Part shown: piece after piece, positions 1 through 64,000 of the stretch
Layout of the letters: each line of letters opens with the position of its first letter
How positions within the stretch are numbered: the stretch's first letter is position 1
Assembly (NCBI GenBank): GCA_029233925.1
Contig: JARGOX010000012.1
Coordinates: 124,001 to 188,000, forward strand
DNA: 64,000 nt
Reading direction: 5' to 3'
Source of the DNA: Rhizobiaceae bacterium
GTDB taxonomy: Bacteria; Pseudomonadota; Alphaproteobacteria; Rhizobiales; Rhizobiaceae
Translations under genes and position numbers: made by a program
The notes under the pieces: generated by a model
Database searches by the model: none
What the model saw: only the letters and a program-made list of their open reading frames with translations
What the model was told of the DNA's origin: nothing

Positions 1-125
1 TCGCTCAGCCGGGCCGAAGCAGTGTCAATGACGATGTACCCATGGAGCGCCCACTCGCCGCTGAATAGGCATCCGGCATCATTTCACCGGACAAAACGCT
101 TTGAAGTCGGCGTCAGGAGGCATTT

Positions 126-539
126 TCAGCGTGGCGTTTGCATGATCGTGCTCATCGCCTTGTCAGCCATGAAGCGCAGGCCGCTCCTGCTCAATCGATT
201 GGAATAGACAAGAGTGGTGAAAGGATTTTGTTTATAAGGCGTCACGTCATTCTCGAGATTGATCTCAATGACCATACGAGCGCCCGGCATCGCCTGCCCT
301 TGCATGACGTGAAGCAATCCAAGTTTGGGATGCGGACAGATTTCATAGGGCGTTCCATCCGTTGCAACAATATCGAAATGCGTGTGACCACCTTCCACAT
401 GATTTGACAGGTAACCGCGTGTTTTCTGCAGGCTTGCAGCATGATCAAGCACCCTCGCAATAGTGAATTCAAACGCGTGCCCGGCGGAGCAGAACATCGC
501 TCCCAACAAGGCAATGGTGCACATCAATTTTCGTCTCAT
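126..539 (-). CDS. Small secreted protein of unknown function
   Basis: This is a 137-aa protein with a typical signal peptide (MRRK, hydrophobic stretch, then a likely AHA/F cleavage near residue 22). The mature part is about 115 residues and I do not recognise a family. It has an acidic-hydrophobic centre and a basic tail rich in Arg, Ser and Met. The start was chosen at the MRRK methionine because a signal peptide follows directly and a G-rich stretch lies about 11 bases upstream; the frame stays open for 25 more codons. It is transcribed leftwards, downstream of the tiny lipoprotein gene and the outer-membrane barrel gene, so a periplasmic or envelope location is likely. The function is unknown. 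Confidence 0.6.
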   Translation of the reverse strand: MRRKLMCTIALLGAMFCSAGHAFEFTIARVLDHAASLQKTRGYLSNHVEGGHTHFDIVATDGTPYEICPHPKLGLLHVMQGQAMPGARMVIEINLENDVTPYKQNPFTTLVYSNRLSRSGLRFMADKAMSTIMQTPR

Positions 540-800
540 GATCAGTTGATCCCCCTGCAGCCAGCATCCACGACACCATCTCAATATGATGTATTCGTCA
601 ACTATCAGCTGCATTACCTGGCTGAGGCGACGGATTTACCAGCATTTGATCATCATGCTTTGGAGTGAAGATTTCTCACCGGCCTCACAGGCTTCGAATG
701 AAAAAGCGCCATCCGCTCGGGTGGTGCCTGTCTACACATATTGACTGGATACGCATACCCAGGCGCAAAGGCCGCCGGAAAATTCATGCGATCAGGCTGA

Positions 801-881
801 TCAGCCAAAACCGCCGTTTCCGCCACAGGCAGTAAGCAGCAGGCAGATGGAGACAAGTGTAAGGACTGTAGGCATTTTCAT
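801..881 (-). CDS. 26-residue lipoprotein (entericidin-like in size and layout)
   Basis: This short reading frame encodes MKMPTVLTLVSICLLLTACG followed by a Gly/Asn-rich tail of six residues and a stop. It has a complete lipoprotein signal: a Lys near the N-terminus, a hydrophobic core and the lipobox L-T-A-C, with Cys19 as the lipidation site. The mature peptide would be only eight residues. A GGGAGAAACC ribosome-binding sequence sits just before the ATG, which argues for a real gene. It lies 21 bases downstream of the outer-membrane barrel gene on the same strand, so the two may be co-transcribed. The layout resembles entericidin-type or other very small cell-envelope lipoproteins. That comparison rests on architecture only, because so short a sequence carries little homology. 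Confidence 0.62.
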   Translation of the reverse strand: MKMPTVLTLVSICLLLTACGGNGGFG

Positions 882-902
882 AGGTTTCTCCCGTTCATCC
901 GA

Positions 903-1547
903 TCAGAAATGGTAATTGACGCCAAAGCGGCCGATGTGGTTGTCGGAGCCGCCGACGACGTTCACACCACCCGAAGTCGTGATGCCGTCATCCGGTACGT
1001 GGACGTAAAGGTATTCCACTTTCGCCGACCATTTTTCATTGATCTTGCCTTCAAGGCCAACGCCGCCGGTAAAGCCTGTGACGATGTCATCACCGCTGCC
1101 AAAACCCGCGCGCGCAGCTTCTTTGTGGGTGAAGGCCAATCCGACCGTCAGATAGGCAAAGTAGCGGCTGTATGTGTATCCGCCGCGCACCCTGGCCGTC
1201 GCAAACCAGTCTTCCTTGAAACTGCCATTGACCGAACTGCCTTCAATATCCAGCGTTGAAATATCCGCTTCAAGGCCTATGGCCCAGTTCCGGTTCAATT
1301 GTCTGTTGTAACCCACCTGCGCCCCGGCTGTCAGTCCACCGGATTCCCCCGTAGGACCGGCAAAGGTCGGAATGGCGTTGTTGAATTGCCCGCCGCCATA
1401 ACCGATAACACCACCCACAAAAAAGCCTGTCCAGTTATAGACAGGCTTTGGATTGAACATGTTCTGGTTCATGACATAGGCATCTGCGGCGTGACCGGTC
1501 GCGGATATACCAAGCAACATGACAGAGCTGAGCAATATTCTAAGCAT
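903..1547 (-). CDS. Outer-membrane beta-barrel protein, Omp25/31 type
   Basis: This 214-aa protein has a signal peptide ending ...SATGHA, then the sequence YNWTGFFVGG, a hallmark of the small barrel proteins of the Omp25/Omp31 (OmpA-like porin) family in Rhizobiales. Alternating polar/aromatic strands follow, and the C-terminus is ...GVNYHF, whose final Phe is the usual signal for outer-membrane assembly. The ATG chosen (residue 27 of the longer frame) is preceded by GGGAGATTGACG and starts the signal peptide. Such proteins have eight strands and usually a structural or adhesive role rather than wide-pore transport. The mature size fits. The exact role cannot be read from sequence. Confidence 0.85.
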   Translation of the reverse strand: MLRILLSSVMLLGISATGHAADAYVMNQNMFNPKPVYNWTGFFVGGVIGYGGGQFNNAIPTFAGPTGESGGLTAGAQVGYNRQLNRNWAIGLEADISTLDIEGSSVNGSFKEDWFATARVRGGYTYSRYFAYLTVGLAFTHKEAARAGFGSGDDIVTGFTGGVGLEGKINEKWSAKVEYLYVHVPDDGITTSGGVNVVGGSDNHIGRFGVNYHF

Positions 1548-1658
1548 CGTCAATCTCCCACCAATAATACAAAAAGTATTACCGCGAGAAAGACTTGAGT
1601 CAAGTTGTCGAAACAAGGCTTTCAATTCATTGAGAAAACCCGATTTGTCATGCGGGCG

Positions 1659-2495
1659 TCAGTTGGTATTTTCCGATTCCTGCGCCTCGCTGTCCGATCC
1701 ATATCGTCGGCCCCAGGCACGGGCGCCAAAGGGAAGCGAAACCAGATAAAGCACCGTCGTTGCCGTCATTGTTTCCCATGTGAATGTCATCAGCAGAGCG
1801 ACATAGAGGACCACAATGAGCATGATGGGAAAGACGAGATCCCGGCGAATGCGCTGGCCCAGAGACTTGCCCGAATAGACCGGGACCCGGCTGACAAGCA
1901 TGAGCGCAATGACCAGCGTATAGGCCGACGCCAGATAGGCGAAAAAGGCGCTGCTCTCAACGCCGAGGAAACCCAGGTAGACCGGAAGCAGCACCAGCAT
2001 GGCGCCGCCAGGGGCTGGAATGCCAAGGAAATAGTCCGATTGCCAGGTGGCCTTGGTTTCCCTGTCCTCCATGACGTTAAAGCGCGCAAGCCGCAGTGCG
2101 GCGGCTATGGCGTAAATCATCGCGGCAATCCAGCCGAAGGACCTTACCTGGTCGAGCAGATAGGCGTAGAGCACCAGCGCGGGAGCAACGCCAAAATTGA
2201 CGATATCGGCGAGCGAATCCATCTGCGCACCGAACTTTGTGGTCGATTTGAGCAAGCGCGCAACACGGCCATCCACCGCATCCAGAAAGGCCGCAAGCAG
2301 CACCATGGAAACGGCCAGTTCAAACCGCTGCTCAAAGGCCAGGCGAATGCCTGTCAGTCCGGCACCGATCGCCAGCGCTGTTATGATATTGGGGATCATC
2401 ATGCGAATGGAAATATCGCGTAGACGCGGGCCCCTGCTCCCGTCATCATCCGGGCCGGAGCCGTTGGGATCAAATGGTGAAAAACCGGTATCCAT
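1659..2495 (-). CDS. pssA: CDP-diacylglycerol--serine O-phosphatidyltransferase
   Basis: This integral-membrane enzyme joins CDP-diacylglycerol and L-serine to give phosphatidylserine and CMP, the first step toward phosphatidylethanolamine. The CDP-alcohol phosphotransferase motif is complete: D72, D75-G76, A79-R80, G89, D93 and D97. About eight hydrophobic segments follow through the rest of the 278-aa chain, the usual length for the alphaproteobacterial enzyme. The N-terminal 25 residues are acidic, Gly-rich and probably cytoplasmic. The gene starts six bases after the stop of psd, so the two form a tight operon for consecutive steps. Confidence 0.94.
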   Translation of the reverse strand: MDTGFSPFDPNGSGPDDDGSRGPRLRDISIRMMIPNIITALAIGAGLTGIRLAFEQRFELAVSMVLLAAFLDAVDGRVARLLKSTTKFGAQMDSLADIVNFGVAPALVLYAYLLDQVRSFGWIAAMIYAIAAALRLARFNVMEDRETKATWQSDYFLGIPAPGGAMLVLLPVYLGFLGVESSAFFAYLASAYTLVIALMLVSRVPVYSGKSLGQRIRRDLVFPIMLIVVLYVALLMTFTWETMTATTVLYLVSLPFGARAWGRRYGSDSEAQESENTN

Positions 2496-2501
2496 GATCT
2501 G

Positions 2502-3200
2502 TTACGCCTTCCTGGAGACCGTTTTGCCCTTTTGGCTATCAAATTCGGCCAGCGTTGTCTCACCGGCAATGGCGGTCTGCCCGACCGACACCCGGGGTGT
2601 TGCAGCCGGTGGCAAAAAGACATCCAGACGCGAACCAAACCGGATAAGACCGAAACGCTCGCCTGCCCCCAGATGGTCGCTGGTCGACGTCCAGCAGACA
2701 ATCCTGCGGGCTACAAGCCCGGCAATCTGAATGACACCAATGGGGCCATGAGCCGTGTCGATCACCAGCCCGTTGCGCTCATTTTCCTCACTGGCCTTGT
2801 CCAGTTCCGCATTCAGAAAGGAACCGGACTTGTAGACGATCTGGGTCACCGTGCCCGTCATAGGGGCGCGGTTTACGTGGCAATTGAAAACATTCATGAA
2901 AACGGAAATGCGCAGCATTTCCGTATCGCCCAGCCCCAGCTCACTGGGCGGAATTATCTTGGTGATGGACGAGACTTTCCCATCCGCCGGACTGATCACC
3001 AGATCATCGTCCAGCGGGGTCAGTCGCTCCGGATCGCGAAAAAAGTAGGCACACCATACTGTCAGCACCAAGCCGACCCAGAAAAGCGGATCCCAGATCC
3101 AGCCCAGAACGAAGGAACCGACCAGAAAGGCCAGAACAAATTTGTAGCCTTCCTTGTGGATGGGCACCAATGTGTCTGTAATCGTATCCGCAAGGCTCAT
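2502..3200 (-). CDS. psd: Phosphatidylserine decarboxylase proenzyme
   Basis: This enzyme decarboxylates phosphatidylserine to phosphatidylethanolamine at the inner membrane. It is made as a proenzyme that cleaves itself; the sequence FGSR places the cleavage between G189 and S190, and the Ser becomes the pyruvoyl group. Two hydrophobic stretches near residues 20-50 anchor it. At 232 aa it is the short type II form usual in Rhizobiales. AGGAGATACTCGA precedes the ATG. It lies directly upstream of pssA and downstream of the Atm1-type exporter gene, a familiar order in this group. Confidence 0.93.
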
Positions 3201-3389
3201 TCGAGTATCTCCTGATGCAGGTCAATGATATCGCGGGATCTGAACGCTTGTCATGCGGTCACCGTTCCCGTCTGTTCGCTGGCGCAGCTCGTTTCGTCAA
3301 TTTTACACTACGTCCATGCTGGCTGATAGCTGAAACTGGTCTTTTCCTGCTGCACCGGCATTGAGTCCGAAAATTCTATTGTATGGACG

Positions 3390-5276
3390 TCAGTCGAAGG
3401 GGCGTTTGCGCACAATAATACCGAGATCATCATGCTCCTGGAAGACCTTGAGTTTTTCCTCGGTTTCGCGTGCTTCACGCTGGCGGTTCCACATGTCCAT
3501 ATAAAGGCCCTTGTGCTCCAGCAGTTCCTTGTGTGTGCCCCTTTCGGCGATAATGCCATCCTTCAATACGATGATTTCATCCGCGTTGATGACCGTCGAA
3601 AGGCGGTGGGCTATGACCAAAGTGGTGCGGCCCTGGCTGACATAGTCAAGCGCCGTCTGAATTTCCTGCTCCGTGGCTGAATCGAGCGCTGATGTCGCCT
3701 CGTCCAGTATCAGAATCGGTGGCGCCTTGAGGATCGTTCTGGCAATGGCCACACGCTGTTTCTCACCACCGGAAAGTTTCAGGCCGCGTTCACCCACGGG
3801 CGTGGCAAGGCCTTGGGGAAGCTTGGCGATGAATTCGCTGATCTGGGCCATCTCGGCCGCCTTCAACACTTCTTCCTGGCTGGCCGTCACCCGTCCGTAG
3901 TGAATATTATAGGCCAATGTATCATTGAACAGCACCGTGTCCTGCGGCACCATGCCGATGGCCCCGCGCAGTGAACTCTGCGTCACATCGCGGACATCCT
4001 GACCATTGATCGTGATGGACCCTTCCTGCACGTCATAAAAGCGGAAAAGCAGGCGAGAAAGGGTCGATTTACCGGCACCGGACGGCCCGACCACGGCTAC
4101 GGTCTTGCCATGCGGCACTTCAAAACTGATGCCCTTCAAGATGGGCCGGTCCTGATCATAGCGAAAATGCACATCCTCAAAGCGGATGGCGCCTGACTGG
4201 CTGTCCAGTTCCACAGCGTCCGGTTTGTCCACCACCTCTTCCTTGACATCCAGAAGATCAAACATGTTTTCGATATCGGTCAGTCCCTGGCGAATTTCCC
4301 GATAGACAAAACCGATGAAATTGAGCGGAATGGACAATTGCATCAGCATGGCGTTGATGAAGACAAAATCACCGATGGTCTGTTCGCCGCGTTGCACAGC
4401 CATGGCGGACATGACCATCATGACGGCCATTCCGGCGCCGAATATCACGCCCTGGCCCATATTCAGCCAGCCCAGTGACGTCCATATACGTGTCGCTGCG
4501 TGTTCATAGCGCTCCATGGATTCGTCATAGCGACGGGCTTCCATGTCTTCGTTGCCGAAATACTTGACGGTTTCATAGTTGAGCAGGGAATCGATTGCCT
4601 TGGTATTGGCCTCCGTATCGGAATCATTCATGTCGCGTCTGATCGAGATGCGCCAATCACTCGCCCTTACAGTGAACCAGATATACAGCCAGACGACCAC
4701 GGCGGTCACGACAACATAGGAAAGACCGTAGGTGACGCCAAAAATCACCGCAACGAGGGCAAATTCAAGCAGGGTCGGCAATGTGTTGAGGATGGTGAAG
4801 CGAACGATTGCCTCAATACCCTTGACACCACGCTCTATCACGCGCGAGAGGCCACCGGTGCGCCGTTCCAGATGGAATCGCAGTGAAAGCCGATGGATGT
4901 GAACGAATGTGCGATAGGCAAGTTGATGAACGGCATGCTGTCCAACCTTGGCAAACAGTGCATCGCGCAACTGATTGAAACCCAGTTGGATAACCCGGGC
5001 AAAATTGTAGGCAATCACCAGCATGATGGGCGCGATCAGCACGGCTGGCAGGAATCCCAGCCCGTCGGTGTTGCCGTTCAGCGCATCCGTTGCCCATTTG
5101 AAAAAATAGGGAACGACAACCTGAGCGACTTTGGCGACCAGCAGGAAGCCGCCCGCCCACATGACCCGTCGCTTGAGGTCGGCCCTGTCCGATGGCCACA
5201 TGTAGGGCCACAGATTCTTGAGCGTTTGGAGCGGATTACCCGTTTCGGATGAAATTGTTTTTTTCTGATCGGACAA
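3390..5276 (-). CDS. Atm1/HMT1-type ABC exporter (fused permease and ATPase)
   Basis: This 628-aa half-transporter is an exporter that works as a homodimer. Six membrane helices occupy roughly residues 35-320. The stretch NYETVKYFGNE near residues 233-243 is characteristic of mitochondrial Atm1 and its alphaproteobacterial relatives, which move glutathione-linked compounds and are tied to Fe-S maturation and heavy-metal tolerance. The ATPase has Walker A GPSGAGKS (397-404), signature LSGGEKQR (501-508) and Walker B ILILDEA (521-527). The start is a TTG codon (TTG TCC GAT CAG) with an AAGG element upstream; no in-frame ATG lies nearby. The transported compound is inferred from family only. Confidence 0.9.
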   Translation of the reverse strand: MSDQKKTISSETGNPLQTLKNLWPYMWPSDRADLKRRVMWAGGFLLVAKVAQVVVPYFFKWATDALNGNTDGLGFLPAVLIAPIMLVIAYNFARVIQLGFNQLRDALFAKVGQHAVHQLAYRTFVHIHRLSLRFHLERRTGGLSRVIERGVKGIEAIVRFTILNTLPTLLEFALVAVIFGVTYGLSYVVVTAVVVWLYIWFTVRASDWRISIRRDMNDSDTEANTKAIDSLLNYETVKYFGNEDMEARRYDESMERYEHAATRIWTSLGWLNMGQGVIFGAGMAVMMVMSAMAVQRGEQTIGDFVFINAMLMQLSIPLNFIGFVYREIRQGLTDIENMFDLLDVKEEVVDKPDAVELDSQSGAIRFEDVHFRYDQDRPILKGISFEVPHGKTVAVVGPSGAGKSTLSRLLFRFYDVQEGSITINGQDVRDVTQSSLRGAIGMVPQDTVLFNDTLAYNIHYGRVTASQEEVLKAAEMAQISEFIAKLPQGLATPVGERGLKLSGGEKQRVAIARTILKAPPILILDEATSALDSATEQEIQTALDYVSQGRTTLVIAHRLSTVINADEIIVLKDGIIAERGTHKELLEHKGLYMDMWNRQREARETEEKLKVFQEHDDLGIIVRKRPFD

Positions 5277-5403
5277 GGAAATGCCTTCTGAAGCATGATG
5301 CGCTGGAATTCGTCGAAATCGTTTTGACCACTGCCAGGATGCTCAGCGGAAAAGCGAATTGTTGTGGTGCCATTGGCGCAGTTGAGCGCGTTCAACAGTT
5401 TCA

Positions 5404-5429
5404 AGGCAGCAATTTTACAATTGCTGCCT
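5404..5429. other. Perfect 11-bp hairpin between exporter and LysM genes
   Basis: AGGCAGCAATT and its exact reverse complement AATTGCTGCCT flank a TTAC loop. No run of T follows on either strand, so it is a weak terminator candidate by itself. It lies upstream of the exporter start and 26 bases from a second hairpin. Confidence 0.55.
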
Positions 5430-5454
5430 AGTCTATAGGTAGAGAAAAGACAGG

Positions 5455-5485
5455 CTGGAACCTACCCTTATTAGATAGGTTCCAG
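5455..5485 (-). terminator. Probable terminator of the LysM gene
   Basis: CTGGAACCTA and TAGGTTCCAG form a perfect 10-bp stem with an 11-base loop, 30 bases past the stop of the LysM protein gene. In the direction of transcription it is followed by the T-rich stretch CTTTTCTCT, consistent with factor-independent termination. Confidence 0.6.
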
Positions 5486-5514
5486 ATTGATCCAGTCAAG
5501 CGTTTCGAAAACCC

Positions 5515-8500
5515 CTAATTATGAAGAATTCTGTCTCGATGCAGTTTCTCCGCATTATCAAGCGGTTTGTCCGGCACTGCAAAGATCTGTCCGGGTTCAA
5601 TGAAATCCGGGTTTTCGATCTCATCCTCATTGGCCAGATAGATGGTGGTGTAACGCACGCCCTTGCCGTAGATACGCAGCGATATCTGCCACAGGGTATC
5701 TCCGCGACGGATAATGACCGAACTGTCGACCGGTTGAAGAGCCGGTTGCATGATAGTCTCTGGTCCATCCGCCTCCATGTTGGTGGCAAGTTTCGAAACC
5801 TCCGTACCATCCGCCGAGTCCGTGGCTGCCACAGTATCTTCATCCGCGTCCATATCGGCTGCAACGGTGGTTGAAGTTGGTGCGGCACCAGATGAAGGTG
5901 CCTGTGTGTCCACGGCAGCAACTTCCGGCTTTGCCGCAGCAGCACTTGCTGCTGCATCCGAGCCCGCCTTGGTCTCGATGCCCGCCGCCACGGTATCTTC
6001 AACTTCATCCGCCACCACGTCAGCGTCAGCGGTGACAGCGACATCAGGAGATGACGGAGCGCCTGCTGATGGCTCCATGGCATCCACTGCGGCCAATTCA
6101 GGCTTTTCCGCCTCCGCAACTTTCGTTGCGTCCGAAACGGCCTTGGCCGTATCGGTACCCGCAGCCTTGTCTGCCTCTGCTTTTGCGGTGGCTGACGATA
6201 GCGTAGCGCTGTCTGAAGGCGTTTTCGTATCACCGGGAGCCATCTCAGGCTTTTCGGCCTCAGCACCTGCTGCTGCATCTGTATCCGCCATGGTATCGGA
6301 TTCTGCTGCCACGGTGTCTTCGTCTGCATCTGCCGTAGCATCCACGACAGCAGTGGTGGTGGAAGACGGCGCAGAGCCCTCTGCAGGCCCCTTTGTATCA
6401 ACAACGGCAGCCATCTCAGGCTTTTTGGCCTCAGCGCCTGCTGCTGCGTCTGTATCCGCCATGGTGTCGGATTCTGCTGCCACGGTGTCTTCGTCTGCAT
6501 CTGCCGTAGCATTCACAACAGCAGTGGTGGTGGAAGACGGCGCAGAGCCCTCTGCAGGCCCCTTTGTATCAACAACGGCAGCCATCTCAGGCTTTTTGGC
6601 CTCAGCGCCTGCTGCTGCGTCTGTATCCGCCATGGTGTCGGTTTCTGCCGCCACGGTGTCTTCGCCTGCATCTGCCGTAGCATCCACGACAGCAGTGGTG
6701 GTGGAGGAAGACGGCGCAGCGTCTTCTGCAGTCTCCTTGGTATCCACGGCAGCCATTTCAGGCTTTTCGCTTTCAGCGTCTGCTGCTGCGTCTGTGTCCG
6801 CCATTGTGTCTGTTTCTGCCGCCACGGTGTCTTCGTCTGCATCTGCCGCAGCATCCACGACAGCAGTGGTGGTGGAGGATGGCGCAGGGTCTTGTGAAAT
6901 TTCCTTCGTATCGACAGCAGCCATCTCAGTCTTTGCGGCTTCAACACCTGCAACTTCATTCGAGTCAGCCTTTGTGTCGGCTTGCGCCGCCACGGTGTCT
7001 TCGTCTGCATCCGTGGCTGCATCGTCGCCAGTCGTCGCCTGATCGTCTGCCTTTTCAACTGCCGCCATGGCCGTGTCGGTTTCTTCCTCTGCCTTTGCAG
7101 CGGGGGCAGCGGGGGCAGCGGGGGCAGCGACAGCCGCCACCAATTCGCCTTCAGGCCGGGTGAAAGGCACCGCAACACGCATAGCCGTATCTGTGCTGCC
7201 AGCCAGCTTCAGATCGGCGCCGATGGTGTGTTCGCCGACAGCGATATCCTTATTGGCTTCTACCAGAAAACGGCCGTTATTGCTGACCTGGCTCGTTCCG
7301 ATGACTTCGCCATCGGCCGTAACCCGAACGGTTGCGCCAGGTGTTGCAGATCCGGCGACAAATATCTGACCAGCTTCAATTTCGACCGCATCAATACGCA
7401 ACTTCGTTGCTGCTGCCGTGGCTGGTTTATTGTCGTCTGCCGGCTGATTGCTCTCGCCCGTATCTGCGGCAAGGTTGGCGACGACTGTTTCTTCCTGATT
7501 TGACGTGTCAGCGTCGATGCTGGCTGCCTCATCTTCTGTGGCTGTATCAGATGATTCTGCCAAGGCTGTTTCAGCATCGGATGATTCGTTCGAAACGGCT
7601 GCATTTTCCTTGGAGGCCGCAACCATTTCGCCAGCCGCGTCATCGCTTTTGGGCGTTTCAGCGGCCACTTCATCTTCCGTGGCCGTTTCGGCAGAGGTCA
7701 TCTCCTTGGCCGACGCTATCTCCTTGTTCGAGGTCATGTCGGATGGTTGCTTGTCCGCGACAGCACCACTATCGGCGACAATTTCCGATGCAGGCTCCGT
7801 TGCCGTTGCATCTGCATCGCCACCGACCATCGCTGTTTGCGAAGCCGTCTGCTCGCTTTCGGTAATCTTTGGCTGGTTGATGATGCGACTTGCCTCACCG
7901 GGCTTCGTTACCATGACCAGAAGTTTTGTCGGATCGCTCTCAGGCACGCTGATCATGGCGATTTCCTGCGAATCCGTGATGGAATCATCCTCACCAACCG
8001 CCCGCAATATAATCTCGTGATTGCCGGCAGGCAGCGGCTCATCCATCACAAAGGCAAAATCACCGGTTGTGCCTGCCTTTGTTGTTGCCAGCACTTCTCC
8101 ATTTCTTACAATCTCGATTGTCGAATCCGGAGCACCATGACCGGCAATCAGCGTCGATCCGTCCGGTTCCACGCGAACGACATCAAAACCAGGAATCGCT
8201 GCTGCGACGGCTTCGGCGGCCTCTTCCAGGTCATCTGCCGGCGTATCGCTCTTTGACGTTGGGCTCTGTGTCGCGGCAGCCTGTGTTTCTTCGTTTTCCG
8301 AATCGCCCTCACCTGCCGTCAAGTCCGATACGGCGCTGGCTGGCTGCGTGGAGTCCGGCGCTTTCTTGGTGTCCGATGGCTCCGATTGTGTCATTTCCGG
8401 AGTTGATTTTGACGTCATGAGCGCATTGGATTGCCATCCCAAAGGATCAGCCCGGTAAAGGTACACGCCAATAAGCGCGATGATTACCAGACCAGCAATG

Positions 8501-8529
8501 GCCAATTTCCCGGAATTCTTTCTATTCAT
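5515..8529 (-). CDS. Membrane-anchored LysM protein with long Ala/Thr/Asp/Glu repeat
   Basis: This 1004-aa protein has a single N-terminal membrane segment (about residues 8-25) and probably extends into the periplasm. Two Ig-like segments are visible, near residues 110-205 and 375-465, each with the pattern of a Gly/Ala-rich turn then G-x-T/F and a closing beta-strand. About 450 low-complexity acidic residues follow, rich in Ala, Thr, Asp and Glu and arranged in copies of a 57-residue unit. The C-terminus is one LysM domain (about 936-986; IRRGDTLWQIS...), which binds peptidoglycan. The layout suggests a spacer holding the LysM end at the cell wall. Related LysM proteins occur beside the LOG gene in Rhizobiales. 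The role is unknown and repeat number probably varies between strains. Confidence 0.85.
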   Translation of the reverse strand: MNRKNSGKLAIAGLVIIALIGVYLYRADPLGWQSNALMTSKSTPEMTQSEPSDTKKAPDSTQPASAVSDLTAGEGDSENEETQAAATQSPTSKSDTPADDLEEAAEAVAAAIPGFDVVRVEPDGSTLIAGHGAPDSTIEIVRNGEVLATTKAGTTGDFAFVMDEPLPAGNHEIILRAVGEDDSITDSQEIAMISVPESDPTKLLVMVTKPGEASRIINQPKITESEQTASQTAMVGGDADATATEPASEIVADSGAVADKQPSDMTSNKEIASAKEMTSAETATEDEVAAETPKSDDAAGEMVAASKENAAVSNESSDAETALAESSDTATEDEAASIDADTSNQEETVVANLAADTGESNQPADDNKPATAAATKLRIDAVEIEAGQIFVAGSATPGATVRVTADGEVIGTSQVSNNGRFLVEANKDIAVGEHTIGADLKLAGSTDTAMRVAVPFTRPEGELVAAVAAPAAPAAPAAKAEEETDTAMAAVEKADDQATTGDDAATDADEDTVAAQADTKADSNEVAGVEAAKTEMAAVDTKEISQDPAPSSTTTAVVDAAADADEDTVAAETDTMADTDAAADAESEKPEMAAVDTKETAEDAAPSSSTTTAVVDATADAGEDTVAAETDTMADTDAAAGAEAKKPEMAAVVDTKGPAEGSAPSSTTTAVVNATADADEDTVAAESDTMADTDAAAGAEAKKPEMAAVVDTKGPAEGSAPSSTTTAVVDATADADEDTVAAESDTMADTDAAAGAEAEKPEMAPGDTKTPSDSATLSSATAKAEADKAAGTDTAKAVSDATKVAEAEKPELAAVDAMEPSAGAPSSPDVAVTADADVVADEVEDTVAAGIETKAGSDAAASAAAAKPEVAAVDTQAPSSGAAPTSTTVAADMDADEDTVAATDSADGTEVSKLATNMEADGPETIMQPALQPVDSSVIIRRGDTLWQISLRIYGKGVRYTTIYLANEDEIENPDFIEPGQIFAVPDKPLDNAEKLHRDRILHN
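6240..6920. repeat. 171-bp coding tandem repeat
   Basis: Four head-to-tail copies begin at 6240, 6411, 6582 and 6753, with spacings of 171, 171, 171 and 168 bases. The first two differ at only about seven positions, so duplication is recent. More diverged copies extend on both sides (for example from about 6093 and from 6921). The unit is a multiple of three, so copy-number change would keep the reading frame of the LysM protein. Confidence 0.85.
7097..7129. repeat. 9-bp microsatellite inside the LysM gene
   Basis: GCAGCGGGG occurs three times in a row plus a partial fourth copy. It encodes an Ala-Pro-Ala run on the minus strand. It keeps frame when the copy number changes. Confidence 0.85.
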
Positions 8530-8773
8530 TTCTTAACTCCAGCCGACACAACACACAAAGAATCGCTTGCATTCGGATATAGACTATTGGTTTTCAGGCA
8601 ATGGTCATAATCTTGCAACAATATGCGACCAATGCCCACAAATTCGGGCCAAACTAGACTTTTTGCAGTGCGCAAACAAGCGCTTCGACTTTTTTGTTAA
8701 AAGCTCCTTGTCCATTCACCCGACCAAGCGGGTTTTGCTTGACGTTTTGCACCGCATCATGCTTGTTCAGACC

Positions 8774-9382
8774 ATGTCAGAGATTCGATCGATTTGTGTA
8801 TATTGCGGCTCCCAACCGGGCAATGATCCAGCCTATGAAGAGACGGCACGGGCTTTGGGCAAATCCATAGCGCAAAACAACATCCGGCTGGTGTTTGGCG
8901 GCGGCACTCAGGGGCTCATGGGCGCTGTCGCAGACGCCGTATTGAAAGCCGATGGACTGGTGACGGGCATTATCCCGGAATTTCTTCAAACACGCGAGGC
9001 CGGCAATGGCTATGACCTGGTGTTCGATGAATTGATCGTCACGGAAGACATGCACACGCGAAAGCACACCATGTTCGAGAAATCCGGCGCCTTCGTCGCC
9101 CTGCCGGGCGGCATCGGAACGCTTGAGGAAATCATCGAAATCATGACATGGGCGCAATTGGGACGCCACACCCGGCCGATGGTGCTTGCCAATATTGCAG
9201 GCTTCTGGAATCCGCTGCTGGAACTGCTGAGCCACATGCGTTCAGCCGGTTTTCTGCATACGGCGCATCTGGCGCAGCCGTTGGTCGTTTCCGACCCGGC
9301 GCAAATCGTCCCGACAATCCTCAAGGCCTGGCAATCAGGTGAGGTCAGCGCTGGTGAACAGGACGTCATAGAAAAAATGTGA
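8774..9382 (+). CDS. LOG-family protein (TIGR00730)
   Basis: This 202-aa protein belongs to the LOG / lysine-decarboxylase-like family. It carries the two family motifs, M-H-T-R-K (93-97) and PGGIGTLEE (111-119), and an N-terminal Rossmann start ICVYCGS. Members release cytokinin free bases by hydrolysing nucleoside 5'-monophosphates, or act as general purine/pyrimidine nucleotide monophosphate nucleosidases; the bacterial role is often unclear. The start is placed at MSEIRS because homologues begin there; no strong ribosome-binding site is visible. It is divergent from the LysM gene. Confidence 0.88.
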   Translation: MSEIRSICVYCGSQPGNDPAYEETARALGKSIAQNNIRLVFGGGTQGLMGAVADAVLKADGLVTGIIPEFLQTREAGNGYDLVFDELIVTEDMHTRKHTMFEKSGAFVALPGGIGTLEEIIEIMTWAQLGRHTRPMVLANIAGFWNPLLELLSHMRSAGFLHTAHLAQPLVVSDPAQIVPTILKAWQSGEVSAGEQDVIEKM

Positions 9383-9573
9383 CGCCGGTTTTACGGCCGC
9401 CTGACGATAACTCTTCATTCCTGCGTTCCACCAGCCGCAATACCGGTCACGTCCGTTCACAAGCCGGTGACCCGGCCTTCGTGCGGGTTGCCCTGGGCTA
9501 TCGACAGCGCCAAGTGCCTGAGCAGGTAGGGACAGAACTCTGCACAGAACCTCAGCACAGGATATAGCCAGCC

Positions 9574-10404
9574 ATGCCGATTGATCGCCGTACTCTCATC
9601 GCAGGATTTGCAGGCCTGTTGGCCGTCTCGGCGCTCAAGCCGCTTGCCGCAACCGCCGCAATGAATGATTTTCGTCCGCAAGGCCAATCGAAGGTCGACC
9701 ATGGCGCCTTCGATGTTCTCCTCAAAAGATACGTCAAACCGGATGCACAGAGCTATAACCGGGTTGATTATCGCGGAATAAAGAAAAACCTTTCTGGGCT
9801 GAAGGCCTATATTGCTGCGCTGGAAACGGTCAATCCGGTTTCCCTGTCGCGAAATGAAGCCCATGCCTATTGGATCAATCTTTATAATGCCAAGACCCTG
9901 CAAGTCGTTGCGGAAGCCTATCCCGTGACCTCGATCAAGAAGATCAATCTCGGCGGCTCATTTCTGTTCGGTTCCGGCCCCTGGAAAGCAGATCTCTTGC
10001 GGGTTAACGGCACAGATTTGTCGCTTGACGATATAGAGCATCAAATCATTCGGCCGCTTTTCAAGGACGAAATGTCCCACTACGGGCTCAACTGCGCCTC
10101 CTATTCCTGTCCCAACCTTGCCACCAGCGCGTTCACCGGAGCCAATGTTGACGCGCTGCTGCGTCAAAACGCAATTGACTACGTCAATCATCCCCGCGGT
10201 GTGACCGTCAAGAATGGCCGCATCACGGCTTCGAAAATCTATTCCTGGTACGCCGAAGATTTCGGCGGCAAGAACAGGCTCAAGCAGCATTGGGCATCTC
10301 TGGCAAGCCCGGCCAAGGCAAAGGAGATCCGTTCAGCCTCGATTTCCAATTATACCTATGACTGGAGCATCAATGGAATTGAAAGTGCGCAGACAGACAG
10401 TTAG
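9574..10404 (+). CDS. DUF547 protein with twin-arginine-like signal
   Basis: This 276-aa protein starts MPIDRRTLIAGFAGLL, a paired-Arg then hydrophobic N-terminus that looks like a Tat signal peptide. The body matches DUF547: HAYWINLYNAKTLQ near residue 91, LSLDDIEHQIIRP near 150, and HYGLNCASYSCPNL near 169. The conserved Cys/His pattern resembles transglutaminase or peptidase-like folds, but no activity is established. AGGATATAGCCAGCC precedes the ATG. It probably acts in the periplasm. Confidence 0.82.
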   Translation: MPIDRRTLIAGFAGLLAVSALKPLAATAAMNDFRPQGQSKVDHGAFDVLLKRYVKPDAQSYNRVDYRGIKKNLSGLKAYIAALETVNPVSLSRNEAHAYWINLYNAKTLQVVAEAYPVTSIKKINLGGSFLFGSGPWKADLLRVNGTDLSLDDIEHQIIRPLFKDEMSHYGLNCASYSCPNLATSAFTGANVDALLRQNAIDYVNHPRGVTVKNGRITASKIYSWYAEDFGGKNRLKQHWASLASPAKAKEIRSASISNYTYDWSINGIESAQTDS

Positions 10405-10425
10405 CAATATCATAGGCGCATAGCC

Positions 10426-11337
10426 TCACAACAATGGCCTGGCCTCGATACGAGACTCACGCAGCGAGGACCATGTGTAGAGTGCCAGGGCAATCCAGAT
10501 CAGACAGAATGCTGCAAGCTGCCACATGGATAATGGTTCGTGGAATACGAAGATGGCGGCCAGGAAAATAAGGGACGGCGTCAGGTACTGCATCAGGCCG
10601 AGCGTCGAAAAGCGTAAGAGTTTCGCCCCGAAGGCGTAAAGAATGAGCGGTACAGCAGTGAACGGCCCGGCGATCAGCAGCAAGCCGGTATCGCGTGCAT
10701 CACCGGCCATAAAGTGGCCCATGCCGTCCATATCCAGGAAGTACAGAACCAAAAGTGACGGCACACTCAGCAGCAGGACCTCGAGAAAGAACCCCTGGCT
10801 TGGGCCGATCGGCAAGGTCTTGCGCAGGAAACCATACATACCGAAGCTGAAGGCCAGCGCCAGTGAGACCCATGGCAATCCGCCGGCCGTCACCGTCAAC
10901 AACACAAGGGCCGCGCAAACAAGGGCGATAGCTGCCATTTGCAAGCGGTTGAAACGCTCTCCAAGGAACACGGCCCCAAGCACGATGTTTACAACCGGGT
11001 TAATGTAATAGCCCAAAGCGGTTTCAACCGTTTGCTCATTGGCAATCGCCCAGACATAGATGCCCCAGTTGATCGATATGAATATGGCTGTTACCGCCGC
11101 AAGCAACAGCGTTCTGGGATGTCTGAAGGCCAGCTTGAGGTCTGCCGTGCGTCCCAGCAGCAAAATGAGGATGCCTGCAACAGGAACAGAACATAAAATT
11201 CGGTAGGCAACCACCTCAACGGGTGGAATATGGCTCACCATTTTCATGTAGAGCGGCATCACCCCCCAGAGAAGGTAGGCTCCCATCGCGAAGCCAAAGC
11301 CCCGCAATGCGGAATTGTCTGTTTCCTTGCCACCCAT
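10426..11337 (-). CDS. rarD: RarD/EamA-family permease
   Basis: This 303-aa inner-membrane protein has about ten hydrophobic helices. The N-terminal sequence GFGFAMGAYLLWGVMPLYMK and later NWGIYVWAIANEQTVETALG and YYINP are typical of RarD in the drug/metabolite transporter (EamA) superfamily. RarD is named for chloramphenicol sensitivity, but substrates are not known for most members. It is convergent with the DUF547 gene, 21 bases apart. A transporter role is firm; the compound moved is not. Confidence 0.88.
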   Translation of the reverse strand: MGGKETDNSALRGFGFAMGAYLLWGVMPLYMKMVSHIPPVEVVAYRILCSVPVAGILILLLGRTADLKLAFRHPRTLLLAAVTAIFISINWGIYVWAIANEQTVETALGYYINPVVNIVLGAVFLGERFNRLQMAAIALVCAALVLLTVTAGGLPWVSLALAFSFGMYGFLRKTLPIGPSQGFFLEVLLLSVPSLLVLYFLDMDGMGHFMAGDARDTGLLLIAGPFTAVPLILYAFGAKLLRFSTLGLMQYLTPSLIFLAAIFVFHEPLSMWQLAAFCLIWIALALYTWSSLRESRIEARPLL

Positions 11338-11416
11338 GGCGGGACACTTTCGATTTTCGAGACAGGATTATTCCATACAGAGCGACAAAGCACCCGGCAT
11401 CAAGCCAATGTGCAAA

Positions 11417-13015
11417 TCATGTGCAGCCTGTCTTCAGCAATTTGTAGGTAACCGAATCCATCAGAGCCTGAAATGACGCATCAATAATATTATCCGAGAC
11501 CCCGACGGTCCACCATCTCTGGCCCGTGGTATCACGCGATTCGATCAGAACCCTGGTGATGGCTTCAGTGCCGCCATTGAGGATACGCACCTTGTAATCC
11601 GTCAACTCCAGATCTTCGATCTCTTTTTGATAGCGGCCAAGGTCCTTGCGCAGCGCGATATCCAGTGCGTTGACCGGACCATTTCCCTCGGCCACAGACA
11701 TTTTGGTTTCACCATGGACCTCGACCTTGACGATTGCCTCCGACACGGTTTTCACATTGCCGATGGCATCAAAGCGTCGTTCCACCATGACCCGAAAGGA
11801 CTCGACCTTGAAATACTCCGGCACGCGGCCAAGCGTTCGCCGGGCAAGCAGTTCGAAACTGGCATCGGCTCCCTCATAGGCGTAGCCGCTGGCTTCATGT
11901 TCCTTGACGATGGAAATCAACCGGTCAAGGCCGGGATTATCCTTCGAGACTTCAATGCCCCTGCTCTTCAGCTCGTTGATGAAATTCGATTTTCCACCCT
12001 GGTCAGACACCATGACGCGGCGTTTGTTGCCAACGGTTTCAGGCGGCACATGTTCATAGGTGCGTGGATCCTTGAGCAATGCAGAGGCATGAATACCGGC
12101 CTTGGTGGCAAAGGATGACGTTCCGACATAGGGCGCCTGGCTTTCGGGCGAACGGTTCAGCAATTCGTCAAATGCATGGGAAAGGCGTGTCAGCCCTTTC
12201 AGTTTGTCTGCATCGATGGACGTGACAAAGCGTTTGTTCCAGACAGGTTTGAGCACGAGGTTGGGGATCAGCGTCACAAGGTTGGCATTGCCGCAGCGTT
12301 CGCCGATGCCATTCAATGTTCCCTGGACCTGGCGCACACCCGCCTCAATGGCCGCCAGCGAATTGGCAACCGCCTGACCGGTGTCATCATGGGCATGAAT
12401 GCCAAGGCGATCTCCGGCCAAGCCGCCCGCCATGACAGTTTTGATGATGCTGGCGATTTCGGTCGGCTGGGTGCCGCCATTGGTATCGCACAGCACAACC
12501 CAGCGGGCTCCGGCCTCATAGGCGGTCCCGGCGCAGGCCATGGCATAATCCGGGTTTGCCTTGAAGCCATCAAAGAAATGTTCGCAATCGACCAGCGCTT
12601 CCTTGCCGGCGGCGATCGTTGCTTCGACTGATACCCTGATGCAATCGAGGTTTTCCTCGTTGGATATGCCGAGCGCCACATCCACATGGTAGTCCCAGCT
12701 CTTGGCAACAAAACAGATGGCATCGCTTCGCGATTGCAGCAGCGCGGCAAGTCCGGGGTCATTGGAGGCTGAGACCCCTGCCCGCTTGGTCATGCCAAAT
12801 GCAACCATGGTGGCCTTCGACATGCGGTTTTGCTCGAAAAAGGCCGTATCTGTGGGATTTGCTCCCGGATAACCGCCCTCGACATAATCAAGACCGAATT
12901 CGTCCAGCATGTGGGCAATGGCAATTTTGTCTTCAACGCCAAAATCCACACCCGGTGTCTGCTGGCCGTCGCGCAGCGTAGTGTCGAACAGAAAGATTTT
13001 TTCGCGCGCGCTCAT
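11417..13015 (-). CDS. cimA: (R)-citramalate synthase
   Basis: This 532-aa protein belongs to the isopropylmalate/citramalate synthase family. FDTTLRDGQQTPG near residues 10-22 holds the metal-binding Asp and catalytic Arg; HAHDDTG near 220 gives the metal-binding His pair, and the C-terminal third is a LeuA-type allosteric dimer domain. The N-terminal motif and length fit the CimA group, which condenses pyruvate with acetyl-CoA in the threonine-independent isoleucine route. Its ATG overlaps the TAA of cysS by one base (TAATG), so translation is coupled. 2-Isopropylmalate synthase is the alternative, but the sequence looks CimA-like. Confidence 0.9.
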   Translation of the reverse strand: MSAREKIFLFDTTLRDGQQTPGVDFGVEDKIAIAHMLDEFGLDYVEGGYPGANPTDTAFFEQNRMSKATMVAFGMTKRAGVSASNDPGLAALLQSRSDAICFVAKSWDYHVDVALGISNEENLDCIRVSVEATIAAGKEALVDCEHFFDGFKANPDYAMACAGTAYEAGARWVVLCDTNGGTQPTEIASIIKTVMAGGLAGDRLGIHAHDDTGQAVANSLAAIEAGVRQVQGTLNGIGERCGNANLVTLIPNLVLKPVWNKRFVTSIDADKLKGLTRLSHAFDELLNRSPESQAPYVGTSSFATKAGIHASALLKDPRTYEHVPPETVGNKRRVMVSDQGGKSNFINELKSRGIEVSKDNPGLDRLISIVKEHEASGYAYEGADASFELLARRTLGRVPEYFKVESFRVMVERRFDAIGNVKTVSEAIVKVEVHGETKMSVAEGNGPVNALDIALRKDLGRYQKEIEDLELTDYKVRILNGGTEAITRVLIESRDTTGQRWWTVGVSDNIIDASFQALMDSVTYKLLKTGCT

Positions 13016-14385
13016 TATTTCATTTCCCAGGTGGTCGTGCGGGCTCCGGTATCGGGATCCTTGCCATCTTTCAATTGTATGCCCTTTTCCAACAGGTCAT
13101 CACGAATGGCATCAGCCTCAGACCAGTTTTTCTGCTCCAGAAAAGCCAGCCGCGCCGCGATGCGCTCGGCAATCATGACTTCATCGACATCGGCATTTTT
13201 TGCCTTCCGGTATTCATCGAATCCAAGCAGGTGCATCGTCGCGGCCAATTGTGGCCCCTCCAGAACGCTCAGCCGCGCCATGGCTGCAGAGAAATTGAGA
13301 TCATCGCACAGCACCTCGACGATCTGTTGATCCGCCGTTCCATCAGCCGATGCGTCACCCACTTTCCGCGCAAATTTTTCCAGCAGGGTTTCCGCCTCCT
13401 CAAGTTTGCGTTTGCTGAAGTCAATCGGCTCGCGATAGTGGGTCATCAGCATGGCCAGCCGCAGGACCTCTCCCGGCCAGCTTCTGCCGCCGAATTTGTC
13501 CTCGTCCAGCAGCGCATTGATGGTGATGAAATTGCCGAGACTTTTCGACATTTTCTGCCCCTCGACCTGCAGATAGCCATTGTGCATCCAGACATTGGCC
13601 ATCTGGCTGGTTCCATGGGTGCAGCACGATTGCGCATTTTCATTTTCGTGATGGGGGAAGATCAGGTCGAGCCCACCGCCATGAATGTCGAAGACCTCGC
13701 CCAGATAGCGCTCACTCATCGCCGAACATTCAATGTGCCATCCGGGACGCCCGATGCCCCAGGGTGAGTCCCAGCCTGGCTCATTGTTGGACGACAGTTT
13801 CCACAAGACAAAATCACCGGGATTCTTCTTGTGGCTCTCGACTGCAACGCGGGCGCCAGCCTGCTGGTCTTCCAGCTTGCGATGCGACAAGGCGCCGTAT
13901 TGGGCGGTCGATTTCACATCAAACAGGACCTCGCCGCCGGCCTGATAGGCATGGCCCTTGTCGATCAGCGTAGAGATCATCTGCTGCATCTGGGCAATAT
14001 TGTCCGTTGCGCGCGGTTCTATCGTTGGCTCCAGGCAACCAAGACGGTGCACATCCAGATGGTATTGTTCCGTCGTTCTGGCCGTCACCAGAGCAATGGC
14101 TTCATTAAGCGGCATATCGGGATAATCGCGCGCGGCGCGGACGTTTATCTTGTCATCAACATCGGTGATGTTGCGGACATAGGTGACGTGTTTCGCGCCA
14201 TAGAGATGGCGCAGCAGTCGGAACAGCAAATCAAAGACGATGGCCGGCCGGGCATTGCCGATATGGGCATAATCATAGACTGTCGGACCACAGACATACA
14301 TGCGAACGTTGTCCGGATCAATCGGCTGAAACGCGTCCTTTTGACGTGTCAGTGTATTGTACAGTTTCAGGCGCGGATTGCCCAT
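13015..14385 (-). CDS. cysS: Cysteinyl-tRNA synthetase
   Basis: This class I aminoacyl-tRNA synthetase charges tRNA-Cys. The protein is 456 aa from the ATG selected here. Visible are C32 of the zinc site ([12 protein letters not shown]), the HIGH-like HIGNAR (41-46), the zinc-site region GWHIECSAM and HHENENAQS, and K-M-S-K-S-L-G-N. A longer frame starts five codons upstream at 14400, but its GGGAG sequence sits at proper distance only for the internal ATG at 14385. It is followed directly by cimA. Confidence 0.95.
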
Positions 14386-14578
14386 AAAACATACTCCCAT
14401 TGTGCCTTTGGCCAGGGCTTTTGTCTTGAAACAAGTGGAGACGAAAACAGCCGGACCAGCGATTGGCTAGCGAATAATAATCCAGCAGATGCATGTGGCG
14501 GCTGTGCCGCGAAGCGTTTTCATGAGGCAACTTATCGCCGCTTGTGACAGCAACGTCAAGTCACGACATTGCGCAATT

Positions 14579-15208
14579 TCAGCCGTTGAGAAAACGCAGC
14601 AGCAAACCGATGGCCAGTACGGCCATGATCAGCGCGATGAGAAGATCGAGAATCCGCCAGGCCAAAGGTTTGACAAAGATCGGCGCCAACAATCGCGCGC
14701 CATAGCCAAGTCCGAAAAACCAGACGAAGGATGCCAGCACCGCGCCGCAGCCAAAAGCCAGTCGCGCCGTGCCGTCATATTGCCCGGAAAGACCTCCGAT
14801 CAGCAACACCGTGTCCAGGTAGACATGCGGATTGAGAAAAGTCAGCGCGAGACACGTGGTCACTGCTGCGGCCAGACTGCCGGCCTTCTTGTCTGCAACT
14901 TCCATTCCGTGGGGATAGAGCGCCCTTTTCAAGGCCAGAAATGCATAGCCAAACAGAAAGGCCGCACCGCTGAGCGTGACGATATTGATGAGAATGGGTG
15001 ACCGCGCGACCAGCGTCCCCAGCCCGGCAATGCCAGCGGCTATGAGAATGCCGTCCGACAATGCACCGATCAGACAGACGACAAAAACATGGGCGCGCAC
15101 CAGACCCTGTCGCAAAATGAAGGCATTTTGCGCGCCAATGGCGACAATCAGCGATCCGCCTAGAAAAAAACCGGCCATTGCCGCGCGTAAAACGGGATCG
15201 TCAAACAT
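14579..15208 (-). CDS. LysE/ArgO-type amino-acid exporter
   Basis: This 209-aa inner-membrane protein has six hydrophobic helices. AIGAQNAFILRQGL near residues 24-37 and TFLNPHVYLDTVLLIGG near 123-139 are the conserved LysE/ArgO blocks. The family exports lysine or arginine. AGGCAGGCAAAAG precedes the ATG. It lies 35 bases after the SRAP gene and may be read from the same transcript. The exact amino acid exported is not determined. Confidence 0.88.
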   Translation of the reverse strand: MFDDPVLRAAMAGFFLGGSLIVAIGAQNAFILRQGLVRAHVFVVCLIGALSDGILIAAGIAGLGTLVARSPILINIVTLSGAAFLFGYAFLALKRALYPHGMEVADKKAGSLAAAVTTCLALTFLNPHVYLDTVLLIGGLSGQYDGTARLAFGCGAVLASFVWFFGLGYGARLLAPIFVKPLAWRILDLLIALIMAVLAIGLLLRFLNG

Positions 15209-15243
15209 CTTTTGCCTGCCTGGTCAAACGTGTGGTGCACCGG

Positions 15244-16008
15244 TCAAAACAGTGACATTTGATCATCATTCGGCGGTTTGCTCTCCGATGGGGATTCGAC
15301 CAGCGGTGCCGGTTCCACCCGATCCTGCAGGTCCGGCTCCATATTGGCAACCTTGTTGACCTTGTCGGATACGGGAATGGCTTCAAAAAAGTCATTGTCA
15401 ACCGGCTCAAACAGGTCACGCACATGGCGCGGTTCCTGTGTCTTACAGTCGAGCCAACGGGAGAAGTCTTCGGGCTTGATGACGACCGGCATGCGGTGAT
15501 GAATGTGACTGATGGCTTCATTGGCGCCGGTCGTCAGAATGGCGCCTGTATCAATTTCGGATCCATCTGCTGAGGACCATGTATCCATCAGGCCGGCAAA
15601 GGCGACGATACCGCCGTCGCGCGGGCGCACCCAATAGGCCTGCGGCTTCTGGCGCCCCTGCCTTTGCCACTCATAGAAGCCCGACGCGGGAATCAACGTC
15701 CGGCGATGGCGCATGGGTGACTTGAAGGAGGCTTTCGCCTCAGCCGTTTCACTGCGGGCATTGATGATCAGTGGAAAATCTTTCGGGTCTTTCACCCAGG
15801 ATGGCAACAGGCCCCAGCGCACGAATACGGGCACGCGGTTGGCCCGGTTGCTGGCCGGCGCCAGCGCTGGCCCGTGACCTGCCATGACCATCAACAGAGG
15901 TTGGGTCGGTGCAATATTGTAACGCGGTTCATGGCGTTCCAGTTCGGCCAGTTCGAAAAACGCCGCCAAAGCGTCGGCCGAGGAAATCAATGAAAAGCGA
16001 CCACACAT
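15244..16008 (-). CDS. SRAP (YedK/HMCES-type) abasic-site protein
   Basis: This 254-aa protein shields abasic sites in single-stranded DNA by forming a covalent link through its N-terminal cysteine. The start was set at MCGRFS so that Cys2 becomes residue 1; the longer frame would bury it. N31 (PRYNIAPTQ), WGLLPSW, NARSET, E113 (ASGFYEW) and the His of SHIHHRMPV (about 170) complete the catalytic set. A roughly 50-residue acidic, Pro-rich tail ends in Q-M-S-L-F (250-254), which fits the beta-sliding-clamp binding consensus. That suggests tethering at replication forks, as the PIP box does in the human homologue. Confidence 0.92.
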   Translation of the reverse strand: MCGRFSLISSADALAAFFELAELERHEPRYNIAPTQPLLMVMAGHGPALAPASNRANRVPVFVRWGLLPSWVKDPKDFPLIINARSETAEAKASFKSPMRHRRTLIPASGFYEWQRQGRQKPQAYWVRPRDGGIVAFAGLMDTWSSADGSEIDTGAILTTGANEAISHIHHRMPVVIKPEDFSRWLDCKTQEPRHVRDLFEPVDNDFFEAIPVSDKVNKVANMEPDLQDRVEPAPLVESPSESKPPNDDQMSLF

Positions 16009-16118
16009 GAAAGACCCATCTTGAAAATGCACTGAAGTGTTTGCCGTCAGGCACGTGCAATCGAATTGCCTGTTTACGCGCTCTGGACAAGAGGCTCAAG
16101 ATAGGCAAGAAAATAGGC

Positions 16119-16544
16119 ATGATTTATCCGCGCATCGCTGCTTCCTGTGTCCTCAAGCGCGGGAACACCTACTTGATGGTCCGCCGTGCCCATGGCCAGG
16201 CCGCTGGAGACTACGCGTTTCCCGGCGGCAAGGTTGAGCCGGGTGAATTGCTTGCCGAGGCAGCGCTTCGCGAATTGCGCGAAGAGACCGGAATCAAGGC
16301 TTATAACCCCCGATTTTTCCGATTTTACGATCTGATCGAGCACGACGCGGCAGGTCTGTTGTCAAGCCACTATGTCCTGGCGGTCCACCTCGCCGATACA
16401 GATGATCAACAGAGGCCTGTCGCTGCCGATGATGCTCTTGAGGCCGCCTGGTACACTGCTGCGGAAATTAGAGCATTGCCGACCCCTGCCAGCGTGCTGG
16501 AATGTATAGAGCACTTCGAAGTCTACGGCCTTGGCCCGGCATAG
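16119..16544 (+). CDS. NUDIX hydrolase
   Basis: This 141-aa protein is essentially one NUDIX domain. The box is complete: G37-x5-E43-x7-R51-E52-L53-x-E55-E56-x-G58-I59. The start was set at MIYPRIAAS, where homology begins; the longer frame adds 26 residues with no family character. NUDIX enzymes cleave nucleoside diphosphates linked to another group. ADP-ribose-type substrates are common for this size, but the substrate cannot be read here. It is divergent from the SRAP gene, with 110 bases between. Confidence 0.87.
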   Translation: MIYPRIAASCVLKRGNTYLMVRRAHGQAAGDYAFPGGKVEPGELLAEAALRELREETGIKAYNPRFFRFYDLIEHDAAGLLSSHYVLAVHLADTDDQQRPVAADDALEAAWYTAAEIRALPTPASVLECIEHFEVYGLGPA

Positions 16545-16630
16545 GAGCATCAAGCGAAAGTGACGCGCCTTGAATGGTTCCACGGGCTTTTGCTTGGTAA
16601 GATGCTCTGGTACGGATCCGGGAGACACAG

Positions 16631-17626
16631 ATGATTGCCGGAAAATCGATGGCAAGGGCGGGACTGGTCGCTTTTGCACTACTGCTTTTTCAGACCGGGG
16701 TCGCATGGTCCGATCCCGACGCATGGTCGCGGCAGGGCTGGTCGACGGATTTTTCAAAAACAGCGATCGACTATGATGAAATCATGTCCGGTGGTCCGCC
16801 AAAGGATGGCATTCCCTCGATTGATGATCCTGCGTTCATTACCGTCGCCTCCGTCAATGACCTGGCAGACAATGAACCGGTGATCGGCCTGGAAATCGGC
16901 GGCGATGCCCGCGCCTATCCGTTGCGCATATTGATGTGGCATGAAATTGCCAACGATACCGTGGGCGGCGTACCTGTCACCGTGACTTATTGCCCGCTAT
17001 GCAATGCGGCACTGGTCTTTGACCGGCGTGTTGCGGGACAGGCAGACACATTCGGCACGACCGGCAAATTGCGCCATTCCGATCTGGTGATGTACGACCG
17101 GCGCACCGAAAGCTGGTGGCAACAATTTACCGGCGAAGCCATCGCCGGTGAAATGACCGGCACAAAGCTGAAACGCATCCCGTCACGGCTGGAATCGTGG
17201 AAAAATTTCAAGACCCGCTTTCCCGATGGCAAGGTTCTGGTGCCGGGTAATCCGGGCTTGCGGAACTATGGCTTCAATCCCTATGAGGGATACGACAGTC
17301 TGAGCCAGCCTTTTTTGTTCTCCGGTGAATTGCCGCAGGACATCAACCCGATGGAACGCGTCGTTGTGGTGCGCGGCGCCAGGCCGATTGCCCTTTCCAT
17401 GCTGAAAATACGTGAGGAAGGCCCGCTGACAAGGCTGGGCATGACATTCGCATGGGAAAAGGGACAGGCATCGGCGCTTGACAGCAGCCGCATTGCAAAC
17501 GGACGTGACGTGGGCAACATCACGGTCCGCCAGGATGGCGAGGATGTGCCCCATGACGTGACCTTCGCCTTTGTCGCCCATGCCTTCTTGCCGGATGTCA
17601 CCATCGAGAAATCAAAAAACCAATGA
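16631..17626 (+). CDS. DUF3179 secreted protein
   Basis: This 331-aa protein has a signal peptide (hydrophobic residues about 10-25, ending near AWS). The body matches DUF3179: an early PKDGIPSIDDPAF, then VTYCPLCNAALVFDR with two cysteines, FGTTGKLRHSDLVMYDR and WWQQFTGEA. The family is widespread and its biochemical role is unknown. Membership and export are clear from sequence. GGGAGACACAG precedes the ATG. Confidence 0.88.
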   Translation: MIAGKSMARAGLVAFALLLFQTGVAWSDPDAWSRQGWSTDFSKTAIDYDEIMSGGPPKDGIPSIDDPAFITVASVNDLADNEPVIGLEIGGDARAYPLRILMWHEIANDTVGGVPVTVTYCPLCNAALVFDRRVAGQADTFGTTGKLRHSDLVMYDRRTESWWQQFTGEAIAGEMTGTKLKRIPSRLESWKNFKTRFPDGKVLVPGNPGLRNYGFNPYEGYDSLSQPFLFSGELPQDINPMERVVVVRGARPIALSMLKIREEGPLTRLGMTFAWEKGQASALDSSRIANGRDVGNITVRQDGEDVPHDVTFAFVAHAFLPDVTIEKSKNQ

Positions 17627-17680
17627 CAACCTGTCGCAATGCCTATTGGGTTTGACCGGCAAAAGCGGTATTTGACGATC

Positions 17681-18064
17681 ATGAGACACAGACCTTGCAA
17701 GATTTTCATGCTCTGCGCCGCGCTGACCCTGACGGGTATGGCGCCGGCCGGAGCACAGGATGCAAAACCGCCCTATGAAGACCGGTTGATCCGGCTTTCC
17801 GAGATTGTCGGTTCCGTGCACTACCTGCGCACCCTGTGCCTGGCGACGGATGAGGGCTGGCGCGACAAGATGCAGGCTCTGATCAATCTGGAAGCGCGCG
17901 AACCGGAACGGCGTGCACGGCTGATCGCGGCCTTCAACAAGGGATACCGGTCATTTGCCTCTGTCCACACGAAATGCAGCAATGTGGCGATTGAAGCTGA
18001 AGAACTGCACCGCAAACAGGGTCTCGTGCTTGCATCGGAGATCATAGCGCGCTACGGAAATTAG
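17681..18064 (+). CDS. TIGR02301-family secreted protein
   Basis: This 127-aa protein has a signal peptide ending near AGAQ, then a mostly helical domain. LSEIVGSVHYLRTLC near 43-57 and NKGYRSFASVHTKCS near 93-107 match TIGR02301, a family found mainly in Rhizobiales. Two cysteines in these blocks may pair. The ATG chosen is the one at the signal peptide, 14 codons into the longer frame. The function is unknown; location is probably periplasmic. Confidence 0.8.
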   Translation: MRHRPCKIFMLCAALTLTGMAPAGAQDAKPPYEDRLIRLSEIVGSVHYLRTLCLATDEGWRDKMQALINLEAREPERRARLIAAFNKGYRSFASVHTKCSNVAIEAEELHRKQGLVLASEIIARYGN

Positions 18065-18163
18065 TAATCTATTAACCTGACATTTCACTGTGCCGCATTT
18101 AACTTAAATTGCGTGTTACTTTGTTTGTGGGAAATTGCGGAGAAGTGAACTCCAGGTGGTGAT

Positions 18164-18424
18164 ATGACGGAAACAAACCTGTCCGATATCGATGAGATGA
18201 TCGTACATGAGAAAATGATGACAGCGCTCGAACACCAGACGGAAGCCTGGGCCGAAGGCGTTGCCGATGGTATTGAGCCGGAAATCATTGCCGATGCGGC
18301 ATTTGTGACGGTGATGCGTGAAACCATCAAGATGTTTGGCGAAGACGCGACTGAAGCCATCCTTGATGATTTGAAACAACGGATGCTGACGGGTGAATTT
18401 TCGCCGGAACGTCTGGTTCAGTAA
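18164..18424 (+). CDS. Small conserved acidic protein
   Basis: This 86-aa protein is acidic and predicted all-helical, with no signal peptide, membrane segment or known motif. CCAGGTGGTGAT lies before the ATG. The leader contains a 13-bp AT palindrome, ATTTAA-C-TTAAAT (18097-18109), of unknown meaning. Position between TIGR02301 and the next exported protein looks like a conserved rhizobial gene string, but I know no function. Confidence 0.65.
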   Translation: MTETNLSDIDEMIVHEKMMTALEHQTEAWAEGVADGIEPEIIADAAFVTVMRETIKMFGEDATEAILDDLKQRMLTGEFSPERLVQ

Positions 18425-18461
18425 ATACAGGACGTCTCAAGGGGACCGGGAGCTGGCAGGC

Positions 18462-19229
18462 ATGATTGTATGGGGCGAAAAAGGGCGTGGCGGCGATCGT
18501 GCCGTGTCTTGCCTGCTGATCGCATTGCTTGCAGCCGGAACAGTTCTTTGCACCGTTCATCCGACAAGAGCCTCCGCTCAGCAGGCACACATAAATTATG
18601 ACCGATTGGCGCTCAGTGACATCGGCAAGGCCGAGCCAGACACTGTCGAAGACCTCCCAGCTGCAGAAAGCGGTATCCCCGAAGACGCCCTGACCAAGGA
18701 TGGGGACAGTCTGGAAACCGGCGTTTCGGAGGAGGACGCGCACGCTCCACCGCGGGTTACCGCCCCGCCAATCCTTTACGATCTGACCAGCCTGCCGGAG
18801 CCGGTGCGGCGCATGCGTGATCTTATCATTGCCGCTGCCTCTGAGGGCGATATTGAAAACCTGCGTCCCTTGCTGGGAACCGGCCCCACCCAGACGCAAT
18901 TGTCTATCAGCGGACTTGATGGCGACCCGATAGACTTTCTGCGTGACACCTCAGGCGATGGAGAAGGCCAGGAGCTGCTGGCCATCCTGCTGGATATATT
19001 GAATGCCGGCTTTGTCCATCTGGATGAAGGTGGACCGAACGAATCCTATCTTTGGCCCTATTTCTATTCCGTTCCGCTGGACCAGTTGGAAAACAGGCAG
19101 ATGGTTGAATTGTACCGCATCGTGACCGCCGGGGATTACGAGGACATGAGAGCCTATGGCGGCTACAATTTTTATCGAACGGCCATCGGCCCCGAAGGTG
19201 ACTGGAAATTCTATGTGGCCGGGGACTGA
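18462..19229 (+). CDS. Exported hypothetical protein
   Basis: This 255-aa protein has a hydrophobic N-terminal segment (about 19-35) consistent with a signal peptide or anchor. A variable acidic linker follows to about residue 100 and then a more conserved C-terminal domain ending in ...RTAIGPEGDWKFYVAGD. The C-terminal part contains many Tyr/Trp and acidic residues but no motif I recognise. The start at MIVWGEKGRG puts the hydrophobic part at the N-terminus; the frame is open for 23 codons upstream and overlaps the preceding gene. Confidence 0.65.
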   Translation: MIVWGEKGRGGDRAVSCLLIALLAAGTVLCTVHPTRASAQQAHINYDRLALSDIGKAEPDTVEDLPAAESGIPEDALTKDGDSLETGVSEEDAHAPPRVTAPPILYDLTSLPEPVRRMRDLIIAAASEGDIENLRPLLGTGPTQTQLSISGLDGDPIDFLRDTSGDGEGQELLAILLDILNAGFVHLDEGGPNESYLWPYFYSVPLDQLENRQMVELYRIVTAGDYEDMRAYGGYNFYRTAIGPEGDWKFYVAGD

Positions 19230-19331
19230 CATCCTACCGGTTCAAACTCAACGATCTCACCAGAACCACTTGCCCATCCCACCAGACCGGACTACCTAAA
19301 GCCAAGCACCAAATCACCAAGCGAGAGCCCA

Positions 19332-20189
19332 ATGACCTGTCTGACACTTGCGCATAGAAGCCTGGTTTGCATCAGCGGCGAAGATGCCCAATCGCTGATG
19401 CAGGATGTCATCTCCTGTGATGTCGACAACCTGCCCGATGGCATCGTTCGGCCGGGCGCCCTGTTGACCCCGCAGGGAAAGATAATGTTTGATTTTCTGG
19501 TCTCACGTGATGGCGAAGGCCGGTTCCTCTTTGACATGAACACAACGCAGATTGCAGCTTTTGTTCAGCGCATGACCATGTACCGGTTGCGCGCCAAAGC
19601 GCAAATCAGTGCGCTTGAAGACCTGTCCGTCCAGGCCGTCTGGGACATGGATGCGAAGCCAGGTTTCCTGCAAGACAGCCGGTTTGTTGAAGGCATCCCC
19701 GTCTACCGGGTCTACGGCCAGGCACTGGCATGCGACGCACTGCAGGCCGATTATGATCTGTTGAGGATTGAAGCAGGCGTCGCCGAGGCGGAAGCCGATT
19801 ACAAGCTTTCCGATGTTTTTCCCCACGACGTCCTGATGGACCTGAACGGCGGGGTATCCTTCAAAAAGGGTTGTTTCGTTGGTCAGGAGGTTGTCTCGCG
19901 CATGCAACATCGTGCAACCGCGCGGCGTCGCGTCGTGAGCGTGCGGGCCCATGCACCGCTGCCCGATACCGAAACACCGATCATGGCGAATGGCCGCGCG
20001 GCAGGAACGCTCGGGACTGTTGTCGGCGATCGCGGGCTGGCATTGGTGCGCATCGACAAGATTGGAGCGGCCCTGGACGCCGACCAGCCCATCTTGGCCG
20101 GTGACGTCGCTGTGACGATCACCCTGCCCGCCTGGACGAAGCTTGTCTTTCCAAGAGCCGAAAGCACTACCGAGGCTGACGGGGACTGA
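19332..20189 (+). CDS. ygfZ: YgfZ/GcvT-like folate-binding protein
   Basis: This 285-aa protein is related to the glycine-cleavage T-protein fold and binds tetrahydrofolate. The family signature K-G-C-F-V-G-Q-E is at residues 179-186, with C181 the conserved Cys. It supports Fe-S cluster maturation and certain tRNA modifications and acts in the cytoplasm. The N-terminus SLVCISGEDAQSLMQ is typical. The next gene begins five bases after its stop. Confidence 0.9.
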   Translation: MTCLTLAHRSLVCISGEDAQSLMQDVISCDVDNLPDGIVRPGALLTPQGKIMFDFLVSRDGEGRFLFDMNTTQIAAFVQRMTMYRLRAKAQISALEDLSVQAVWDMDAKPGFLQDSRFVEGIPVYRVYGQALACDALQADYDLLRIEAGVAEAEADYKLSDVFPHDVLMDLNGGVSFKKGCFVGQEVVSRMQHRATARRRVVSVRAHAPLPDTETPIMANGRAAGTLGTVVGDRGLALVRIDKIGAALDADQPILAGDVAVTITLPAWTKLVFPRAESTTEADGD

Positions 20190-20194
20190 CTGCC

Positions 20195-20818
20195 ATGACG
20201 TCCGTTCGACCCGCACCACGCGCCTGGCAACGAATGCTTTCGGGACGCCGTCTGGATCTGCTGGATCCCTCGCCGCTTGATGTCGAGGTTTCCGACATTG
20301 CCCATGGCCTTTCACGCGTGGCGCGTTGGAACGGGCAAACAAAAGGCTCCCATGCTTTTTCCGTTGCACAACACTCGCTGGTCGTTGAACGCATTTTTGC
20401 CAGGCTGCGCCCTGCAGCCAGTGCCGATGATTGTCTGGTGGCACTGCTTCACGATGCACCGGAATACGTCATCGGGGACATGATTTCGCCGTTCAAGGCA
20501 ATTGTCGGAGGGGATTACAAGAAGGTGGAGAAGCGCCTTGAAGAGGCCATTCATCTGCGTTTTTCGCTGCCGCCGTCGACATCCAGAGTGCTGAAAACCC
20601 AGATCAAACGGGCCGACCGGATTTCGGCCTATTTTGAAGCCGTTGCACTGGCCGGGTTTTCTGAAGAGGAAGCCATCAAGCTTTTTGGACGACCGCGCGG
20701 GATCAGCCGTGATATGGTGGAAATGGAACCGCTGCCGATCACCACGGTTCAGCGCGCATTCATGCGGCGCTATCAGGAAATTGAAGCCTGGCGCGGCACG
20801 AAACCGAACAAAAAATGA
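20195..20818 (+). CDS. HD-domain phosphohydrolase, YfbR-like
   Basis: This 207-aa protein has the HD-superfamily metal sites: HAFSVAQHSLVV (residues about 51-62), then LLHDAPEYVIGD (about 88-99). The arrangement matches YfbR-like 5'-nucleotidases that act on deoxyribonucleoside monophosphates. Its stop overlaps the start of the phosphatase gene by four bases (ATGA), and ygfZ ends five bases upstream. Nucleotide turnover is the family expectation; the substrate is not proven. Confidence 0.85.
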   Translation: MTSVRPAPRAWQRMLSGRRLDLLDPSPLDVEVSDIAHGLSRVARWNGQTKGSHAFSVAQHSLVVERIFARLRPAASADDCLVALLHDAPEYVIGDMISPFKAIVGGDYKKVEKRLEEAIHLRFSLPPSTSRVLKTQIKRADRISAYFEAVALAGFSEEEAIKLFGRPRGISRDMVEMEPLPITTVQRAFMRRYQEIEAWRGTKPNKK

Positions 20819-21345
20819 AAAGGCTGTCGATGCCGCAACTCATCGTCTGTTCCCTCTCCCGTCTGATCCAGACCGCCGAGCTGCATCAGCCACGCGAAAT
20901 GATCACGCTGCTTTCGGCCAAAAACGACATGCAGCGTCCGGCCGGCATTCGCCCCGAGCGTCATCTCTTTCTGGACATGAATGACATCAGCGTTGCGGTT
21001 GACGGGCTAAACAGACCGGAAGAGCACCATATTGACCAATTGATCGACTTCGCAAGGACCTGGGACAGATCCGCGCCGCTGCTCGTCCATTGCTGGATGG
21101 GCATCTCCAGATCAACGGCAGCGGCCTATATCATTGCCTCGGCGCTCAATCCCGATCTTGATGAAATGCAACTGGCCCTTGAGCTGCGCCGCCGCTCCCC
21201 GTCGGCGACCCCCAATGTCCGCATGGTCACCCTTGCGGACCATGTGCTGAAGCGTGACGGCCGGATGATCACCGCCATAAAGCGCATTGGTCGCGGTGCA
21301 CAGGCCTCGGAAGGCTCACCCTTCCTCATGCCGCTGGAGTTATAG
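20815..21345 (+). CDS. Protein-tyrosine-phosphatase-like protein
   Basis: This 176-aa protein carries the P-loop H92-C93-W-M-G-I-S-R99-S, matching the HC-x5-R active site of cysteine phosphatases. A possible general acid lies in the DMNDIS region (54-59). The family is small and rhizobial, annotated as tyrosine phosphatase; the actual substrate could be a protein or a small phosphoester. It is translationally coupled to the HD gene and followed two bases later by the NadQ-like regulator, suggesting a shared transcript. Confidence 0.82.
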   Translation: MKRLSMPQLIVCSLSRLIQTAELHQPREMITLLSAKNDMQRPAGIRPERHLFLDMNDISVAVDGLNRPEEHHIDQLIDFARTWDRSAPLLVHCWMGISRSTAAAYIIASALNPDLDEMQLALELRRRSPSATPNVRMVTLADHVLKRDGRMITAIKRIGRGAQASEGSPFLMPLEL

Positions 21346-21347
21346 CC

Positions 21348-22340
21348 ATGACGGCGGGGTCGACAGCAATTGCAATCGGTTTGAACGCGGCCATCGTCAC
21401 AGTGATGGAGAATGAGCCGCAGATTCTCGTCATTTCCATGGACGAGGCCAGGGCCACGAATGGCGCTTTGCTGGACGGGTTGCCGCTTGGTTCCTTTGAT
21501 CCCCTGCATCACCGGACGTTCGAAACCGGATTGCGCGCATCGGTGGAGGAGCAGACAGCCCTGCATCTGGGTTATGTCGAACAACTCTATACATTCGGCG
21601 ACCGGGGCCGACAAAAACAACCCGATGACACCGGACCGCACATCATATCCGTCGGCTATCTGGCGCTGACCCGCGATGACGGCAATCAGAGCGGCGCACT
21701 GCAGCGCGCGGGTGCCGCCTGGCACAAATGGTATGGTTACCTGCCATGGGAGGACTGGCGCTCCGGACGCCCGCCGATGCTGGACGAAATCATCATGCCG
21801 GCCCTGAAAGACTGGGCAAACAAGCCCCAAAATGCGGACAGCAACCGGCATCTTCCAAGCCGCAAATCGAGATTGCGGCTGGCCTTTGGCGACCATGATT
21901 TCCCCTGGGATGAGGAACGTGTTCTGGAACGCTACGAAATCCTCTACGAAGCGGGCCTGATTGAAGAGGCTGTCAGCGATGGTCGTATCGCGCAGACAGG
22001 ACTGTCCGGCGAACTGGGCCGTCAAATGCGGCTTGATCACCGGCGCATATTGGCAACCGCCATCGCGCGGTTGCGTGGCAAGTTGAAATACCGCCCGGTG
22101 GTTTTCGAATTGATGCCACCGGAATTCACCCTGACCGCACTGCAGTCAACCGTCGAAGCCATTTCCGGGCGCCACCTGCACAAACAGAATTTCCGACGCC
22201 TTGTGGAAGGCGCGGAACTGGTCGAACCGACCGGACACACCAGCGTCGCCACAGGTGGTCGTCCGGCCGCGCTTTACCGGTTCCGAAGAAAGATATTCGA
22301 AGAGCGCCCCGCCCCCGGAATCAAGGTCGGCGGACGGTAG
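21348..22340 (+). CDS. NadQ/NrtR-like regulator: NUDIX-type sensor plus winged helix
   Basis: This 330-aa protein has an N-terminal NUDIX-fold half and a C-terminal winged-helix half (from about residue 225: RGKLKYRPVVFELMPPEFTL). That layout is shared by NrtR and by the COG4111 group, which I recall being called NadQ in Alphaproteobacteria. The catalytic NUDIX box is not recognisable, so it probably senses rather than hydrolyses an NAD-related ligand. The C-terminal KQNFRR and GRPAALYRF are typical of the DNA-binding domain. Its likely target, nadABC, lies 15 kb away with a strong palindrome upstream. The family is firm; the name and target are inference. Confidence 0.78.
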   Translation: MTAGSTAIAIGLNAAIVTVMENEPQILVISMDEARATNGALLDGLPLGSFDPLHHRTFETGLRASVEEQTALHLGYVEQLYTFGDRGRQKQPDDTGPHIISVGYLALTRDDGNQSGALQRAGAAWHKWYGYLPWEDWRSGRPPMLDEIIMPALKDWANKPQNADSNRHLPSRKSRLRLAFGDHDFPWDEERVLERYEILYEAGLIEEAVSDGRIAQTGLSGELGRQMRLDHRRILATAIARLRGKLKYRPVVFELMPPEFTLTALQSTVEAISGRHLHKQNFRRLVEGAELVEPTGHTSVATGGRPAALYRFRRKIFEERPAPGIKVGGR

Positions 22341-22371
22341 GTCTCGCACAATTGCCGGGATTACTCAAAGT

Positions 22372-23436
22372 TCAAGTGGCCCGCTTTCTCATGCCGTCAT
22401 TCGCAGCACCCGAGGGAACCAAAGCCCTGACCAGGGTCTTCATGTCCAGAACCCCAATGGGCTTGCCGTCACCCATGACGGTGTAACTGTGACCGGTATC
22501 CCCGTTTGATCTGGAGATGATTGTCTCCAACGTGTCTTCCGCATCGACTTCACCGGATACAATCACATGGCCTGCCTTCTCTGCAGGTGTCATGATGGAA
22601 CGGGCGCGCAGGACCCGCGCACGATTGATGTCGCTGATAAAGTCGACGATATAGGGATCATTGGGGTTCAGGAGAATTTCCTGTGGCTCGCCCTGTTGTA
22701 TGACGATACCGTCCTTCAGGATCACAAGGTGATCTGCGAGTTTCAACGCCTCATCAAGGTCGTGGCTGATGAACACAATTGTCTTTCTCAGTTCCTGTTG
22801 GAGTTCCAGCAGAAGGTCCTGCATGTCTGTCCTGATCAGCGGATCAAGTGCGGAGAAGGCTTCGTCCATCAGCATGATCGGCGCATTTGAGGTCAGCGCC
22901 CGGGAGATGCCGACTCTTTGCTTCATGCCGCCGGAAAGTTGATGCGGATACTGATGCCCCTGACCTTTCAGGCCTACCCGCTCCAGCCACTCATGAGCAG
23001 CCTTTTCGTAACCCGCCCTGCCTTCGCCGCGCACCGCCTGCGCCATGCCGGTATTTTGCAGGACAGTTCTATGCGGCAGCAGGGCGAAATGCTGGAAAAC
23101 CATAGACATCTGCATGCGCCGCATTTGCCGCAACCGATCCTCCCCGAATTCCAGCACGTTCTCGCCATCGACCCAGATTTCGCCTGCCGTCGGCTCGATC
23201 AGCCGGTTGACATGCCGGATCAGCGTCGATTTGCCGGAACCCGACAAGCCCATGATGACCGTGATGTCGCCGGCATGCATATCGACGTTGATATCGCGCA
23301 ATCCAAGCACATGGCCATGACTTTCCATGAGTTCGGACTTGCTCATGCCGTCCAGGACATGCTTCATCGCATCCTGCGGTGCTGCTCCGAATACCTTGTA
23401 CAGGTTTCGGATGGAGATGCTGATTTCCTTAGGCAT
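22372..23436 (-). CDS. proV: Betaine-type ABC importer, ATPase
   Basis: This 354-aa ATPase belongs to the ProV/OpuAA/ChoV group. It has Walker A GLSGSGKS, signature LSGGMKQR, Walker B IMLMDEAFS and a C-terminal regulatory tail of CBS type (GHSYTVMGDGKPIGVLD). The second ATG is preferred: GGGAG sits directly against the first and six bases from the second. It is the last gene of an eight-gene leftward unit and converges with the NadQ-like gene. The ProV label reflects family, not proven substrate. Confidence 0.88.
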   Translation of the reverse strand: MPKEISISIRNLYKVFGAAPQDAMKHVLDGMSKSELMESHGHVLGLRDINVDMHAGDITVIMGLSGSGKSTLIRHVNRLIEPTAGEIWVDGENVLEFGEDRLRQMRRMQMSMVFQHFALLPHRTVLQNTGMAQAVRGEGRAGYEKAAHEWLERVGLKGQGHQYPHQLSGGMKQRVGISRALTSNAPIMLMDEAFSALDPLIRTDMQDLLLELQQELRKTIVFISHDLDEALKLADHLVILKDGIVIQQGEPQEILLNPNDPYIVDFISDINRARVLRARSIMTPAEKAGHVIVSGEVDAEDTLETIISRSNGDTGHSYTVMGDGKPIGVLDMKTLVRALVPSGAANDGMRKRAT

Positions 23437-23448
23437 TTTCATCTCCCT

Positions 23449-24507
23449 TCAGTGACGACCGACGCTGGTCGAGGCATTCACTCTTGCCAGCGCTGCCTTT
23501 GTCACGCGGTCAAGAATGACAGCAAGCAACACAATGCCGAGACCGGCAACGAGGCCTACGCCAAGTTCGAGGTTTCTGATGCCACGCAGCACCAGAACGC
23601 CGAGTCCCGGGGCCGAAACCAGCGAGGCAATAACCACCATCGCGAGACTCATCATGATGGTCTGATTGACCCCTGCCATAATGTTGGGAAGGGCCAGCGG
23701 AATCTGAACACCGAACAGCTTCTGACGCTTCGTCATGCCGAATGCATCGGCTGCCTCGATCACCTCCTGATCGACGAGACGGATGCCCAGATCGGTCAGG
23801 CGGACAACCGGAACGATCGCGTAAAGGATAATCGCGATTCCATAGAGCTTCGGTTCGGTGACCGAGAACAGGAAAATCAGTGGAATGAGATAGACGAAGG
23901 TCGGCAACGTCTGGAGCATGTCTAGGACCGGGATCATCAGCCTTTGCATCCTGTCACTGCGGGACATGGCAATCCCGATCGGCACACCGAGCAAAACGCA
24001 CAGAAAGGCGCAAACGAAGATGATGGAGAGGGTCTGCATGGCGTAATCATAGTGGTCTATGAACGCCAGAAACAGCAGAGCGCCAGCCACAAATGCCATC
24101 AGCCGAACGGATCTGGAAGCGACATAGGCAAGCGTTGCAAGAAAAAAGATCATCAGCCACCAGGGCGTCGCGGCAAACAGGTAAAGCGCGCCTTCCAGCA
24201 GCCAGCTAAGCGGCTGGGTAAGCGGATCGAGCACCGCTTTGAGGCCATCCTTGATGCCCAGAAAGCTGTTTTCCACGCTCTTTGTCATGTCTCGTGTTCG
24301 TGCGAACTGCGCACATGCGCGGTTGAGCTCGTCGAGGGAAGGAAATGGCAGGTTCCAGATCGAATCCAGAGCAAACCCGTCTTCAGCGCCGCCCGTTTTC
24401 TTCCTGGCCAGCAATTCCGCCATCGTCATGGGACCATCTGAACTGCCTTTCTCGCCACACCAGGCGCGCAAGCCCAGTCCGTCGAAAAGGAAATCATACG
24501 TCGCCAT
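23449..24507 (-). CDS. proW: Betaine-type ABC importer, permease
   Basis: This 352-aa inner-membrane protein has a BPD-transporter permease domain (about 130-345). The EAA-like loop EVIEAADAFGMTKRQKLFG contacts the ATPase. A roughly 115-residue N-terminal extension precedes the first helices, as in ProW rather than the shorter OpuAB. The ATG at 24507 has GGGGAGAACGCC before it; the longer frame is unlikely. It ends 12 bases before proV. Confidence 0.88.
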   Translation of the reverse strand: MATYDFLFDGLGLRAWCGEKGSSDGPMTMAELLARKKTGGAEDGFALDSIWNLPFPSLDELNRACAQFARTRDMTKSVENSFLGIKDGLKAVLDPLTQPLSWLLEGALYLFAATPWWLMIFFLATLAYVASRSVRLMAFVAGALLFLAFIDHYDYAMQTLSIIFVCAFLCVLLGVPIGIAMSRSDRMQRLMIPVLDMLQTLPTFVYLIPLIFLFSVTEPKLYGIAIILYAIVPVVRLTDLGIRLVDQEVIEAADAFGMTKRQKLFGVQIPLALPNIMAGVNQTIMMSLAMVVIASLVSAPGLGVLVLRGIRNLELGVGLVAGLGIVLLAVILDRVTKAALARVNASTSVGRH

Positions 24508-24577
24508 GGCGTTCTCCCCGGTTTTATTCTTTTCCCAAGAAAGGGGCGAAGCCGATGGCCTCACCCCTCCTGTTTTA

Positions 24578-25540
24578 TCAATCGAACAGGGCGGAGAGTT
24601 TCTCGCGCGCTGCGTCGTTGACCCAATTCTCCCATGTGGATTTGTTCTCTGTCAGGAAGTGAACGGCGGCCTCTTCCGACGAGGCCCCATTGTCTGCCTG
24701 CCAGGCGAGTAACTGGCTGAGCCCCTGCGAGGTAAACGATATCTTGCTGACAAGATCGAAGATTTCCGGATTGTTTTCGGCAAAATCAGCGGTCACGACC
24801 GTCAGAACCGGAGCAGCGGGGTATGCCGATTTGGCCGGTGACTTGCAATCAACGGTCTGGTTGCAGGCATGGATCTCCGCATCATGAGGCCCCATGTCGA
24901 CGGGCACCATGTTGTAGCGGCCAAGAACTGCAGTTGGACCGTACATATAGCCGAAGAAGGGTTCCTTGTTTTCGTAGGCAGAAGCCATGGCCGCCGAGAG
25001 GGTTTCACCGGAACCGTGGTTGAAAACCTCCATGCCGTGCTTGTCGAATTCGAAAGCCTTTATCAGATTGTCGTTGGCGATGCGGCAACCCCAGCCGTCA
25101 GGGCAGTTGTGAAATTTCCCACCAACCAGAGCCGGATTTGCGAGAACCCCATCAATCGTGGCCAATTCGGGGTGTTGCTCAACGAGGTAGTCCGGAACCC
25201 ACCAGTTCTCGGTGCCGCCATCTGAAAATACATCCGTGGCTTTTTTCACCTTTCCTTCGGCTTCAAGCTTGGTGTAGAGCGGTGCTGAGTTGATCCAAAG
25301 CTCCGGCACAACGTCCGGTTCGTTGTTCTCGGCAAGCGACGTGATTGCAGTGGTGGTAGCCGAAGGCACGAGCGTCACTTCGCAACCATAGCCCTGGGTC
25401 ATCAGGAATTCAGTGACCTTGGTGATGAACGATGCCGAAGCCCAGTTCATCTCGGCCAAAGAAACCTTCCCGCATTCGGCATGCGCGACGCCAGGAAGGG
25501 TAAAGGCACCCAATGCGATCGCAAACAGCAATTTTTTCAT
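24578..25540 (-). CDS. proX: Betaine-type ABC importer, substrate-binding protein
   Basis: This 320-aa periplasmic protein has a clear signal peptide (MKKLLFAIALGAF...AHA). The body fits the OpuAC/ProX group with several Trp residues placed to build an aromatic cage: MNWASAS, ELWINS, NWWVPDY and DGWGC. Such cages hold quaternary ammonium groups, so the ligand is probably a betaine-like cation. Two paired-cysteine regions (CPDGWGC and the CNQTVDC segment) may be disulfides. GAGAAAAGAT precedes the ATG. The degradative genes upstream suggest import for catabolism rather than osmoprotection alone. Confidence 0.88.
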   Translation of the reverse strand: MKKLLFAIALGAFTLPGVAHAECGKVSLAEMNWASASFITKVTEFLMTQGYGCEVTLVPSATTTAITSLAENNEPDVVPELWINSAPLYTKLEAEGKVKKATDVFSDGGTENWWVPDYLVEQHPELATIDGVLANPALVGGKFHNCPDGWGCRIANDNLIKAFEFDKHGMEVFNHGSGETLSAAMASAYENKEPFFGYMYGPTAVLGRYNMVPVDMGPHDAEIHACNQTVDCKSPAKSAYPAAPVLTVVTADFAENNPEIFDLVSKISFTSQGLSQLLAWQADNGASSEEAAVHFLTENKSTWENWVNDAAREKLSALFD

Positions 25541-25615
25541 ATCTTTTCTCCCAGTTGGTCTTTCATGAAAGTGTCGCCGGGCCGAATGGCCGGGCATGAT
25601 TGGAATTTGAAGGCT

Positions 25616-26290
25616 TCAGTCATTGTCACCTTCCTCTCCACCCGCTCCGGCCTGCGAACGGGCCGAGGTCGGAACCGTCGTCCGCAATGCCAGGGCGTTC
25701 AGTTCCCCGTACTGCGCATTGCATATTTCTGCGTGGTGGAATTGCGACCACATCGGCATGGCGCGCCGCACATTTTCGCACGCAATTGTCACATCAACGG
25801 GTTTGCAAGTATCCACAGAGCTTTCGATAAGCGGAGGCTGCTCCGGCTGCAAAAAAACCTGATTATCCGTCCAGAAAACGCCAATGGGCCGGGCCAGGAA
25901 ATTCGCTGCACGCGCTACGAACGGTACGACAAGAAGCGGCTGTGCGACCGCCACGCATTCTACCGGGTGGGTGGACGGTCCTTCCTGCAAGGTCGCAAAA
26001 TCGGCAATGGCTATACCCGTGCGCAACGGACAAAGCTGGCCAACAGCAGCCCAGCGGCCTCGGGACGGCAATGGAGCGCAGGCGCGCGCGCCGTTCAGCA
26101 CCGCCAGGATTGTTCCAGCCCAGTCCAGACCGGCACGCGACAGCCAAACCGAAGCAAATGCCGCCTCTTCAGCCTCGCCCCATTCGTAACCGGCGCCGCG
26201 CGCAGCGCGATAGGTCAGCGACGATATTTCCGAGAGCGACAGGAAGATGCTGTCGGGGCCGGCAACGGATTCGGGTGTGATCGCGTTCAT
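25616..26290 (-). CDS. DUF3726 protein
   Basis: This 224-aa protein matches DUF3726, known mostly from Alphaproteobacteria. The recognisable block is LSLSEISSLTYRAARGAGY then EWGEAEEAAFASVWLSRAGLD (residues 20-62). No catalytic motif or signal is seen and no biochemical function is known to me. AGGTGATCGA precedes the ATG, which begins four bases after the 559-aa gene ends, so the two are probably made together. Its place between putative catabolic enzymes and the importer suggests an enzymatic or accessory role in the same pathway. Confidence 0.8.
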   Translation of the reverse strand: MNAITPESVAGPDSIFLSLSEISSLTYRAARGAGYEWGEAEEAAFASVWLSRAGLDWAGTILAVLNGARACAPLPSRGRWAAVGQLCPLRTGIAIADFATLQEGPSTHPVECVAVAQPLLVVPFVARAANFLARPIGVFWTDNQVFLQPEQPPLIESSVDTCKPVDVTIACENVRRAMPMWSQFHHAEICNAQYGELNALALRTTVPTSARSQAGAGGEEGDND

Positions 26291-26294
26291 TCGA

Positions 26295-27974
26295 TCACCT
26301 TCCACCGATTTCGTCTGGATAGGGCAGTCCCTGAAACAGGTTTATGCGCACCCACCGGTCGGACCGCGGATCGAAGCGCGTGGCGCCGAAGAAGGCGAGC
26401 TTGCAACGCAACATGTCAATTGGCATGAGATCGGCCGAGATCAGGTTATCCTGAATTTCCGCGAAGGGGCGGTGGGCCGATAGCTGCACCCGACGAATCG
26501 CGCTTCTATGCTCGGGTTTTAGCAGAAGCAGCCGTGCCACCGGCGTATTCGAGGGACATTCCTGCAGCGCCTCATTCAAGGCCGCAACCTGCCGTCCGGT
26601 GTCCAGAGGCAGTTCGCGTTCTGCGCCCGGTTCCTCGAAGCGTTCGCCCAACCGCGGCTCGAGCTTATCCTCGGAAACATACCAGAAACGCGCGGTATCT
26701 GCTGCATTGCCGTAGTCAGGCCGCAGCGCCCAGTCGTAACGGCTGCAGATCAAGGCTTGCAGTTCACCCGCGCTCATGGAACCGTCGAGATTGGTTGCAG
26801 GACTTTCGTCTGCTGCCATGTATTGCGCCAAATCGTCAACAAGGTCGCCATGGGGTTCAAGCATCAGCGAAACCAGCGACTCCTGCGCTTCAACCGGCAG
26901 CGCCGCTTCGCTCCAGCGCCACAGCGCATCCCACGGACGTTCCTGTGTTCTGTCCCATACCGTTCGGACATGTTGCGCCAGCAGGTCCAACCCGCTGCGC
27001 AGCGCTGCGAGTTTTTCTTGTTGCAGCGCGTGCTCGCTGTGCCACTGTCGTGCGTTTTCGATCGCATCAATCAGCGCCCCGTCAAACCCGGCGGAAGCCT
27101 GCGGCGAAACGCTGGTCTGGCTGCGCACGCGGGCCAGGGCCTCTTCTCGCGCCATGATCCAATTGTTGAGCAGGACGGGATGGCGCACCAGGAACGGCGC
27201 CATGCCCAGGCCGGTCGAATTTCCGACACCCAACGCCTTTCGATTGACCGCGCTCAATCGCACCGCCGCATCGCCACCACGTATCCTGGCCTGATGTTCG
27301 ACGATATCGACCGAGAACGAACGGGTAAACCACACCGAGAGCATCTCGGCCTGAAACGGGCACAGCATTTCCGGTCTATCCACGATGGCATGACGATCCG
27401 CCGCACCGAACTTGCCGGACCCGTAGACCGCAGTGGTGCGCATCAGATATCCGGCCCCGGTGATTTGCTCACTATCCGGCTGCAGGCCACGCGAAAGTCT
27501 CTCAACCACATGATCGAACAGTCGCACTGAGCGGTTGGCGCGGCTCAACGACAGTTCCCGGTTGCTGACCCGCCCGGCTTCCTGCAACGGTACGTTTGCC
27601 GCCAGGCGATCAAGATCCGCTGAATAGGGCGTGCCGTCAAAAAGCGCGAAGGTCGCGTCCCAGGCCGTGGCGATCACGCGGTCAGAACGCATTTCGGCAG
27701 GCAAGTCATGGGCAAAACACACCAGCGAATAACAATGCTTGGGACCAATTGCCCGGTAAACGGCGCGCCCAACGCCGCGCGCGTCCAGATCGAACAGGGG
27801 GCGGTCGAAACGCCATTGCTCGTCAACCATCCGCCGCAGAAGAATGCGTAAAAAGGACAAGCGCATCGGATGGGCCGATCCAAGCCGATCAAGCCGCATG
27901 ACTTCGTGAGCGGGGCGGCGATAGGCCATGGTATCGGCCGTTTCGGCAATCAGGTCGGGATCGGCAAAAGTCAT
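26295..27974 (-). CDS. 559-aa protein of unknown family in the betaine operon
   Basis: I do not recognise this protein. It is 559 aa and soluble-looking, with no signal peptide or membrane helix. It has many Arg and acidic residues and long predicted helices, notably about 300-400 (ARQWHSEHALQQEKLAALR). Segments that look conserved include IGPKHCYSLVCFAHDL near 97-112, GSGKFGAADRH near 185-195 and NSTGLGMAPFLVRHPVLLNNW near 252-272. GSGKFG is not a P-loop. AAGGGGGCGCGA precedes the ATG, which overlaps the dipeptidase-like gene by four bases. The strict coupling suggests a core enzyme or subunit of the pathway. Confidence 0.8.
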   Translation of the reverse strand: MTFADPDLIAETADTMAYRRPAHEVMRLDRLGSAHPMRLSFLRILLRRMVDEQWRFDRPLFDLDARGVGRAVYRAIGPKHCYSLVCFAHDLPAEMRSDRVIATAWDATFALFDGTPYSADLDRLAANVPLQEAGRVSNRELSLSRANRSVRLFDHVVERLSRGLQPDSEQITGAGYLMRTTAVYGSGKFGAADRHAIVDRPEMLCPFQAEMLSVWFTRSFSVDIVEHQARIRGGDAAVRLSAVNRKALGVGNSTGLGMAPFLVRHPVLLNNWIMAREEALARVRSQTSVSPQASAGFDGALIDAIENARQWHSEHALQQEKLAALRSGLDLLAQHVRTVWDRTQERPWDALWRWSEAALPVEAQESLVSLMLEPHGDLVDDLAQYMAADESPATNLDGSMSAGELQALICSRYDWALRPDYGNAADTARFWYVSEDKLEPRLGERFEEPGAERELPLDTGRQVAALNEALQECPSNTPVARLLLLKPEHRSAIRRVQLSAHRPFAEIQDNLISADLMPIDMLRCKLAFFGATRFDPRSDRWVRINLFQGLPYPDEIGGR

Positions 27975-28975
27975 TCGCGCCCCCTTGGCAGATCAACCCG
28001 GGCCGGTGCGAAACTGCTTGCGAAAAACCGCTGCCAGTTGCCGCCCATGATTCCCTCGATATCGGCCTGCGCAAGCCCAGCAGCCTCCAGGCCGCGAGCG
28101 ATATTGGCAAAATCCCGGTTGTCGTGAAACCACTCTGGCATGTCCGGAAAACCCGGTGCATCAGCGCTGCCCTCGCCGAAGTCGACTTTTTTTGTCCACC
28201 TTCCGGATCGCATCCATTCGACGACGCTGTCAGGCTGATCCTGGCAAAGGTCCGTGCCAATTCCCAGGCGTTCAGCACCCATCAGATCGGCCGTTCGCGC
28301 GATCATGTCGCAGTAATCCTGCAGTTCACAATGCTCGGCATTTTTCAGATGATGCGGATAGACAGAAAAACCCAACATCCCCCCGGTTTCGGCAAGCGCC
28401 TTGAGCACCCTGTCGGACTTGTTGCGCCGCGCGGGATGCCAGCGTTCCGGATTGGCATGCGTGATCGCTATCGGGCGTGAAGAGCATTCGATGGCCTCAA
28501 GCGTTGAACGCTCGGTGGAATGGCTCATATCAATCACGAGACCGACCCGGTTCATCTCCCCAATCACCTCGCGGCCCATCCGCGTCAGGCCTGTATCATT
28601 GTCCTCGTAGCAACCGGTCGCAAGCAGGGACTGGTTGTTGTAGGTCAGTTGCATAAAGCGCAGGCCGAGCTGGTGAAGAACCTCCACCAGACCGATATCA
28701 TCCTCTATGCAGGAAGGATTCTGCGAACCAAAGAAAATCGCCGTGCGGCCTGTTTGCCGCGCAGTCTTGATGTCTTCCGCCGTAAAGCCCTGCATGATCA
28801 GGCTTGGAAAGCGTTCGAACCAGCGGTTCCAAGTGCTGATATTGTGAACCGTCTCACGGAAGTTCTCGTGGTAGGTTATGGTCACATGAACCGCATCGAG
28901 GCCACCGGCACGCATCTGCCGGAAAATTTTTTCTGACCAGTTGGCGTATTGCAGCCCATCGACAAGCACGCTCAT
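27971..28975 (-). CDS. M19 dipeptidase-like protein with altered metal site
   Basis: This 334-aa protein has the fold-level features of the M19 (renal dipeptidase) family, including LVIDMSHST (H152) and ITHANPE (H173), which supply one metal site. The N-terminal D-G-H-x-D motif reads D6-G7-L8-Q9-Y10, so His and Asp are replaced; the bridging Glu region reads FGSQNP with Gln85. A classic dizinc dipeptidase site is therefore unlikely. The same divergent subgroup (VDGL..., MR.GG) appears, from memory, next to dimethylglycine-demethylase genes in Pseudomonas. It overlaps its neighbours by ATGA on both sides. Possible roles include hydrolysis of a non-peptide amide or ring. Confidence 0.83.
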   Translation of the reverse strand: MSVLVDGLQYANWSEKIFRQMRAGGLDAVHVTITYHENFRETVHNISTWNRWFERFPSLIMQGFTAEDIKTARQTGRTAIFFGSQNPSCIEDDIGLVEVLHQLGLRFMQLTYNNQSLLATGCYEDNDTGLTRMGREVIGEMNRVGLVIDMSHSTERSTLEAIECSSRPIAITHANPERWHPARRNKSDRVLKALAETGGMLGFSVYPHHLKNAEHCELQDYCDMIARTADLMGAERLGIGTDLCQDQPDSVVEWMRSGRWTKKVDFGEGSADAPGFPDMPEWFHDNRDFANIARGLEAAGLAQADIEGIMGGNWQRFFASSFAPARVDLPRGRE

Positions 28976-30423
28976 CCCGCCTGCCCTCCATGGAGGTAAG
29001 AGGTCTTGACGGTTGTGTAGAATTCGACCGCGTATTGTCCCTGCTCGCGCGGCCCGAAGCTCGATGCCCCGCGCCCGCCAAAGGGGACATGGTAATCCGT
29101 TCCGGCCGTGGGCAAATTGACCATCAGAGTGCCGGCGCGCATGTTTGAACGGAAATGCGTGGCCCGTGCGAGGCTGCTTGTCATGATGCCCGCGGTCAAA
29201 CCGAATTCGCTGTCATTGGCGACCGCAATCGCCTCCTCGTAGCTTTGCGTCTTTATAACGCAGGCAATCGGCGCGAACATTTCCTCGCGGTTCATTCGCA
29301 TGTCGTTGGTTGTTCCCGCGAAGACGGCAGGAGCCATGAAATGGCCTTTCGTCGGACGGTCAAGAGCTTCCCCGCCGCACATCAGCTCGGCCCCCTCGGC
29401 TTTTCCAACGTCCACATAAGCAAGATTGCCCGCAAGTTGCGTCGCACTGACGGCTGGGCCGATCTGCGTGGTTTCATCAAGGGCGTTGCCCACGCGCAGC
29501 GCTCTTGCAGCGCTCACCAGTTTCTCGACGAAGGCATCATGAACCGCTTCATGCACAATCAGGCGCGACGCTGCCGTGCATTTCTGGCCGGTGCTGCCAA
29601 ATGCTGCATTCGCCGCATGCGCGACTGCCAGATCGAGATTCGCGTCATCCATGATGAGCATGGGATTTTTCGACCCCATTTCCATCTGAACCTTCGTCAT
29701 GTTGGTCAGCGCCGCTGCGGCAATGCCGCGCCCGACGCCCACCGAACCGGTGAAACTGATCGCATCGATACCCGGATGCTCCACCAACCGCTGGCCGATA
29801 TCATGACCCGGGCCAGCGAGCATGTTGAACAACCCCTCGGGTATGTCCTGCTGGGAAATTATCCGTGCCATCGCGGCAGCGCTGGCCGGCGTAAGATTGG
29901 CGGGTTTCCAGACAATGGCGTTGCCGAAAGCAAGCGCCGGCGCGATCTTCCACGCCGGCGTCGCCACCGGAAAATTCCATGGGCTGATGATGCCGACCAC
30001 ACCGACAGGTTCACGGCGAACATCAATCTCGATTCCGGGGCGCACACTTTGGGCGTAGTCGCCGATCTGGCGCAGGGCCTCAGCCGCGAAATAGGTGAAG
30101 AACTGTCCCGCCCGGTAAACCTCACCCTTGCCTTCCGCCAACGGCTTGCCTTCTTCCCGTGACAGCAAGGTGCCGATTTCACCAGACTGCGCCATCAAGG
30201 CGTTGCCGATTGCCATCAGCACGTCATGGCGTTTCTGGATACCTGCATTCCACCACTGGCGCTGGGCAGTGCGGGCGGCGTCGATGGCCTGATCCAACTG
30301 CGCGAAACCGGCCTGAGCGTGACGACCGATCACGTCGGACAAGTCCGACGGATTGAGGTTTTCCACGTGATCCCGGCTGTCCATCCATTGCCCGGCGATA
30401 AAATTGCGCGTCTCGATCGACAT
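28972..30423 (-). CDS. NAD(P)-dependent aldehyde dehydrogenase
   Basis: This 483-aa enzyme is a complete aldehyde dehydrogenase. Visible are the cofactor segment ISPWNFPVATPAWK, the catalytic Glu in QMEMGSKNP, and the nucleophile C282 in STGQKCTAASR. FGSTGQKCTA resembles alpha-ketoglutaric semialdehyde dehydrogenases of hydroxyproline and sugar-acid pathways, so a dicarboxylic semialdehyde is a reasonable substrate guess. Ribosome site AAGGA lies 12 bases before the ATG. Its stop overlaps the M19-like start (ATGA). Confidence 0.9.
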   Translation of the reverse strand: MSIETRNFIAGQWMDSRDHVENLNPSDLSDVIGRHAQAGFAQLDQAIDAARTAQRQWWNAGIQKRHDVLMAIGNALMAQSGEIGTLLSREEGKPLAEGKGEVYRAGQFFTYFAAEALRQIGDYAQSVRPGIEIDVRREPVGVVGIISPWNFPVATPAWKIAPALAFGNAIVWKPANLTPASAAAMARIISQQDIPEGLFNMLAGPGHDIGQRLVEHPGIDAISFTGSVGVGRGIAAAALTNMTKVQMEMGSKNPMLIMDDANLDLAVAHAANAAFGSTGQKCTAASRLIVHEAVHDAFVEKLVSAARALRVGNALDETTQIGPAVSATQLAGNLAYVDVGKAEGAELMCGGEALDRPTKGHFMAPAVFAGTTNDMRMNREEMFAPIACVIKTQSYEEAIAVANDSEFGLTAGIMTSSLARATHFRSNMRAGTLMVNLPTAGTDYHVPFGGRGASSFGPREQGQYAVEFYTTVKTSYLHGGQAG

Positions 30424-30452
30424 GTTTGTGTCTGTCCTTCCGGTTTTCTCGT

Positions 30453-31457
30453 TCAGGCGTCGCGAATGCGCTGCAGCAGCGCCTCTTCAACGGCAACGCC
30501 CTCAACTTCAATACGTTTGCGATGCGCCGCACGGCGTGCGCCTGGCAGACGCGCCCCGTCCTGCTCTTCAATGCTAGCGCAAAGATGCTCCAGCGATGGG
30601 GCAAAGGCAGCACCGGCGAAGGCATCCGGGTCGATGGCAATGAAGAATTGTCCTGTCGAGGGTGGCCCACCGGCCTTGCCTGAAAAAGGACTTGCCTGCG
30701 TGCTCAGTTTCGCGCCCGACAGTGCCGCGGCAAGAATTTCAACGGTAAGCCCGATACCAAACCCCTTGTATCCACCCGTTGGCCGCATGGATCCACTGAG
30801 CGCCTTGTCTGCATCCATCGTCGGATTGCCGTCAGCATCCAGCGCCCAGTGCGGCTCAATCGACTCGCCCGTCTGTCGGCGCAGCAGAATTTCCGATTTC
30901 GCAATCACACTCGCCGATTGGTCAATGACCAGTTTTGCTGCGCCGTTTGTATCGGGAACCGCGAAAGCGAAGGGATTGGTACCGATTACCGGCTTCGTCC
31001 CGCCTACGGGAGCAATGGAGGCTGGCGCGTGGGTGAAACACAGACCTATCAAGCCATCAACGGCCAGCCGTTCGGCATGGTGGCCCAACACGCCGCAATT
31101 GTAAGAATTGTGCAAGCTCATGGCTCCAATTCCACATTCACGCGCGGACTCGGTAAACGCATCCCATCCGGCATCAATGGCCGGGTGGGCAAAACCGTTC
31201 GCGGCATCAACACGCACCGCGGCTGTCCTGGTTCTTTCCACCCCGGGAATGGCTTCGCCATCGACCTTTCCACAGCGCAGATGTTCAGCATAGATGGGCA
31301 CGTAGAGAAGCCCGTGGCTTCGAATGCCATCGCGCTCTGCCAGACGGGTGGAGCGCGCCATGGAAGCTGCGGCTGTGGGCGTGGCCCCTGCCCGCTCCAG
31401 CGCTTCGCAGGCCATTGTTTCGACCTCGTTGAGAGATAGTTGAAGCATGCCTGACAT
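30453..31457 (-). CDS. Ldh-family (COG2055) NAD(P)H oxidoreductase
   Basis: This 334-aa protein belongs to the malate/L-sulfolactate/delta1-piperideine-2-carboxylate reductase family, a fold unlike classic lactate dehydrogenase. GIRSHGLLYVP carries the conserved His, and VIGTNPFAFAVP and GYKGFGIGLTVEIL are family blocks. Members reduce 2-keto acids or cyclic imino acids, which fits processing of a nitrogen heterocycle. AAGGATACGG precedes the ATG at 31457. It is the first gene of the operon, facing the LysR gene across about 100 bases. Confidence 0.87.
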   Translation of the reverse strand: MSGMLQLSLNEVETMACEALERAGATPTAAASMARSTRLAERDGIRSHGLLYVPIYAEHLRCGKVDGEAIPGVERTRTAAVRVDAANGFAHPAIDAGWDAFTESARECGIGAMSLHNSYNCGVLGHHAERLAVDGLIGLCFTHAPASIAPVGGTKPVIGTNPFAFAVPDTNGAAKLVIDQSASVIAKSEILLRRQTGESIEPHWALDADGNPTMDADKALSGSMRPTGGYKGFGIGLTVEILAAALSGAKLSTQASPFSGKAGGPPSTGQFFIAIDPDAFAGAAFAPSLEHLCASIEEQDGARLPGARRAAHRKRIEVEGVAVEEALLQRIRDA

Positions 31458-31510
31458 CCGTATCCTTAGATTCCGTTGCCCGGACAGTGTTCTGGATTGC
31501 CAGACTTCAA

Positions 31511-31549
31511 TCAAACGAATACTTCTGAAATATATTTCAATTTGTTTGA
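31511..31549. promoter_or_regulatory. Inverted repeats between LysR gene and operon
   Basis: A perfect 14-bp palindrome TGAAATATATTTCA (31526-31539) lies inside a wider pair of arms, TCAAACGAAT (31511-31520) and ATTTGTTTGA (31540-31549), that match at nine of ten positions. The two structures have slightly different centres. This is where a LysR protein would be expected to bind to control both itself and the divergent operon. Confidence 0.6.
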
Positions 31550-31559
31550 AGGAAAAATT

Positions 31560-32480
31560 GTGATTCGTATCGATTCATTGCGGGCATTCATCGTTGTCGC
31601 TGAAACCGGAACGCTGAGAGAAGCAGCCGATCAGCTCAACCGAACCCAATCGGCACTTTCCATGACCCTCAAGCAACTTGAGGCCGAATTGGGCGGTTCG
31701 TTGTTCGAGACTGACCGCAAACGGGATCTCACCGATCTCGGCCATTATGTTCGGCAGGTCGCATTGGATATCGTGCGTGACCATGATCACGGCATTGACC
31801 TGATCAAACGCTATGCAAAAGGCAAATCGGGACGTCTTCGCCTGGTATCGGTTCCCTCGGTTGCCGCCCTGATCCTGCCAGATCTGCTGCAGACATTCCT
31901 GGATAGCCAGAAAGACGCCGAAATTGATCTCGTGGACACGGATAGTGCTGCTGTGCGCAAGGCAATTGCTTCCGGTCGGGCGGACCTGGGCATAGCCAGT
32001 CCCGGCGCGGGCCTGGATGGAATCGAGACCGAATTTCTGTTCAGCGACGAACTCTATGCGGTGTGCCGGAAAGACTGCACTCTGGCACAATGCCGCGGCC
32101 CGCTTGAATGGGGTCAGTTGCAGGACTTCCCGTTGATCATGAACGAAACTCTTTTCCAACTGGAAAGCATTGAATTCAGGAGATTGGCAAGTCATAGCCG
32201 TCTTTCGGCCCGCAACATTCTTTCCCTGCTCGCGATGGTGCGCGCTGGCGCTGGCATCACCATCCTTCCGGGCTTGGCGACTGTCTCGCTCGACCCTGAA
32301 CTCGTGGCGTTACCGCTTGCCGACCCGGCCTGCTTGCGTAACGTTTGCCTGCTGTCGCGTTCAGGTCGCGCACCAAGCCCGATAGCACAAGCCATGCGGC
32401 TGCATTTGCGTAACAGCCTGCCGCTTCTTGCCGGGCGTTACGGATTTATCACCGGACAGGAAAACGGAAATCCAGTTTGA
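31560..32480 (+). CDS. LysR-family transcriptional regulator
   Basis: This 306-aa regulator starts with a winged helix-turn-helix (DSLRAFIVVAETGTLREAA...SALSMTLKQLEAELG), followed by an effector-binding domain of periplasmic-protein fold from about residue 90. A GTG start at 31560 is preferred because AAGGA lies seven bases upstream and homology begins with IRIDSLRAF; the longer ATG frame would run into the operator region. It is divergent from the eight-gene operon and is its probable activator, with a pathway intermediate as inducer. Confidence 0.88.
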   Translation: MIRIDSLRAFIVVAETGTLREAADQLNRTQSALSMTLKQLEAELGGSLFETDRKRDLTDLGHYVRQVALDIVRDHDHGIDLIKRYAKGKSGRLRLVSVPSVAALILPDLLQTFLDSQKDAEIDLVDTDSAAVRKAIASGRADLGIASPGAGLDGIETEFLFSDELYAVCRKDCTLAQCRGPLEWGQLQDFPLIMNETLFQLESIEFRRLASHSRLSARNILSLLAMVRAGAGITILPGLATVSLDPELVALPLADPACLRNVCLLSRSGRAPSPIAQAMRLHLRNSLPLLAGRYGFITGQENGNPV

Positions 32481-32689
32481 CAGCAATGGTTGCTACCGCG
32501 TGCCAGGGCAAATGGGCCGGCGGGCGATAATATATTATTGGCTTTCAATCAGCCGTTATGTTTGCGAACCATCGATGGATGTTTACCCTTACCTTCTGGC
32601 CCGAAAAATGCCAAACAACCCTAGATTCAGCCATATTTTATAAATAAGGCGATAGGATCATCCTTACTTGGTTCCAATGGAAGAATGTC

Positions 32690-33313
32690 ATGAATGAGGT
32701 CGCCAATCCGCAGCCGTTTAATCAAAGAAAACGCCTGGTTGTTGTTCAAATCCTGGCCGTTTTTGCAATATTGCTGATTCTGTTCTCCCGACCTCTCCTG
32801 GGCACATCATCACCCTGGCATGAACCCATTGAATTTGCCGGCCTCGCATTGGTTCTGTCATGCGTCTTCGGGCGTCTTTGGAGCATTCTTTATGTCGGTG
32901 ACCGAAAAAATAATGAGCTTGTCTCGAGTGGGCCGTACTCCGTTACCCGCAATCCGCTTTACTTTTTTTCGACTTTGGGAGCGACTGGTATCGGTTTGAT
33001 GTTCGGATCGATTTCCTTGTCCATCATATTTGGCGTCACCAGTTATCTGGTCTTTGCCGCCACGGCTCATAAGGAATCTCAATTTCTGGCCGGTAAATTT
33101 GGACGCGCCTATGAGGATTACGCCAGACGTACACCTTCATTTTTTCCGAATCCCGGAATTTATATGGATGAGGTCGGCGTTGTTTTTTCACCTATAGCCT
33201 TGAAAAAAACCTTCATCGACGCACTCTACTTTCTGGCGATATTTCCCATCATTGAATTTGTCGAATATCTGCAAAGCACCTCTGCAATTCCAACGTTTCT
33301 TTCAATAATCTAG
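32690..33313 (+). CDS. Isoprenylcysteine-methyltransferase-like membrane protein
   Basis: This 207-aa membrane protein resembles the ICMT/PEMT group. SGPYSVTRNPLYFFSTLG (about 84-101) and HKESQFLAGKFGRAYEDYA (about 125-143) are the conserved S-adenosylmethionine-binding blocks. Bacterial members are rarely characterised and may methylate lipids or small molecules. There are four or five hydrophobic helices. The 209-base leader contains a 12-bp AT palindrome (ATAATATATTAT, 32527-32538). Codon and base composition are slightly more AT-rich than in neighbouring genes. Confidence 0.78.
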   Translation: MNEVANPQPFNQRKRLVVVQILAVFAILLILFSRPLLGTSSPWHEPIEFAGLALVLSCVFGRLWSILYVGDRKNNELVSSGPYSVTRNPLYFFSTLGATGIGLMFGSISLSIIFGVTSYLVFAATAHKESQFLAGKFGRAYEDYARRTPSFFPNPGIYMDEVGVVFSPIALKKTFIDALYFLAIFPIIEFVEYLQSTSAIPTFLSII

Positions 33314-33371
33314 CCCGAAGTACTACAGTGGGCCCAGCAGAGAGCTTGATGGATAACCGCAGACGAAGCTC

Positions 33372-34157
33372 TCAACTCGTATGATCCAATATCTTGCCGT
33401 CCTGGTAGATGCACAGCAAGCGTTTGGCCGATATCCGCGTTTCCTTGGGGTAACCATAGGCATTGTTGATATAGGTCACGCCATCCAGTGTAATGCGCTG
33501 ATTGACGTGGCTGTGGCCGTAGATATGCAATGTGGAGCCGGCACGGCGCAATTGTTCATCCAGCAGGTCGGTGCCCAGCACAGGATAAATGAAGTGGTGT
33601 TTTGCCGAAATCTGATGCGGCATCACATCGATGCGCGGCAGAAAATGGGAAAAACTGATCACTGTACGGCCTGATGGCCGCACCACGGGCTCATTCATTT
33701 GTGTGAAGGACTGTGTGACCGCATGGTCATCCATGTCATCGGGCCAGCGGCAGGCGCGGTAATCCGCCCAGGCCATCTTCAGTTTGGCGCCGGGCTCTCC
33801 AAAGGAGTAGTCGTACCAGCCCAGCAGCGGCATGATGGCCAATCGATCCTGGTAAAACGGCTCCAGCGATGCACCGCTGTTGCGGGCCAGCGCGCTGACA
33901 TCATGAAATTTTTCGAAGGAGCTTTTATCTTCTCCTTCCCGCGATACCCAAAGGTCATGGTTTCCGGGCACATAGAGAACGCTCTTGAACCGCCTTGCCA
34001 AAGCGTTGAAACAGATCTCCATCTGTGCGACCGTATTGGATATATCGCCGGCCAGGATCAGAACGTCCTCTTGGAAATCTGCCTCGCTGATTTCCGATAC
34101 CCATTGGGCATTGACCCGGTAGTCGACATGTAAATCGGACGTCGCGAAAATTCGCAT
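33372..34157 (-). CDS. Calcineurin-like metallophosphoesterase
   Basis: This 261-aa protein has the metallophosphoesterase metal-site blocks in order: ATSDLHVDY (near 5-13), LILAGDISN (33-41), YVPGNHDLW (62-70) and GHSHVNQ (about 215-221). It probably hydrolyses a phosphodiester or phosphomonoester; the substrate is unknown. It follows nadC after 75 bases and may share its transcript, which could link it to nucleotide metabolism, but this is weak. Confidence 0.85.
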   Translation of the reverse strand: MRIFATSDLHVDYRVNAQWVSEISEADFQEDVLILAGDISNTVAQMEICFNALARRFKSVLYVPGNHDLWVSREGEDKSSFEKFHDVSALARNSGASLEPFYQDRLAIMPLLGWYDYSFGEPGAKLKMAWADYRACRWPDDMDDHAVTQSFTQMNEPVVRPSGRTVISFSHFLPRIDVMPHQISAKHHFIYPVLGTDLLDEQLRRAGSTLHIYGHSHVNQRITLDGVTYINNAYGYPKETRISAKRLLCIYQDGKILDHTS

Positions 34158-34232
34158 CAGAAGGCACGCACCGCAAATTGTTCAGCAGACCTTTGCAGGT
34201 ATAGAGCAAAGGAACAGGCCTTGCTGGTTTTT

Positions 34233-35096
34233 TCAGTCGATTTCAATATCCAGGCCGATATCCAGCGTCGGCGCAGCCATGGTGATTTTTGAAGTGGATA
34301 TATAGTCCACGCCGGTCTCGGCAACAGCCTTGATTGTGGTGAGGTCAATGTTTCCAGAGGCCTCAAGCTTGCAGCGCCCGTTGTTGATCCGCACGGCTTC
34401 GATCAATTGGGCGGGGTCCATATTGTCCAGCAGGATACAGTCGGGTGCCGCAGCAAGCGCTTCTTCGAGTTGGACAAGCGTATCGACCTCGACCTCCACT
34501 TGGACCAGATGGCCACAATAGGCTTTTGCTGCCTCGATGGCACTGGCGACCCCACCGGCAATGGCAATATGATTGTCCTTGATCAGAACAGCGTCATCCA
34601 GCCCGAAACGGTGGTTTGATCCGCCGCCACAGCGCACAGCGTATTTTCCAACAACGCGCAGCCCTGGAAGGGTTTTACGGGTGCAGCATACGCGTGCATC
34701 GGTGTGGGCGATTTGCGCTGCATAGGCAGCCGTCAGCGTGGCGATGCCGGACAGATGCATGAGAAAGTTCAGCCCGACCCGTTCCGCCGCCAGGATTGCG
34801 CGTGCATTGCCTTCGATGCGCGCCAGAACGTCACCCGGCTCGATCGGATCTCCATCGTTGAATTTCAGTTGTATATCCATCGCCGCATCGAGGGTCCGAA
34901 AGGCACTGGCCAGTAGCGGAAGCCCGGCAACGATGCCCTTTTGCCGGGATACAACATGGACGATGGCGCGCCGGTCCGCTGCAATGGTTGCCTGACTGGT
35001 AATGTCACCGGCCCGCCCCAGGTCTTCTTCCAGGGCTGTTCGAACGCTTTGCTCAACGAGCAAGGGGGACAATGTCGGACGCAGGTTCGTCATCAA
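34233..35096 (-). CDS. nadC: Quinolinate phosphoribosyltransferase
   Basis: This 287-aa enzyme turns quinolinate and PRPP into nicotinate mononucleotide, CO2 and PPi. [10 protein letters not shown] and [13 protein letters not shown], followed by IKDNH, are diagnostic. The C-terminal [11 protein letters not shown] and DYISTSKIT are also typical. The ATG overlaps the nadB stop by four bases, so the three nad genes are one transcript. Confidence 0.95.
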
Positions 35097-36694
35097 GTTT
35101 CAGCCTTTTGTGCAGCCGTGGCGATGATCTCATCGGCCTGGCTCAAAGAGAGAAATGTTCGTCTTTTCCATTCGGGCAGAGGATCCGGCCGGTCCGTGCG
35201 GTAATGACCGCCCCGGCTTTCCTCACGTTGCAATGCACCGGCAACCACCAGCTTGGCGGTTGTCAGCATATTGGCAAATCTTTCCTTGGCGTTGCCCGCT
35301 TCGATATCAGCGATAATGCGTGCGGCCTTCGACAGCCCTTCGGCATCGCGTATCACGCCGGCATAGTCGCTCATGGCCTTGCGCAACCGCTTCATTTGCG
35401 GACTGTCGTGCTCGGTGACGATATCGTCGCTGTCATCACCCGGGCCACCCCAACTCAGCAACTTTGGCGCCGGCAGCATGCCCTGAATATCCTCGGCAAT
35501 TCGGCCACCAAAGACAACGGCCTCAAGCAATGAATTGGAGGCCAGGCGATTGGCGCCATGGGCACCGGTCGAAGCGACCTCACCGGCAGCCCACAATCCG
35601 TCAAGAGATGTTCGTCCGTCGGCGTCAGTCAGAATGCCACCCATATGATAATGCGCGGCCGGAATGACCGGGATCGGCTCAAGCGCCGGATCAATACCGG
35701 CTTTCTGACAATAGCCATAGACGGTGGGAAACTGCTCGGCAAAATGGCTGCCTATGGATTTGGTGCAATCCAGAAACGCCCCGCGTCCGGCCTGCACTTC
35801 GGCAAATATGCCGCGCGCCACGATATCACGCGGCGCAAGTTCGCCATCCTCGTGGATATCCAGCATGAAGCGGTGACCGCTGGCATTGACCAGAAGGGCG
35901 CCATCACCGCGAAGGGCTTCGGTGGCCAATGGAGCCGGATCAAGCCCGACATTGATGGCTGTCGGGTGAAACTGAACAAATTCGGGATCGGCAATGATGG
36001 CGCCGGCCCGTGCGGCCATGCCGGCACCGCCGCCGCGTGACTGCGGTGGATTGGTGGTGACCGCATAGAGATGGCCGATACCGCCTGAACAAAGCACCAC
36101 TGCCCGTGTGGGAAAGGCGACGCGACGCCGGGATTTACCGCCATCGGGACGCGCAACGACGCCGGACACATAGCGGCCTTCGGTGGTCAGATGTTCAACG
36201 ACATAGCCCTCAAGGACCCGGATCGACGGGGTTTTGCGTACAGCAGCAATCAGGGCTTCCATAATGGCCTTGCCGGCCATATCGCCGCGCACACGCACCA
36301 CCCGGTGCTCGCCATGGGCTGCCTCTTTTGAAAGCGCCAGCCGTCCTTCGAGATCACGGTCAAAGGGCACGCCATAGGTCAGAAGATCATTGATGCGCGC
36401 CGGTCCCTCGGAGACCATCGTGCGGGCAATTTTTTCGTCAACGATGCCCGCTCCGGCATCCAGCGTATCGCGCAGATGCTTCTCTATCGTATCGCCTTCG
36501 CTGACAGCCGCAGCAATGCCCGCCTGTGCCCAGGCGGAGGATGCGCCCTGACCGATGGGCGCGGCGGCGAGAACTGTGACAGGCCTTGGCGCCATCTGGA
36601 GGGCGCAAAACAATCCTGCCAGACCACCACCGACGATGACCACATCGTCAATTCCGGTCCATGAAGTGGGCGAGAAGGCCGAATTCTTTGTCAT
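35093..36694 (-). CDS. nadB: L-aspartate oxidase
   Basis: This 533-aa flavoprotein oxidises L-aspartate to iminoaspartate for NAD synthesis. The dinucleotide site [14 protein letters not shown] is at about residues 19-32; YHMGGI and TDADGRTS near 345-360 and the [20 protein letters not shown] block (about 371-390) match the fumarate-reductase-type active site. It overlaps nadA and nadC by four bases on each side. Confidence 0.95.
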
Positions 36695-37770
36695 TTGCCC
36701 AGGTTCACCATGCGTTCGACAGCCAGTCTTGCCCGGTCTGCAATGGCAGGATCAATCGTTACCTCTTCCTTCATGTAAACGAGGCTTTCGAGGATCTTGG
36801 GCAAGGTTATGCGTTTCATATGCGGGCACAGGTTGCACGGCTTGATGAATTCGACACCCGGTGCCTCTGACTCGATATTGGACGCCATGGAACATTCCGT
36901 CACAAGCAGCACGCGGGGCGGTCTTTCGTCCTTCACGTAATTGATCATTTGGGCTGTTGAACCGGAAAAGTCACATACGGCGATCACATCTGGATGACAT
37001 TCGGGATGGCCGATAATCTGGATACCGGGATCTGCTTCCTTGTAGGCAAGCAGTTCAGCGGCGGTGAAACGTTCGTGAACTTCACAATGGCCCTTCCAGG
37101 TCAGGATTTTCTTGGATGTCTGTTTGGCGATATTCATCGCAAGATACTCATCGGGAATGCAGAAAACCGTATCTTCCTTGAAACTCTCGACAATCGCCAG
37201 CGCATTGGACGACGTGCAGCAAATATCGGTCTCCGCCTTCACATCCGCTGATGTATTGACATAGGTCACCACGGGAACCCCCGGATTTGCGGCTTTCAGC
37301 CGGCGCACATCGGCGCCGGTGATGGATTCCGACAGAGAGCACCCTGCCCTCATGTCGGGTATCAACACTGTTTTTTCCGGGTTCAGCAGTTTCGATGTTT
37401 CCGCCATGAAATGCACACCGCACTGAACGATGATTTCTGCGTCGACATTGCCTGCCTCGCGGGCAAGCTGGAGACTGTCACCACCAATATCGGCGACACA
37501 GTGAAAGATTTCCGGCGTCTGGTAATTGTGCGCCAGAATGACCGCACCGCGCTCTTTCTTCAGGCGGTTGATGGCATGGATATAGGGCGCAAAGACCGGC
37601 CACTCGATCTCCGGGATGTGCATTTTGACACGCTCATACAAAGGCGCCGTTTCGCGCGCCACGGCCGGGGTGTACGTGAGGTCCGGCATCTCGCGCAGGC
37701 CGAAGCGTTCTGCGGCTGATTCCATCGGTTTGCCGTCCCAGTTCTTGTCCGCCATCTGGAGCATATTCAT
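36691..37770 (-). CDS. nadA: Quinolinate synthase A
   Basis: This 359-aa Fe-S enzyme condenses iminoaspartate with dihydroxyacetone phosphate. The three cluster cysteines are visible in [10 protein letters not shown], in CCTSSNA and in [18 protein letters not shown] and HPECHPDV are other conserved parts. The frame has ATG codons at 37779 and 37770; the latter is chosen because AGGA lies eight bases upstream. A perfect inner palindrome 48-77 bases upstream is a likely operator. Confidence 0.93.
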
Positions 37771-37826
37771 CGCATCCATCCTGTATGCTTTATACCGTTG
37801 ATCTGGCCCGGGCTCTCAATCCATGC

Positions 37827-37847
37827 TTTTGCTCAATGTGAGCATAA
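37827..37847. promoter_or_regulatory. Palindromic operator candidate upstream of nadABC
   Basis: TTTTGCTCA-ATG-TGAGCATAA is an inverted repeat with 8 of 9 arm positions matching and a perfect core TGCTCA/TGAGCA. It is centred about 67 bases before the nadA start, where an NAD-responsive repressor would act. The NadQ/NrtR-like protein at 21.3-22.3 kb is the obvious candidate binder. The rest of the 379-base gap between nadA and the MFS gene shows no gene; it would also hold the MFS promoter. Confidence 0.65.
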
Positions 37848-38149
37848 GTCGACCAAAATGAAATCCGGAAAAGCCGGACTACGGTTTACTTAAGGCGCTT
37901 GAGAGCCGATTGCAAGTGGGTCGGCCTTGCAGGATCCCTCCATTAGCGACGCATGCCGCACCGTGTCACACCAAACATTGCCGTTGAAAAGCATCAATGT
38001 TCGTGATGGCTTGGTCAATAATCCTGTTTTGACAAAACCTGCAATTGGTATCTATCTATTCGCAGCCACATTCGCCATTTTGTGATCATTTCGCCTATTG
38101 GATGTGGACATATCATTCAGCGCCGTCCGTCCGGCACCAAGGAAGTCCC

Positions 38150-39394
38150 ATGCCCGTCGCCGCAGCAAAAGCCGCTAACAATTCGCCTACAGCCTTTCCA
38201 TGGGTCATCATTGTTGCCGGGTGCCTTGTCGCAGCCATGACATTCGGTCCCCGCTCTGCCATGGGATTTTTTCAACTGCCCATGCTGGCCGACCTTGGAT
38301 GGGACCGGACAACCTTCGCCATGGCAATGGCGTTACAGAACTTGTGCTGGGGACTGGGACAGCCGATTTTTGGAGCCATCGCTGACCGGTACGGCTCGTG
38401 GCGCGTGCTGTTTTTATCGGCAATTCTTTATGCAAGCGGCCTTACCATGATGGCCGTCGCGGACGCGCCGGTGTGGCTCTATATCGGTGGCGGCGTGCTG
38501 ATCGGCCTGGCTGTCGCGGCCGGATCATTTGGCATTATCCTGGCGGCCTTTGCCCGCAATGTGGCGCCCGAAAAACGGTCTTTCGCCTTTGGCCTCGGCA
38601 CGGCAGCCGGATCTGCCGGCATGTTCCTGTTTGCCCCGATTACCCAGGGTCTGATCGAGACGGTCGGCTGGTCGGACACCCTGATCTATCTGGCTATTGC
38701 CATGTTAACTGTCCCCGTTTTGGCCATTGCGCTTCGCGGCAATGCATCTTCCGGCTCACAAGCTCCTGATGCGTTCGCCCAGACCGCTAGGCAGGCCCTG
38801 CGCGAAGCGATAGGCCATCAAAGTTATCTCCTGCTGACGGCGGGTTTTTTCGTTTGCGGGTTTCAGGTTGCCTTCATCACCGCTCACTTTCCTGCCTATC
38901 TGGGGGATATCGGCATCGACGCCAGCTATGCGGTTCTGGCCATAGCCCTGATTGGATTTTTCAACATTTTCGGGTCCCTGGCCTCAGGCATACTTGGCCA
39001 GAATCATTCCAAGCCCATGATGTTGGTTGCACTCTATGTCAGCCGCTCCATCGCTGTGACGCTGTTCCTGCTGCTGCCCCAGACAGGCACATCCGTCATC
39101 GTGTTTTCCATCGTCATGGGATTGCTCTGGCTCTCCACCGTCCCGCTGACCAATGGTCTCGTTGCGATCATGTTCGGAACCCGTCATCTGGGTATGCTGG
39201 GCGGCATTGTTTTTCTTTCCCACCAGACCGGTTCATTCCTCGGGGTCTGGCTGGGCGGGGCCTTCTATGACCGTTTTGGTTCCTACGATCCGGTCTGGTG
39301 GCTGAGTGTGGCGCTTGGCTTGTTTGCCGCGCTTATTCACTGGCCCATCCGCGAACAGGCTGCCCCGCGAAACCTTGCTGCCGGGGCTACGTAA
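38150..39394 (+). CDS. MFS transporter
   Basis: This 414-aa inner-membrane protein has twelve predicted helices. The loop GAIADRYGSWRVL between helices 2 and 3 is the MFS signature. FGPRSAMGFFQLP and the later sequence resemble oxalate/formate- or monocarboxylate-type members. The ATG at 38150 has AAGGAAG before it; the longer frame adds 35 non-hydrophobic residues. The substrate is unknown. It is divergent from nadABC. Confidence 0.87.
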   Translation: MPVAAAKAANNSPTAFPWVIIVAGCLVAAMTFGPRSAMGFFQLPMLADLGWDRTTFAMAMALQNLCWGLGQPIFGAIADRYGSWRVLFLSAILYASGLTMMAVADAPVWLYIGGGVLIGLAVAAGSFGIILAAFARNVAPEKRSFAFGLGTAAGSAGMFLFAPITQGLIETVGWSDTLIYLAIAMLTVPVLAIALRGNASSGSQAPDAFAQTARQALREAIGHQSYLLLTAGFFVCGFQVAFITAHFPAYLGDIGIDASYAVLAIALIGFFNIFGSLASGILGQNHSKPMMLVALYVSRSIAVTLFLLLPQTGTSVIVFSIVMGLLWLSTVPLTNGLVAIMFGTRHLGMLGGIVFLSHQTGSFLGVWLGGAFYDRFGSYDPVWWLSVALGLFAALIHWPIREQAAPRNLAAGAT

Positions 39395-39411
39395 ACACGC
39401 ATTGATGCCGA

Positions 39412-40152
39412 TCATTGCGTTGTGGCCGCGAGTGCTTTCAGGCAGGCCTGGACAAAGCCTGATCGTGTATCCGGCGCGTCCAGCCCGCGCGGTTCATAAA
39501 CGTGGCGTTGAAGAAAATATCCGGTCAGGCGAAAGGCATCGGCCAGACTCTCCGGGTCAGCGGACAGGTTGCTGCCACGCTCCAGAAATGCCGGTAGTGC
39601 CAGCATCTTGTCGGCCCAGGGCAGACCGGCCTCATGACTGACGGCACGGCCGGTTTTGGGCGAAACGAAGCGCAATCTCTCAGTCGTGCCGGTTGCCGCG
39701 CATTGGTTCAAATCGAGCCCGAAACCCAGGTCTTCCAGCATGGCGAGTTCAAAACGGATAAACAATTCCCCGGCACTTGCCGGGTGATGCAGGTTCTCCA
39801 GGATGATGCCCAGCGTTTCGTAAAGATGTGGATGCGGGTCGCGTTCCGGCAATAGACGCAGAAGCGCCGCCATCGCCTGCACCCCGTAGACCGCCATGGC
39901 GGTCTCCATCAGCCGTGCGGCGCGCAATTGGGTCGGTTCGATCTGATAGATGCCCAGATGCTGATCAAGGCGGGCGCGCCAGACCAGTGACACGCTGTTT
40001 CCCGGCTGCAGAACAGGTTGCATGCGCCGGGAACGCCCGCCACGCACAAGGCCCAGATGACGACCACGTTGCTGTGTCATGATCTCGGCGATAACGCTGG
40101 TCTCTCCGTGTCGTCGGACACCGAGAACTATGCCTTCATCCTGCCATTCCAT
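39412..40152 (-). CDS. recO: DNA repair protein RecO
   Basis: This 246-aa protein loads RecA with RecF/RecR at gaps. The N-terminal OB fold [19 protein letters not shown] and later LVRGGRSRR are typical, and the C-terminal domain is helical. It is the last gene of the rnc-era-recO run. It converges with the MFS gene 17 bases away and follows era by 18 bases. Confidence 0.94.
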
Positions 40153-40170
40153 GCTGTGAAATTGCGCCTG

Positions 40171-41130
40171 TCAGGTGGGAAATTCAAGCCCGATCTCGCG
40201 ATAGCGCTCCGGGTCATTGCCCCAATTGCTGCGTACCTTGACGAATAGGAACAAATGCACCGTTTGACCCAGGATCTCGGCAATCTCCTTGCGCGATCCC
40301 TGGCTGATGTGTTTGATGGTTTCGCCATTCTTGCCAAGCAAAATCTTCTTGTGACCATCACGCTCGACGTAAATGACCTGTTCGATCCTGACACTGCCGT
40401 CCTTGCGCTCTTCCCACTTTTCAGTCTCCACATGGGAGGCATAGGGCAATTCCTGATGCAGCCGCAAATAGAGTTTCTCTCGGGTAATTTCGGCGGAAAG
40501 CTGACGCATCGGCAGGTCCGAAATCTGATCCTCCGGATAGTACCAGGGACCTTCCGGCAATGTTTTGGCAAGATAATCCAGCAGGTCCTTGCAACCGGCA
40601 CCCTTGAGCGCCGAAATCATGAACGTCTCGTCAAACGGGCAAATCTCATTGGCTTTTGCCGCCAGGGCCAGCAGCGCCTCATGTCTTACCCGGTCGATCT
40701 TGTTGAGCAACAGGACCTTGGGTCGCTTCACGTCCGCCAGACTTTCCAGAATGTTCAGCGTGTCGCCGACCAATCCGCGTTCTGCGTCAACGAGAAGGAA
40801 AATGATATCCGCATCATGCGCATTGCCCCAGGCCGATGTCACCATGGCGCGATCCAGCCTGCGCCGCGGTTTGAAAATGCCCGGCGTGTCGATGAAAACA
40901 ATCTGCGCGTTGTTGTGCATGACAATGCCGCGCACAATGGACCGCGTCGTCTGCACCTTGTGGCTGACGATGGAGACTTTCACACCAACGAGTTTGTTGA
41001 GCAGCGTTGACTTGCCGGCATTTGGCGCACCGATCAATGCCACAAATCCGGAATGGGTCGGGCCTGCGGCTGCTTCGCCAGTATCGACTTCTTTTTCAGT
41101 CTCTACTTCTTTTCCAGTCTCTTCAGTCAT
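40171..41130 (-). CDS. era: GTPase Era
   Basis: This 319-aa GTPase binds 16S rRNA and aids 30S assembly. G1 is GAPNAGKS (34-41), G3 DTPGI, G4 NKID, and the C-terminal KH domain has LLGKNGETIKHI. The ATG at 41130 overlaps the rnc stop (ATGA), with GGAG upstream; the longer frame is not needed. A 30-residue acidic N-terminal extension rich in Glu and Val is unusual but seen in rhizobial Era proteins. Confidence 0.94.
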   Translation of the reverse strand: MTEETGKEVETEKEVDTGEAAAGPTHSGFVALIGAPNAGKSTLLNKLVGVKVSIVSHKVQTTRSIVRGIVMHNNAQIVFIDTPGIFKPRRRLDRAMVTSAWGNAHDADIIFLLVDAERGLVGDTLNILESLADVKRPKVLLLNKIDRVRHEALLALAAKANEICPFDETFMISALKGAGCKDLLDYLAKTLPEGPWYYPEDQISDLPMRQLSAEITREKLYLRLHQELPYASHVETEKWEERKDGSVRIEQVIYVERDGHKKILLGKNGETIKHISQGSRKEIAEILGQTVHLFLFVKVRSNWGNDPERYREIGLEFPT

Positions 41131-41834
41131 GATGAGCTCCAAATATTTTCCCGTTCCAGCAGCCTCGTAGCCGCGTCCTGTTCGGCGGCGCGGCGGGAAC
41201 GGCCGGTTCCGGTTTCAACTGCAAGCCCTTTGACATCGACTCTGACGGTAAACATCGGTTCGTGATCGGGGCCTTCGCGTTCCACAATCTTGTAATCAGG
41301 CGCTTCGCCAGTCTGGCTGTGCGCCCATTCCTGCAATTCGGTCTTGGCATCACGCCGGGCATAGGCCGAGTCTCTGGCCCGCGTCTCCCAATGACGCAAG
41401 ACGAAGGCTCGCGCGGCTTCCAGCCCTGCATCCAGATAGATTGCCGCGATCAGTGATTCCATTACATCCGCACGGACATTCGCCATCCGCTTGCCGGTCA
41501 GGCTTTTGATGTCGGTGCCGGTTCGGATGAAGTGATGCAACTCAAGTTCATCGGCGATGGCTGCGCAGGTCTCAGCGCTGACAAGCTGGTTCAGACGAAC
41601 GGAAAGCTCGCCCTCCTTTGCCAATGGAAACAGCTGAAAGAGCACTTCAGCAATCACCAGCCCCAGAACGCGATCACCCAGAAATTCAAGTCTTTCGTAA
41701 TTGCCCTGCCCGGTGATGCGGGCACTGGAATGGGTCAATGCCCGTTCCAGTCGCAATGCATTGTCGAATGTATGCCCCAGAACCTTGGACAGCCGTTTAA
41801 GATCGGGCTTCGACAGTGCAGTTTTCTGCTTCAT
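41127..41834 (-). CDS. rnc: Ribonuclease III
   Basis: This 235-aa enzyme cleaves double-stranded RNA. The signature ERLEFLGDRVL (47-57) contains the metal-binding acidic residues and the C-terminus is a dsRNA-binding domain (KTELQEWAHSQTG, then GRSRRAAEQDAA). It overlaps lepB and era by four bases, so the three are coupled. Confidence 0.95.
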   Translation of the reverse strand: MKQKTALSKPDLKRLSKVLGHTFDNALRLERALTHSSARITGQGNYERLEFLGDRVLGLVIAEVLFQLFPLAKEGELSVRLNQLVSAETCAAIADELELHHFIRTGTDIKSLTGKRMANVRADVMESLIAAIYLDAGLEAARAFVLRHWETRARDSAYARRDAKTELQEWAHSQTGEAPDYKIVEREGPDHEPMFTVRVDVKGLAVETGTGRSRRAAEQDAATRLLERENIWSSS

Positions 41835-42574
41835 TCGGTCTTCTCGAACAGACGGTCAAAGCGCATATGTGCTGGCCATTTCCAGATTTCCAAAGGCGAG
41901 GAATCGCCACCGATGGAAAAGAATATCATTTCCGCACGACCGACAAAATTTTCCAGCGGTACGAAGCCGACGTCGAACCGGCTGTCAGCGGAATTGTCGC
42001 GATTGTCGCCCATCATGAAATAGTGGCCGGCAGGCACCACAAATTCACGGGTGTTGTCACCCACTGCATTGGGGATCAGATCCAGAGTGTCAAAGGAAAC
42101 GCCATTGGGCAGAGTTTCAACGAAGACGGGTGTTTCCGAACCCGTATCATAACTGTCGTCCGGCCTAAAACTGCCTTCACGCATGCGCTTGACCGGTACA
42201 CCATTGATATGGAGCACGCTATCGATCATCTGCATTCGGTCACCGGGCAATCCGGTTACGCGTTTGATGTAATCGATCTTCGGGTCCCGCGGCAGGCGGA
42301 AGACGGCAATATCGCCGCGCTTCGGCTCTCCACCCCAGATACGGCCGGAAAACAGGTTGGGCGAGAAGGGGAAGGAATAGCGCGAATAGCCATAGGCGTA
42401 TTTGGAGACAAACAGATAGTCGCCAACCAGAAGCGTCGGCATCATCGAACCTGAGGGAATAGAAAATGGTTGAAACAGGAAACTGCGAATGACCAAGGCC
42501 AGAAGCAGCGCCTGTATAATGACCTTGAGGGTTTCCCCAAAGGCCGATTCTTTCTTTTCTACCTTGTCAGACAC
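41831..42574 (-). CDS. lepB: Signal peptidase I
   Basis: This 247-aa inner-membrane protease removes signal peptides. The catalytic Ser43 is in PSGSMMPTL and Lys104 in DYIKRVTGLPGD; MGDNRDNSADSR follows. There is one N-terminal membrane segment (about 17-33). A GTG start at 42574 is preferred, with GGAAGG upstream; the longer frame adds 26 residues unlike the family. In related genomes acpS usually sits just upstream; here 208 bases without acpS separate lepB from the DUF2062 gene. Confidence 0.93.
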   Translation of the reverse strand: MSDKVEKKESAFGETLKVIIQALLLALVIRSFLFQPFSIPSGSMMPTLLVGDYLFVSKYAYGYSRYSFPFSPNLFSGRIWGGEPKRGDIAVFRLPRDPKIDYIKRVTGLPGDRMQMIDSVLHINGVPVKRMREGSFRPDDSYDTGSETPVFVETLPNGVSFDTLDLIPNAVGDNTREFVVPAGHYFMMGDNRDNSADSRFDVGFVPLENFVGRAEMIFFSIGGDSSPLEIWKWPAHMRFDRLFEKTE

Positions 42575-42782
42575 GTTTGTGGACCTTCCTGGCTGGATTA
42601 TCAGCATGTTTACTAGAGCGATGCCGGGACAATGTAAATGGACAGCGCGCAACTGTTCATGTCCAGTTTCTGCGGCTCTTTAACACAGCCCCAGGCGTTT
42701 GCGAAACCATGTCCAGATCCTGTTGATTGGTTGCATGTGTTCGGCGTCCATCAGGACATGCCGTCGCGCGACAATTTCGCGT

Positions 42783-43364
42783 TCAAACCGTCTGCTCACC
42801 ACGCAAATTCGCATTGACGTCGCGCTTTTTTCTCAGGCGACGTTTGCGCTGTTTCTGGAAGGTCAGCACGCTGACATAGGTCAACACATAAAACAGCAGG
42901 CCGAATGCCAGGGCAAATGGCAAACAGCCGATCAGCATGGGTTTGAGAACCGGATCCCACAATTGGTGCACATCAAGATGGCGAAACAATTGCCCCAGAT
43001 GAATTCCCGGTACCGACTCGTCAAAACGACCATTTAAAAAATGTCTGCCGAGTTGGTAGCTGCCAGTCCATATGAATGGGAATGTCAGCGGGTTTCCGAA
43101 AGCGGTTCCGAGCGCAGATGCAAGGATATTGCCCGCCAGCAGATAGGCCAGCGCCGCGGCAATAAAGAAATGAAAACCAATGAAGGGTGACCAGGAGGCG
43201 ATCACACCTGCCGCCACCCCGGCAGCAATCGCATGAGGCGTGGCTGTCAGACGCAGGATACGTTTGCCGAAATACTGAAATGAACGCGCAAAAGAACGTC
43301 GCGGCCAGATAAATACCCGCATTTTCTCAAAGGCCCCGGCGGGGTTACGGCGGCGAAACAACAT
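42783..43364 (-). CDS. DUF2062 membrane protein
   Basis: This 193-aa protein has the DUF2062 pattern: ATPHAIAAGVAAGVIASWSP (about 41-60), several hydrophobic helices, and GTAFGNPLTFPFIW (about 88-101). The C-terminus is a basic Arg/Lys-rich tail. It is conserved between rel and lepB in Rhizobiales. The function is unknown. Confidence 0.85.
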   Translation of the reverse strand: MLFRRRNPAGAFEKMRVFIWPRRSFARSFQYFGKRILRLTATPHAIAAGVAAGVIASWSPFIGFHFFIAAALAYLLAGNILASALGTAFGNPLTFPFIWTGSYQLGRHFLNGRFDESVPGIHLGQLFRHLDVHQLWDPVLKPMLIGCLPFALAFGLLFYVLTYVSVLTFQKQRKRRLRKKRDVNANLRGEQTV

Positions 43365-43532
43365 TCCTCGTCTTCAACCTTTCTGACGCTTTATCTGAAG
43401 ATACCATATCCCAACGAGTTTACAGTTTTCCTTACAATCGGGGTGATTTGATGGCCTGTCCAGCACCCCATATTTTTCTTGAGCAAATTCGATGCACCAT
43501 TCAGTGTACCGGGCGCTTTCTGTCTCATATTT

Positions 43533-45764
43533 CTATTCATACAGGCGCGCTACAGTGCTGATACAGGAAAGAGCCTTCAAGCTTGTGACAAGTTTGTTGA
43601 GATGTTTAAGGTCCCAAACCTCGAGGTCAACATTCATTTCCGTAAAATCATCGGCAACCCGCACCATTGTCAGTGTCCGGATATTGCTGTCACTGGCTGC
43701 TATTGTCTGTGCCACTTCCGCCAGCGTGCCCGGTTCATTGATGGCATTCATCGATATTCGCGAGTGAAAGCGTTTGCTGCCGGCCTCGTCCATATCCCAG
43801 CGCACGTCGATCCAGCGGTCTGGCTCGTCATCATATTTGGTCAGCATCGGCGACTGGATCGGATAGATTGTAATGCCTTTTCCCGGCTCCATGATGCCAA
43901 TAATACGGTCTCCGGGCACAGCCCCTGCTGCACCGAAGGAAACCGAAACATCGCTTCCCGCGCCACGGATCGGCAGGGCATCGGCAGCATTCGCAGCCTT
44001 TTTGTCGCGCCGTGACTTGGAGGCCTTGGAGCGACCGGGAATTCGAAAGATCATTCCGGCAGCACTGCGCAGGTTGAACCAGCCCTCATCCGATGTCGAT
44101 TGCTTCACCGGCACCCGGTCGTGCTGATGGTCCGGATGGATTGCGATCATCACATCCTTGGACGCCAGTTCTCCGCGTCCGACAGCGGCAATGGCGTCTT
44201 CGACTTCCTTGAAGCCGAGCCTGTGCAGCACGGGTCCCAGCTGATCGCGTGAAAAACTCTTGCCTGCCCGGTTGAACGAGCGCTCCAAAATGCGATAGCC
44301 AAGTCCGGAATATTGCTTGCGCACGGCGGCCCTGGTTGCCCTGCGGATTGCCGCGCGGGCTTTGCCGGTCACGACAATCTCTTCCCACGCCGGCGGCGGA
44401 ACCTGAACGCCGGAGCGGATGATTTCCACCTCGTCACCATTGCTCAGCTGGGTGACCAGCGGCATGATTCGGCCATTGATCTTGGTGCCGACACAGGTAT
44501 CGCCGATATCCGTGTGCACTGCATAGGCAAAATCAATGGGCGTGGCGCCACGCGGCAGGGCAATCAGCTGGCCCTTGGGCGTGAAGCAGAAAACCTGATC
44601 ATGAAACAGTTCAAGCTTGGTATGTTCGAGGAATTCTTCCGGATTATCACCAATCGACAATTGTTCGATGGTTCTGCGCAGCCATGAATAGGCATTGGAA
44701 TCCTGCGGCAGAATTCCGCTGTCCGACCCATCATCGTCCTTGTAAACCGCATGGGCTGCGACACCGTATTCGGCTATTTCATGCATGCGGACCGTGCGTA
44801 TCTGAAGTTCCACGCGCTGCCTTGAAGGGCCAATGATCGTGGTATGAATGGAACGGTAGTCATTCTGCTTGGGGGTTGAGATATAGTCCTTGAAACGACC
44901 GGGCACTACAGACCAGCGGGTGTGCACAATCCCCAGCGCCCGATAGCAGTCATCGATACTGTTGACGATGATTCTAAAGCCGTAAATATCGGACAATTGT
45001 TCAAACGACAGTGATTTCGACTGCATTTTCTTGAAGACCGAATAGGGTTTTTTCTGACGACCGGTCACCGTCGCGCTCAAGCCCTGCTCTTCAAACAGCG
45101 CCTCCAGCTCGATTTCAATCTTGCGGATGAGTCCGCTGTTTTTCTCCGACAGTTCAAGCAACCGTTGCGTCACTGTTTCATAGGCGTCGGCATTGAGATG
45201 CTGAAAGGACAATTCCTCCAGTTCATCGCGCATGTCCTGCATGCCCATGCGGCCAGCCAGGGGCGCATAGATATCCATCGTCTCTTCAGCGATGCGGGCT
45301 CTTTTTTCCGGGGGTACGAAGGACAGTGTGCGCATGTTGTGCAGCCGGTCAGCAAGTTTGACCAATAGCACGCGCACATCATCGGAAATCGCCAGCAGCA
45401 GCTTGCGCAGATTTTCGGCCTGCTTTGCCCGCTTGGAAACAAGATCGAGCTTGCTGATCTTGGTCAGTCCTTCGACCAGGGTGCCAATATCTTCGCCAAA
45501 CAGCTCGTCGATTTCGTCGCGCGTTGCTGTCGTGTCTTCAATGGTATCGTGCAACAGCGCGACAGCAATTGTCGCTTCATCCAGGCGCATTTCGGTCAAT
45601 ATGGCCGCGACTTCCAAAGGATGGGAAATATAGGGATCACCATTCGCGCGCGTCTGCTTGCCATGCTTCTGCATCGCGTAGACATAAGCCTTGTTGAGGA
45701 GGGCTTCGTTGACGTCCGGCTTGTACTGGTGCACGCGCTCTACGAGCTCGTACTGACGCATCAT
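43533..45764 (-). CDS. rel: Bifunctional (p)ppGpp synthetase/hydrolase
   Basis: This 743-aa RelA/SpoT-family protein makes and degrades (p)ppGpp. The HD hydrolase site is intact (H48; H72-D73 in VALLHDTIEDT), and the synthetase block RFKDYISTPKQNDYRSIHTT follows near 280-300. RFKD (not ExDD) is the form of bifunctional enzymes. TGS and C-terminal ACT domains complete it. It is the expected single long Rel enzyme of Rhizobiales. A terminator separates it from rpoZ upstream. Confidence 0.95.
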   Translation of the reverse strand: MMRQYELVERVHQYKPDVNEALLNKAYVYAMQKHGKQTRANGDPYISHPLEVAAILTEMRLDEATIAVALLHDTIEDTTATRDEIDELFGEDIGTLVEGLTKISKLDLVSKRAKQAENLRKLLLAISDDVRVLLVKLADRLHNMRTLSFVPPEKRARIAEETMDIYAPLAGRMGMQDMRDELEELSFQHLNADAYETVTQRLLELSEKNSGLIRKIEIELEALFEEQGLSATVTGRQKKPYSVFKKMQSKSLSFEQLSDIYGFRIIVNSIDDCYRALGIVHTRWSVVPGRFKDYISTPKQNDYRSIHTTIIGPSRQRVELQIRTVRMHEIAEYGVAAHAVYKDDDGSDSGILPQDSNAYSWLRRTIEQLSIGDNPEEFLEHTKLELFHDQVFCFTPKGQLIALPRGATPIDFAYAVHTDIGDTCVGTKINGRIMPLVTQLSNGDEVEIIRSGVQVPPPAWEEIVVTGKARAAIRRATRAAVRKQYSGLGYRILERSFNRAGKSFSRDQLGPVLHRLGFKEVEDAIAAVGRGELASKDVMIAIHPDHQHDRVPVKQSTSDEGWFNLRSAAGMIFRIPGRSKASKSRRDKKAANAADALPIRGAGSDVSVSFGAAGAVPGDRIIGIMEPGKGITIYPIQSPMLTKYDDEPDRWIDVRWDMDEAGSKRFHSRISMNAINEPGTLAEVAQTIAASDSNIRTLTMVRVADDFTEMNVDLEVWDLKHLNKLVTSLKALSCISTVARLYE

Positions 45765-45849
45765 GTGGTGATCACTCCTTTTGAGGTTTTTGAGAAATGT
45801 GCACGGACTTGATTACTATCTGGTTATGCTTGCGTGGTCTTCAAAATAA

Positions 45850-45881
45850 AAATGCGCCGTGTCAATTGACACGGCGCATTT
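45850..45881 (-). terminator. rpoZ terminator (32-bp perfect palindrome)
   Basis: The sequence from 45850 to 45881 is a 16-bp perfect inverted repeat, with core GCGCCGTGTC/GACACGGCGC. On the minus strand it is followed by a TTTATTTT stretch. It lies 29 bases after the rpoZ stop and before rel, consistent with termination of rpoZ. With no loop bases on paper, the central AATT would open. Confidence 0.8.
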
Positions 45882-45909
45882 CAAAACAACAAGAACTCAA
45901 ACTCTAAGT

Positions 45910-46326
45910 TCAATAATCGTCGCTCTTTTCAGGCGGAACCAGACCTTCAATCCCGGCAAGCAGATCATCCTCGGACATACGGTCAAAGGTAACAACCTCT
46001 TCTTCCGCATCGGACGCCGCTTCACCAGAAAGCTCAATCGTCGTTTCCGACTGTTCAGCCGCAAGCAAAGATGCTGGATCGGGTTCCGGCTCATCAACTT
46101 CCACATGTTTCTGCAGGGAGTGAATGAGGTCTTCCTTGAGATCTCCTGGCGACAAGGTCTCGTCGGCGATTTCGCGCAGAGCAACAACAGGGTTTTTGTC
46201 ATTATCACGATCAACGGTGATCATGGCTCCCTGCGACACCTGTCGAGCCCGATGGCTCGCCAGCAATACCAAATCAAATCGATTGTCGACCTTGTCGATG
46301 CAATCTTCGACTGTGACACGGGCCAT
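45910..46326 (-). CDS. rpoZ: RNA polymerase omega subunit
   Basis: This 138-aa protein begins [19 protein letters not shown] and continues HRARQVSQG, the usual start of omega; it supports assembly of RNA polymerase. A longer acidic C-terminal tail than in E. coli is normal in Alphaproteobacteria. AAAGGACAGGCA precedes the ATG chosen here. It lies upstream of rel, as in many Proteobacteria. Confidence 0.94.
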
Positions 46327-46777
46327 TGCCTGTCCTTTATTTTTAAAAAAATTGAGAGGTTGCCCTGCCGATACCCTTAATAGTAACAAAATTCAAGCTT
46401 ATTGAGCCAGATTTATAAGATTCGATGACAACGACATGACACCAGAGCGTATGATGATTGCCATATCACTGGCAAAAAGGCCCCTCGGAGACATTGCACA
46501 TGCTCTTCATTTGGCGAACAGCGCACTGTCGCCGGGCACCCTAGAGTTGCGATAAAAGCATAATATTCAACATGATTGCCAAGTCACGGATAAAAAATGT
46601 AATTTATTATTTACATATATATCCATCTTTATTCATTCACCGTAATAGAATTGTTTACATTTCCATTTTATGCAATATAAGAACGCCAATCTGCAATATT
46701 TCAAATAGCGCAAGATTTCACATATCAAACAACGCCAACATTTACGGCTATCCCATTCAAAAGGCATTGAAGAATTA
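46327..46777. other. Gene-free, AT-rich gap between rpoZ and the NYN gene
   Basis: No protein-coding gene is convincing in these 451 bases. The right half (about 46560-46740) is strongly AT-rich compared with the rest of the window, which fits a promoter for the rightward NYN gene. The left half contains a GGCGA/TCGCC hairpin with a CAG/CTG extension (46513-46533). I cannot match it to a known RNA. Confidence 0.5.
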
Positions 46778-47377
46778 ATGTTCGATCAGAGAGAAAAAAT
46801 ATCCTTGTTCATTGATGGCGCGAATCTTTTTGCAGCCTCGAAAAGTCTTGGTTTCGATATTGACTACAGAAAACTGCTGAGCGCATTTCACAGTCGCGGA
46901 TATCTGCTGCGCGCCTACTATTACACGGCGATTGTTGAGGATCAGGAATATTCGTCCATCCGCCCGCTTATCGACTGGCTCGACTACAATGGGTATCATG
47001 TGGTCACCAAACCCGCCAAGGAATTCACCGATTCCAGCGGGCGTCGCAAAATCAAGGGCAATATGGATATCGAACTTGCCGTCGACGCGATGGAACAGGC
47101 CCAGACCGTTGATCATCTGGTGATCTTTTCCGGTGACGGTGACTTTTCCAGTCTCGTCGCAGCACTGCAGCGACGGGGCAGAAAAGTAACGATCGTTTCC
47201 ACCCTGGCGACACAGCCTGCAATGATTGCGGACAGTCTGCGCCGCCAGGCTGATTATTTCATTGACCTGGTATCGTTGAAATCAGAGATCGGTCGCGCCG
47301 AGTCTGAAAGGCCCGTGCGTCGCCCTGCAGAAGAATCCGTAGAAGAAGACGAGAGCGAATACGACCAGGACGACTAG
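46778..47377 (+). CDS. NYN-domain protein (LabA/DUF88)
   Basis: This 199-aa protein is a PIN-like NYN nuclease domain. Acidic residues expected in the active site are D13 (LFIDGANLF), the Asp residues of GNMDIELAVDAM (about 94-105) and FSGDGDFSSL (about 115-124). LabA-type proteins of Rhizobiales are conserved beside rpoZ. The C-terminal 30 residues are Glu-rich. RNA cleavage is the family expectation; no substrate is known. Confidence 0.88.
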   Translation: MFDQREKISLFIDGANLFAASKSLGFDIDYRKLLSAFHSRGYLLRAYYYTAIVEDQEYSSIRPLIDWLDYNGYHVVTKPAKEFTDSSGRRKIKGNMDIELAVDAMEQAQTVDHLVIFSGDGDFSSLVAALQRRGRKVTIVSTLATQPAMIADSLRRQADYFIDLVSLKSEIGRAESERPVRRPAEESVEEDESEYDQDD

Positions 47378-47568
47378 GTCCATTCAATCACTGCAATTAT
47401 TGCAGTAAAATGGGTGTTCCGTTTGGAAAGTTGCCAATCTGGATCTGTCGCGCGCAGTTTTCGAAGCGCTGCAGGACCTTAACGATTGTGTTTTAGTCCG
47501 ACTGCGCATTTGGCATCACGTTCCAGCTGATGAGCACCTGCTGATTTTCTTTACGATCAAATTGGTCT

Positions 47569-48234
47569 ATGTCGGACAGCATGAGCGACATCATCGATCC
47601 AAATTCAGAATGTTCACTGTGCCCGCGATTGCATGCCTTCATTGCCGAGCAGCGACGGCTCCATCCCGACTGGTATAATGCGCCGGTCCGCACGTTCTAT
47701 CCCTTGGCAGGCCCCTCTGGCGTGCAATTGCTGATTGTCGGACTGGCACCGGGTTTGCGGGGCGCCAACAAAACCGGCCGTCCTTTTACCGGTGATTATG
47801 CCGGCGACCTTCTCTATGGCACGCTTTCGCAGTTTGGATTTTCAAAAGGCACGTTTGATGCCCGCCCCGATGACGGCTTGGAACTGATCGGTACGGCCAT
47901 CACCAATGCCGTGCGATGCGTACCACCGGAAAACAAACCGGTTGGCGCCGAAATCAATACCTGTCGCCAGTTCCTGACCGCTTCACTGGCAGCGATGGGT
48001 GAGCTCAAAGCCATCATCACGCTGGGGAAAATTGCCCATGACTCAACGATCCGAACGTTGGGTGGGCGTGTCGCGGCGCATCCCTTTCGCCACAATGGTC
48101 AGACGGAACTGGCGGGTTTCACGGTCTTTTCGAGCTACCATTGTTCCCGCTACAATACCAATACAGGCAGACTGACCGAACAGATGTTTGCTGATGTATT
48201 TGCAAATGCGGCCGCGTTTCTGGGCAAAGCCTGA
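47569..48234 (+). CDS. Type-5 uracil-DNA glycosylase (UDGb)
   Basis: This 221-aa protein matches family 5 uracil-DNA glycosylases, which remove uracil and some deaminated purines. Motif A reads GLAPGLRGANKTGRPFTGD (about 62-80) and lacks the polar water-activating residue of family 1, as expected. Motif B reads SSYHCSRYN, close to the usual SYHxSxxN. Cysteines near the N-terminus (SECSLCPRL) and further along are candidates for the Fe-S cluster. A second ATG four codons on (47581) is an alternative start. Confidence 0.87.
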   Translation: MSDSMSDIIDPNSECSLCPRLHAFIAEQRRLHPDWYNAPVRTFYPLAGPSGVQLLIVGLAPGLRGANKTGRPFTGDYAGDLLYGTLSQFGFSKGTFDARPDDGLELIGTAITNAVRCVPPENKPVGAEINTCRQFLTASLAAMGELKAIITLGKIAHDSTIRTLGGRVAAHPFRHNGQTELAGFTVFSSYHCSRYNTNTGRLTEQMFADVFANAAAFLGKA

Positions 48235-48260
48235 TCCAACCTGCCGCTGGCTGGATCAGG
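48230..48260. terminator. Possible two-way terminator between UDG and smpB
   Basis: CCTGATCCA and TGGATCAGG form a perfect 9-bp stem with a 13-base loop between two convergent genes. It overlaps the UDG stop. No T-run follows on either side, so the role is uncertain. Confidence 0.4.
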
Positions 48261-48275
48261 ACGAATAGGGCAAGC

Positions 48276-48752
48276 CTATCCCCGGTCGCGCATCACACGG
48301 GCTTTTTGCCGATCCCAATCGCGTTTCTTCTCGGTTTCACGCTTGTCATGCAATTTCTTGCCCCGGCCAAGCGCTATTTCGATTTTGGCCCGGCCCCGGT
48401 CATTGAAATAGACCTTCAACGGAACGAGAGACATTCCGTCTCTTTGCACCGCTCCGATCAATTTGCGTACCTCACGCTTGCTCAGCAGCAACTTGCGTCT
48501 GCGCCGCGTCTCATGGTTGGCGCGATTGGCCTGCAGATATTCCGGCAGGTAGGAATTGATGAGCCAAATTTCCCCACCTTCCTCGCTGGCATAGGATTCG
48601 GCAATATTGGCCTTGCCCTCTCTCAGAGACTTGACCTCGGTCCCGGTCAACACGAGACCCGCTTCAAACGTTTCAAGAATTTCGTAGTTGAAACGCGCCT
48701 TGCGATTTTCGGCAACAATATGCCGCTTTGGATTGGCGCTGTCTTTAGCCAT
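48276..48752 (-). CDS. smpB: SsrA-binding protein SmpB
   Basis: This 158-aa protein carries tmRNA to stalled ribosomes. [35 protein letters not shown] and [20 protein letters not shown] are family blocks, and the basic C-terminal tail ([15 protein letters not shown]...) reaches into the mRNA channel. It follows dapA after 25 bases. Confidence 0.95.
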
Positions 48753-48777
48753 GTCTGTTAAATGCTCCCGCCAGCCG

Positions 48778-49659
48778 TCAGTTCAAGAGGCCTGCGTGGC
48801 GAAGAGCATCATCTATCACAGATCGTGTTGCACTTTCCACGGGCATCATTGGAAGGCGCAAACTTTCTTTCATATGCCCCAATCTACTCAAGGCGTATTT
48901 GGCGCCAGCGGGATTTGGCTCGATAAACAAGGCGCTGTGCAGGGGCAGCAGGCGGTCCTGATATTGCAATGCCGTGGCGAAGTCACCGGCAAGCGTTGCC
49001 TCCTGAAATTTCGCGCACAGTGCTGGCGCCACATTGGCAGTTACCGAAATGCAGCCGACACCACCGTGGGCATTAAACCCCAGCGCAGTTGCATCTTCTC
49101 CGGAGAGCTGCACGAAATCCTTGCCACAAAACTGTCTTTGCTGCGAAGCACGATCGACTTTGGCAGTTGCGTCCTTGGTTCCTACGATATTGGAGAAATC
49201 CCGCGCCAATGCAGCCATGGTCTCAACGCTCATGTCGATGATGGAGCGACCTGGTATGTTATAGATGAAGATCGGCAAAGACACCGCTTTGGCAACTTCC
49301 GCAAAATGCGCGTAAAGACCACGCTGGCTTGGCTTGTTGTAATAGGGGGTAACAACCAGCACACCGTCGGCGCCTGCCTTTTCGGCATGTTGCGCCAGAT
49401 CAATTGCTTCATGCGTATTGTTTGAACCAGCGCCGGCCATCACCGGTACGCGTTTGCCAGCCTTTTCAACGCACAGCTCGACGATACGTTTGTGCTCATC
49501 GTGCGACAGAGTCGGAGACTCTCCGGTCGTGCCGACTGGCACCAGACCGTGACTTCCCTGTGCAATCTGCCATTCCACAAAATTGCAAAATGCCGTTTCA
49601 TCCAGCGCACCGGTGTCGTCGAATGGTGTGACCAACGCCGGCATAGACCCTTTGAACAT
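48778..49659 (-). CDS. dapA: 4-Hydroxy-tetrahydrodipicolinate synthase
   Basis: This 293-aa aldolase-type enzyme condenses pyruvate with aspartate semialdehyde in lysine/diaminopimelate synthesis. [28 protein letters not shown] (Tyr) and VGTKDATAK (Schiff-base Lys) are visible. The ATG at 49659 has CAGGAG six bases upstream; the longer frame adds 22 residues unlike the family. Confidence 0.94.
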
Positions 49660-49974
49660 AGTAACTCCTGACAAATCGGGCGGCATTGCATGCAACTGCC
49701 GCATCACAAGTGCTGATGCGGTCAATCAAGGCAGAGCATGCCACCAAAAGCGCTGCACCATAGTCCCAGCATACCGTTGCTGCAAGCGCTGTTATCGACA
49801 ATCTCACTTGCCCCAACGGGCTCTGCAAAATTCATTACACAGAGCATCAATAACCTTTGGTTAACCCAATTTTCACCGATCTTGTTCACACTGAAGATTG
49901 GCAATGGGCGGACCGCTCGCAAAACAGCGGCGCTTCGACCGACTTATGCCCCATTTATAAGGGATACTATTTCC
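49660..49974. other. Divergent intergenic region dapA / transglycosylase
   Basis: These 315 bases separate two divergent genes and hold both promoters. A perfect 8-bp hairpin (CCGCATCA/TGATGCGG, 49699-49721) lies in the dapA leader. GGTTAACC (49858-49865) is a short palindrome resembling half of a cell-cycle regulator site. No protein gene is seen. Confidence 0.45.
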
Positions 49975-52053
49975 ATGAACAGATTGGCTTTGACGACATT
50001 GTTGGTAACCAGCGCATGCGCGGGTCTTGTTGACCAGAGCTTTGCCGAGAGCCGCAATGTGACAATTCCGGTGCCGACATGGCGACCTGCATTCAACAAT
50101 CAGGTTGCCGACAATGGCGCCCCGTCCATGGAAACCACGGCTTCGATCACCCGGGCTGATAATCCCGTTGCCCGTTCAGGCAGCCTTAAAAGCGGTCTGG
50201 ATGCACTCGCTGACGACCAGATAACAAAAAGCCGCGCCATTCGTGACGGTATGCCCAAGTCCTCGCTTGACCGCGATATACTGACCTGGGCGATCGCCGT
50301 CTCCGGCGCCAAGGGTGTACCTTCATCCGAAATAGCGGCAGCAGCAAATCAGTTGCAGGACTGGCCGGGGCTTAATGCACTCCGACGCAATTCCGAACGC
50401 GCCATTGCTCGTGAAGATGCGACGCCGGGGCAAATTGTAGCCGCCTTTGGCAATACAATACCCCAGACAGATGACGGTGCCATCGCGCTTACCCGCGCGC
50501 TTGTTGCGTCAGGCGATCGCAAAAAGGCCGCTGCAACGATTTCCAGGCTCTGGCGAAACCAACAGCTCGACAAGGATACTGAAACACTCATTCTCGGCGA
50601 GTTCTCGGGACTCATCAGCAGGGACGACCACAAACGCAGAATGGATATGCTGCTCTACGACAAACGCATAGCCCAGGCCGACCGGGTTGACGCGCTGGCC
50701 AACGCACAATCCCTGTTTCAAGCCCGCGCTGCGGTCAGCCGCAAGAGTTCTGACGCCGGTAAATTGCTCAAGGCAGTCCACCCCAGTTGGCACAAGGATC
50801 CTGGCTATCTGTTTGCCCGGATCACCTATGAGAGAGGAAAAGACAATTATTCGGAAGCGGCCAGACTGCTGCTTCAGGCACCGCGTGATGCAGATGCCTT
50901 GATCGACACCCATGAATGGTGGGAGGAAGGACGCATCATTTCGCGCGCCCTTGCCGAACAGGGCGATATGGCAACCGCCTACAAAGTGGCCGCAAGCCAT
51001 CTTGCAACGCGCGATACAGACATCATTGAAGCAGAATGGCATGCCGGATGGTTTGCACTGCGCGGTTTCAATGACGGGAAAACGGCGTCAAAGCATTTTC
51101 AAAACGCGTTGAAAACGGCCACCCGACCTCTGTCTCTGTCACGGTCCTATTATTGGCTGGGCCGGGCGGCAGAAGTTGGCGGCCCCGGAAAGGCAAGCGA
51201 CTATTTTTCCAAGGCTGCATCTTTCTCGACAACCTATTATGGCCAACTGGCCGCCGCACGTCTCAATCGCAAAGGGCTGGACGTGCGATACCCCTCTCCC
51301 ACTGCTGGTGACCGAAACCGATTTGCTGCTCGTCAGGGCGCACGCGCCATCCAACGGTTGAATGCGGTGGGCCACGGCAACAGGGCACGGACGCTCTATC
51401 TGGATATGGCGCGTGAACTCGACAGTCCCGGAGAACTGGCCATGCTTTCCGCCATGGCTGAAAGTCAGGGAGAACACCGCGTTTCGCTGCAGGTTGGCAA
51501 AATAGCCTTTGGTCGCGGACTGGACGTCGCCGCCCTGGCATTTCCCACCGGCGTCATTCCCAACAGCGCCAATATTTCCGGTTCCGGCAAGGCCCTGGCC
51601 TATTCCATTGCCCGCCAGGAAAGCGCCTTTGACAAAGCGGCCATATCCAGAGCGGATGCACGCGGCCTTTTGCAATTGCTGCCCAGCACTGCCAAGCTCG
51701 TTGCCAGGAAACATGGTATCAACTATTCGAAATCCCGGCTGACAACTGACGCGGGCTACAATGCCACACTCGGTGCCCATTATCTGGGTGAACACATCAC
51801 CGATTTTGGCGGCTCCTATATTCTGACATTCATTGCCTATAATGCCGGTCCCCGGCGTTCGACCCAGTGGATCAGCAAGTATGGCGATCCACGCGGAAAG
51901 CCCATCGATTATGTGGTCGATTGGGTGGAACGCATCCCGTTTACCGAAACCCGCAATTACGTTCAGCGGGTGATGGAAAATTATCAGGTTTACAAAACGC
52001 GGCTGAACCAGAAACCCGATATTGTCAGTGACCTTCGCTTCGGACGACCATAA
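49975..52053 (+). CDS. Soluble lytic murein transglycosylase
   Basis: This 692-aa periplasmic enzyme has a signal peptide (MNRLALTTLLVTSACA...) and a long helical-repeat ring domain up to about residue 530. The catalytic SLT domain follows, with Glu549 in SIARQESAFD, then ADARGLLQLLP and NYVQRVMENYQVY. It cleaves peptidoglycan strands with 1,6-anhydro ends. The start is the ATG at the signal peptide, preceded by an AAGGGA sequence. It is a Slt70-type enzyme. Confidence 0.92.
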   Translation: MNRLALTTLLVTSACAGLVDQSFAESRNVTIPVPTWRPAFNNQVADNGAPSMETTASITRADNPVARSGSLKSGLDALADDQITKSRAIRDGMPKSSLDRDILTWAIAVSGAKGVPSSEIAAAANQLQDWPGLNALRRNSERAIAREDATPGQIVAAFGNTIPQTDDGAIALTRALVASGDRKKAAATISRLWRNQQLDKDTETLILGEFSGLISRDDHKRRMDMLLYDKRIAQADRVDALANAQSLFQARAAVSRKSSDAGKLLKAVHPSWHKDPGYLFARITYERGKDNYSEAARLLLQAPRDADALIDTHEWWEEGRIISRALAEQGDMATAYKVAASHLATRDTDIIEAEWHAGWFALRGFNDGKTASKHFQNALKTATRPLSLSRSYYWLGRAAEVGGPGKASDYFSKAASFSTTYYGQLAAARLNRKGLDVRYPSPTAGDRNRFAARQGARAIQRLNAVGHGNRARTLYLDMARELDSPGELAMLSAMAESQGEHRVSLQVGKIAFGRGLDVAALAFPTGVIPNSANISGSGKALAYSIARQESAFDKAAISRADARGLLQLLPSTAKLVARKHGINYSKSRLTTDAGYNATLGAHYLGEHITDFGGSYILTFIAYNAGPRRSTQWISKYGDPRGKPIDYVVDWVERIPFTETRNYVQRVMENYQVYKTRLNQKPDIVSDLRFGRP

Positions 52054-52119
52054 GCGCACAGCGGTGCCCAACGATCCAATTTCCCAGCGAAATAATCACA
52101 GCAAATCGGAAGACCAGCG

Positions 52120-53049
52120 ATGAAGACTTCTCTTACAACCGGCGATGAACCCCTTGTTGCCGAAGAAACCGGTTATGAGCAGGTTTTCTTTTCGGCCAGT
52201 GACGGGCTTCGGTTGGCGGTGCGTGATTATGGCCGCAACCATTCGATCAACAGCACGCTTGAACCGGTCGTTTGCCTGCCGGGCCTGACGCGCAATGCAG
52301 CCGATTTTCATCAACTGGCCCTGCACCTGTCGCAAGATGATGCACAGCCGCGCCGGGTTGTCTGTTTTGACTATCGTGGTCGCGGCCTTTCGGATTGGGA
52401 TCCACAAAAGGAAAATTACAACATCCTGACCGAAGCAGATGATGTTCTATCCGGTTGCACCGCTCTGGGTATCAGCCATGCAGCATTTATCGGCACGTCG
52501 CGCGGCGCACTGATCATCCATGTGCTGGGCGCGATGAGGCCTGGCGTGCTTTCGTCCGCACTTTTGAATGACGCCGGCCCGGTCATTGAAGGCGCGGGAC
52601 TGGCCCAGATCATGGCCTATCACGACCGCATGAAATCCCCCCGCGATTATGCCGAGGCAGCACAGACACTCAAAACGTTGCAGGGTGGCGCATTCAGTGC
52701 GCTGGAGAACGATGACTGGGAGGATTTGGCAAGGGCGATGTATGCGCGCAAGGGCAAAATACTGGCTGGCAATTTCGACCCTGCGCTGATCGATATGTTG
52801 CGCGCCGTGGATCTCAATGTGCCGCTGCCGACGATGTGGCCGCAATTTGATGGCCTCAAGAACATCCCGATGCTGGCCATCCGCGGAGCCAATTCCGCAT
52901 TATTTTCCGAAGAAACACTCAACGAGATGGCGCGACGTCACAACAATATGCAGCACTATACGGCTGAAGGTCAGGGTCACGCGCCGATATTGCATATCGG
53001 CGCGCTGCCTCAAATCATCACGGATTTCCTGAAGCAGGCAGAAACATAG
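52120..53049 (+). CDS. Alpha/beta hydrolase
   Basis: This 309-aa protein has an alpha/beta-hydrolase fold. The nucleophile elbow is G-T-S127-R-G, CLPGLTRN gives the oxyanion region and QGHAPIL near the C-terminus the catalytic His. DYRGRGLSDWD is also typical. The substrate is unknown. It converges with the dehydratase gene after six bases. Confidence 0.86.
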   Translation: MKTSLTTGDEPLVAEETGYEQVFFSASDGLRLAVRDYGRNHSINSTLEPVVCLPGLTRNAADFHQLALHLSQDDAQPRRVVCFDYRGRGLSDWDPQKENYNILTEADDVLSGCTALGISHAAFIGTSRGALIIHVLGAMRPGVLSSALLNDAGPVIEGAGLAQIMAYHDRMKSPRDYAEAAQTLKTLQGGAFSALENDDWEDLARAMYARKGKILAGNFDPALIDMLRAVDLNVPLPTMWPQFDGLKNIPMLAIRGANSALFSEETLNEMARRHNNMQHYTAEGQGHAPILHIGALPQIITDFLKQAET

Positions 53050-53055
53050 CCTGTT

Positions 53056-54858
53056 TCAGTGATTGTCGCGCGGCATGCCCTTGGAGGCAATCCTCTGGTA
53101 TTTCACCGCCTTTTTCAGAACCATACCCTCTGACAATTGATCAACATCCTCCCGCTGCATTTCCTGCCAGGGTGTCTGTGATTGGGGATAGGGGTAGCCA
53201 CCGGCCGCATCGAGCTCTTCGCGGCGGCGATTGATTTCCGCATCATCGACCAGCATGTCCGCACGGCCCGCACGCAGATCGATACGCACACGATCGCCCG
53301 TCTTGAGCAATGCCAGCCCACCGCCGACAGCGGCTTCCGGCGAGGCATTGAGTATGGAGGGTGATCCGGACGTTCCCGATTGCCGGCCATCTCCGATGCA
53401 CGGAAGCTCGGAAATACCGCGTTTCAAGAGGTAGGATGGCGCCTGCATGTTGACCACTTCAGCCGCCCCCGGATAGCCGATCGGGCCTGTTCCGCGCATG
53501 AAGAGCATGCAATTTTCATCAATGCCCAACGCAGGATCGTCAATGCGAGCGTGGTAATCCTCCGGACCGTCAAAAACGATGGCCCGTCCTTCAAATGCAT
53601 CCGGATCATCCGGATTGGACAGATATCGGGCTCTGAACACGTCGGAAATCACGCTGAGTTTCATGATCGCTGATGTGAAAAGATTGCCGCGTATCACCTT
53701 GAAACCCGCATGGGATGTCAGCGCATTGTCCCATTCGCGAATGACATCGGAATTTTCACTGACGCTGGCACGGCAATTGTCGCCGATGGATTGGCCATTC
53801 ACTGTGATAGCGCTTTCATGGATAAGCCCATGATGGATCAGCGCGGAGATAACAGCCGGTGCTCCGCCTGCCCGGTGGAAGTCTTCTCCAAGATATTTCC
53901 CGGCTGGTTGCAGGTTCACCAGAAGCGGGATATCGAGACCATGTTTCTCCCAGTCATCGACCGAGAGTTCCACGCCAATGTGGCGGGCAATCGCATTGAT
54001 ATGGACGGGCGCATTGGTTGAACCGCCGATGGCCGAATTCACCGCAATGACGTTTTCAAACGCTTCGCGGGTCATGATGTCTGAAGGTTTCAGGTCTTCA
54101 TGGACCATATCCACGATGCGCTTTCCGGTGAGATAGGATATCTGACCGCGCTCGCGGTAGGGCGCCGGAATGGAAGCACAGCCAGGCAGGGACATGCCAA
54201 GCGCCTCAGCCAGCGTATTCATCGTCGTGGCAGTTCCCATGGTGTTGCAATATCCGGCAGAGGGCGCTGAATCTGCCGCCATTTTGGTGAATTCCTCATA
54301 GTCGATTTCACCGGTCGACAGGAGTTCGCGGGCTTTCCAGACAATGGTGCCCGAGCCAGCGCGTTCACCCTTGAACCAACCGTTCAGCATGGGGCCGCCA
54401 GACAGGACAATGGCGGGGATATCAACCGTTGCAGCAGCCATCAGGCATGCAGGCGTTGTCTTGTCACAACCGGTTGTCAAGACCACGCCGTCTATCGGAT
54501 AACCGTACAAAACCTCAACCAGACCGAGATAGGCGAGATTGCGATCCAGCGCGGCTGTCGGTCGTTTGCCGGTTTCCTGAATGGGATGCACCGGAAATTC
54601 AATGGCAATGCCGCCGGCTTCGCGAATACCTTCGCGAACCCGCTTGGCAAGTTCCAGATGGGGTCGGTTGCAGGGAGAAAGATCCGACCCGGTCTGGGCG
54701 ATACCAATAATCGGCTTGCCCGACTGCAGTTCTTCGCGAGTCAAACCATAATTGAGATAGCGTTCCAGATAGAGAGCCGTCATGCCGGGATTATCCGGGT
54801 TGTCGAACCATTGCTGTGATCGTAACTTCCGACCATCCCGTTTGTTATCAGTAGCCAT
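53056..54858 (-). CDS. IlvD/Edd-family sugar-acid dehydratase
   Basis: This 600-aa Fe-S dehydratase has the three cluster cysteines C63 (SPCNRP), C131 (TTGCDKTTP) and C204 ([10 protein letters not shown]). Length and the N-terminal [18 protein letters not shown] fit L-arabonate/D-xylonate-type dehydratases better than dihydroxy-acid dehydratase (IlvD) or Edd. It would give 2-keto-3-deoxy sugar acids. GGAGGGCATT precedes the ATG; the frame upstream of it lacks family similarity. It is divergent from the deaminase gene over 212 bases. Confidence 0.85.
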
Positions 54859-55070
54859 AATGCCCTCCATTCGATTGCCTACAATTCCCTTAATAACGTT
54901 TTCGTTGACGTATACCAGCCAAACCGATGACAATTTTCTCAAACGTGCGATGAGAAAATGATGAAATGCCCTTTTGCACCTCAGATCGTGAAACTGTTTC
55001 TCACCAATGGACGTGGATTTCAGTTCGTCATCGGCTAGTATCCGCGGACCACAAAAAATGATGGGCAATC

Positions 55071-56486
55071 ATGGCTACGCTTTTACTGAAAAACGCCGAC
55101 ATACTGGTTACGATGGATGGCGAGCGGCGGGAGATCGCCAATGGTGGCCTCTATGCTGAAGATGGCGTGATCACCATGGTTGGCCCGACAGCGTCCCTGC
55201 CGCAAACTGCCGATCAGGAGATCGATGCATCCGGCCAGATCGTGCTGCCGGGTTTTGTCAATACGCACCATCACCTCAACCAGACATTGACCCGCAATCT
55301 TCCCGCAGCACAGAACAACAATCTGTTTCCGTGGCTGAAGGCGCATTATCGCATCTGGGCAAAAACCGGACCGGAAGCCTCGCGCACCAGCGCGCTGATC
55401 GGGCTTGCAGAACTGGCCCTTTCGGGATGCACAACGGTGTTTGATCATTCCTATCTTTTTCGCAGTGGCAACAAGGTCGACTACCAGATCGAGGCGGCGC
55501 ATGATCTGGGCGTGCGATTTCATGCCAGTCGCGGTTCCATGTCACTGGGAGAATCCAAAGGTGGCCTGCCACCCGATGATTGCGTCGAGAATGAAGACGA
55601 CATCATTGCCGACAGCATAAGGGTGGTCGACCGCTACCATGATGCCCGCCGCGGAGCGATGACCCGCATTGTGCTTGCACCCTGCTCTCCGTTCTCGGTT
55701 TCGGAAGATCTGCTGAGAGAAACAGCGGCGCTTGCCCGGGACAAGAAGGTGATGCTGCACACGCATTTGTGCGAAACGCTGGACGAAGAACGCTACACGC
55801 TGGAGCGTTTCGGCAAACGACCGGTTGATTGGATGGAAGGGCTGGACTGGCTGGGAGAGGACGTCTGGTTTGCCCACGCGATCCATGTGGATGACGAGGA
55901 AATCACAAAATTTGCCCATACCGGTTGCGGTGCTGCCCATTGCCCCTGTTCCAACATGCGGCTGGCGTCCGGCATAGCCCCAATCAAGAAATATATGAAA
56001 GCCGGGATCAGGGTCGGCCTTGGTGTGGATGGTTCAGCCAGCAATGATTCATCAAATATCTTGCTGGAAGCACGCCAGGCGATGTTGCTTGCACGCCTGA
56101 AAATGGGGTTGCTGCCGCCCGAAGGTCCGCGCAAGAATTTTCTGCTTTCACAATCCCACCCGTTGCGTGCAGATGAGTGGATGACCGCGCGTGAGGCGCT
56201 GGAACTGGCGACCATTGGTGGCGCCAGTGTTCTGGGGCGTGACGATATAGGCGCGCTTGCCGCTGGCAAATGTGCCGATTTCTTCACCATAAATCTGAAC
56301 ACGATCGCCTATGCGGGCGCGCTGCATGACCCGGTCGCCGCAGTGCTGTTCTGTGCTCCCCAGAATGCCCACTATACGGTCATCAATGGCCAAATCATTG
56401 TTGATAAAGGCGAGATAGCAACGATGGATATGGCGCCGGTTATCGAAGCCCACAATGCCCATAGCCGCCAACTGGCGACCTCCTGA
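55071..56486 (+). CDS. 8-Oxoguanine-deaminase-like amidohydrolase
   Basis: This 471-aa protein belongs to the metal-dependent amidohydrolase superfamily (COG0402). H66/H68 (NTHHHLNQ) and a third His in LHTHLCET bind metal; HAIHVDDEE and the Asp of GVDGSASNDS complete the site. Sequence style (PAAQNNNLFPWLKAHYRIW, HCPCSNMRLASG) fits 8-oxoguanine deaminase of the Pa0142 type rather than guanine or cytosine deaminase. It converts 8-oxoguanine to urate in purine salvage or repair-linked breakdown. Activity is inferred. Confidence 0.8.
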   Translation: MATLLLKNADILVTMDGERREIANGGLYAEDGVITMVGPTASLPQTADQEIDASGQIVLPGFVNTHHHLNQTLTRNLPAAQNNNLFPWLKAHYRIWAKTGPEASRTSALIGLAELALSGCTTVFDHSYLFRSGNKVDYQIEAAHDLGVRFHASRGSMSLGESKGGLPPDDCVENEDDIIADSIRVVDRYHDARRGAMTRIVLAPCSPFSVSEDLLRETAALARDKKVMLHTHLCETLDEERYTLERFGKRPVDWMEGLDWLGEDVWFAHAIHVDDEEITKFAHTGCGAAHCPCSNMRLASGIAPIKKYMKAGIRVGLGVDGSASNDSSNILLEARQAMLLARLKMGLLPPEGPRKNFLLSQSHPLRADEWMTAREALELATIGGASVLGRDDIGALAAGKCADFFTINLNTIAYAGALHDPVAAVLFCAPQNAHYTVINGQIIVDKGEIATMDMAPVIEAHNAHSRQLATS

Positions 56487-56602
56487 CTAGCCCGAATGAC
56501 TGCCGCAATGCGATTTGATCCCCTCCCGGGAGCAGGTACTGTTTGCAGATGTTGAATATACGGGTATGAAACCGGTGCCTTGTTGACGAAAGAGCATCCT
56601 TC

Positions 56603-57451
56603 ATGAATGTCGCCATTCTACCCTATGAATTTCATCTCACCGGCAAATTGGCGGATGTTCCGCTTGTGGCCCTGAACTGGCCCCTGGGATCTGGGCAGCG
56701 TTCGGGCACGATCAGTGACCTGGGGCCCGAAGATCACCTCATCCATTATCCACGGTCACAATATTTTTTGGGTCTGCGGATTGGAATCAAGTGCAAAATA
56801 TCCGTTATCATTGCTGAACCTTTCGCCATCCATCATACCAAATACCTTTTGGCGATCGCGATGCAAAAACGTTTTCACCGCATCATCACCCATCGTCCAT
56901 TCATGCGCAGTTGGACAGGCAATGCGCTTGTCATGCCGTTCGGGGGGAGTTGGGTTGACCCCGAACTTGGCCCACCGCTTGAAAAGCCTCGGAACATATC
57001 CCTGATTGCCTCCGCGAAACGCGAACTGAAGGGGCATGCCCTGCGCCACGAAATTGCCGAATGGTCTAAACAGCAGGACGTTGGTGTCGACCTTCTGGGG
57101 CGCGCCTATCAGCCGATTGATCAGAAAGAAGAGGGCCTGACACCCTATCGATATTCCGTTGTTATCGAAAACTGTCGCGAAGAGGGTTATTTCACGGAAA
57201 AGCTGATCGACTGCATGCTCTGCAACACTGTGCCCATTTACTGGGGCGCACCAGATATAGCACAATATTTCGACACGGACGGCATGGTCATATGCCTGAC
57301 AGCGGACGCATTGAAGCAGGCCATCATCGACGCGACCCCGCAGGCCTACGAGAAGAGACAGCAGGCCATTGAGAACAATCGCAAGGCGGCATTGCGCTTT
57401 GCCAATTATGAGAGAAATGCTGCCGAACAATTGCTGAAGGACGCGCGCTGA
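56603..57451 (+). CDS. Glycosyltransferase family 10 (fucosyltransferase-like)
   Basis: This 282-aa protein has the family 10 block of alpha-1,3/1,4-fucosyltransferases: YRYSVVIEN (182-190), YFTEK (196-200) and VPIYWGAPDI (210-219). Such enzymes in Alphaproteobacteria usually decorate LPS or exopolysaccharide, often using GDP-fucose or a related sugar. There is no signal peptide. It lies convergent to the family 25 gene after 20 bases. The donor sugar is not determinable. Confidence 0.85.
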   Translation: MNVAILPYEFHLTGKLADVPLVALNWPLGSGQRSGTISDLGPEDHLIHYPRSQYFLGLRIGIKCKISVIIAEPFAIHHTKYLLAIAMQKRFHRIITHRPFMRSWTGNALVMPFGGSWVDPELGPPLEKPRNISLIASAKRELKGHALRHEIAEWSKQQDVGVDLLGRAYQPIDQKEEGLTPYRYSVVIENCREEGYFTEKLIDCMLCNTVPIYWGAPDIAQYFDTDGMVICLTADALKQAIIDATPQAYEKRQQAIENNRKAALRFANYERNAAEQLLKDAR

Positions 57452-57471
57452 ATTTCATCGGACCGTTTTCA

Positions 57472-58203
57472 TCACGAAGCGTGGAGAGCGGACAGGCGCG
57501 CAATTTTCTTGCGATAGATCAGACGCTGAAATTCACGACAGACGCGGTTCACAAGGGTTTTATCACGGGAAATCGTACTGCCGCCGGCGTCCTGTGTGCA
57601 ATCCGACAGGCCCGACGGTGAAATCATTAGCGGCCTTATATGCGTGATCCAGTGCATTTGCAGGAATGTATCGACCGGCCTGTCGAAAACAACCGTCATT
57701 GCAAGAAGGTGTTCCGCCGCTTTCTTGCTGACCAGTTGACCGGAAAGCCGCAGCGGCGTCACAGCAGGCTGCAACAGACTGATGTTTTTGTGCGATGCGA
57801 TGATTTTTGCATTGGCCGGGGGCCGCCGTACGGGAAATTGAATGTAACCGGCATCAGCTATATACTGCTCGGCAATTTCCATCGCAGGGACAGCATCTGA
57901 CACAGCAAGTATCGCATCATCCTCCAGCACAAACCCATAGTCGAGATTTTCATCGACAATTTTCTGCCAGCATTTTCGATGGCTCAAAAAGCATCCGATT
58001 TCGGCAGGCCGAAGGCTGAAAGGATAGTGTGGCTCATGCAGGTGGTGGTTGTAGACCTCGGCGATCTGGCCTGCGGAAAGAAGTCCGCCGTCAACGGCAT
58101 CGACGATTTCGGCTGGCATCCCACAGTCGGCCATCAACCGATCCACATAGGATCTGCGCCCGGTCGCCCGAGCCAAATGGATGATGAAGGCTTTTCTGCG
58201 CAT
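57472..58203 (-). CDS. Glycosyltransferase family 25
   Basis: This 243-aa protein fits family 25 LPS glycosyltransferases. AFIIHLARATGRR at the N-terminus, AEIGCFLSHRKCW (68-80) and the metal-binding FVLEDDA (91-97) are diagnostic. Members add galactose or glucose to LPS core in many Gram-negatives. The ATG at 58203 (MRRKAF) is chosen because GGGGAC lies about nine bases upstream. With the family 10 gene it suggests a small surface-glycan locus. Confidence 0.83.
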   Translation of the reverse strand: MRRKAFIIHLARATGRRSYVDRLMADCGMPAEIVDAVDGGLLSAGQIAEVYNHHLHEPHYPFSLRPAEIGCFLSHRKCWQKIVDENLDYGFVLEDDAILAVSDAVPAMEIAEQYIADAGYIQFPVRRPPANAKIIASHKNISLLQPAVTPLRLSGQLVSKKAAEHLLAMTVVFDRPVDTFLQMHWITHIRPLMISPSGLSDCTQDAGGSTISRDKTLVNRVCREFQRLIYRKKIARLSALHAS

Positions 58204-58307
58204 GAATAGCCGGTCCCCAGGCATAATGTTTTAATTTGCCGATAACGGCCATGTGAATGCACGCAACGTCGAAGTCAAGTCTCGCCGCCTCCCGACAGGC
58301 TTGCCGA

Positions 58308-59267
58308 TCACCCTCTGCCGTGTGGCTCCATCCAGTTAATATCCGGTCCCGCAGGAACGATACCAAGCGGGTTGCGGAGAGGACTTGGTGAGAAATAACC
58401 CTGTTTGTAAATATCGAATGACACCGTATCTGCAACGCCGGGCATCTGGTAAATTTCGCGTGCATAGGCCCACAGGTTCGGGTAATCCATAATCCTGTGG
58501 ATGTTGCACTTGAAAGCGTAATGGTAGGCGACGTCAAAGCGGGCCAATGTCGGGAAAAGTCTCAGATCGCATTCGGTAAACCTGTCTCCGGTCAGGTAAC
58601 GGGTCTTTTGCAATTGTCGCTCGATAGCATCGAGCGTTTCAAAAACCGCGTTCACCGCCCTGTCATAGGCTTCCTGCGTGCGGGCAAATCCGGCCTGGTA
58701 AACGCCATTGTTGACAGTGGCGTAGATACGATCATTCCAGACATTGATCTGCGTGTCCAGATCCTGCGGATACAATTTTCTACCCCGGTCAAAAGACAGA
58801 TCGAACATGCGCACGATGTCCGCCGATTCATTGCTGACCGCACAGCCGCGCTCAATATCCCACAGGACCGGAACCGTGATGCGGCCGGTGTAGCGCGGCC
58901 GAACACGGGCATAGATTTCGTGCAGGGACGATGAACCGAAGAGGCTGTCGCGATAGCCATCTTTTGCGGCAAACACCCATCCGTCTTCGTTGCGGCGCGG
59001 CGCAACAAAAGAGACGCTGATTGAACTCTTCAAATCCTTGAGCTCACGGGCCAAAAGGGCCCTGTGAGCCCAGGGACAATTCCAGGCAAGGAACAGGTGG
59101 TAGCGACCGTCCTGCACAGCAAAACCACCCTCGCCCGTCGGGCCAGGACTGCCGTCTGCGGTGATCCAATGGCGAATGGAACTGGCTGTACGCCGAAATT
59201 CGCCATCTTCATTGGTGTCAGGCTCCGGGTCCTGCTTGAGGTATACACCGTTCAACATCAGCCCCAT
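58308..59267 (-). CDS. Glutathionyl-hydroquinone reductase (YqjG/Gto-like)
   Basis: This 319-aa protein is of the omega-like, YqjG/ECM4 class of glutathione transferases. N63-C64-P-W-A-H-R69 holds the catalytic cysteine; the C-terminal helical domain contains YLTGDRFTECDLRLFPTLARFD. It reduces glutathionyl-hydroquinones, part of quinone detoxification. GGAG lies seven bases before the ATG. Confidence 0.9.
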   Translation of the reverse strand: MGLMLNGVYLKQDPEPDTNEDGEFRRTASSIRHWITADGSPGPTGEGGFAVQDGRYHLFLAWNCPWAHRALLARELKDLKSSISVSFVAPRRNEDGWVFAAKDGYRDSLFGSSSLHEIYARVRPRYTGRITVPVLWDIERGCAVSNESADIVRMFDLSFDRGRKLYPQDLDTQINVWNDRIYATVNNGVYQAGFARTQEAYDRAVNAVFETLDAIERQLQKTRYLTGDRFTECDLRLFPTLARFDVAYHYAFKCNIHRIMDYPNLWAYAREIYQMPGVADTVSFDIYKQGYFSPSPLRNPLGIVPAGPDINWMEPHGRG

Positions 59268-59504
59268 GGCATTCTCCGGTTTGCAACAGGCAATAGCATG
59301 ACACCCCGATCAAAGGCTTGTCCAGCCTTGTCAGGCTTGTCACGGCCGATCTTTCAAGGGCTTCCGGAGCGTCCAAAAACCAAATTTTCCGCGCGTACCG
59401 CCCAGACAGGCCATTCAATCTATATCCAGGGTGAATTTTGGAATCTCATTCGCTGCATTCAACGCACCAGGGGCGTATGAACACAGTTCATCAGGAGTAC
59501 TGAC

Positions 59505-60599
59505 ATGGATTTTGTTCCGCTTATTGATTCTATCGGAGAACCTCAAACACTGGCGCTCGTGGGCCTGGCGCTTGGGGCTGCCTTCGGATTCGTTCTCGAG
59601 CGTTCACGATTCTGCACCCGGTCTGCCGTTCTGGAACTGGTTCGTGGCAAGCATTCAAGCAGCCTTCCCATGTGGCTGATCGCCTTTGCCACTGCCGTCC
59701 TGTCGGTACAGCTGCTTATCATCAACGGCCAGATTGATGTTGCAGAAACCCGCTTCTTTTCAACGGCGCAAAGCCTGTCGGGAGCCGTGATCGGTGGAAG
59801 CCTGTTTGGAATAGGCATGGTTCTGGCGCGCGGCTGTGCAAGCCGTTTGCTGGTGCTGGGCGCCTCCGGCAATCTGCGGGCGATCTTTTCAACGGCTGTT
59901 CTGGCTGCTGTTGCCTGGGCAACCTATCAGGGGCCGCTCGTGCCGTTGCGCAACCAGTTTGCCGGTTTTCTTTCTTCGGCATCGATTGGTACCAACGACT
60001 TCGCCACTCTGACCGGTTTCAGCCTGACCGGTCCAGTGCTTGGCGCTGTGGTAGCATTGATCGCCGTGGTCTTCGCCATTCGAACCAGACTATCTGTTGC
60101 TCTTGCAACAGGCAGCGTCCTTGTCGGCGCGCTGATTGCCGCGGGCTGGTTCTTGTCCTTTACCCTGTCAACGCAAGTGTTTGAGCCAATCCAGGCCGAG
60201 AGTCTTTCCTACATGCGCCCGCTTGCCAACAGCCTGAACTATATTGCCAGCGGTGGGGAGGAGAGTTTCCTCTCAATGGATATCGGCATCATTGCAGGTA
60301 CAATTGTTGGAGCACTCATTGCATCACTGGCATTCGGCAGCTTCAGGATCAGCACATTTTCGGAGGCTGGAACACCACATATTCTGCGCTATGCGGCAGG
60401 CAGCGCACTGATGGGGTTCGGCGGCATTCTCGCTGTCGGCTGCACCATCGGAGCCGGCCTTACCGGAGGTTCAGTGCTTGCAATCAATTCCTTGCTGGCG
60501 TTGATATTCGTTTTCATTGCCGGTGCCATCACCGCTTCAGTGCTCGACGCAAGGACCAGCAAGACAGGGTCCGAATCTCTAATGGCGCCGGCAGAATGA
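59505..60599 (+). CDS. YeeE/YedE-family (TsuA-like) sulfur-compound transporter
   Basis: This 364-aa inner-membrane protein has two YeeE/YedE halves. Conserved cysteines are C37 (RSRFCTRSA), C111 (LARGCASRLL) and C313 (AVGCTIGAG); in TsuA, Cys residues in these positions relay thiosulfate across the membrane. AGGAG precedes the ATG. Nearby DUF302 and dsrE-remnant genes support a sulfur role. The exact compound is unknown. Confidence 0.87.
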   Translation: MDFVPLIDSIGEPQTLALVGLALGAAFGFVLERSRFCTRSAVLELVRGKHSSSLPMWLIAFATAVLSVQLLIINGQIDVAETRFFSTAQSLSGAVIGGSLFGIGMVLARGCASRLLVLGASGNLRAIFSTAVLAAVAWATYQGPLVPLRNQFAGFLSSASIGTNDFATLTGFSLTGPVLGAVVALIAVVFAIRTRLSVALATGSVLVGALIAAGWFLSFTLSTQVFEPIQAESLSYMRPLANSLNYIASGGEESFLSMDIGIIAGTIVGALIASLAFGSFRISTFSEAGTPHILRYAAGSALMGFGGILAVGCTIGAGLTGGSVLAINSLLALIFVFIAGAITASVLDARTSKTGSESLMAPAE

Positions 60600-60616
60600 T
60601 TTGATTTTCGGCAAGC

Positions 60617-60650
60617 GGCTAAGCATAGCCTACAAAAATAGGCTTGAGCC
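60617..60650. terminator. Possible terminator between convergent YeeE and wecB-like genes
   Basis: AGCCTA and TAGGCT form a 6-bp stem around CAAAAA, extendable with mismatches to GGCT/GAGCC. It lies in the 68-base gap between two convergent stops. No strong T-run is seen. Confidence 0.35.
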
Positions 60651-60667
60651 GATCACGGGAAACCGTG

Positions 60668-61774
60668 TCAGGACAAGCTGGCAAGATCCCGCGTCAGGAT
60701 GTCGGCAATCCGTTGCGATGCCTGTCCGTCACCATAGGGTGAGATACCCCGGGCCATCGCTCCATAAGCAACAGGATCATCAAGGAGACTTTGGGTCTCC
60801 GCGACGATTCTCTGGGTTGTCGTGCCTACCAGCCGGACAACATTTTCCTCTACTGCCTCTGAGCGCTCTGTTTTCTCTCTTACTACAAGAACTGGCTTGC
60901 CCAAGGCAGGCGCTTCTTCCTGAATGCCACCGGAATCACTGATGATCAAATAGGACCGCCGCATAACCGCAACGAAGCCGGCGTAGTCGAGCGGCGCGCA
61001 TAATTGCACGTTCGGCAATCCGGCGAAGATGGACTCGGCGGCCTCCATGACATTGGGATTGGGATGAACAGGATAGAGGAAATGGTCCTTTGTGTTGTTC
61101 TCGGCCAATTGTCGGATCGCCTTGCAAATACGACGGATGGGCGCTCCGAAGTTCTCTCTCCTGTGGCACGTTATCAAAATCAAACGCCCGTTCACCGGCA
61201 GTTGGAGGCCCGCATCGATTTCTCTGTTGGCTGTCGCCAGCAAGGCATCGATAACCGTGTTGCGTGTTACGAAGATGTCAGCGTCGCTGACGCCCTCGCC
61301 CAGCAGATTGGCCCTGGCACTTCGGGTGGGTGCAAAATGCCAGCGCGCCAGGCGACCAGCGATCACACGATTTGCCTCCTCCGGGAAGGGGTTGGACAGG
61401 TCCCCGGTACGCAGACCGGCCTCCACGTGGCCAATCGGAATTTGTCGGTAGAAAGCGGCCAAAGCAACCGCCATCACTGTGGTTGTATCTCCCTGAACCA
61501 GAACGGCATCCGGCTTTTCCTCGTCAAAGAATTTGCCAGATCCCAGGAGCAGGCGCGCCGTCAGATCGGTCAGGTTCTGTTTCGTCTGCATGACATGCAT
61601 GTCACCATCAGGCACGATATCGAACAAAATCAGAACCTGATCAAGCATCTGGCGGTGTTGCGCTGCCGCCAACACCCGCACATCTGCCCAGGGCTGCAGT
61701 TTCAGCGCATTAATGACGGGCGCCATCTTGATGGCTTCCGGACGGGTCCCCACAACGCATACGATTTTCTTCAT
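60668..61774 (-). CDS. wecB: UDP-N-acetylglucosamine 2-epimerase (non-hydrolysing)
   Basis: This 368-aa enzyme interconverts UDP-GlcNAc and UDP-ManNAc. VGTRPEAIKMAPV (8-20), the GHVEAGLRTGD block and TCHRRENFG are hallmarks, and SDSGGIQEEAPALGKPVLV is the family C-terminal motif. It supplies ManNAc units for surface polysaccharide. It is alone here, away from any clear wec cluster, so its glycan is unknown; the GT10/GT25 pair 3 kb away is a possible user. Confidence 0.9.
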   Translation of the reverse strand: MKKIVCVVGTRPEAIKMAPVINALKLQPWADVRVLAAAQHRQMLDQVLILFDIVPDGDMHVMQTKQNLTDLTARLLLGSGKFFDEEKPDAVLVQGDTTTVMAVALAAFYRQIPIGHVEAGLRTGDLSNPFPEEANRVIAGRLARWHFAPTRSARANLLGEGVSDADIFVTRNTVIDALLATANREIDAGLQLPVNGRLILITCHRRENFGAPIRRICKAIRQLAENNTKDHFLYPVHPNPNVMEAAESIFAGLPNVQLCAPLDYAGFVAVMRRSYLIISDSGGIQEEAPALGKPVLVVREKTERSEAVEENVVRLVGTTTQRIVAETQSLLDDPVAYGAMARGISPYGDGQASQRIADILTRDLASLS

Positions 61775-61896
61775 AATGGGCCCGTCAGATCTTTAAAGAC
61801 CTTTTCCTGGAACGACTGATCTTCGTCGTATTCATAGGCCTTGAAAACTGTGGAAACAACCGCTGAAAACCTGTGGTCCAGTGGAACAAATAATTC

Positions 61897-61926
61897 GGCG
61901 GGCGGCTGAATATTCAACCGCCCGCC
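61897..61926 (-). terminator. GC-rich terminator after the dsrE-like pseudogene
   Basis: GGCGGGCGG and CCGCCCGCC form a 9-bp GC stem; inside lies TGAATATTCA, also self-complementary. In the minus direction GAATTATTTG follows. It lies 27 bases after the stop of the dsrE remnant, whose original terminator it probably was. Confidence 0.65.
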
Positions 61927-61953
61927 AACCAATCTCAGATAGGTCCTGTTCTT

Positions 61954-62314
61954 TCAGGCGCGCACCACTGCATAGCCATCTGCATCGAGCTCCATGATGG
62001 ACACAACAGCAGCCGGCACAATTTCCGCAAATTCAAATATCGGCACATCCTTGCCAAATTTTTTCTGCATGGCAGAGCGGGTATTGTTGCGGGATAAAGC
62101 GGTTTGTTCTCAATGCGAATCATTTGATGGCGGAAAATCGGGCCGGACGTTTTTGCCCACCGGTGTTGTATCGGGCCGCAACATTCAGCACTGTGTTCAT
62201 TTTCTGCGGATCATTGTCACTGATCTGCAGCACCAGTTCGTGAGCGCCCACACCTGCGCTCGCGGACACGGTAATGCCCACCAGGGCGAACTAGGCGACA
62301 AGCACCTTTCCCAT
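61954..62314 (-). pseudogene. Decayed DsrE-family gene (sulfur-relay type)
   Basis: A dsrE-like gene can be read here in pieces. From an ATG at 62314 a signal-peptide-like start is broken by TAG at codon 8 (62293-62291), then continues in the same frame as VGITVSASAGVGA and HELVLQISDNDPQKMNTVLN, the classic start of secreted DsrE-family proteins, to a TGA at 62122-62120. The family's C-terminus (MQKKFGKDVPIFEFAEIVPA, then VVSIMELDADGYAVV) resumes in another frame and ends at 61954. The total is about 360 bases against roughly 430 expected, so a central part is missing as well. A GGGAGG ribosome site is still present upstream. The two codon frames and the stop make a functional product unlikely. 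The 61775-61896 stretch beside it shows nothing else. Confidence 0.75.
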
Positions 62315-62588
62315 ACATTCAAAAAAGCCTCCCTATTTCCAATGAATTGATCCAGGTCATTTTTATATTCATCTATTCATTTTACAAAATGTAATTGGAA
62401 CAGACGCAGGTCTGGTGTTTATTCTGAGGGCAAAGGTTCTGCATATCATTGGCAGAGACGGATTTGGAATTTTGCCAGGCAATTTGCAGATTCACTGTGC
62501 TTGAACCAAAGCCTTCGAGCAGGAAATTCTTCAAACCGATGAGGTGTTTCGCATTCATCGGTTGAGCAATAGCAAGGGATGAAAAAAC

Positions 62589-63086
62589 ATGACCTGGAAT
62601 TTTGCAATGGCAGGGTGCCAAATCATGGTTGCAGCAGCAACGATGGTCGTGGCATTCACGGCCGTTAATGCAACGGCTGCCGATGTCACCGAATATATTG
62701 TTGAAGCACCCTTTACAGATGTGCGGCAGGATTTGGGCAATGCTGTCGTCAATCGCGGTTACAAAATCGATTATGAGGCCATGATCGGAGCGATGCTGGA
62801 GCGGACATCGGAAGATGTGGGCGGAAAAAAGACCATTTTCAGCAATGCGGAATTTGTACAATTCTGTTCAGCGGTCCTGTCGCGCGATGCCATGGAAGCA
62901 GATCCGGCGAATATAGCCTTTTGCCCATACGTCCTGTTTGTCTATGAGCGGGCGGACGAACCGGGAAAAGTACATGTGGGCTTCAGAAGGCTGGAAAACC
63001 CAACCGGCAGTGAAGCATCACAGTCCGCCTTGGGCAAAGTGAATGATGTTCTCGACGCGATCGCACAGGAAGCTGCTGACCAGTAG
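62589..63086 (+). CDS. DUF302 protein
   Basis: This 165-aa protein has a hydrophobic N-terminal segment (residues about 10-30) fitting a signal peptide ending NATAA. The rest matches DUF302 (TT1751-like fold): VTEYIVEAPFTDVRQDLGNA, FCSAVLSRDAMEADPANIAF and CPYVLFVYE. DUF302 proteins are often found next to sulfur-oxidation genes, with DsrE and YeeE relatives, but their biochemistry is unknown. The dsrE remnant starts 275 bases away on the opposite strand. An AAGGG site precedes the ATG. Confidence 0.8.
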   Translation: MTWNFAMAGCQIMVAAATMVVAFTAVNATAADVTEYIVEAPFTDVRQDLGNAVVNRGYKIDYEAMIGAMLERTSEDVGGKKTIFSNAEFVQFCSAVLSRDAMEADPANIAFCPYVLFVYERADEPGKVHVGFRRLENPTGSEASQSALGKVNDVLDAIAQEAADQ

Positions 63087-63297
63087 GGTCAGCGCGATCA
63101 CAGGCAACGCTCGGACGGAATTTCCCCTGCATAGCCGTTTCTGGAAAATTTCACTCCCGTAAGTCGGTTGGATGCGCTGATTGTTGCATCCTGCACTCAT
63201 GGGTGTGCAGCAAGGACCGGATTGCTGGAGATTTGCTATTTGTAGTCGATCATCACACCATTTGACGCTATGTATTCAGCGATGGAGGCATAGTGAG

Positions 63298-64000
63298 ATG
63301 AGGGCTGAAGACCGGACAGACATTCAGCGAATTCCCGACAGGATTGTCTTTAAGCAGACTGTCGGGGCGCTACTCATGTCCGTCGGCGCCGTTCAGATAA
63401 TGAAAGAATATTATGGGCTGCCTGACCTGATTTTGCTGTTTGCGGTTGTTTTATCAATTTTTCTATACGGCCTGTTCATTAAAAACGGCGACCACCACAA
63501 ACCGTACAATTCTTATTTCCAATTATCCGTCGTCCCGATCATTGCTGTCGGCACCTATTGCTATTTTGTCCTGAAATTCGGTTTCTTCGACTTGTCGGCA
63601 ATAGCCGTCCATCTTCAATTGGGGCTTGATGCGCCGGATGTCGTGCACAGCTATTTCCTTGAAGCGTTCAATATAGCCCTTGGAGTTGCGCTGTTCATTG
63701 CGGGAAACGCGGTTCTGGTCAGAAACAACAGCAAATACAGAGGCTTCGAGCGTATTGTATCCCTGTTTTTTTTCGCGGCTCTGACCTTCTGGATTGTCTC
63801 GAATTCAAATCTTCTGGCGCAGGACAATGACGTAAGGCTTGCGGACCTGTATAGGGAACCCACTCCACTCTCGTCAGACTCTGCACCGCTGAAGAATTTC
63901 ATACATGTCTATCTGGAAAGCACAGAAGGCACCTATTTTGACGAGAGCCAGTTTGGCGATACGATGGCACCGCTCAAACCGCTTGTTTCGCGCGGCCTGA
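63298..64000 (+). CDS. Membrane phosphoglycerol-transferase/sulfatase-like protein (cut by window end)
   Basis: The first 234 codons are present with no stop by base 64000. Four or five hydrophobic helices lie within residues 20-165, then a periplasmic start FIHVYLESTEGTYFDE, which resembles the N-terminal block of LtaS/MdoB-type phosphoglycerol transferases (sulfatase superfamily), whose Glu binds metal. GGAGG lies nine bases before the ATG. The likely role is addition of phosphoglycerol to periplasmic or surface glucans, but the catalytic Thr region lies beyond the window. The gene may be complete outside. Confidence 0.75.
   Translation, partial: MRAEDRTDIQRIPDRIVFKQTVGALLMSVGAVQIMKEYYGLPDLILLFAVVLSIFLYGLFIKNGDHHKPYNSYFQLSVVPIIAVGTYCYFVLKFGFFDLSAIAVHLQLGLDAPDVVHSYFLEAFNIALGVALFIAGNAVLVRNNSKYRGFERIVSLFFFAALTFWIVSNSNLLAQDNDVRLADLYREPTPLSSDSAPLKNFIHVYLESTEGTYFDESQFGDTMAPLKPLVSRGL

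Follow-up and report, generated by a model that had tools for sequence, protein, structure and literature searches.

A conserved bacterial operon with a betaine-type importer, probably for homarine uptake and degradation

The stretch of DNA analysed here (the window) comprises 64,000 nucleotides of contig JARGOX010000012.1 from a Rhizobiaceae bacterium. Open reading frame calls placed eight contiguous genes at 22372–31457, all on the minus strand and all open at the coordinates listed, with a LysR gene divergent from them.

30453..31457, minus strand, Ldh_2-family NAD(P)H reductase (Pfam Ldh_2, PDB match, alignment)
28972..30423, minus strand, aldehyde dehydrogenase, ALDH (Pfam Aldedh, NCBIfam)
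27971..28975, minus strand, M19-like amidohydrolase-fold protein (Pfam Peptidase_M19, PDB match, alignment)
26295..27974, minus strand, U559, a conserved protein of 559 aa (no Pfam or NCBIfam family; structure model)
25616..26290, minus strand, DUF3726 protein (Pfam DUF3726; ORF listed from 26305)
24578..25540, minus strand, ProX-type substrate-binding protein, DmpX-like (Pfam OpuAC; ORF from 25597)
23449..24507, minus strand, ProW-type permease (Pfam BPD_transp_1; ORF open from 24564)
22372..23442, minus strand, ProV-type ATPase (Pfam ABC_tran)
about 31560..32480, plus strand, divergent LysR-type regulator (Pfam HTH_1 and LysR_substrate; GTG start at 31560 inferred, ORF open from 31476)
31526..31539, no strand, perfect 14-bp palindrome TGAAATATATTTCA in the 102-bp divergent intergenic gap

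From the Ldh_2 gene to the ProV gene the intergenic spacings were 29, -4, -4, 4, 75, 70 and 6 bp, the ALDH and M19-like genes and the M19-like and U559 genes each overlapping by 4 bp. Promoter-like and terminator-like sites were rarer in 22200–31800 than in shuffled sequence. The palindrome TGAAATATATTTCA is, by position only, a candidate LysR operator, and the top NCBIfam model for the LysR protein was that of PsrA, which binds proline, with a score of 112 bits where the cut-off is 540. The first-pass annotation had described a tightly spaced or overlapping eight-gene operon containing a ProXWV importer, with a LysR gene opposite, and this description was borne out by the coordinates, the spacing, the Pfam assignments and the recurrence of the genes elsewhere.

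A search of genome contigs for U559 matched at least 591 stretches, at least 582 of them encoding a relative, and the best 80 loci were analysed with genes counted above score cut-offs set for this analysis; the counts are underestimates where contigs end or sequences have diverged. Among these best 80 of at least 582 loci, DUF3726 was present in 78, M19 in 75, ALDH in 62, LysR in 58 and Ldh in 34, with no Ldh found nearby in the remaining 46. ALDH, M19, U559 and DUF3726 occurred together in 61 of the same 80 loci and all five enzymes in 27, and the U559 and DUF3726 genes were adjacent on the same strand in 76. The gene set is far beyond chance, since other genomes show these genes side by side as well, and the operon is real.

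By record title, the U559 loci were mostly from Rhodobacterales (including Ruegeria, Shimia, Roseovarius and Paracoccus), with others from a SAR116 bacterium, Rhodoferax and further groups, and U559 was present both in Ruegeria and in soil bacteria. It was found in 52 of 54 genomes in the genus group of Ruegeria sp. ANG-S4 and in 169 of 394 genomes in the family sample (E 1e-100). Among plasmids, relatives occurred in 168 records, most commonly from Sinorhizobium (64) and Phaeobacter (58); the Sinorhizobium plasmid copies among the matches listed were only about 30 % identical.

The importer differed between loci. ProXWV genes lie 3' of the core genes in the window, Pararhizobium, Aminobacter and Shinella, and a BCCT carrier gene lies within the core or after it in TM1040, M382, Aliiroseovarius, Sulfitobacter, P. 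inhibens 2.10 and Tritonibacter. Pfam confirmed the assignment for two BCCT representatives. Importer genes of either type, ProXWV or BCCT, were found nearby in 43 of the best 80 of at least 582 loci (BCCT match in 37, ProX match in 6). Neither match was found in the other 37, of which 31 were at least 15 kb long, and no betaine-type importer was listed in the stretch examined for P. inhibens DSM 17395. The importer is exchangeable, and of betaine type where recognised.

The window ProX was closest to 7yle and 57 % identical to RnDmpX, a dimethylsulfoniopropionate (DMSP)-binding protein. 7yle appears to be RnDmpX itself, because the residues named in the available text of PMC10030565 fall at their stated numbers. 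Six of eight pocket residues were identical (W35, T64, W84, E113, W152 and Y200) and two were changed (A153G and W202Y, in RnDmpX numbers). Glycine at position 153 was found in all 12 distinct cassette-linked ProX proteins, which span two groups only about 36 % alike, against 10 of 38 other ProX-type sequences (Fisher p 5e-6, kinship ignored), the others having Thr (11), Asn (9), Ser (4), Ala (2), Gln (1) or Val (1). Gly153 marks the binding proteins of the cassette and does not name their ligand. The window ProX shares its family and six pocket residues with the binding protein of the DmpXWV DMSP importer described by Li et al. 2023 (PMC10030565), but differs from it by A153G and W202Y and in sitting within a catabolic operon; in that paper, dmpXWV is reported as not colocalised with known DMSP catabolic genes, and homarine is not one of the analogues named.

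The best solved relative of the Ldh_2 reductase in a PDB search was delta1-piperideine-2-carboxylate reductase (1wtj, E 1.2e-53), also of the Ldh_2 family. The Ser-His motif SHG is kept in the window copy; across the alignment SHG was found in 15 of 20 rows and ICG in 5. The operon differs from the 1wtj system in holding a second, shortened copy of the Ldh_2 fold, predicted for DUF3726. Of the NCBIfam models, those for 2,5-dioxovalerate and for alpha-ketoglutaric semialdehyde dehydrogenase fitted the ALDH best, which places it nearest to C5-semialdehyde dehydrogenases, although neither match reached its cut-off; the ALDH scores against hydroxymuconic-semialdehyde dehydrogenases as well.

The M19-like protein belongs to the sequence family of the M19 renal dipeptidases, whose two-metal site we take to consist of His-x-Asp, Glu, His and His in the usual motif and numbering. 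Its complete form was not found in the M19-like protein, where the canonical first-metal ligands are replaced. Among 68 relatives, the His position was Leu and the Asp position Tyr in 67 each, with His or Asp in none, and Gln stood at the Glu position in all 68; the two later His residues and Asp242 were kept in all 68. The window protein likewise has Leu and Tyr at His-x-Asp and Gln at Glu, and retains two His and one Asp of the site. In the nearest solved chain, 2i5g, the His, Asp and Glu are missing too. Because the canonical metal ligands are missing, hydrolase activity of the M19-like protein is uncertain.

U559 matched no family in Pfam or NCBIfam. In an alignment of 52 rows with 53–68 % identity to the window copy, 113 columns were invariant, and the structure model was confident (pLDDT 90.2); compared with the PDB, this model gave no match and no recognised relative among solved structures. 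More distant relatives were 28–36 % identical, some adjoining a small partner of their own and other ABC importers. The DUF3726 protein is predicted to have an Ldh_2 fold and appears to lack the nucleotide-binding insert or domain: 161–197 residues were aligned with Ldh_2-fold targets of 313–361 residues, so a large part of the fold is missing. The catalytic Ser-His motif (letters SHG) was absent from the window DUF3726 and found in only 2 of 42 DUF3726 rows. We consider U559 a candidate ring-opening subunit and DUF3726 its likely partner. More tentatively, the two could form a previously unrecognised kind of enzyme, in which U559, with its unmatched fold, and a shortened Ldh_2 pseudoenzyme open the N-methylpyridinium ring at C5–C6 without a classical oxygenase, the distant relatives then perhaps acting on other pyridinium or betaine-like substrates; this is possible, though we would not expect it.

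Genes annotated or scored as a 'sarcosine oxidase' tetramer adjoin the cassette in TM1040, Aliiroseovarius, Shinella, P. inhibens 2.10, Roseibacterium and Shimia (loci L036, L038, L045, L046, L076 and L088). These are six of 109 loci (L019–L127), many of which are truncated, and five of the six have an AraC/GlxA-type regulator match. The tetramers were compared with N-methylglutamate dehydrogenase (mgd) copies, for which neighbouring genes were read as gmaS and mgs from annotation (type III glutamate--ammonia ligase and glutamate synthase-like); annotation supplied the references of Paracoccus sp. MA and Rhizobium leguminosarum, and the other genomes were found by tblastn. In a midpoint-rooted tree of 32 SoxA alpha subunits, with some long branches, all seven cassette-linked and all seven gmaS/mgs-linked rows, together with six unlabelled ones, fell on one side of a branch with support 97/97 (20 rows on the mgd side, 12 outside; L132 is a near copy of L046). 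By sequence, the cassette-linked tetramers group with mgd. Each of the two labels needs three changes on the tree, so the linkage was gained or lost at least twice. Grouping with mgd and the presence of mgd-type genes in the window's genome are directly supported, as are gene content, conservation and importer family.

When four clusters (Aliiroseovarius, TM1040, Shinella and P. inhibens 2.10) were extended past their mgd genes, the gene tables, which are incomplete, listed neither gmaS nor mgs, and no match lay within the stretch of the remaining two clusters; N-methylglutamate itself, rather than methylamine, therefore looks like the product. In the window's genome, mgs, gmaS and mgd-type genes lie together on another contig (C13, locus L164), away from the operon. 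At the cut-off set for this analysis, mgd-type SoxB was found in 73 of 169 genomes with U559 and in 43 of 225 without it, a co-occurrence that is only moderate. In P. inhibens, genes for DMSP demethylation adjoin the cassette or its mgd genes. PMC13390433, with reference to Ferrer-Gonzalez et al. 2026, gives Mgd a part in the catabolism of homarine and places an AraC-type gene, tmaR, upstream of mgdABCD in R. pomeroyi; it also describes homarine as a ubiquitous marine metabolite. According to PMC12817926, R. pomeroyi quickly assimilates homarine, and the genus observed to use homarine carries U559 (the 52 of 54 genomes above).

Taken together, the operon probably serves the uptake and degradation of homarine (N-methylpicolinate) under a LysR-type regulator. 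We infer the substrate, the sequence of steps, all of the intermediates and what U559 and DUF3726 each do. The nitrogen of homarine bears C2 (with the carboxylate), C6 and the methyl group. Since N-methylglutamate retains the carboxylate together with C2–C5, it is C6 that has to be lost. Cleavage between C5 and C6 with C6 left on the nitrogen leaves an aldehyde oxidation and an amide hydrolysis to be carried out, and an ALDH and an amidohydrolase-fold protein are both present. In the proposed route, ProXWV would import the homarine zwitterion, and the Ldh_2 reductase, U559 and DUF3726 would reduce the pyridinium ring and open it at C5–C6 to N-formyl-N-methylglutamate 5-semialdehyde. Relative to homarine (C7H7NO2), this compound (C7H11NO4) has gained 4H and 2O, formally two waters, or O2 and two NADPH. 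The ALDH would oxidise its aldehyde, the M19-like protein would remove the formyl group as formate to give N-methylglutamate, and mgdABCD on contig C13, beside gmaS and mgs, would convert this to glutamate and a one-carbon unit. Deformylation by the M19-like protein is the least secure of these steps, because its metal site is altered.

The conserved core with exchanged importers and the mgd-type tetramer adjoining six loci count for homarine, as do the published role of Mgd, the rapid assimilation of homarine by R. pomeroyi with U559 widespread in its genus, and the carbon balance set out above. Several observations count against it: mgd adjacency in only those six of 109 loci, 96 of the 169 U559 genomes without mgd-type SoxB, no Ldh nearby in 46 and no ProX or BCCT match in 37 of the best 80 of at least 582 loci, and, in P. 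inhibens, DMSP-demethylation genes next to either the cassette or the mgd genes beside it. That ProX retains most DMSP-binding residues and that the M19-like protein is without canonical metal ligands weighs on the same side.

The operon could instead degrade homarine with release of methylamine, the ring being hydrated and opened to a product like N-methyl-2-aminomuconate-semialdehyde, the ALDH oxidising it and the methylamine passing to GmaS, Mgs and Mgd. The clustering of mgs, gmaS and mgd in the window's genome and the ALDH score against hydroxymuconic-semialdehyde dehydrogenases agree with such a route, but no clear step in it falls to the reductase or the M19-like protein, and it sits poorly with the absence of gmaS and mgs from the cassette-linked mgd clusters within the tables and stretches described, and we regard it as improbable. 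DMSP or a similar sulfonium compound is a very unlikely substrate: the likeness of ProX to RnDmpX in identity and pocket residues would favour it, as would the DMSP-demethylation genes close by in P. inhibens, but the mgd-type genes linked to the cassette indicate an N-methyl amino acid, Ala153 is Gly throughout the cassette-linked ProX proteins, and Pfam found no DMSP lyase or demethylase family in the window operon.

An N-methylated betaine had been suggested as the substrate in the first-pass annotation, with homarine, trigonelline and proline or hydroxyproline betaine as candidates. The general idea holds. A betaine other than homarine, such as trigonelline or proline betaine/N-methylproline opened to N-methylglutamate semialdehyde, has little probability in our view. 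The ALDH and Mgd would serve N-methylproline as well, the importer families are general for betaines, and the best LysR model, however far below its cut-off, is the proline-binding PsrA. Against this, Pfam found no demethylase family in the operon, and N-methylproline needs neither a reductase nor an amidohydrolase-fold protein. Trigonelline is degraded by the tgn pathway, in which a flavin oxygenase pair opens the N-methylpyridinium ring oxidatively and a semialdehyde dehydrogenase and an N-formyl hydrolase follow. The route proposed for homarine shares the opening of an N-methylpyridinium, the semialdehyde dehydrogenase and the N-formyl hydrolysis, but the flavin oxygenase pair is absent from the window operon. 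Both of these candidates fit less well than homarine, which is the best fit given the mgd-type genes beside six loci, the C5-semialdehyde-like ALDH, the 1wtj-like reductase and the statement on Mgd in PMC13390433, and which is nevertheless supported only in part.

A homarine catabolic pathway of environmental bacteria, said to have been described by Ferrer-Gonzalez and colleagues in Nat Microbiol in 2026, reportedly involves homABCDER, that is, five enzymes and a regulator. Compared with this description, the window operon has the same number of such genes and may share the link to Mgd; in the window the reductase gene comes first and the importer follows in the same operon.

If the homarine reading is true, it would account for a group of genes that hundreds of genomes carry. 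DUF3726 would gain a fold and a likely partner, and U559 would be singled out as an enzyme without a structural match. It would also call for caution, as DMSP may not be the ligand of every DmpX-like binding protein. As a homarine operon, the locus would belong to an already published kind, with its importer built in, and what is new may be the predicted nature of DUF3726 and U559.

Outside the eight-gene operon, three other genes of the window were assigned from Pfam, the second lying just beyond the operon end:

window 19332-20189, CAF17/GCV_T-type folate-binding protein
window 21348-22340, NrtR-type winged-helix protein
window 34233-35096, quinolinate phosphoribosyltransferase

The window's genome carries a second, distant copy of the gene for U559, the 559-aa cassette protein, at 33–34% identity by sequence comparison (locus L030, G000 contig C36:38001-58000). 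Close to this gene were an M19-like gene (39% identity), an IclR regulator, a thiamine-diphosphate enzyme and an ABC importer of the SBP_bac_8 type, unlike that of the window operon. A distant pair of U559 and M19 genes (31 and 41%, respectively) was also observed on pSymB of S. meliloti 1021 (L040), in a record that carries no gene table; genes for an aldehyde dehydrogenase and an ABC ATPase lay close by. In two further loci, L029 and L044, a distant U559 copy was followed by a small protein for which no Pfam family was found.

L030 9888-11603, U559-like gene, second copy
L040 9001-10623 and 11413-12381, distant U559 and M19 pair
L029:11788-12459, small protein after distant U559
L044:10680-11477, small protein after distant U559

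Weak profile matches to DUF3726 suggested a common N-terminus for the L044 protein and a common C-terminal AP-T-SR-AG-like motif for the L029 protein.

A diverged Ldh_2 copy (36–38% identity) was located near the cassette in L062, L067, L076, L106 and L122; in the alignment, the catalytic Ser-His was replaced by Ile-Cys in all five.

Additional genes adjoined the cassette or the mgd-type genes, a set grouping with N-methylglutamate dehydrogenase, on several plasmids. In Shinella sp. WSD5-1 (L266, record 322000-339500), the set upstream of the cassette-linked tetramer included one member each of the trimethylamine-methyltransferase and mandelate-racemase families, together with a second Ldh and two binding proteins for glycine betaine. 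On two P. inhibens plasmids, the adjoining genes were annotated as follows:

L035:12888-18328, DMSP demethylase, dmdD and acyl-CoA dehydrogenase, beside the cassette (DSM 17395)
L132:2969-5604, dmdD and acyl-CoA dehydrogenase, beside the mgd-type genes (M624)

Across the family genome sample, U559 copies fell into approximately two sets by identity to the window copy, at about 53–69% and about 48–53%, with both present together in some genomes. The two sets may act on different substrates.
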